From: a virus
Direction: 5' to 3' (one strand)
Virus record (IMG/VR): IMGVR_UViG_3300017917_004497
Coordinates: 1-23,339 of that record
Length of the DNA stretch: 23,339 bases
Shown: positions 1-23,339 of the stretch, one piece after another
How positions within the stretch are numbered: the first letter of the stretch is position 1
Layout: the number at the start of each line of letters is the position of its first letter
Position numbers and translations under genes: made by a program
Notes under the pieces: generated by a model
Told to the model about the DNA's origin: nothing
The model's database searches: none
The model's input: the letters and a program-made list of their open reading frames with translations, nothing else

Positions 1-135
1 AAGGTTGAGATGGAGAAGGCTGAATTGGTGATGGTGTAATAGGAGAAGGTTGAGATGGAGAAGGCTGAATTGGTGATGGTGTAATAGGAGAAGGTTGAAA
101 GGGAGAAGGCTGACTTGGCGATGGTATTGATGGTG
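1..135 (-). repeat. 45-bp coding tandem repeat (15-residue PSP-rich unit)
   Basis: Bases 1-45 and 46-90 are identical and 91-135 is a diverged third copy. Each unit encodes a 15-residue Pro/Ser/Gln/Ile/Thr segment in the minus-strand adhesin frame. The array continues beyond the window edge. Because 45 is a multiple of three, copy-number change would keep the frame and only alter stalk length. Confidence 0.93.
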
Positions 136-2056
136 TTAATGGTGTAGGTGTAGGTGTAGGTGTAGCTGTAGGTGAAGCTGTAGGTGATGGAGATGCTGGA
201 CTTGGAGCGCATGGATTCACAGGATTATTTGGATTTTTGGGACTACTTTCTGGAAAACATACATTATCTTGAAAAGCAAAATTTAGACACCATTTGGCAT
301 AAAAAGGTAAATCAGCACTTGATCCACTTTTTCTTACTGACCAAAGTTTCCAGGTTCCTACGGGCTTTATTCCATTAAATACACTTAAACTAGTTGACCA
401 AGGTGTAACAGGGAAAGATCCAAGTGTAAACCAATTATCACCTGCACTTGGAGAACCAGTGCAAGTATCCATTGAAATATTGTCGTTTGATTGCAATGTG
501 TTTGGAGACGGTTTGTATGTTCCGCCTGAAACTACTACTGGATCAGCTAATGTTCCATCTGGATTTCCATTTGTGGTAGAATTATTATTTCTTGGTAAAT
601 ATTTTATAGAATCATCAGAAAAAATTAAATCAATTGTTGTAGTATTATCTACATTGCCAACACGTAACTCATCGCAAATAGTACCACATGGAAAAACTGA
701 AGTATCATATGTTAAAGCGTTTACTGCTGTAGACCACAAGATACAAGATCTAGTAGAAAGTTCACCATCTTGTAATGGAGCTTCTAAAACTATTAAAATT
801 TCTCCTAAATTATTTGGTGTTAGGCTTGGAGCTTTTTGCTTTAAACCAAATCCTTCAAGTTTAACAGTCACTCTATTTAATATTGTTGGATTGGCGCAAG
901 TACTACAAGCAGATTCAGTAACTTCCAATATGCTATAACTAGATACTGTTCCTATGTTAGCACCAGCATTGCTGCATTGCCCAACGCTATCAACAAAATC
1001 AATTAAAATAGGTGCAAATCCAGTGTTTATGTCTATGGGACTTAGTTCAATAACACTAGGTATTCCTATTGCTGTAATTATAGTTGGAATATATGGTTCA
1101 GTAAAAGTAATTACAGATGGAATTGGAGGAACAACTACTATAGTGCTTGGCACATTCAATGGCCCTAAAGGGCCAATATTTATTGAAGGAAAAACAACTG
1201 GAGGAAAATTAATGACTACTGGAACTGGTTCAAAGTTTGGTATATCAATTAAAGGAAAATCAGGTATTGGAGGGCATTCAATAGGAGGAACTGTTACTTG
1301 AACAGGTTCTACAAAATCGGGACCAGCACCTCCAGCATTTGCATTATCACAGGTAACAGTCAAACTTGTATTTGGTGTGGTTACTGTCAATAATGGATTT
1401 ATATCATAACCAGGCGGATAACTATGTACTCCTGTTAGAGCTGTTGTTTCAGAAGTTCCATCTCCAAAATCAAGTGCAAAACCAGTTGTATCAGCATTAA
1501 TAGAAATATCGTAAGTGAAATTTGTACCTGTTGTGGGATTGAGATCTCCAATATTACAGTTGAATATTACTTCTGGAATTCCATAATCGTCCAAAATCGC
1601 TGGCAAATTCTCTAAATTTTCTAATTTCCAAGTTAATGGATTTTGATTTTGTGTACCTTGATTTCCTATAACATTTTCTAAATTTACAATTGCTCTTGCC
1701 AGCTGGTTATGGTGTTCTGCCATAACAAAGCCTCTAATATCAGTACCAGCTGGATTAAATTGAGATTTTTTTCCACCTATGCTTCTTATACAATTTTTTA
1801 AAGCATTTATTTTATTTGTATATTGGTCGAATCCAACATCATCATAATAAAGTACTTCACCATTTATTGTAGCAAAACCATTATTTGGCCAAATTTCTGG
1901 TCTATCTACAGGCACAGGTTTGATATAAATAATAGTATCAAATTGCTCTGATGGAAGTACAGTAACACTTTCTGTGCTATTTTTTACATCAAATAGAGTA
2001 TAATCCGTATCATAAGTTTTTGGATATACTGGAAATGGTATGTACCCGTTATTCAA
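1..2056 (-). CDS. Modular tail adhesin-like protein with PKD-like and P-domain-like regions and a Pro/Ser/Thr repeat stalk; C-terminus cut by window edge
   Basis: I read this frame codon by codon: it is open from TTG at 2056 to base 2, at least 685 codons. An in-frame TAG at 2068-2066 leaves TTG as the only reasonable start, and AGGGTG lies 5 bases upstream. Residues 1-30 and the AEHHN motif near residue 115 match the next two upstream genes. A PKD-like domain with DFGDG lies near residues 158-230. A Pro/Ile/Val-rich spacer of about 100 residues follows. Residues about 385-595 resemble a proprotein-convertase P-domain: RVTVKLEGF, ILIVLEAP, FSDDS, GGTYKPS, LSVFNGIKPVGTWKLW and KWCLNF occur in family order. 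The C-terminus is a TP/PSP-rich stalk with 15-residue repeats. About fourteen cysteines may form disulfides. I infer an extracellular fibre or adhesin at the tail tip; there is no catalytic protease domain. The stop lies outside the window. Confidence 0.8.
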   Translation of the reverse strand, partial: MNNGYIPFPVYPKTYDTDYTLFDVKNSTESVTVLPSEQFDTIIYIKPVPVDRPEIWPNNGFATINGEVLYYDDVGFDQYTNKINALKNCIRSIGGKKSQFNPAGTDIRGFVMAEHHNQLARAIVNLENVIGNQGTQNQNPLTWKLENLENLPAILDDYGIPEVIFNCNIGDLNPTTGTNFTYDISINADTTGFALDFGDGTSETTALTGVHSYPPGYDINPLLTVTTPNTSLTVTCDNANAGGAGPDFVEPVQVTVPPIECPPIPDFPLIDIPNFEPVPVVINFPPVVFPSINIGPLGPLNVPSTIVVVPPIPSVITFTEPYIPTIITAIGIPSVIELSPIDINTGFAPILIDFVDSVGQCSNAGANIGTVSSYSILEVTESACSTCANPTILNRVTVKLEGFGLKQKAPSLTPNNLGEILIVLEAPLQDGELSTRSCILWSTAVNALTYDTSVFPCGTICDELRVGNVDNTTTIDLIFSDDSIKYLPRNNNSTTNGNPDGTLADPVVVSGGTYKPSPNTLQSNDNISMDTCTGSPSAGDNWFTLGSFPVTPWSTSLSVFNGIKPVGTWKLWSVRKSGSSADLPFYAKWCLNFAFQDNVCFPESSPKNPNNPVNPCAPSPASPSPTASPTATPTPTPTPLTPSIPSPSQPSPFQPSPITPSPIQPSPSQPSPITPSPIQPSPSQP
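141..188 (-). repeat. 6-bp coding microsatellite encoding Thr-Pro dipeptides
   Basis: Four perfect ggtgta units on the plus strand (141-164) are followed by four degenerate ones. They encode a TP-rich run just before the 15-residue repeats of the same protein. The unit is in-frame, so slippage would change length without a frameshift. Confidence 0.85.
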
Positions 2057-2061
2057 TTGTT

Positions 2062-2067
2062 CACCCT
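2062..2067 (-). promoter_or_regulatory. Ribosome binding site that decides the TTG start at 2056
   Basis: AGGGTG on the minus strand sits 5 bases before TTG at 2056-2054. It lies in the 29-base gap after the previous gene's stop, and no ATG or GTG in frame is near. It is the main support for a non-ATG start of the P-domain gene. Confidence 0.7.
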
Positions 2068-2085
2068 AGTTTATTTAGTATTTTG

Positions 2086-4269
2086 TTAGAAAGTTCCCAT
2101 CAACCATTGGCTATAATTTGGCCTTTCTGATAATTTGCTAAAACTTAAGTCAATATCACTAAATCTTAAAAATGAATTGTATGTATAATCAAAACTAAGA
2201 AAAGCGTTATGATCATTGTCAGTTGTTGCTAGTAAAGTATTTTGTGCGTTATTAAAATCTAAAAAGTTTCTATCTTGATATTGTGCAAATTCAACAGGAT
2301 TAGTAATTCCTCCAATTTGCCAAGATTCTGTTGCTGTGTCATATGCAGATACTGATCCTGAATTGTTGAAAAAGTACAGACCGCTAGTTAAGTTTACTAA
2401 TTGACCTTCTAGTTTTTCAGGACCGGCTACATTATTTAATTTTTTGAAATAAAATATTAAATCTGCACCATTTTCAACAGTTTGATAAAAAGAGTTTAAT
2501 TGGAAAAATGAACCAACTCCGCTATTTCTTACAAAATACCCATTTCTATCTCTCCAAGCGTATCTATAAACAGAAAAATAACCATATAGACTATCACAAG
2601 CATCATTAAACTCTGCAATATTTTGTTGAAGTTCAGAAGCAGCTGAAATATAATTATTTATTGAAAAATTATAAGATGAAGTAGCATTAGATAATTGATT
2701 GTATATAATCATAGTTTGATTTGTCAAACTAAGATTTACAGGTTGTGTAGTTGGATTGCCAAAAAGGAAATATGTTTCAAAATCTTTATTAAATGCTATC
2801 CAGTTCCAAGGTCTAACAATATTTTTAATTTCAGCATATGATTCATTGAAACCATTATATTCGACGATTTGAATTAATTCTGCTGAGGTTGGTTCTACGC
2901 CGTTTCTACCTGTCGCGTAACAAATATTTGATGTTCCTGCATATCCACTTGATAGAGAAGATGAACTGCTTAGAAAAGTATTACGACTAAACTCTCTGAT
3001 TGCTTGTTCAGAATTAAATGTATTTATTAAAAAATTATAATTACTTGTTATATTAAGACTTGCATTTTGTCTTGTCTTGAATGCTTCACTAATAAACCCA
3101 AATTCACTTGCTCTGACAACACTAGTGCTATAAGAATCAAAATTATACAACCATAAATTTGTTAGTTCTATAACATTTACATAATTTGATAAAACAGTAT
3201 TTGTATATGCTAAAGAAACAGTGTCAACTCTTAAAACCACATCATAAATTCCACCAGATGAATATAATAAATCTGTAGATTGAGTATTTGTGTGTGGATA
3301 ATTATCGGACACTAACCAAGTGTAAGTAGTAATTGGGTCAATTGGTACATTGTTTTGATTTACTTCTTCCCCTGAATATGTTTTACCAGTCAGTGGATTT
3401 ATACCAGGAGGTACAAAAATTGATAAAACTGTTTCAATAGGAATTTTTATTTGGTCATTTACAATTTGCTGAAATGTTGATAATGTATAATTAATAACAG
3501 CAAAATCTGGTGCAGGATACTTTACATTTATATAAGCAGGAAATTTAAGAGTATCACTTCCGTATTTATTTGTTACTTTGAGAGTAACATCAAAAAGTCC
3601 AGGTCGTTGATAAGTGTGTGTAGCATTTCCAACATTACTTGTTACGCTATAATTTATTTGACTAATATTATTATCACCAAAATCCCATGTGAAAGTGATT
3701 GGATTATTTTCAATATTTGCGCCAAGTCTAAAACTCTCATCTGTAAAATTTACCGTTAGAGGTACAACTCCTATTTTGTTATCGGCAGAAAACCAGGCTT
3801 TAGGCATATATGCAATGCTATATAAATAATTAATTCTTTGATTTATGTTACCTTTATACGGCATCATAGCTTTTTCATCAGCCAATCCCAAATATTCTTG
3901 AATTAGTTTTATTGAGTCTTTTATTGCATTATGATGTTCTGCCATTACATTTTGTAATACATGAGTTACATTTTTTGGTTTATAACTATCAATAAATCCA
4001 CCTAAGATAGTAATTCCATCAAAAGTTACATCTGTTTTTGAAGTATAATAAAATGATATGATTCTTTTTTGTGGTTCGCTACAATTTTCAACTAAAGAAA
4101 TTAATCCTGAATCTGGAAACAAATCCATAATTGTTTGATTTAATTCAACTGTAATCGAAGTATCACCTGGATTATAATCTTGGCTTAAAACTAATCTAAG
4201 ACTATCTTTTACTTCATATAAATTTGTAAAATCGTCAACTGCATTTGGAAAATTAAGTGGAACCAACAT
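2086..4269 (-). CDS. PKD-domain tail adhesin-like protein (727 aa)
   Basis: This is the second member of the three-gene family. Residues 7-28 carry the shared FP...D...LYEVK pattern, and AEHHNA lies at 110-115 followed by an amphipathic helix. A clear PKD fold covers about 156-250, with PLTVNFTD, WDFGDN near 195 and HTYQRPGLFDVTLKVTN. A second, divergent PKD-like unit covers about 253-370, with TTYTW and YDVVLRV. The C-terminal 350 residues are not recognised; they are rich in Asn, Ser, Tyr and Phe, and one segment (LYFFNNSGSVSAYDTATESW) is reminiscent of a Kelch or propeller blade, which is weak. ATG at 4269 shares one base with the upstream stop (TAATG) and AAGGTG precedes it, so translation is probably coupled. 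A role as a receptor-binding or decoration protein is inferred from domains and position. Confidence 0.85.
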   Translation of the reverse strand: MLVPLNFPNAVDDFTNLYEVKDSLRLVLSQDYNPGDTSITVELNQTIMDLFPDSGLISLVENCSEPQKRIISFYYTSKTDVTFDGITILGGFIDSYKPKNVTHVLQNVMAEHHNAIKDSIKLIQEYLGLADEKAMMPYKGNINQRINYLYSIAYMPKAWFSADNKIGVVPLTVNFTDESFRLGANIENNPITFTWDFGDNNISQINYSVTSNVGNATHTYQRPGLFDVTLKVTNKYGSDTLKFPAYINVKYPAPDFAVINYTLSTFQQIVNDQIKIPIETVLSIFVPPGINPLTGKTYSGEEVNQNNVPIDPITTYTWLVSDNYPHTNTQSTDLLYSSGGIYDVVLRVDTVSLAYTNTVLSNYVNVIELTNLWLYNFDSYSTSVVRASEFGFISEAFKTRQNASLNITSNYNFLINTFNSEQAIREFSRNTFLSSSSSLSSGYAGTSNICYATGRNGVEPTSAELIQIVEYNGFNESYAEIKNIVRPWNWIAFNKDFETYFLFGNPTTQPVNLSLTNQTMIIYNQLSNATSSYNFSINNYISAASELQQNIAEFNDACDSLYGYFSVYRYAWRDRNGYFVRNSGVGSFFQLNSFYQTVENGADLIFYFKKLNNVAGPEKLEGQLVNLTSGLYFFNNSGSVSAYDTATESWQIGGITNPVEFAQYQDRNFLDFNNAQNTLLATTDNDHNAFLSFDYTYNSFLRFSDIDLSFSKLSERPNYSQWLMGTF

Positions 4270-5285
4270 TAAAGCACCTTTATTGTTGATGAAGCAGAAA
4301 TTTTATTTGAACCTAAATTTGTTGTAATCAATAAACTTGGTGTATATGTTCCTGGATTTACATAAAAATGATTTGCATAATTTATAAGTGGATTAGATTG
4401 ATTTTCATTACTTCCATCATCAAATATCCAAAATCTTGATTGAATATTACCATCAGTTTGATCAGTAAATTTAAAATTTGTAGCTTGTATGCTAAGTTTG
4501 CTGGCAGTTTTAATTGAATAACCCGTAACTGGAGAAACATAAAATAAAAATTTAATTATATCATTACTTACTTTTATGTAATTATTTTTTTTAGCAAAAC
4601 CTTGACCGCCAATATTTGTGATTGCTCTACAACTTACTGAGTAAACTCCCTCTGTTAAATAGGTATGTTCTGGACTTTTTTCTAATGATGTTCCTCCATC
4701 ACCAAAATCCCAGAAAAATTTATTTGCTATTTCTGTAGTAAAATTCTGAAATTTTACAGTTAGAGGTGTTCTCCCTGATCTTGGATTCGCTCTAAATATT
4801 GGTTGTGGATTATAAAATTTTCTTTCGAGTGCAGATAACCTTGAATTCACAGCAGTAGTATCAATATTGTCTGATGCACCTAGATATGTTTCTATATTTA
4901 TTATTGCATCTTTTAGTGCGTTATGATGCTCTGAAAAAACTCCTCCAATAACAGGGCAATTTATTGGCCAGTTTTGTTGTCTAGTACCAGCATAGCCTCT
5001 AATTAAATTTGTAAATGTATTATCTGTTTTAGCATCATAATAAACAAATTCAGGAACAGCTGCAAATTTGTCTTCTAAAGTTATTCTTAAAATGCCTTTT
5101 TCTGGAAATGATTCAGTTGAATTTACTATAATTGAATTTGATCCATATACGCAACTTTGCAATAAAAAGGTTTCACTATTGTTTTTCGCAAAATATAGTG
5201 TCTCGTAACTATCAATTGCAGCAGGAAATACAGATAAATCGCCTGGTAAATAGCCACCATCATAACTGCTTATCTTTGTTACCAT
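4269..5285 (-). CDS. Two-PKD-domain tail protein (338 aa)
   Basis: This is the shortest and most typical family member. Residues 20-35 carry the FPAAIDSYETLYFAKN module. A middle segment contains FVYYDAKTDNTFTNLIRGYA, and SEHHNALKDAI sits at 118-128 before a helix. PKD domain 1 (about 160-239) has WDFGDG at 192-197 and EHTYLTEGVYSVSCRAITN. PKD domain 2 (about 248-338) has FWIFDDGS and NPGTYTPSLLITTNLGS and ends the protein. PKD domains are Ig-like beta-sandwich spacers common in surface proteins and some phage tail proteins, so this could be a connector or short adhesin. ATG at 5285 overlaps the upstream coiled-coil gene by 26 bases in another frame. An AGGA motif lies about 12 bases upstream, a rather long spacing, so coupling to the upstream gene is likely. 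Confidence 0.88.
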   Translation of the reverse strand: MVTKISSYDGGYLPGDLSVFPAAIDSYETLYFAKNNSETFLLQSCVYGSNSIIVNSTESFPEKGILRITLEDKFAAVPEFVYYDAKTDNTFTNLIRGYAGTRQQNWPINCPVIGGVFSEHHNALKDAIINIETYLGASDNIDTTAVNSRLSALERKFYNPQPIFRANPRSGRTPLTVKFQNFTTEIANKFFWDFGDGGTSLEKSPEHTYLTEGVYSVSCRAITNIGGQGFAKKNNYIKVSNDIIKFLFYVSPVTGYSIKTASKLSIQATNFKFTDQTDGNIQSRFWIFDDGSNENQSNPLINYANHFYVNPGTYTPSLLITTNLGSNKISASSTIKVL

Positions 5286-5886
5286 TAGTCAACATTTTCC
5301 TTTGAATATTTGTAAATGATTCTACCAACGATGTCTTAATTTTACTATTATCGTCAAGACACATAGTTGATTTAACTAACTCATTATTTATTGGATGGCC
5401 TAATAAAATATTCAAATTTATTTCATTGCTAAACTTGTTTTCAAAATATTCCTTTTGTGCTTTTTCATCATTGAAATCAACATATTTAATTTTTGAGATT
5501 AATTCGTTGAAAATACTAACAAATTTTTTACTTTCTTCTTCTAAACAAATTTTCTTTTTATGCAATTTAGCGAGATTATTTTCCAAAACAAGTATTTGTC
5601 TATTTATTTTTTTTATTTCAATAGTTTTAACTACAATTTTTACATTTGTTTCATTTTCTTTATCTGATCTTTCAATAAGTTTTAATGCAATATCGTCTTT
5701 ACAATTTTCTATTTCTAAATCTAAATTTACTAAACTATCATATCTTGCTTCAATCTCTCTTAGACATTGCCACGCTCTACCAATATGTGTTGGTTCTTTT
5801 CCTATGATAAATTTCTCGATTTGAAAATCACTATGTCGTTGTGGTGCTGGAAATTTTTCTAGTATTTCTTTACAAATCTCAATCAT
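5260..5886 (-). CDS. Charged coiled-coil protein of unknown function (208 aa)
   Basis: I do not recognise this family with certainty. The N-terminus (about residues 1-50) is compact, with PAPQRHSDFQIEKFIIGKEP and GRAWQCLREIEARYDSL. Residues about 50-130 are Lys/Glu/Ile-rich with heptad-like spacing, suggesting a long coiled coil. The C-terminus (about 140-195) has KAQKEYFENKFSNEINLNIL and GHPINNELVKSTMCLDD. There is no signal peptide, membrane segment or beta-rich part, unlike the virion proteins around it. A non-virion assembly factor for the neighbouring fibres is an inference; a structural coiled-coil linker is the alternative. GGAG lies 6 bases before ATG at 5886, but both fall in a predicted hairpin. 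The 3' end overlaps the next gene by 26 bases and stops at TGA. Confidence 0.8.
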   Translation of the reverse strand: MIEICKEILEKFPAPQRHSDFQIEKFIIGKEPTHIGRAWQCLREIEARYDSLVNLDLEIENCKDDIALKLIERSDKENETNVKIVVKTIEIKKINRQILVLENNLAKLHKKKICLEEESKKFVSIFNELISKIKYVDFNDEKAQKEYFENKFSNEINLNILLGHPINNELVKSTMCLDDNSKIKTSLVESFTNIQRKMLTNGNKDKQL

Positions 5887-5926
5887 TGATTTCTCCGTTG
5901 TTATAATAATAGAGAAATCAAATGAT
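5882..5926 (-). promoter_or_regulatory. Inverted repeat that could hide the start site of the coiled-coil gene
   Basis: TTGATTTCTC at 5886-5895 and its exact complement at 5912-5921 form 10 perfect pairs. The pairing extends to about 14 with one bulged base, using 5882-5926. The loop is about 16 bases and A/T-rich. In the minus-strand mRNA the downstream arm contains part of the GGAG ribosome site and the AUG at 5886-5884. No U-tract follows, so it does not look like an intrinsic terminator. It lies in the largest intergenic gap of the window. Confidence 0.6.
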
Positions 5927-5930
5927 AATT

Positions 5931-6716
5931 TTAATCAAGTGGTAAGTCAAAATCTATTCTAATAATATCATCAATTTTAAGAGCAGTATCTAGAAAAAAT
6001 CCTAATCTATCTTCTGTTTCTGTAAATTTATTATATAGCCAATGCTTAGTATTAGGATCTGTAGAAGCATAATACACAGTTGCATCAGAAAACAACCTAG
6101 TTCCATTTACATAAACTCTTAATGATCCCTCTGTATAAGGAACATTAAGACCAGTTAAATAATTTACATAATCTGGAGTTAAATTTTTGCTCAAAGGAGT
6201 AATCTGATAAAAATGTCTGTGAGCATTTTGTAGTCCAACAATAACTTCAGCTGATACTTTATTTGGTTCAGAAACAGTAAAACTTATTGTGCTACTATTT
6301 TCAAGTATTAATGGTCCGTTATCAAAAAATACAACTTCTGAAATTTTATCAACTTGAATCCAGAAATTTTTGGCTTCATTTTGAATTAAAGCAAGTTTTT
6401 CTCTTTCACTTAAAGTCATTCTTACATAATCGACACCATCAAAATTTCCATCTTCATGCGCGCCTATATTGTGCATTGCCTCATCAATTTTATAATTTTT
6501 AAGATCACCATTTGGCATGAGTGATTGATTTAGTCTTGCTGCTAAAGATCCAGTACTGCCAATAGCTGACTCTAAAATATTTGTATTTATATCAACAGCA
6601 TTATTAATTAAGTCTTCTCTTTGAATTAAAGCTTCAAGAGGAAGATTATCATAAACCCAATAATAAGGTTGTAAAGGTTGATAAGATGGAACAGGAATTA
6701 AATTTATATCTGGCAT
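5931..6716 (-). CDS. Putative tail fibre or baseplate-periphery protein (261 aa)
   Basis: The N-terminus, with PYYWVYDNLPLEALIQRED and NNAVDINTNILESAIGSTGS, followed by LAARLNQSL, looks like an oligomerising attachment region of phage tail proteins; this judgement rests on pattern memory. Residues about 85-130 include EDGNFDGVDYVRMTLSERE and a helix. The C-terminal half is beta-rich, with QNAHRHFYQITPL, EGSLRVYVNGTRLFSD and DDIIRIDFDLPL, typical of a fibre-type beta domain. It sits between the wedge genes and the adhesin genes, as expected for a connector or short fibre. ATG at 6716 is 15 bases after the upstream stop, and I see no good Shine-Dalgarno sequence there, so translation may depend on re-initiation. 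Exact role unknown. Confidence 0.78.
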   Translation of the reverse strand: MPDINLIPVPSYQPLQPYYWVYDNLPLEALIQREDLINNAVDINTNILESAIGSTGSLAARLNQSLMPNGDLKNYKIDEAMHNIGAHEDGNFDGVDYVRMTLSEREKLALIQNEAKNFWIQVDKISEVVFFDNGPLILENSSTISFTVSEPNKVSAEVIVGLQNAHRHFYQITPLSKNLTPDYVNYLTGLNVPYTEGSLRVYVNGTRLFSDATVYYASTDPNTKHWLYNKFTETEDRLGFFLDTALKIDDIIRIDFDLPLD

Positions 6717-6731
6717 ATATTATTTACACTA

Positions 6732-7205
6732 TTAAATAAAATTTACTCTCCAATTCCAAACTATTTGTATATCACTTGTTTTTGATAATGTGGGAAAAGT
6801 TGCCATAGAATACAATACATCATTATTCAAAACAAGAGCCATTTCTGACAATCCATACCCATTTGCGTCATCAAATCCTAACACAGAAGTAAAAATAGCT
6901 TGAGAAGAATTGTTAGAATCAATTGAGCTAATAACACTTTTGCTTGCTCTTGTGATGCCAAAAAGACCTGTTCTTTCTGGATTAACATATCTAATCGTAG
7001 TTCCGTCTACTCCACCATCACCAAAAATCATTCTAGAAACGAAGAAATCAAAAGATTGTCCTATATTATTCGTTAATGCTTGAACTACTGCTGATCTTCC
7101 TCCTAGCAAAACAGTATTCTTAAAATTTATATCTGTTACCAATCCATCTTTTGTTATGATTTTACCATTTACAAGTCCAATTGAAGATACTGATTCTGTT
7201 ATCAT
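6732..7205 (-). CDS. Putative small baseplate or tail-fibre-associated protein (157 aa)
   Basis: This is a beta-rich protein. Its pattern of FFVSRMIFGDGG in the middle, a central TGLFGITRASKSV, then LSEMALVLNN and the ending FPTLSKTSDIQIVWNWRVNF resembles small phage tail proteins that start with a helix for trimer contact and end in a W-x-W beta strand. That family feeling comes from pattern memory, not a search. ATG at 7205 overlaps the stop of the gp7-like gene as ATGA, and AAAGGTGAA lies just upstream, so the two are translationally coupled. The position directly after the wedge gene favours a peripheral baseplate component, perhaps a fibre adaptor. Confidence 0.75.
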   Translation of the reverse strand: MITESVSSIGLVNGKIITKDGLVTDINFKNTVLLGGRSAVVQALTNNIGQSFDFFVSRMIFGDGGVDGTTIRYVNPERTGLFGITRASKSVISSIDSNNSSQAIFTSVLGFDDANGYGLSEMALVLNNDVLYSMATFPTLSKTSDIQIVWNWRVNFI

Positions 7206-10200
7206 AGTTCACCTTTGCTTTCTGTGCCATCTTTCCTTTTAATAGAATAACTAATTCCCTCAAATTGCTGAGAAAAATCTTGTGGTTGACCATTTTTTAA
7301 GTTTTCTCTTGTTTCTTCTTTTTCAAGTAATCTACTGGCTACATATAGAGACATATTATTTATTTGACCTTGTATTAGTTCTTGACCACTTCTGTCTATA
7401 AAATTATATTCATCACCCATGATATTAATTGGATTTTTAATATATCTATAAAGAATATAAGAAAATGTGCTTCCACCATATGTTTGTGTTCCTAAAGACA
7501 CAAATTTACCTGTTAAATAAACATATGTATTAGGTCCAACAGTTTGTTCTTTTACTATTGCATATTTTGTACTATTGTGTTCAACAAGATAATTCTCTGT
7601 AAAATTACTGTCTTCTAACGCATTTGGATCATTTGGAGAAGTAAATGTTGGCCATGTTATAGGCTTCAAAATTTTAATTTCAGAATAATTAAAATTACCA
7701 GTTGCTTCTTTTATCAATCTTTTCAAAAACTTGCCAGCTACTAATGCTAAATCTCCAGAATTCCAATTTGAAATATAAAATTGTAATTTATTGCTTTCAT
7801 TCCATCCCACAACATCATATTGTTGGCTAGTAGAATCTAAGTAAAAATAATTATTTTCAGTAATATATTGAGAAACATCCTGTATTCCAAGAGATATTGG
7901 TATTTCAACTCTACCTCTATGCTTTATGTAATAATTACCAGTAGTACTTGAAAATATTAGATTATTGTTATTATCAACTAAATTATATTCTAAGTTTTGT
8001 ATATCATTGTTGTAAAGTGTTCCATCATCTTCTAAGATAAGTGAATTATCATCAATATTGTATATATTGTAGTATTTAGATAGACTTGTGATATAAACTT
8101 TCCAACATGAATTAGAATATCCGTATATTACATCCCAAAGAGTCTTTATAGGATACATAACGAAATGTTGTGTTGTATCAGATAAATAATGAATATTGTC
8201 CTGAAAAATATTAAAATTAGCTGAAGCAAAAATAATATTTGATAGTCTAAAAGTAAAATCAGAAGTATTTAAAAGTTCAGGAATAGAACCAATTGCTACT
8301 TTTGCAGTATTTGTTATTGGATCTGTAATGCCATACTCACCAGCATTTATATGTGGAGCAAGAACTTCCAACATATTATTACTAGGAGAATTGTCAAGTC
8401 CTATTGATGACAAATTATATAAAGGAGCAAATAATCTTACTTCTTCATTATATCCAGTAGTTGATCCAGTATCCTCTGTAGACGAAGATGCTAAAACATT
8501 TCTTAGCACTTGGTTTGTGTAAAAAGGTAAAACCATATTCCTGTTAAAAGATGAATTGGCCTGACCGCTAATAGTAAATTCATCACCTTCATATTTGATC
8601 AATATTTGAATTGATTCAACTGGAGGTACTATAATATCATCAAAATAACCAACAAATTTTAGTGTGTGCAAAATTGCATGAAAAGGCATAAATTGTTCTA
8701 AAATTTCTTGTGCTTCTATTAGTCTTGTATTTGACAAATCTTGAATTAATAAATCAACATTGTAGTATGAACTTATTGTGTTTCTACATGGCTCTACGAA
8801 GTTTTTATCAATATCTTTTGGTTCATATGAATCTCTTAAAGATCCATTATATTCATCCATGTTATAGGCTTGTTCGCTATATGGAAATTCTGTTCTGATT
8901 TTACCAAACTTGATTGGATCGTAAAATGGATTTTTCACATTTATAATAGTTGAAAATAACGGATCATTTTCTTCGATTACATGAGTGTTCCAGTCTTTTT
9001 TGGGAAACTCAAATGTTCTGTCATCTCTTGTGTCTGCCAATTGTAATGATAAAATATAATTACTTATTTGAATTTGAGTTTCATTTGCAAACTCTTTAAT
9101 TTGATATGTAAGTTTTATTCTGTCGCCTGCTTGTAATTCTTTTCCTTTCCAAACTAAAACAGATTTTCCAGCGAATGTGATTATTTCACAATTAGATAGA
9201 TTAATTTCTTGATAGGCTTGTGTATTGTTTTCAAATTCCAACTTAAAATGCTGAACATTAATTGGTAATGATACTTTGTCCAATGTCCATCTAGTTTCAC
9301 CTTCATATGCAAATGATTCTGTAAATACAAATTCTGAACCAACTAACCATAATTGACTATAACTTAGCAATCTTATACCAGCATCATCTAAAACTTCTCT
9401 AAGACCTTTTAATGTACCTTTTTTCTTGTTCAACGGAATTGATTTTGCTACTTGTTTTCTCCATCTTGTAGGATCAGTGCTTCTTAATGGCGTATTGAAC
9501 ATATTAGCCAAATAAATTAAAAGCTGATCCTGTATAACATTTGCATCATACAAATCTATAATTTGATTTGATAAATTTTCAAGCATAGTAAATCCATCAC
9601 CTATGCTTTTATTTGTTTTTTCTAAAACATTAGGACCAATATCATTTGCAGCATATTTTTGTTTGTACATTTCAGGCAAATATTTTGTAAGCAAATCAAA
9701 ATATTTCTTTGGCGGTGTTCTGTGGCTAGGTAAAGATGTAGTACCTTTAATATCTGACTCTAAATAAAATTTTTGATGAGCTGATATTGTGTCTCCATTC
9801 AAATTTGGTTTGTATTTATAACAAATAAAATAATCACCTTCTCTTACATTTTCGGCAGTCCACTCGAACATGAATCTACCATATGCAAAACTTTCATTTG
9901 GTGCTGGTTTTACTATAGGAAATTGAATTGAATTATCACTTTTCCACAATGGTTCACTTTCACTTCCTTTATTAAAAACCACAACACTATTCAAATAGTA
10001 GTTGTTAGATTCAATTTGTGAAGTAAGCAATCTAGATTTTGCATCAGCAGCTCTTTGTAAATTTTCAGGAGTTGGATTAATACAAGCAATATTGTTCAAT
10101 CTGTAATATTCTGTTTCCAAGCCTTTTTGACTTGAAACATCATCAAATTCACTAAGATTAGGATTAGCAAAGTCTCTTTGTATGTAATAAATTGTAATAT

Positions 10201-10309
10201 TAACAAACGCATAGGGATTTTCAGTAAAGCAATCTTGTGCGTTTGGAGTCAATAATGGAAATAAAACAACATCATTAACTCTCGGTAGTTCTGTATATAA
10301 TTTAATCAT
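7202..10309 (-). CDS. Baseplate wedge protein, tail protein I / T4 gp7-like (about 1,035 aa)
   Basis: In contractile tails the P2 gpI / T4 gp7 protein forms the wedge core with two copies of the gpJ/gp6 protein encoded just upstream. The diagnostic segment lies near residues 205-320: FDLLTKYLPEMY, then DQLLIYLANMFNTPL, RWRKQVAKSI and KKKGTLKGLREVLDDAGI. A later motif, EQFMPFHAILHTLKFVG, also fits. The remaining roughly 700 residues are beta-rich additions. The length is close to T4 gp7 (1,032 aa) and far longer than P2 gpI, suggesting an elaborate wedge. The frame also offers TTG at 10363, but that would overlap the previous gene by 50 bases without a good ribosome site. ATG at 10309 follows the upstream stop by 4 bases with GAGTG nearby, and I prefer it. 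The stop overlaps the next gene (ATGA). Confidence 0.85.
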   Translation of the reverse strand: MIKLYTELPRVNDVVLFPLLTPNAQDCFTENPYAFVNITIYYIQRDFANPNLSEFDDVSSQKGLETEYYRLNNIACINPTPENLQRAADAKSRLLTSQIESNNYYLNSVVVFNKGSESEPLWKSDNSIQFPIVKPAPNESFAYGRFMFEWTAENVREGDYFICYKYKPNLNGDTISAHQKFYLESDIKGTTSLPSHRTPPKKYFDLLTKYLPEMYKQKYAANDIGPNVLEKTNKSIGDGFTMLENLSNQIIDLYDANVIQDQLLIYLANMFNTPLRSTDPTRWRKQVAKSIPLNKKKGTLKGLREVLDDAGIRLLSYSQLWLVGSEFVFTESFAYEGETRWTLDKVSLPINVQHFKLEFENNTQAYQEINLSNCEIITFAGKSVLVWKGKELQAGDRIKLTYQIKEFANETQIQISNYILSLQLADTRDDRTFEFPKKDWNTHVIEENDPLFSTIINVKNPFYDPIKFGKIRTEFPYSEQAYNMDEYNGSLRDSYEPKDIDKNFVEPCRNTISSYYNVDLLIQDLSNTRLIEAQEILEQFMPFHAILHTLKFVGYFDDIIVPPVESIQILIKYEGDEFTISGQANSSFNRNMVLPFYTNQVLRNVLASSSTEDTGSTTGYNEEVRLFAPLYNLSSIGLDNSPSNNMLEVLAPHINAGEYGITDPITNTAKVAIGSIPELLNTSDFTFRLSNIIFASANFNIFQDNIHYLSDTTQHFVMYPIKTLWDVIYGYSNSCWKVYITSLSKYYNIYNIDDNSLILEDDGTLYNNDIQNLEYNLVDNNNNLIFSSTTGNYYIKHRGRVEIPISLGIQDVSQYITENNYFYLDSTSQQYDVVGWNESNKLQFYISNWNSGDLALVAGKFLKRLIKEATGNFNYSEIKILKPITWPTFTSPNDPNALEDSNFTENYLVEHNSTKYAIVKEQTVGPNTYVYLTGKFVSLGTQTYGGSTFSYILYRYIKNPINIMGDEYNFIDRSGQELIQGQINNMSLYVASRLLEKEETRENLKNGQPQDFSQQFEGISYSIKRKDGTESKGEL

Positions 10310-10313
10310 CACA

Positions 10314-11864
10314 TCACTCGTATGTAAAATTAATTGTTGTTGATTCAGGTCTGATAATTTCAAAATATCTTGTAATTACTTGTTTACCACTATTATTTGG
10401 ATTTACTGTAGCAAAAAATATGTCATATCTCTTTGGTTGCTGCAAATCAGACAGAGCTTTTATTACATCTGTGTCTCTTAAAGGCTGTCCATAATCCCAA
10501 TAATTAAGACTAAAAAATGATGTTATTCTATTGCTAATCTGTGCTTTAATTTCATCCTGGAACTTTTTGTAATATTTATCAAGAATTACATTTAGTGAAG
10601 TATTTACATAAACAATTTCTCCATCCTTTACATCAACATAATCTGTTATCATTTTATTTTCTTTGATATATTGCTCAAACTCATATTTAAACTGAGAATT
10701 AGCCTTTACAAGATTAAAATTATTTTCCTTAACTAGAATAAAAAATTCAATAATATTTGCCGAACATCCACTATGTCGTAAAACAACATTAGCTTTACCC
10801 ATAGAACCATTATATGGAGTAGTGAATAAATTGGCGTAATTTTTATAATCTGTTCCACTTACACATCTATTTTGCGTTTGTGCATAAATAGGCAACTTGT
10901 ATCTAATGTCATCAATGCTATCACCAGAGAATCCAAATTCTCCTCTTGTGTAATTTGATAAAGAAACTACAGCATTGAAAACTTCACCATCTATCGGAAC
11001 TAATGCTTCAGCAGATGCAAAATTACTTATTATATTTCCGCTAGGCCCACCACCTACTCTGTACACAACTTTTATACTTGATCCAACAGTAGGAATATAT
11101 CCAGCTCTATTACTGCCAAAAATAATAAAAGCAGTGTAAGTTGAATCAAAATCAACTCTATATTCTCTTCTAGCTTGTGAATCTGTAAAATATAATACCT
11201 GTTCCCATTCAACACCATCTACAAACACTCTTATTGAATCAAACAAAACTGGATTAAATGTACTTGCGTATGTCTGAGATGGACCGCCTTCAGAAGTAAA
11301 GAAATCTGTGTAAGTCCGTCCTTGTATTCCAACAATATTACTGTTAATAAGTTGCCCAGATGGTATTATAATATCCTCATCAAATATTGGTCTATTCAAT
11401 GGGTCTGCACTAAATAGTTCAATCGTTGTAGCCTGATCTGCATTTACTATATCAACAACATATGGAGTTGGAATTCTTAAATCAACATTATAAGTGTTTG
11501 CTATCCTCGCGCTCCATAAAGACTTTCCTGCTACTGGTGGTGTCGGTCTAAAACCAACTAACTGAGCAAGCCTAAATGCATTATCAAGTTCTGTAACTGT
11601 ATCAATAAACACTTCATTAGCTAATTGATCTATTTTAAATGATAAAGTATCAGCTATGAAAGCCCAGTTTTCAATCAACATTATGCCTAATGAAGATTCA
11701 ACAAAATCATTAAACTCTGATCCAAAATTTTCTTGTATGTAATTAATTAATCTTGTTTTAAGTGACCAAAAGTCTTGATTTGTATAATTTAACGAAAAAA
11801 CTTGTGGCTTGCTTGTAGATGCACCCACTTTGTATGGTGTTATATCAAAAGGACATTTTTCCAT
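10314..11864 (-). CDS. Baseplate J-like wedge protein (T4 gp6 / P2 gpJ family, 516 aa)
   Basis: This family forms the ring that links wedges around the hub. The N-terminus has the family pattern LGIMLIENWAFIADTLSFKI and DTVTELDNAFRLAQLVGFRP. The middle has a beta domain with IRVFVDGVEWEQVLYF and FIIFGSNRAGYIPTVGSSIK. Then comes RGEFGFSGDSIDDIRYKLP and VSGTDYKNYANLF, typical of baseplate J. The C-terminal DYGQPLRDTDVIKALSDL also fits. Length is intermediate between P2 gpJ (about 300) and T4 gp6 (660). ATG at 11864 overlaps the previous stop by one base (TGATG) and GGGGGTG lies upstream. The in-frame GTG three bases earlier is unnecessary. Confidence 0.92.
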   Translation of the reverse strand: MEKCPFDITPYKVGASTSKPQVFSLNYTNQDFWSLKTRLINYIQENFGSEFNDFVESSLGIMLIENWAFIADTLSFKIDQLANEVFIDTVTELDNAFRLAQLVGFRPTPPVAGKSLWSARIANTYNVDLRIPTPYVVDIVNADQATTIELFSADPLNRPIFDEDIIIPSGQLINSNIVGIQGRTYTDFFTSEGGPSQTYASTFNPVLFDSIRVFVDGVEWEQVLYFTDSQARREYRVDFDSTYTAFIIFGSNRAGYIPTVGSSIKVVYRVGGGPSGNIISNFASAEALVPIDGEVFNAVVSLSNYTRGEFGFSGDSIDDIRYKLPIYAQTQNRCVSGTDYKNYANLFTTPYNGSMGKANVVLRHSGCSANIIEFFILVKENNFNLVKANSQFKYEFEQYIKENKMITDYVDVKDGEIVYVNTSLNVILDKYYKKFQDEIKAQISNRITSFFSLNYWDYGQPLRDTDVIKALSDLQQPKRYDIFFATVNPNNSGKQVITRYFEIIRPESTTINFTYE

Positions 11865-12277
11865 CACACACCCCCAAGTGGTATAGCTAAAACTAAATTC
11901 TGCACATCATTTATCTGCTCAGGATTTACAAATTGTATTTTCACTAAAACTCCCTGTTCATTAGTTACAATAGTATCTGAATTAGGATCTCGTTCCATCA
12001 ATGTTTCAACTGTAATTTCTGTAACTGTAATTCTTGGCTCCCATGTATCAATCGCACTTATAATTTCATCCCTAATTTGATTGTTTAAACCAACACCACT
12101 TTGCTCAAATAAATATTTTCTTAAATTTGTTCCATATAAAGGCAACATGACTCTATCACCAGGATTTGTCATGATAAGTTGAATCAAATCACCTTTAATA
12201 TTGTTTTTTCCTTTTTGGGAGTAATAAAATCCCAAAGGATTAGTTGTTACGGGAAATTGAAAACCACTTAGTTCCAT
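11864..12277 (-). CDS. gp25-like baseplate wedge protein (137 aa)
   Basis: The gp25/gpW family is a universal wedge component that seeds sheath assembly in contractile tails. Characteristic residues are visible: GDLIQLIMTNPGDRVMLPLY, a Gly-rich GTNLRKYLFEQ, and IRDEIISAIDTWEPRITV followed by a strand. These match the family core of an R-M/P-rich turn and a conserved W-E/P-R-I segment. Length is normal (T4 gp25 is 132 aa). The gene lies between spike and baseplate J, the order found in many myophages and contractile injection systems. It ends in TGA overlapping the next ATG. It starts 2 bases after the spike stop, with GGGTG upstream. Confidence 0.95.
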   Translation of the reverse strand: MELSGFQFPVTTNPLGFYYSQKGKNNIKGDLIQLIMTNPGDRVMLPLYGTNLRKYLFEQSGVGLNNQIRDEIISAIDTWEPRITVTEITVETLMERDPNSDTIVTNEQGVLVKIQFVNPEQINDVQNLVLAIPLGGV

Positions 12278-12279
12278 AA

Positions 12280-14532
12280 TTAATTACACCCAGGAGGTAG
12301 TTTTGCAGTTCCAGTTACATTTCCTTGTAATACTCCTAATTTACCAGCATATACATTTGTATTTCCACTTACAGCAAGAGCCTTTGGCAAAACTAATGAA
12401 CCTAAACTAATTCCTTTAGCTCCAGGTCCACATGAAGCATAAACTCTATTACTTATTCTTAAACATCCATTTTGATATACAACTACTGGAGCCAAACCCG
12501 GTCCTTTCTTTATTTCATTTTTCTTAACTGTTTCATTAACTACTGTATTTATATTATTTTTTGAAGAAATATTTACATTTGCAAAAAATTGATTTTGTCT
12601 TTTTATCTCGTAATCATTACCAGCTAATAAATAAATTTTGTCAGTTGCTTGCATTGCGATCACTTTATTTGATCTAATATAATAATCTTGTTCAACAAAA
12701 TCTACTCTTTTCTCTTTAGCATAATTGACAATACTTTTTTCAGTTGCCAAAATCATACTATCGGTAGATTCTATAAGTATATTACCTCCTGCTCTAAGTC
12801 TAATATATCCTCTTTCTGGTAATTCTTGTAATTGGAATAAATGTGGACCTTGTTTAGAATTTTTTTGTGGAGCAAACATGGATATACTCTGAAATTGCGT
12901 TTTACTTTGAGATTGTGCATCTGACATTTTAATTGCTAAACCATATCCTGTTTGAATTGTTATACTAGCATTTGTTGCTTTTGATTCAGGTTGTGTACCA
13001 TCTCTTCTTGGTAATACTTTTCTCTTATTGCCCTCATCAGAAATTTTAATAAAGTTATTACTTGTTGATCTTATTAATATTCCTTGATCTTTTGAAGCTT
13101 TATCATCATATTTTTTACCTTCAACAGCATCACACAAAAATATTTCATTACCTAAAGCAGATTTTATTTTTATTCCATTTTCATCGCCTCGTACCTGTTT
13201 GCCATTTTTTCTTTCTATATCATTTAATTGTATCAAATGCCCAGTTGTTGATTTCCAATATGACCTACCCATGAATCTATCGTTACATCCAAAATCAAAA
13301 TTTTCTAAACTTCTTTTCCATGACATATTTCCTCTTGGTTGATCCACACTATCATCCATAACCAAAGTATGTCCAGATATTGACATAATTTGTATACCTG
13401 ATTGTGGTAAGTCAGCAGTATTGTTTTGTGGAGTTTGTGGTCCTTTATATGGTCTACATTCATTTTTATTTTTGAAAAATGGATTAGTACCTTTTTGAGT
13501 TCCTATATCAGTTTGATTTTCAGATTCTCCTCCAATAATATTTCTTTTTTTAGTATTGCAAGTTGTATCTTCATTAGAACTTACACCTGGTATAAGTTTG
13601 TCTAATCCAGTGTAATTAAAACTACTTTGCTGAACTTGTCCACCATTGTTAATAGTATTATTATTAAATCTAGTTATATCTGTAGCACTATATGGTTTAG
13701 GATTGGGCACAACTTTGTTATTATATTTAATGCAACTCGTATCAGCAATCCGTTTTTTATTTGGTTGACAATCTGGATGTGCCCATTGCCCGCAATAATG
13801 TAAATGATCATCTTTAAATATCATCCAGTTGCCATTACCGCTCATTATTTCCATTCTTTTCCATTTACGATTACATTCAAAATCACCATCCACCATTTTA
13901 ATCATGTGTTTTTCAGGTGTTTTGAATCCATAAATATTTGGCAATGTTTGTCTTAAAGGTGCAGTTGGGTCTTTATCAACATTTTCTAATGAGTCAGTAT
14001 CAAAAGCATTATATGATTCAGTATTCCAAGGTGGCAAAACTTGAGAACCATTATCTGGCCCGCAAAAATAACCATCTCTTACATTTTTGCCATCATAACA
14101 ATATGCAAATTCTGGAACTGGTATTCCGAAATCATTTGCACCTGTTGGTCCTCTAAACCTTGTCCATGTAGTTCCAAGATAAAAAGCACTACCATTCAAA
14201 CCATTTTCAAAAACAATAAATACCTTAGAACCTGCAGGAGGCACCCATGATAATCCACAATCGTCAAATCCTCCTAAAGAAGAAATAGGAGCAGCCCAAG
14301 GTAAACTATCTGTACTTATTGTTGCTTCATCTAAAAAAGGTGTGTAATACTGTATTCTATTTTGTTTCCATACATCAAATGTTGAAATTACTATAGCAGA
14401 ATATACACCATATCTCATATTTGTAGAACCAAACATTCTAGCCAAATCTTCAGTATTTTGTTTTAAATCACTAGCATATTTTTCAAGCTCTATGATTCTA
14501 TTTTCTAATGCAATAATATCACTGTCATTCAT
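12280..14532 (-). CDS. Baseplate central spike, gp5/VgrG-type without lysozyme (750 aa)
   Basis: A short N-terminal coiled coil (residues 5-35) precedes an OB-fold (about 39-123) with LPWAAPISSLGGFDD, WVPPAGSKVFIVFENG and FYLGTTW, typical of gp5/gpV/VgrG proteins. From about residue 202, repeated strands of the type G-h-x-I-x-h-x-D begin; they recur through about 660 (for example SGIQIMSISGHTLVMDD, NGIKIKSALGNEIFLCD, GYIRLRAGGNILIES), consistent with a trimeric beta-helix needle. Between about 243 and 376 they are broken by an Asn- and Cys-rich insertion that starts HLHYCGQWAHPDC. No lysozyme domain is seen. The tail end (KLPPGCN) has no HxH metal tip and there is no separate PAAR gene. ATG at 14532 has GGAG 7 bases upstream; the TTG at 14538 lies inside that spacer and is rejected. 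The role is cell-envelope piercing, and the protein sits on the hub encoded just upstream. Confidence 0.88.
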   Translation of the reverse strand: MNDSDIIALENRIIELEKYASDLKQNTEDLARMFGSTNMRYGVYSAIVISTFDVWKQNRIQYYTPFLDEATISTDSLPWAAPISSLGGFDDCGLSWVPPAGSKVFIVFENGLNGSAFYLGTTWTRFRGPTGANDFGIPVPEFAYCYDGKNVRDGYFCGPDNGSQVLPPWNTESYNAFDTDSLENVDKDPTAPLRQTLPNIYGFKTPEKHMIKMVDGDFECNRKWKRMEIMSGNGNWMIFKDDHLHYCGQWAHPDCQPNKKRIADTSCIKYNNKVVPNPKPYSATDITRFNNNTINNGGQVQQSSFNYTGLDKLIPGVSSNEDTTCNTKKRNIIGGESENQTDIGTQKGTNPFFKNKNECRPYKGPQTPQNNTADLPQSGIQIMSISGHTLVMDDSVDQPRGNMSWKRSLENFDFGCNDRFMGRSYWKSTTGHLIQLNDIERKNGKQVRGDENGIKIKSALGNEIFLCDAVEGKKYDDKASKDQGILIRSTSNNFIKISDEGNKRKVLPRRDGTQPESKATNASITIQTGYGLAIKMSDAQSQSKTQFQSISMFAPQKNSKQGPHLFQLQELPERGYIRLRAGGNILIESTDSMILATEKSIVNYAKEKRVDFVEQDYYIRSNKVIAMQATDKIYLLAGNDYEIKRQNQFFANVNISSKNNINTVVNETVKKNEIKKGPGLAPVVVYQNGCLRISNRVYASCGPGAKGISLGSLVLPKALAVSGNTNVYAGKLGVLQGNVTGTAKLPPGCN

Positions 14533-14539
14533 GGTCAAA

Positions 14540-14543
14540 CTCC
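14540..14543 (-). promoter_or_regulatory. Ribosome binding site that sets the spike start
   Basis: GGAG on the minus strand is 7 bases before ATG at 14532, in the 14-base gap after the hub stop. The alternative TTG at 14538 would be one base from it and is therefore unlikely. Confidence 0.75.
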
Positions 14544-14546
14544 AAA

Positions 14547-16166
14547 TTACGATGTTTTATCATCAGGCAACATTCTTATTTTTAATTTAGTTTCCCACTT
14601 GCCTTCTGAAATTTCATGATCTACACTTTTTACTTGGCAAAGTGATTTTGAAAGTATCGCGTTAGTAGCAGGTTGAGCAAGCCAATATCCTGTGTTTGTT
14701 TGCCCTTTCCAGTTGAATTCTGTCTTAATACTAAATGGATTAACAAATATAACGGACAAAACTCCACCAGTAATAAAGTGAGGCCAACAAAGTCGTGGAT
14801 CGCCTTGTATTACTAAATCTGCTTCTAATGCACCAAAATTTTCAGTAATATTTTTTTGTGCTTGTATGTTTGCTCTAGCAGACTGGGTTAGTTTTACTCC
14901 AACATTTTTTGGTGATTTGTGTGTAAGTTGAGAATCCCTTACAGCAGATTGTGTAACTACTGTAGCTCCAGAAACAGGTTTTTCTTTTCCATCAAAACAA
15001 TCTGGGATTTTATAAAACTTTGGCCCAACAGAGCCAGACGATCCTGCACCAGTATTATTTGCTATTGCTGTGGTAAATTTAATTTGTGGGCTGAATGAGA
15101 TTACAGGACTCATATCTCCACCATTTACAATATAAGTTCCTAAAAATGTACTGTTAGCTGCTGTTTTACATTTATATCCATAACTACCTTTACTTTTACA
15201 TTCATCTATTGGACCTTCAACTAAATACAAAGATTGTTCAGGGTCAGCAGCGTTATAAAACATATTTACGCCTCTACCCCTGTCAGTTAAAATTACATCT
15301 AAGTTCTTTCTAATTGCATCAAGAGGTGTGTCATTAAACCCAGGAAATACACCTCTCGGACCTTTAGTTCTTGCATTTTCAAAATTATAAGGCGACCATG
15401 AACCATCAGGATTTTTTCTTGCTGTCAACACTTCTCTTGGTTTTTTAGGTACTTTACAATCACCATTTAAATGCCTACTAAAAGCATCCATCATAAATTG
15501 TTTTTGTCTTTGGCTACCATATGTTCCTGCTGTACTTTGATTCTTTTGGTATGAATCTGGAGTACTTGTATGAACTTTATACTTCCAAACACCACCTTCA
15601 TAATTCACTTCGATATCAGTTACAGAAAAATATATGTAAGGTCCAGTAGTTCTTACAAATTTTGTAATATTAGCAAATGCAATGCTGTATATTGTTGTTG
15701 CTCCGCTACTACTAGTAAATATCCAACCAAAATCAAGTGCTATGCCTAATTGAGTCCTTGCTGATAAATTACCAGGTGGAGTAGAAGACAAACACCCATC
15801 TGTAACAAGTGAAGCATAAAAATTCACAAAATCATTACCAGAAGTATCAATAATTTCAATTACAGCTGTTCCTTTATTACTAATGCCATAAGACATAGAT
15901 TTAATACTAGCAGATCTGTTAGGCCCAGATAAATTTCCTGTTGTTATTGTGTACCCATAGTCTCTTGCTCTAGAGTTATTATTTGCTGCAAAGTTTTGAA
16001 ATCTTAAAATTATGTAAGGAGCATAACTTTCAAATTTTAAATTCGGTGGCATTCTACTCACTGCTGCAGTTGGCAATGGTTTAGCAATAGCACCACAGAA
16101 AGGAAAATTTGGTATGGGACCAAAATTTGGAGTTGTTGTGTATCTCGGAGTGTTTGGTGTTGGCAT
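14547..16166 (-). CDS. Baseplate hub protein (T4 gp27 / P2 gpD-like, 539 aa)
   Basis: The hub trimer connects the tail tube to the spike. The C-terminal 100 residues carry the best evidence: GALEADLVIQGDPRLCWPHF, GGVLSVIFVNPFSI and LCQVKSVDHEISEGKWETKL, the end of a second tube-like barrel seen in gpD/gp27 hubs. The N-terminal 200 residues are beta-rich (YIILRFQNF, GTAVIEIIDTSGNDF, FGWIFTSS, FANITKFVRTTGPYIYFSVT) and fit the first barrel. The middle (about 215-420) is Lys/Pro/Ser-rich and contains several cysteines, including ECKSKGSYGYKCK; its role is unclear. Length exceeds T4 gp27 (391 aa). ATG at 16166 overlaps the gp53-like stop by one base (TAATG) with AGGTG upstream. Direct adjacency to the spike gene supports the call. 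Confidence 0.8.
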   Translation of the reverse strand: MPTPNTPRYTTTPNFGPIPNFPFCGAIAKPLPTAAVSRMPPNLKFESYAPYIILRFQNFAANNNSRARDYGYTITTGNLSGPNRSASIKSMSYGISNKGTAVIEIIDTSGNDFVNFYASLVTDGCLSSTPPGNLSARTQLGIALDFGWIFTSSSGATTIYSIAFANITKFVRTTGPYIYFSVTDIEVNYEGGVWKYKVHTSTPDSYQKNQSTAGTYGSQRQKQFMMDAFSRHLNGDCKVPKKPREVLTARKNPDGSWSPYNFENARTKGPRGVFPGFNDTPLDAIRKNLDVILTDRGRGVNMFYNAADPEQSLYLVEGPIDECKSKGSYGYKCKTAANSTFLGTYIVNGGDMSPVISFSPQIKFTTAIANNTGAGSSGSVGPKFYKIPDCFDGKEKPVSGATVVTQSAVRDSQLTHKSPKNVGVKLTQSARANIQAQKNITENFGALEADLVIQGDPRLCWPHFITGGVLSVIFVNPFSIKTEFNWKGQTNTGYWLAQPATNAILSKSLCQVKSVDHEISEGKWETKLKIRMLPDDKTS

Positions 16167-16489
16167 TATAGCACCTGATTTGGTATCCTTATTGTTCTTC
16201 CTGCAACAAAATCCTTAATATCATAAATTTGATTCACTTCCATAATCAACCACCAAGAATCTGGATATCCAAAAACTTTATTAGATACCAAATCTGGTCT
16301 GTATGCATATCCTTCAGGGATAACTAGAAATTTATCAAACTGAGTTGTTCTATCTCTTCTTTTATATGTTTCAAAAGTTATTTTTTTATCTTCACCATAA
16401 GAAATTACTTTGCTACTAGTATATCTTGATGTTGGTGTTACATAATTTGAAGCAGTTGATGTTGTAACTAATTCTATAACATTTGGCAT
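16166..16489 (-). CDS. gp53-like baseplate wedge protein with LysM-like end (107 aa)
   Basis: The C-terminal half has the hallmark of T4 gp53-type wedge proteins: GYAYRPDLVSNKVFGYPDSW, then WLIMEVNQIYD and DFVAGRTIRIPNQVL, i.e. an R-x-D-h-h-(S/A)-x-K-V-(Y/F)-G-x-P-x-x-W-W core followed by a LysM-like strand-helix-strand. The N-terminus, with SRYTSSKVISY and ITFETYKRRD, forms the beta arm. I placed the start at ATG 16489, 2 bases after the upstream stop and with GGAG 6 bases before it. The longer 129-residue reading would begin with TTG at 16555 and overlap the previous gene by 65 bases. The protein binds wedges to each other in T4. Confidence 0.88.
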   Translation of the reverse strand: MPNVIELVTTSTASNYVTPTSRYTSSKVISYGEDKKITFETYKRRDRTTQFDKFLVIPEGYAYRPDLVSNKVFGYPDSWWLIMEVNQIYDIKDFVAGRTIRIPNQVL

Positions 16490-16490
16490 T

Positions 16491-17075
16491 TTATACTCCG
16501 ATTTGAAGAATTCTACTTGCTCCTGGCAAGTATCTGGAATCATAAACAACTTCAAAATTTAAATTCATTGTGACTTTAGTTGGCCAATACAATGAATTTC
16601 CATAAATTGACCAAGGTTGATCTGTTGGAAAATCTAGGCTATAATCAGTTAAAATAACAGTTAGTTCATAATCAGCCAACAATTTGCCACATTTGATAGA
16701 AAGAATTGGAGGAGGAATATAAGGTAAAATATTAGATTTATCTTCTTTAGGATATACACAAGCCTCTAAAGTTCTCACTGTTTTGATGTATGCCAGTCGA
16801 TCCTTTTCTTCTTGACTCCACATTGTAAATTTCCAACCAATTTTTCTAGTTGAACCATTTGAAAACGCTTTTACAGGCACAGATCTACCCATTGCGTTTT
16901 CCTCTGTATATGTAGCAGATTTTTGATCAGATATTTCAGGTAAGTTATTCATGTAAATTCTATCGCTTTTGCCGTAGTGTGCTGTTTCTATTGATACTCC
17001 TGGCACTCTAATATAGCAATCATCTAATATTTGTAGTCTACCTACATAATCTGTTGCAAAAGCTGTTCGTTCCAT
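16491..17075 (-). CDS. Putative tail-tube initiator or hub-adaptor protein (194 aa)
   Basis: This beta-rich protein sits between tape measure and gp53-like genes, the slot of tube-initiator or hub-adaptor proteins (T4 gp48/gp54; LysM proteins in simpler phages). After a mixed N-terminal half come LACVYPK-like charged turns, YIPPPILSIKCGKLL, ELTVILTDYSLDFP and LYWPTKVTMNLNFEVVYDS, the alternation of P-rich turn, iG-like strand and final 'LP..v.V.l.F' strands seen in tube-type barrels. This is fold-pattern reasoning, so the assignment is moderate. ATG at 17075 is 17 bases after the tape measure stop, with GGGG about 9 bases upstream. A structural baseplate role is likely; which subunit is uncertain. 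Confidence 0.78.
   Translation of the reverse strand: MERTAFATDYVGRLQILDDCYIRVPGVSIETAHYGKSDRIYMNNLPEISDQKSATYTEENAMGRSVPVKAFSNGSTRKIGWKFTMWSQEEKDRLAYIKTVRTLEACVYPKEDKSNILPYIPPPILSIKCGKLLADYELTVILTDYSLDFPTDQPWSIYGNSLYWPTKVTMNLNFEVVYDSRYLPGASRILQIGV
16496..16499 (-). promoter_or_regulatory. Ribosome binding site that sets the gp53-like start
   Basis: GGAG on the minus strand lies within the last codons of the upstream gene, 6 bases before ATG at 16489. Its position supports the short 107-residue gp53-like protein over the TTG-initiated longer reading. Confidence 0.75.
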
Positions 17076-17092
17076 TTTATATTACCCCGTCC

Positions 17093-20000
17093 TTATTTTG
17101 TTCCTGATGTAGTATCACCACCTACAAAACAACCTTGTTGAATAGATGTATTTCCTGAACCAGATGTTAAAGCAGAATTACTTGTTACTACTGAGCCTCC
17201 ACCTAATCCTGTTTTGTCACATATCTGTTTTAATAAGCCAACTGCACTTTCTAACTTATCTAATATTGATTTACTATTTTCTTCTTTGACATTTCCAGTT
17301 GCATTACCAGCATTTGGTACTGTATTGTTTACAGTTGTTTGAGTAGCAGGGTTCAACGGAGAGGTAGCAGAGTTTGATACAGCAGGAACTTGTGCTATTT
17401 GTGCAGCTGGTGGAGCTTTAGCATTTGGTACTTTTCCTAAATCTTTAAGATCCATCCCAGCAATCAAGTTTTGCGAAGTGGCAATTTGATTACCTAATTC
17501 AACCATCTTCATCAAATTATCTGCTGTGCCTTGCATCACTCCGACAAGTCTAGTTAAATAATCATTTGAAGTTGAAAAATGTTCTATTAATCCAGATTTG
17601 CTGAAATTAGCAAGACTTGTCAATTTCTTTGTCAAATTATCAATATTACCAACATCTAAAGTGCCAAGTTGCATATTTAAATCTGTCACAAATGATACTA
17701 ATGTTGGAATAGCACCCTTTGCAGCTTCTAAAGTTTCTTTTACAAATTCAATTGATCCAGGATCTAATTCACTTTCTAAAATAGGTTTGAATATTTCTTG
17801 TAATTTTTTAAATAGTTTTGAAAATATGGTTGGATCTAGCTTTTTCATAATATCGTCAATCACAGATCCTAGTTTATCACCAGACGCTATAGATGGTGTC
17901 CTTGGTTCTTGATTTGCAGCTCCACCACCTGTTTTTGCTCCAAAGAAACTTGCTACACCACTTGTAATACTATTCCACCAACCAGTAATTCCACCTACAG
18001 CCGGTGGTTTAGGAGGGGTTACTCCACCAATTTCTCCAGCAAATACATTCATTAAATCAACAAGACTCTTGATTACAGTAACCATACCTTTAAGTATTTT
18101 AGAGGCTTCTTCAATGTCACCAGAATTGTATTTCATATCTGATTCAGAACCTAAAATTGGTTCTAAGATACTTTGATTCATAAATTTTAAAAATTTTGGT
18201 ATGCTTTTTTCAAACATACTTCCAAGTTCTGGTTTTGTAACATCTGTTATTAATGTGTCTATTTGGTCAGCTAAATTTTTATCAGGAGTTCCATTTTTAG
18301 AACTTTTAGCAAAAGTTAAAACATCTGCTAAAGTACCAAATGCTAATAAGGCGTGTGTTAAGTTTTTAATAGTTTCAGCAGTAAATTTAAGAATTTCTGA
18401 TGCCTCAACCATATTATCAAGATTTAATTTTTTATTTGTGTCTAATAAAGGTTCAAGTATTTTGTCATTTGTAAATGTTAAAAATTTTCCTATAGTCTTT
18501 CCCAATTCTCCACTACCTTCTAAGAAGGTTAAAGTTTCTGTCATCTTTGTATCAGTTTCATTAACTTTTTTCCATGCAGGACTAGACATAAACATGGTAA
18601 GTTCATCAAAACTTTCAAAGGCATTTTTAAGATTTTTGAATACTGGACCTATGACTGATAGTATTTCATTTGCCTCACTTAGCTTATCTATGTCAACACT
18701 TTTGATGTTTCCTATAATAGACTGATTTATAAAATTAATAAAGTTTCTTAAAAATGTTTTAAGACTTGGGCCTAAATCTTGTCCAATATTAACATTTGCA
18801 TCACCCATCATACTTGTCATCTTCTTGATAGCACCACTTTGATATATTTCTGCAAAATCAGTAGAAAAACTCTTCAATAAATTGCCAACAGAAACAGCAG
18901 CTTCACTTACTTTTGATAATACTTCTGAAGATGATTTTATTTGACTTACACTAATTTTTGATTCGGAAATTGGCTTGATAAAACTTTCCAAAATAAAGTC
19001 AAAAAACAATTTTGCTGTATTTTTATTAGGGTCTTGTGCATTGTTTTTCAAATCTAACAACATCTTATTTGTTGCAGGATTCATAAAAACTGTTCTTTTT
19101 GATGAGAAATTATTTAAAGCTTCGCCAATTTTTGTAGTAGATTCAGCAATAGAACTAATTTTTTTCGGTAAACTATCAGCAGAAGGAACTTTATAAAAAG
19201 CAATTATCATATCTGTTACAATTTCAGCAAAACCATTTATTGATGTAACTATTGTTGATTTATTTGCTTGTACATTTTGTGAAAATGAATATAATGGTCC
19301 TCTTGTCCAAGTTCCAATAGAAAACTGTTCCAATACTTTTGTAAATGATTCAAGACCTTTATGAATGTCACTTACTGCTGTAGCTGCGTCAGTAATTTTT
19401 TTAGTCATACTGCTATCAATATTAATAGTGGCAATTTTGGGCGCAATTTCCTGTAATAATGATCCAATTGATTCGAAAGCTCCACCTATTAGTTTTGCTA
19501 ATGGTTTTACTTCTTTTGTAAATGTGCCAGCTTCCGATCCTTTTACAGCTTTTGTTATCTTATTTGCTCCTCTTTGAATTTTTGGAACATTATCAGCAAA
19601 ATCAACCATTATTCTTGCAAGGCTTGAAGATACTTGTGCTATTGATTCACTATTTTTAATAACTTGACCAGAAAAAGACACTCTCGCTGCAGCAATAGCA
19701 AATTCTCTTGACAAATCAACAATTACATTAAATATCTGCTTTGACTGATCTCTAATTTGAGACTGTTTATTTACTATTTGTTGAGCTTTGCTAGTAGATG
19801 ATCCAAATATAGCAAATGAATTTGTAAATACAGGCAATACTTCTGATGAAAATACTTTAAGTGTATTTCCTACTTGTGGCAAAACAGAATTCAAAGTATC
19901 AAAAGATTTCTTTAATATTTTAAAATCTTCATCACTGTATCCCTTTGATTTTACAGAGTCTACAATACTATGAATTGAACTAAATATTGTGGTAAGAGAA

Positions 20001-23000
20001 TCAGATATTGCCTTGTCATCAATTCTTATTCCAAAAAATACTGAAGTTAATCTGCTAAAAGACAAATCTTTAACAATATTAGCAAATTTTTCAAAAACTG
20101 TAGAAATATAATACATGGCTTCTGCTATCGGTTCAATAGTTTTTGCCATATCTTCAATTTCAGATTTCTTTTCTGATAATTTTTTATCTTTAAATACTTT
20201 TACTAAGTTCTTTATACCATCTGCTATATTACTAAAACCACTAGAAATAAAGTCAAATCCAAATGCAGCATAAAAAGCTGCAACACCAAAAGCAATACCA
20301 TTACCACCTAAAGTCCTAAGCGCTGGATTAATTACGTTAAACGAATTACTCATTGAATCTACATATGGTGAAAACTCTTTCATAAAATTAGCTGTAAATT
20401 CAATTACATATAAATTTTCATATACTTTTTCAATTTCAGGAGCAAGATTAGGTAATTGATCATTTATTGATTTTAAACCAGAGATTATACCTGCAAGTCC
20501 AATCGCAGCAAACCAAGCATTAGTTCCAAAACCAATACCAACATATGCGATCAAGGCTAGTGCAATAGTTCCAACTACTACTGCCAAACCCATCATAAGT
20601 AACGCAAAGCTAAGTGATAAGAACTTTTCTCCTATCATATTAATCGCATCTAACGGTATTGCTGCCATAACTGTAGCAAGTCCAATCATGAAGACAGACA
20701 AAATTCCTACACCAACAATAAGACTTATAAAACCAGGTGCATTTTCTAATGTTTTTTCCATGAATTTAGCTGCTAATTTTCCTACAAACACAATACCAAC
20801 AACTGCTCCAATTAAAGCCAAACCAATTAATGCAATACCAGCAAGTAATAAAACAATTTTTGCTACAACTTCATAAATCATTTCTAAAGTAATATCATTT
20901 GATTCAAAAATTTCATGTAAGTTAAGCACACCCATAATAAGAAAAGGCAATGCTATAGCCAAAGCAATAAGAGCAAGTCCAGCAGCAATACTACCTGCAA
21001 CAATATACTGCATACCAGCAGCCAAAGCAGCTAATGCTGCCAATCCAACTAAAGCACCAACCATTGCTGCTGCTATTATTGTTAAGCCTAAGAATAAAAC
21101 TCCAATTTTTATTGAAGCTGAAAGAATTGCCCCCATGTCAATATCAAATGCATTAACTGCTAAAGCTAATGCAATCATCGCCACAGCCAATAAAGCTACA
21201 ATAATTCCTAATACAATTAAAGTACCGGAAGCAGGAATTGCTGCCAATGCAACTTTGTCAATAAGTGAAAATGCTCCTGCCAATGCTGCTACTGATAAAG
21301 CTATTAATGCAAAAGATGCAGTTATTAATGCAACTGCTAAAGATATTGTTAAGATAACTGCAGTAGCACCTATAATTCTTGAAATTAACTCGGCTGGTGA
21401 AATAACAGAAGTTATTAAAAATGATATTAATAATAATACAGCAGCAATAGCAGCAACTGCAATACCGTAACCAGCTAGTGTGGACAAGGCTTGTGGCAGA
21501 TTTGTCAATGCACTTTGAGCAGATTGTAATTGTGTAGCCAACATTTTTACACCAACAGACAATCCATATATTGCTCCACCTATTATGGCTATGACTACAC
21601 CAATAATTGCAAACTTAGCAGATACAGTAAGCATATCTGTTAAACTTAAATTCATTGCTTTCATTGAATCTGCTAAAAACTGAAATAGAGAAACTAAAAA
21701 AAACACTATTTGTCTGCCAAATAAATACAAAATCAATCCAATAACTACTAGTTTCGCTCCCAATCCTAACATATTAACCGAGAAGAAGTTACCTATAGTA
21801 GTATCAAAACCATTTAAAACATATGCTAATGCACCAATAATTGCTCCACCTATTGTTAATACTTGAACTAATCCTCCAGCAACAGTAATGCCTTCAGAGA
21901 AATTAAAGTTCATGGCTTTAATCATGTTATAGACAAAACTTCCAAGAGCAATTACAAATCCTATTAGCAATGGAGCAGCAAGTGAAAGAAGTAATCCTAT
22001 TCCAACGAATTTGAGTAATCCACCTAAATTAAACTTACCTCCTGTTTTCTTTTCTGATTCTTTTGTGGCTGAATTAATAGCAAATATCATAGCAGCTGCA
22101 CCTAGTATCAAAACAGTTATAGCAGCAGTTGCAATAAGAATATCTGAAGCTTTCAAATCAAACTTTTTAATTACATACCCAATTAAAAGAGCCATAGCAG
22201 CAGCAAGTAACAACAAAGGTCCGATCACAAGAGCAATTTGTCTTGCTGATGTGCCTAAAGTATTTACAGCTTGTTGTAATGTTTGCGGGGCACCTTTTGC
22301 TCCTTGGTTTGCTGCGTCTGCTCCTTTTACTGCTTGTGTTGCAGTTTTATTTTCTCCTCCTGCTTCTCCCCTTCCGCCAAATCCAGATGTCATTCTTTCC
22401 ATGAGAGAAGGTTTTGTACCGCCTGGTTTTCCATCTTTTTTTCTCATAAATTGATTTAAAGTCTGCTGTATTTCAGCTAATTTCAATGTAATCTTTAATC
22501 CAACAACAGAAACTGCAACTCCTAAAGCTAAAATTCCACCAACTGTTGCCATTACTCCAGTAATTGCGCTTTGTGAATATGATCTGAACATATCGTTGTA
22601 TTCACGAAGAACTTGTTCTGTAGCTTTCATTGGATCTAGTTGGCTTTTTTGAATTGTTGCTAATTCTTGTTCGCCTTTTGTAATTTTTGCTGTCAATTCT
22701 CTTAATGCTGTAGGATCACTTACTGCTTTTGCAATTTCAGATGCATCTATTTTGATTCCTTCTTTACCTGCTTTTTTCAATCCTTCATTAATAGAATCAA
22801 TACTTACTTCAATTGATTTTCTAGCAGCGTCTATTCCAGAAGTAAAAGTACCTCCCATAGCTGTAATATCATCTTCAAATTCTGACTTTCGTTTTGAAAA
22901 TGTCTCTAATGCCTGATTCATGTCCTTTGCGCCTTTTGCAGCTTCATCTAAAGCTGTAAGGACTTTCAAGGATTGACTAGTTTTAAGTCTTCTTTGTTCT

Positions 23001-23339
23001 TCCAAGAGTTGAATTTTTTCTTCTGTTGTTAAGTTTTGATTTAATTTTTTCTGAATATCTTGTAGTTTGTCTCCAAATGTTTTTCCTGTTTCTTTTATAC
23101 CTTCAATTACGCCTCTTATTTCCCCTAGTTCCATTCCAAATGCAGTCTTCAATTGTAGGTTCAAAGTCAATTTCGCTTGATCACTTAGTTGATCAATTGC
23201 TTCTAAACTTTCAACACCAAAACCTTTAAGTACATTTTCTAATCCTTGTCCCAGTTCTTTAAGACCTTTTTTGCTTCTGGTAAGTGTTCCCATCTGAAGT
23301 TCTGCAATTTTACCCATATTACCAGCAGCAGCATAAAGT
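17093..23339 (-). CDS. Tail tape measure protein, N-terminus beyond window edge (at least 2,081 aa)
   Basis: The frame is open to the right edge: LYAAAGN precedes the first internal Met at 23317, which has no ribosome site, so the real start lies outside. A tape measure protein sets tail length and is ejected during DNA delivery. Residues 1-245 after that Met are alpha-helical and charged, with likely coiled coils. Residues about 248-278 and 355-946 form an extraordinary run of Ala/Ile/Leu/Gly-rich hydrophobic helices, about twenty membrane-like segments. Residues about 960-1300 are mixed helical. From about 1306 to 1890 a helical repeat recurs, interrupted near 1760-1810 by a Pro/Gly-rich linker containing WWNSITSGVASFFGA. 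The end is Ser/Thr/Gly-rich. No peptidoglycan hydrolase motif is seen. Size, hydrophobic stretches and position ahead of the baseplate genes support the call. Confidence 0.92.
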   Translation of the reverse strand, partial: LYAAAGNMGKIAELQMGTLTRSKKGLKELGQGLENVLKGFGVESLEAIDQLSDQAKLTLNLQLKTAFGMELGEIRGVIEGIKETGKTFGDKLQDIQKKLNQNLTTEEKIQLLEEQRRLKTSQSLKVLTALDEAAKGAKDMNQALETFSKRKSEFEDDITAMGGTFTSGIDAARKSIEVSIDSINEGLKKAGKEGIKIDASEIAKAVSDPTALRELTAKITKGEQELATIQKSQLDPMKATEQVLREYNDMFRSYSQSAITGVMATVGGILALGVAVSVVGLKITLKLAEIQQTLNQFMRKKDGKPGGTKPSLMERMTSGFGGRGEAGGENKTATQAVKGADAANQGAKGAPQTLQQAVNTLGTSARQIALVIGPLLLLAAAMALLIGYVIKKFDLKASDILIATAAITVLILGAAAMIFAINSATKESEKKTGGKFNLGGLLKFVGIGLLLSLAAPLLIGFVIALGSFVYNMIKAMNFNFSEGITVAGGLVQVLTIGGAIIGALAYVLNGFDTTIGNFFSVNMLGLGAKLVVIGLILYLFGRQIVFFLVSLFQFLADSMKAMNLSLTDMLTVSAKFAIIGVVIAIIGGAIYGLSVGVKMLATQLQSAQSALTNLPQALSTLAGYGIAVAAIAAVLLLISFLITSVISPAELISRIIGATAVILTISLAVALITASFALIALSVAALAGAFSLIDKVALAAIPASGTLIVLGIIVALLAVAMIALALAVNAFDIDMGAILSASIKIGVLFLGLTIIAAAMVGALVGLAALAALAAGMQYIVAGSIAAGLALIALAIALPFLIMGVLNLHEIFESNDITLEMIYEVVAKIVLLLAGIALIGLALIGAVVGIVFVGKLAAKFMEKTLENAPGFISLIVGVGILSVFMIGLATVMAAIPLDAINMIGEKFLSLSFALLMMGLAVVVGTIALALIAYVGIGFGTNAWFAAIGLAGIISGLKSINDQLPNLAPEIEKVYENLYVIEFTANFMKEFSPYVDSMSNSFNVINPALRTLGGNGIAFGVAAFYAAFGFDFISSGFSNIADGIKNLVKVFKDKKLSEKKSEIEDMAKTIEPIAEAMYYISTVFEKFANIVKDLSFSRLTSVFFGIRIDDKAISDSLTTIFSSIHSIVDSVKSKGYSDEDFKILKKSFDTLNSVLPQVGNTLKVFSSEVLPVFTNSFAIFGSSTSKAQQIVNKQSQIRDQSKQIFNVIVDLSREFAIAAARVSFSGQVIKNSESIAQVSSSLARIMVDFADNVPKIQRGANKITKAVKGSEAGTFTKEVKPLAKLIGGAFESIGSLLQEIAPKIATINIDSSMTKKITDAATAVSDIHKGLESFTKVLEQFSIGTWTRGPLYSFSQNVQANKSTIVTSINGFAEIVTDMIIAFYKVPSADSLPKKISSIAESTTKIGEALNNFSSKRTVFMNPATNKMLLDLKNNAQDPNKNTAKLFFDFILESFIKPISESKISVSQIKSSSEVLSKVSEAAVSVGNLLKSFSTDFAEIYQSGAIKKMTSMMGDANVNIGQDLGPSLKTFLRNFINFINQSIIGNIKSVDIDKLSEANEILSVIGPVFKNLKNAFESFDELTMFMSSPAWKKVNETDTKMTETLTFLEGSGELGKTIGKFLTFTNDKILEPLLDTNKKLNLDNMVEASEILKFTAETIKNLTHALLAFGTLADVLTFAKSSKNGTPDKNLADQIDTLITDVTKPELGSMFEKSIPKFLKFMNQSILEPILGSESDMKYNSGDIEEASKILKGMVTVIKSLVDLMNVFAGEIGGVTPPKPPAVGGITGWWNSITSGVASFFGAKTGGGAANQEPRTPSIASGDKLGSVIDDIMKKLDPTIFSKLFKKLQEIFKPILESELDPGSIEFVKETLEAAKGAIPTLVSFVTDLNMQLGTLDVGNIDNLTKKLTSLANFSKSGLIEHFSTSNDYLTRLVGVMQGTADNLMKMVELGNQIATSQNLIAGMDLKDLGKVPNAKAPPAAQIAQVPAVSNSATSPLNPATQTTVNNTVPNAGNATGNVKEENSKSILDKLESAVGLLKQICDKTGLGGGSVVTSNSALTSGSGNTSIQQGCFVGGDTTSGTK
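17655..19400 (-). repeat. Degenerate helical repeats in the tape measure C-terminal part
   Basis: A helix of the type EASEILKxxxxxIKxLxxALxxF recurs about seven times, roughly at 19325-19400, 19085-19160, 18855-18935, 18600-18680, 18330-18410, 18030-18115 and 17655-17735. From the third copy onward it is preceded by an FL-F-N--ILEPIL-type helix. Spacing is about 80-100 residues, longer before the last copy. The repeat is at protein level only; the DNA has diverged. Confidence 0.7.

Follow-up and report, generated by a model that had tools for sequence, protein, structure and literature searches.

A conserved three-gene cassette encoding putative adhesion proteins with a common attachment domain in uncultured huge phages

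Introduction

In bacteriophage T4, the genes of gp9–gp12 lie downstream of baseplate-wedge genes of the gp25/gp6 type. The N-terminal 200 residues of gp9 and gp10 are 23% identical, and gp10, gp11 and gp12, which are encoded sequentially in the genome, are superimposable; these proteins make up the periphery of the baseplate, as a peripheral adhesion apparatus (PMC3004832). In Kuttervirus (CBA120), the tailspikes TSP2 and TSP4 are alike in their N-terminal assembly domains but differ at the receptor end (PMC8825819). For podophage GP4, the title of a paper cited in PMC10925440 names three types of tail fibre. The Rak2-like jumbo phages CBB and phAPEC6 encode Kelch-type propeller proteins and RCC1-like proteins, and one of the former, CBB_552, is present in the virion (PMC5259590, PMC7247149).

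Here we describe a cassette of three tandem paralogous genes, A, B and C, in a viral genome fragment and compare it with these systems. Huge phages, among which its relatives are found, are common in metagenomes. No paper on this cassette was found in the literature searched; its kind is familiar to specialists in principle.

Organization of the locus

The window, that is, the whole stretch of DNA that was analysed, is an IMG/VR virus record of 23.3 kb and probably represents a fragment. The minus strand carries its large genes (table 1). Between the A-B-C cassette and the baseplate-wedge genes upstream of it lie a few genes, and the other genes of this strand include tail and hub genes as well as one coding for a 2074-aa probable tape measure. 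Any assignment of an equivalent of gp7 is tentative. The order of genes E, D and F, which lie upstream of A, is conserved across the loci. Genes F and A have 26 nt in common, the stop codon of A and the start codon of B overlap in the sequence TAATG, and gene C starts with TTG, preceded by AGGGTGA; the true end of C falls outside the window.

Table 1. Features of the cassette and its surroundings, in window coordinates.
Feature	Position	Strand	Description and basis
gp25-like gene	12277-11864	minus	phrog_261/43
gp6-like wedge gene	11867-10314	minus	phrog_219, 4e-30
Gene of 1053-aa protein	10363-7202	minus	Tail_P2_I, 2.2e-6
Baseplate gene block as a whole	7202..12277	minus
Genes E, D, F	5260..7205	minus	157, 261 and 208 aa, respectively
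Gene A	5285-4269	minus	338 aa; N-module and two PKD domains; open reading frame
A, N-module	4821..5285	minus	residues 1-155; AlphaFold2, 8jov_1 match
A, SEHHN	4920..4934	minus	residues 118-122, where helix 118-135 begins
A, two PKD domains	4272..4808	minus	residues ~160-338; Pfam PKD_4/PKD
Gene B	4269-2086	minus	727 aa; N-module, PKD, second beta-sandwich and predicted Kelch propeller
B, N-module	3820..4269	minus	residues 1-150; hhalign to A
B, AEHHN	3928..3942	minus	residues 110-114
B, PKD and second PKD-like beta-sandwich	3172..3804	minus	residues 156-252 and 253-366; Pfam, model strands
B, predicted C-terminal Kelch-type beta-propeller	2089..3171	minus	residues 367-727; fold matches
Gene C	2056-2	minus	at least 685 aa; runs open into contig end
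C, N-module	1607..2056	minus	residues 1-150; hhalign to A and B
C, AEHHN	1706..1720	minus	residues 113-117
C, PKD-like domain	1322..1579	minus	residues ~160-245; sub-threshold PKD_4, conserved DFGDG
C, conserved proline-phased neck	1022..1321	minus	residues ~246-345; ortholog alignment
C, distal region (P-domain of the sequence-only reading)	242..1021	minus	residues ~346-605; closest counterpart L002
C, PSP/QPSP low-complexity stalk	2..241	minus	45-nt tandem repeat; ends at contig end

The shared N-terminal module

An earlier interpretation, made from the letters of the window alone (the sequence-only reading), had proposed that A, B and C share an N-terminal attachment module with an (A/S)EHHN motif at equivalent positions, followed by a helix. 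Our comparisons agree with each of these points. The three full-length proteins match one another in BLASTP searches (A-B 8e-21, A-C 8e-13, B-C 7e-4), and hhalign comparison of the N-modules alone, with profiles built from their orthologs, gave E-values of 4.2e-25 (A-B), 1.5e-24 (A-C) and 2.7e-20 (B-C). The latter values indicate that the similarity of the approximately 150-residue modules reflects homology and not chance; the B and C modules are 22–32% identical to that of A. The (A/S)EHHN motifs of the three proteins form one aligned column. Within the alignment of 108 modules, His120 is conserved in 104 sequences and His121 and Asn122 in 107 each, and the HHN triplet is followed by hydrophobic residues with a heptad-like spacing (positions 124, 127/128, 131 and 135) and then by a conserved Gly136. 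In the collections scanned, this xHHN helix start is almost confined to the present lineage.

Searches of PDB sequences with module profiles, including the 108-module profile, returned nothing relevant, and sequence similarity to tail fibres was confined to weak matches to those of BcepMigl and ECML-117. Pfam matches on the N-modules, such as An_peroxidase and PLDc, were scattered or of low complexity and were set aside.

Modelled alone by AlphaFold2 from an alignment of 108 sequences, the N-module of A forms one compact domain (pLDDT 90.8) with strands within residues 37–95, a strand at 111–114 and a helix at 118–135, which runs from the motif onward. The same helix has low pLDDT in the full model of B (blocks of 44 and 51), where its placement is unreliable. 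The top solved match of the module model is PDB 8jov chain 1 (Z 11.6, rmsd 1.7 Å), with 109 of 116 residues aligned to residues 31–151 of the model, the helix included, at 16% identity. Entry 8jov is the portal–tail complex of the Ralstonia podophage GP4, and its chain 1 is a ‘Putative tail fiber protein’ of 439 aa, deposited as 18 chains, which phmmer links to the tail fibre of BcepMigl. This last protein is itself a fold match of the module in BFVD, and phage tail fibres make up many of the named matches there. After 8jov_1 come, with falling Z, chains from phage records (virion or capsid, tail tube, tail tip, depolymerase or tailspike) and, further down, a series of ATPase beta-barrels whose Z stays near 6 and which we treated as background. 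Chains of T4 gp9–gp12 and of the CBA120 tailspikes are absent from the fold matches listed for the module and B models, which is no proof of absence.

In its predicted structure, the N-module is thus folded over its whole length like the N-terminal attachment domain of a phage tail fibre of the GP4 8jov_1 type. Together with the baseplate-wedge genes nearby, this model makes ‘attachment module’ a well-supported label, although a similar fold is not in itself proof of a similar function. The GP4 protein resembles the N-module in its beta-domain, in the helix that follows and in the N-terminal location of both; however, it is one protein of a short-tailed podophage and not a set of three tandem PKD/Kelch paralogues. 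Residues ~35–101 of the module also match the N-terminal region of cyanophage wedge initiators (phrog_2885, best 1.9e-10). The wedge initiator of Synechococcus phage ACG-2014f, a 4225-aa wedge protein, differs in having the beta-part only, without the EHHN helix. Since the beta-part is found there as well, the module seems to be one version of a domain general to phage tails and is not a fibre signature per se.

PKD domains of A and B and a predicted Kelch propeller in B

A PKD-like domain had been expected after the module in all three proteins. In A (PKD_4 2.3e-21, two stretches) and B (PKD, with two PKD_4 stretches) it exceeds the Pfam gathering score, but in C and its orthologs the PKD_4 matches are sub-threshold (E 3e-4 to 0.04).

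The C-terminal part of B, previously described as an unknown domain of 350 residues, can now be given a predicted fold. In a full-length AlphaFold2 model computed with 29 orthologs (pLDDT 85.7), residues 367–727 match the kelch domain of KLHL7 (3ii7) with Z 21.9 over 269 residues at 3.3 Å (VIA-align), and a long list of further Kelch matches, including those of Foldseek, was obtained for this domain. No Kelch family is found among the Pfam matches of B. We therefore describe the domain as a predicted Kelch-type beta-propeller by fold and not as a member of a Pfam Kelch family. Across the clade, A and B are conserved up to their C-termini, B over its whole length.

Fixed start and variable far end of C

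The orthologs of C retain the N-module, the PKD-like part and the neck up to residue ~345 and are variable beyond this point. The neck could be aligned in 26 orthologs, which are 37–47% identical to the window sequence. Beyond it, C of the window and of its closest counterpart, L002, continues with a region of about 260 residues without assigned fold and a Pro-rich stalk. Many relatives have there a run of 10- or 11-residue Pro-phased repeats, whose autocorrelation, measured in 13 cases, peaks at 10, 11 or multiples of these and whose units are as different as PPSFxCISFC, IPTEIxVxDD, CPTLINFGPL and PFSITGPEYS; where such proteins are complete, they end in a conserved terminal domain (...EIEMVYKGSPI...PCFAIVPC). 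RCC1/Kelch-like propellers constitute a further type: the distal C regions of L052 and L069 contain RCC1 repeats (Pfam RCC1 6.6e-19 and 8.5e-48, respectively), and GYFAGG segments are repeated in L052 and in other distal C regions.

The sequence-only reading had seen a P-domain in the distal part of C. Searches with this region retrieved neither a Pfam family at E <= 5 nor a PDB sequence at E <= 10, and on the strength of these sequence comparisons we do not retain the assignment to the P-domain known from proprotein convertases. The Pfam matches WSN, Mucin-like and Extensin on the C repeats, scattered or of low complexity, were likewise set aside.

These features allow speculation, which we put forward as possible and somewhat less than probable, that C of this lineage represents a new type of fibre shaft, a Pro-phased beta repeat of 10/11 residues freely variable in sequence and length between phages and flanked by the fixed neck and the conserved C-terminal domain. 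This shaft would be mounted on a three-paralogue attachment set assembling as a unit, in which the fibre-type module is joined to PKD in A, to PKD and Kelch in B, and to the shaft in C.

Distribution and age of the trio

Scans of viral contigs showed that the cassette is widespread. The last scan yielded 232 relatives, of which the best 80 were kept. Contigs carrying the cassette reach 436 kb, and the uncultured phage LR756511.1, of 595 kb, has it as well; uncultured genomes of 323–595 kb are among its relatives. We read 130 loci, some contigs being counted more than once: 95 had A-B-C, nine A-B and 26 A only, and none showed another order. Counted by distinct A sequence, the figures are 65, nine and six, and at least 65 distinct relatives have the order A-B-C after baseplate genes of the gp25/gp6 type. 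Many incomplete loci are cut off where their contig stops. The loci with A only belong to one subclade, in which large extra genes follow A where the contig continues; B and C were not found in seven A-only contigs searched whole. The long records searched whole contain three modules each, in the A-B-C genes. In three of these records, an additional match results from a split hit within one gene; a separate fourth copy of the module is present in G017, a 35.5-kb record.

In a tree of 101 modules, the sequences group by gene position (support values 100/99 for B, 99/96 for C and 97/94 for A), with a program warning that some long branches meet. The profile of its own group also gives each module a score that is higher by at least 100 bits. 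A, B and C are each an orthologous group of their own. The position-wise tree and the profile margins imply that the duplications predate the diversification of the lineage.

The age of the trio bears on the original proposal of a duplication of the docking module with swapped ends, providing several adhesins per baseplate site, which we take here as a recent event giving interchangeable adhesins. The presence in one genome of a common module with different C-termini is what such an event would leave. The tree and the group profile margins nevertheless lead us to reject recent duplication or end-swapping among the three genes; conservation of A and B extends to their C-termini, and a non-exhaustive look at the loci read revealed no fusion of an A- or B-type module to a C-type end. 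We regard this explanation as highly improbable. The part of the proposal that stands concerns C: its distal region is exchanged among C orthologs, and end-swapping is consequently real, but takes place between orthologs of C.

Co-conservation of the three genes raises another possibility, namely that A, B and C form one heterotrimer or a three-part branched complex through their related N-modules and act as a single attachment unit. The fixed order of the paralogues, the overlapping reading frames of A and B and their joint occurrence with C on the long records searched whole would fit this arrangement, and Kuttervirus tailspikes do form branched complexes (PMC8825819). On the other hand, the modules are deeply diverged, as their identities to A indicate, and the 18 chains of one sequence in the GP4 match fit homotrimers. 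A mixed assembly seems unlikely to us.

A genome scan for hosts or prophages detected a single relative, located in a Neisseriaceae MAG on a scaffold of 25 kb. As this scaffold is possibly a misbinned phage, we claim no host. The ‘moraphages’ (PMC12619734) are possible relatives of the lineage. The phage itself is uncultured; homology, predicted folds, synteny and the conservation pattern are the basis of the role considered below.

Discussion

In our view, A-B-C is likely to serve as distal adhesion cassette in a lineage of huge, uncultured phages with contractile tails, in which each protein carries one attachment domain of tail-fibre type at its N-terminus. The trio is old, its order is conserved in dozens of relatives and only the far end of C changes; for these reasons, it probably builds the cell-recognition apparatus of the phage. 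We envisage that each protein would form a trimer, with the helix and its hydrophobic positions 124-128-131-135 starting the three-fold axis, and that the beta-domain of the module would dock on the baseplate periphery, the PKD domains serving as spacers. A could be a short connector or socket and B a pin-like part whose Kelch propeller may bind protein or glycan. C would be the long variable fibre, with its far end in contact with the host. Host recognition would thus vary through replacement of the distal segment of C, not through shuffling of A, B and C.

Instead of baseplate fibres, the same proteins could in principle be decorations located elsewhere on the virion, such as neck or tail-sheath whiskers of the kind seen in hairy Rak2-like jumbo phages. 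Several surfaces of virions are decorated with PKD/Ig-like domains. Kelch and RCC1 proteins, too, occur in the hairy phages CBB and phAPEC6 (PMC5259590, PMC7247149), where, however, the reports do not connect them with an EHHN module and the propellers have no proven adhesin role. Against a decoration speak the N-module, which is of tail-fibre type, and the location of the cassette, always after the gp25, gp6 and Tail_P2_I genes, and we consider such a function quite improbable.

As putative baseplate-borne adhesion proteins, A, B and C are comparable to T4 gp9–gp12 in that adjacent genes with common parts lie downstream of gp25/gp6-type wedge genes, but Kelch and PKD parts are not known in the T4 proteins. 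The common parts of the Kuttervirus tailspikes are gp10-like XD domains. By analogy, the cassette may work like both systems, without being assigned to either. It would represent a case in which an attachment domain, duplicated in tandem, gave rise to tail-tip proteins, without a detectable sequence relation to T4.

The relatives found here are all uncultured, and the cassette bears on how such phages recognise cells. The xHHN module provides a sequence handle for flagging adhesion genes of these huge phages, and the cassette separates the fixed parts, namely A, B and the start of C, from the changing part, distal C. It also supplies proteins that can be tested.

Relatives and altered gene arrangements

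Among the genomes of the prokaryote collection, a single relative turned up. It sits on RXKI01000071.1 (L135), a scaffold that is 25 kb long, belongs to a Neisseriaceae MAG and is possibly a phage misbinned into it. In Burkholderia phage BcepMigl (L133), three tail fibre genes stand in tandem and resemble one another at their N-termini, an arrangement paralleling that of A, B and C, the neighbouring window genes that share an N-terminal attachment module.

In the L025-L037 subclade, the gene directly after A is very large, reaching 2257 aa, and contains repeated segments; neither B nor C was found on those contigs of the subclade that were searched whole. A single open frame of L026, which includes low-complexity sequence, places about 820 residues ahead of a B-type N-module; it could possibly represent an inserted gene fused to B, or an assembly effect.

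Genes upstream of A

Beside the gp25-like baseplate gene, the window encodes a 752-aa protein with no PHROG match, which may, judging by gene position, be the central spike. A 436-kb phage (L042) has two adjoining small ORFs between E and D, small genes upstream of A; judged by eye only, both look like SET-domain proteins. A similar-looking gene (~180-200 aa), absent from the window, lies upstream of F, another small gene of this region, in several relatives.

Features of the window and related loci
Feature	Locus	Position
Three tandem tail fibre genes	L133	37535-40767
Very large gene after A (example)	L032	8987-15757
Frame with B-type module	L026	3824-8284
752-aa protein	window	12280-14538
Two small ORFs	L042	3771-4951
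~180-200-aa gene, between D and F	L005	5623-6225
~180-200-aa gene, between D and F	L047	6756-7289
~180-200-aa gene, between D and F	L052	6764-7321
~180-200-aa gene, upstream of F	L054	16075-16704
Gene C ortholog, distal repeats	L047	11291-16423
Gene C ortholog, distal repeats	L039	11369-15103
Gene C ortholog, distal repeats	L005	10378-13431
Gene C ortholog, distal repeats	L042	11442-14117

Distal repeats of gene C orthologs

Distally, the gene C orthologs of L047, L039, L005 and L042 carry long runs of Pro-phased repeats of 10 or 11 residues (for example PPSFxCISFC, CPTLINFGPL, IPTEIxVxDD and PFSITGPEYS), and their C-terminal domain is conserved where the gene is complete. The repeat region looks like an undescribed type of fibre shaft.

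Follow-up and report, generated by a model that had tools for sequence, protein, structure and literature searches.

A diverged P-domain-like module in a fibre-like protein of a phage baseplate operon

P-domains have been studied as partners of proteases. The domain is usually paired with a subtilisin-type protease, and that of subtilases is held to aid protease folding and maintenance (PMC2605481). For a P-domain-like cluster of fibrillar adhesins the function was left ambiguous (PMC9210967). The structural references are the P-domains of furin and Kex2 (family PF01483), and bacterial P-domains of the type considered here abound in Verrucomicrobia, Bacteroidetes and Cyanobacteria, among others. 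No report of a phage P-domain was found in the literature covered, outside which most subscription papers lay. What is new here is the setting of a diverged P-domain in a fibre-like protein from a phage baseplate operon, for which a binding role is plausible.

The baseplate operon and the architecture of g3

The window, by which is meant the whole stretch of 23,339 bases that was analysed, is an entire virus record, and Pfam and PHROG profile searches found it to consist of a contractile-tail baseplate block. A baseplate wedge gene of gp6/J type (10314..11867, minus strand; phrog_219, 4.1e-30) marks the locus as part of a baseplate operon of a contractile tail. Also present are a gp53-like wedge (phrog_7145), an OB-domain spike (Phage_base_V), a gp25-like gene (phrog_261) and a Tail_P2_I gene (Pfam) followed by three genes, g1, g2 and g3, while an open reading frame of 2074 codons, identified by no profile, sits at the place expected of a tape measure. 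Within the phage collection the nearest relative is the uncultured 595-kb phage LR756511, with 44% identity in the gp6-like protein and the same gene order in the baseplate block. Both g1 (4269..5285, minus strand; PKD_4, 2.3e-21, for two PKD domains; phrog_2885 baseplate wedge, 3.7e-6) and g2 (2086..4269, minus strand; PKD_4, 1.1e-14, for PKD domains; BLASTP to g1, 2e-21) carry paralogous N-terminal modules, and g3 is the final visible gene of the operon. A bacterial surface-protein gene, brought in by mis-assembly of the contig or as a host-derived island, would be of a type common in the bacterial groups named above, but is already contradicted by synteny, as g3 ends a collinear baseplate operon kept in related viral contigs and in LR756511 and a P-domain-bearing ortholog stands at the equivalent place in a separate viral contig (L002); such an origin is most improbable.

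Downstream of its baseplate operon, a few genes away, LR756511 has an actin-like gene (L038:3781-4800; Pfam Volactin, 3e-67), and similar Volactin-type reading frames occur in the relatives L200-L203. In another relative the Volactin-like gene (L001:17214-17876) continues beyond residue ~184 as what resembles the start of a Hint/intein domain, CLCPRTKIYTDKGIVEIQDVKIGDKVITH, which Hint_2 matched below its cut-off (E 0.001).

The g3 reading frame (2..2056, minus strand, as are all its parts) encodes at least 685 residues from a TTG start, identical in the ortholog of L002/L039, and is incomplete at its 3' end, where the contig stops. Residues 1-160 (1577..2056) form a module of baseplate- or tail-attachment type, with the motif MAEHHNQ..AI..(L/I)E..IG, that is related to the N-terminal modules of both g1 and g2 (BLASTP g3 to g1, 4e-13). 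A PKD-like domain with the motif FALDFGDG follows at residues about 161-245 (1322..1576); it had no Pfam PKD match (PF18911/PF00801) in the window, and PKD_4 gave E-values of 7e-4 to 9e-4, under the Pfam cut-off, in the homologs of L001 and LR756511 and 0.16 in L002. Across related contigs the first 245 residues are 37-45% identical. Next comes a repeat shaft of (I)PSxI/PPxxF type (residues about 246-366; 959..1321), recognised by direct reading and by partial alignment with the longer shafts of related phages, and then the P-domain-like jelly-roll module, delimited by HMM, hhalign, AlphaFold and VIA-align to residues 368-601 (254..955). A stalk rich in Pro, Ser and Thr (residues 602-685; 2..253) lies 3' of it, is encoded by a 45-bp tandem repeat at 1-125 and runs off the contig; at the equivalent place the ortholog in L002 carries Asn-Pro/Thr-Pro repeats over about 300 residues. 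A search for a continuation beyond the repeat-broken contig end found none.

This layout bears out the view of the initial annotation that g3 is a phage tail protein. Its sequence of an attachment module, a PKD-like domain (here a weak one) and a Pro-rich stalk was also borne out, the (I)PSxI shaft and the running of the stalk off the contig having been missed, and its range for the domain of 250-935 (residues about 375-602) fits, with 254..955 fitting better. It had further stated that no protease is attached, and no peptidase was found by Pfam and PHROGs in g3 or among the window proteins scanned. The usual pairing of P-domains with subtilisin-type proteases could suggest that the module binds or regulates a separate subtilisin-like protease encoded by phage or host, but the same scan and the embedding of the domain in a fibre-type architecture leave this reading with hardly any credibility.

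Relationship of the module to known P-domains

The domain has no direct match in Pfam, NCBIfam, PHROG or PDB sequences. PF01483, to which the initial annotation had pointed, matched neither the window domain nor that of L002 at E-values up to 10, and since there is no PF01483 match above the gathering score the domain is described, from its sequence, as a diverged homolog and not filed as a member of the Pfam family. The motifs on which the initial annotation relied (RVTVKLEGF, ILIVLEAP, FSDDS, GGTYKPS, LSVFNGIKPVGTWKLW and KWCLNF) are all present in the order given, within residues 395-592 of g3. Homology to P-domains is indirect, running through intermediate bacterial sequences, and as judged from these alignments it is firm. 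A scan of 84,980 species genomes with the pattern LSVFNGxxPxGxW returned 112 stretches, nearly all of them P-domain-like by eye, and the "long" bacterial P-domains (alignment A3) match PF01483 in 33 cases out of 33. When the pair formed by the window and L002 (A2) was compared with A3 the hhalign probability was 97.2%, and a global, whole-length profile-profile comparison with the bacterial family gave 98.4% (E 3.4e-14). An HMM of bacterial P-domains scored the window at 31.7 bits and L002 at 32.2, the best of 2000 shuffles reaching 10.3, so that the resemblance is more than chance.

As the family had been fetched by its LSVFNG signature, agreement at the signature is expected. With the signature masked the local hhalign probability was 13-37% and the local score 26.9-30.9, near shuffle level (25.1 for the best of 200 shuffles). 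When instead the N-terminal half was shuffled and the signature left intact, none of 200 shuffles was as good as the real sequence (76.8, against a mean of 58.6 with sd 5.5); the N-terminal half had no part in fetching the family, and the signal there therefore answers the circularity of the scan. Blocks that align between phage and bacterial sequences are VTVKLEGF, EILIVLEAP, RSCILWSTA, TIDLIFSDDSIKYLP and GTYKP. The last of these (residues 512-516; 509..523) is conserved in bacterial P-domains (alignment A4), and within the signature itself, LSVFNGIKPVGTW (residues 557-569; 350..388), VFNG, G and W are invariant in A4.

The bacterial P-domains of A3, for example those of Paenibacillus (L112) and Microcystis (L097), have a block order in common with g3: VTVTL, LLVGP, LTFDDxA..LP and SGTYKP, continuing with P.P.g..LSVFNG..P.GTWsL and GWxLxI. 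Unlike them, the g3 domain has no PYPS strand, no His of the HTxP motif, no invariant Asp and no V.DD...D.G acidic pattern. The invariant Asp of the bacterial D.D.LLVGP strand is replaced by Glu419, the bacterial D at residues 575-576 gives way to R/P and K (Arg575 and Lys576 in the window), and Asp582 stands instead of Gly; VFNG, Gly and Trp of the signature are retained. Large insertions separate the strands. Those of the window domain (254-955, minus strand) carry cysteines (FPCGTICDEL, DTCTGSP) that are absent in the ortholog of L002, which suggests that they are lineage-specific, perhaps forming disulfide-pinned loops.

Modelling by AlphaFold from the two phage sequences only failed (pLDDT 28). 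With 63 sequences the pTM was 0.72 and the mean pLDDT 70; the core strands scored about 81-95, and the long insertions were poorly resolved (model m3ed5b88fb09c); bacterial P-domains were part of this input, and the model is thus supportive and not independent proof. In a comparison by VIA-align the top places went to 17 Kex2 and furin entries (Z 8.5-9.0, with 109-115 residues aligned at an rmsd of 2.7-3.1), followed by an unrelated secreted protein (6.4) and a P-domain-bearing Aeromonas protease (5.7-5.9). Furin and Kex2 also stood on top in Foldseek, with weak E-values (0.08), and a Foldseek search of viral models brought nothing convincing for the g3 domain. The model supports a beta jelly-roll of furin/Kex2 type, the initial annotation having proposed a jelly-roll P-domain. 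This predicted fold is common to the g3 domain and to furin and Kex2, from which the former differs in being only 16-17% identical, in its large loop insertions, in matching no Pfam family directly and in being set, with no protease attached, in a phage baseplate-operon protein.

A jelly roll of other descent, in which the LSVFNG..P.GTW turn arose by convergence, would account for the failure of PF01483 to match directly, for the concentration of the signal in one C-terminal motif and for the large inter-strand insertions. It is very unlikely, however, given the whole-length global alignment (E 3e-14), the N-terminal signal that is independent of family fetching, the correct order of the VTVKL, DLIF.DDS..LP and GTYKP blocks, and the position of furin and Kex2 clear of all other folds in VIA-align. 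Profile comparison and modelling together confirm the prediction that residues about 368-601 of g3 are a divergent proprotein-convertase P-domain without a protease.

C-terminal replacement and the role of the domain

In the viral collection a single ortholog with a P-domain was found (L002/L039). Its N-terminal module is 77% identical to that of g3 and its P-domain 45%, with many gaps besides, the P-domain being the least conserved segment of the protein. The other homologs compared were those of L001, LR756511 and L200-L207; among the last, L201 and L202 seem to be one virus, as do L204 and L207. These homologs have the N-terminal module, PKD-like domain, start of the shaft and operon place of g3, but differ in their C-termini, which are long repeat shafts of (I)PSxI/GPSxLPxxI type; no P-domain was found in any of them, L204-L207 being seen up to their contig ends only. 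Because these relatives combine the g3 N-terminal module with repeat shafts and no P-domain, the comparison identifies the P-domain as a swapped-in module, a C-terminal replacement behind a conserved N-terminal module. Replacement of this kind is usual in phage fibres, and g3 has the marks by which a tail fibre is recognised, namely a place in a tail/baseplate block, a conserved N-terminal module and a variable C-terminus. A weak match in L030 lies in the homolog of another baseplate gene and was set aside.

Several homologs end in C(F/V)xxxPC. Fibre proteins in four contigs (L200:11583-14615, L201:9010-11340, L203:9117-10982 and L001:9989-11815) end in C(F/V)(A/M)xxPC after their shafts. The short Cys tail is possibly a capping end, either lost by the window lineage or lying off the contig.

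The reading favoured, with modest confidence, is that g3 is a modular baseplate-attached fibre-like protein of a contractile phage related to LR756511, with the diverged P-domain serving as a surface-binding adhesin unit. The N-terminal module, like those of the two upstream neighbours, would attach the protein to the baseplate, and the PKD-like domain and repeat shaft follow it. In the window lineage a diverged P-domain and Pro-rich stalk stand in the place of the longer shaft of the relatives, several of which have the short Cys-containing end, and the P-domain would help the tail to grip host-surface material, perhaps a glycan. Host binding by the domain is likely by analogy, from its position, from the C-terminal swapping and from the occurrence of other viral P-domains beside beta-helix, esterase and discoidin modules; this is weakened by the long Pro-rich stalk that follows the domain and by the loss of conserved acidic residues. 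With a stalk after it the P-domain need not be the fibre tip.

A doubtful but substantial alternative is that the P-domain is a structural unit, acting as a spacer or cap or in folding and stability, with the receptor-binding part lying beyond the stalk and off the contig. In both orthologs the domain has more stalk on its C-terminal side, PKD and fn3 domains that act as spacers are often found around it, and the folding and maintenance role held for the subtilase P-domain would be a precedent. However, that the domain is the least conserved segment and absent in relatives fits better with an adaptive tip or side module, and in the VWA/discoidin phage proteins described below the P-domain is itself the C-terminal domain. 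The comparison also reveals where C-termini are exchanged in a baseplate-fibre family of huge-phage relatives, and the P-domain offers a small domain for functional tests.

P-domains in other viral proteins

Four domain queries found no P-domain in 50,697 phage records, and no PHROG family convincingly matched the viral P-domains; both results hold for the collections searched and at the sensitivity of those searches. Pattern scans of the viral collection did find further contigs with P-domains, falling into two groups. As in g3, the domain sits in a large multi-domain structural or tail protein with no recognised protease; the attachment parts (VWA/F5-8/DUF5977 or fn3/beta-helix/GDSL) are unrelated to that of g3, and these P-domains are near the bacterial ones whereas that of g3 is far diverged. 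PF01483 scored above cut-off in L189, L190 and L199. Other pattern matches (L171, L172, L177 and L178) were judged by eye to be due to chance, and one in L170 was weak.

The second group comprises L194 and L196 (both 3714-7313), where a major head gene (phrog_283) and the head closure gene Hc3 lie near the gene, and L199 (2574-8111), where it adjoins the tape measure gene. The protein that these contigs share, with an identity of about 49% across 1,200 residues, combines fn3, a P-domain, a Pel9A-like beta-helix and a GDSL lipase. The carriers are a podovirus-like contig (phrog_283 capsid, Hc3) and a siphovirus contig with a long tape measure, and from the sequences it is likely that this tailspike-like protein was transferred across virion types.

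By analogy it seems that phages reuse the P-domain fold on virions, probably for gripping hosts. A broader proposal, put forward tentatively and rated somewhat below an even case, is that P-domains form a general class of domain by which phages recognise hosts, overlooked until now and taken up independently in no fewer than four virion types (those of the contractile huge-phage relatives, of a P22-like podovirus, of a siphovirus and of the VWA/discoidin-bearing group), with the form in the window diverged under host pressure beyond the reach of profile libraries. Protease-free copies in unrelated phage tail or adhesin proteins suggest that the fold itself serves in binding or as a scaffold, and the phage adhesin repertoire gains a fold recognised by no PHROG profile and absent from the annotated phage records searched.

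In the first group (L188:8555-11362, L189:8578-11952, L190:8493-11912, L191:6213-12311 and L192:5334-9725), the members of which have a common gene order, the proteins are large and bear VWA, F5/8 or DUF5977 domains; the P-domain of L191 is encoded by the gene adjoining that of the VWA protein. The proteins are of 900-1,460 residues and combine VWA, discoidin (F5/8), DUF5977 and P-domains. Matches of the L189 protein in the phage collection cover the discoidin-like part only.
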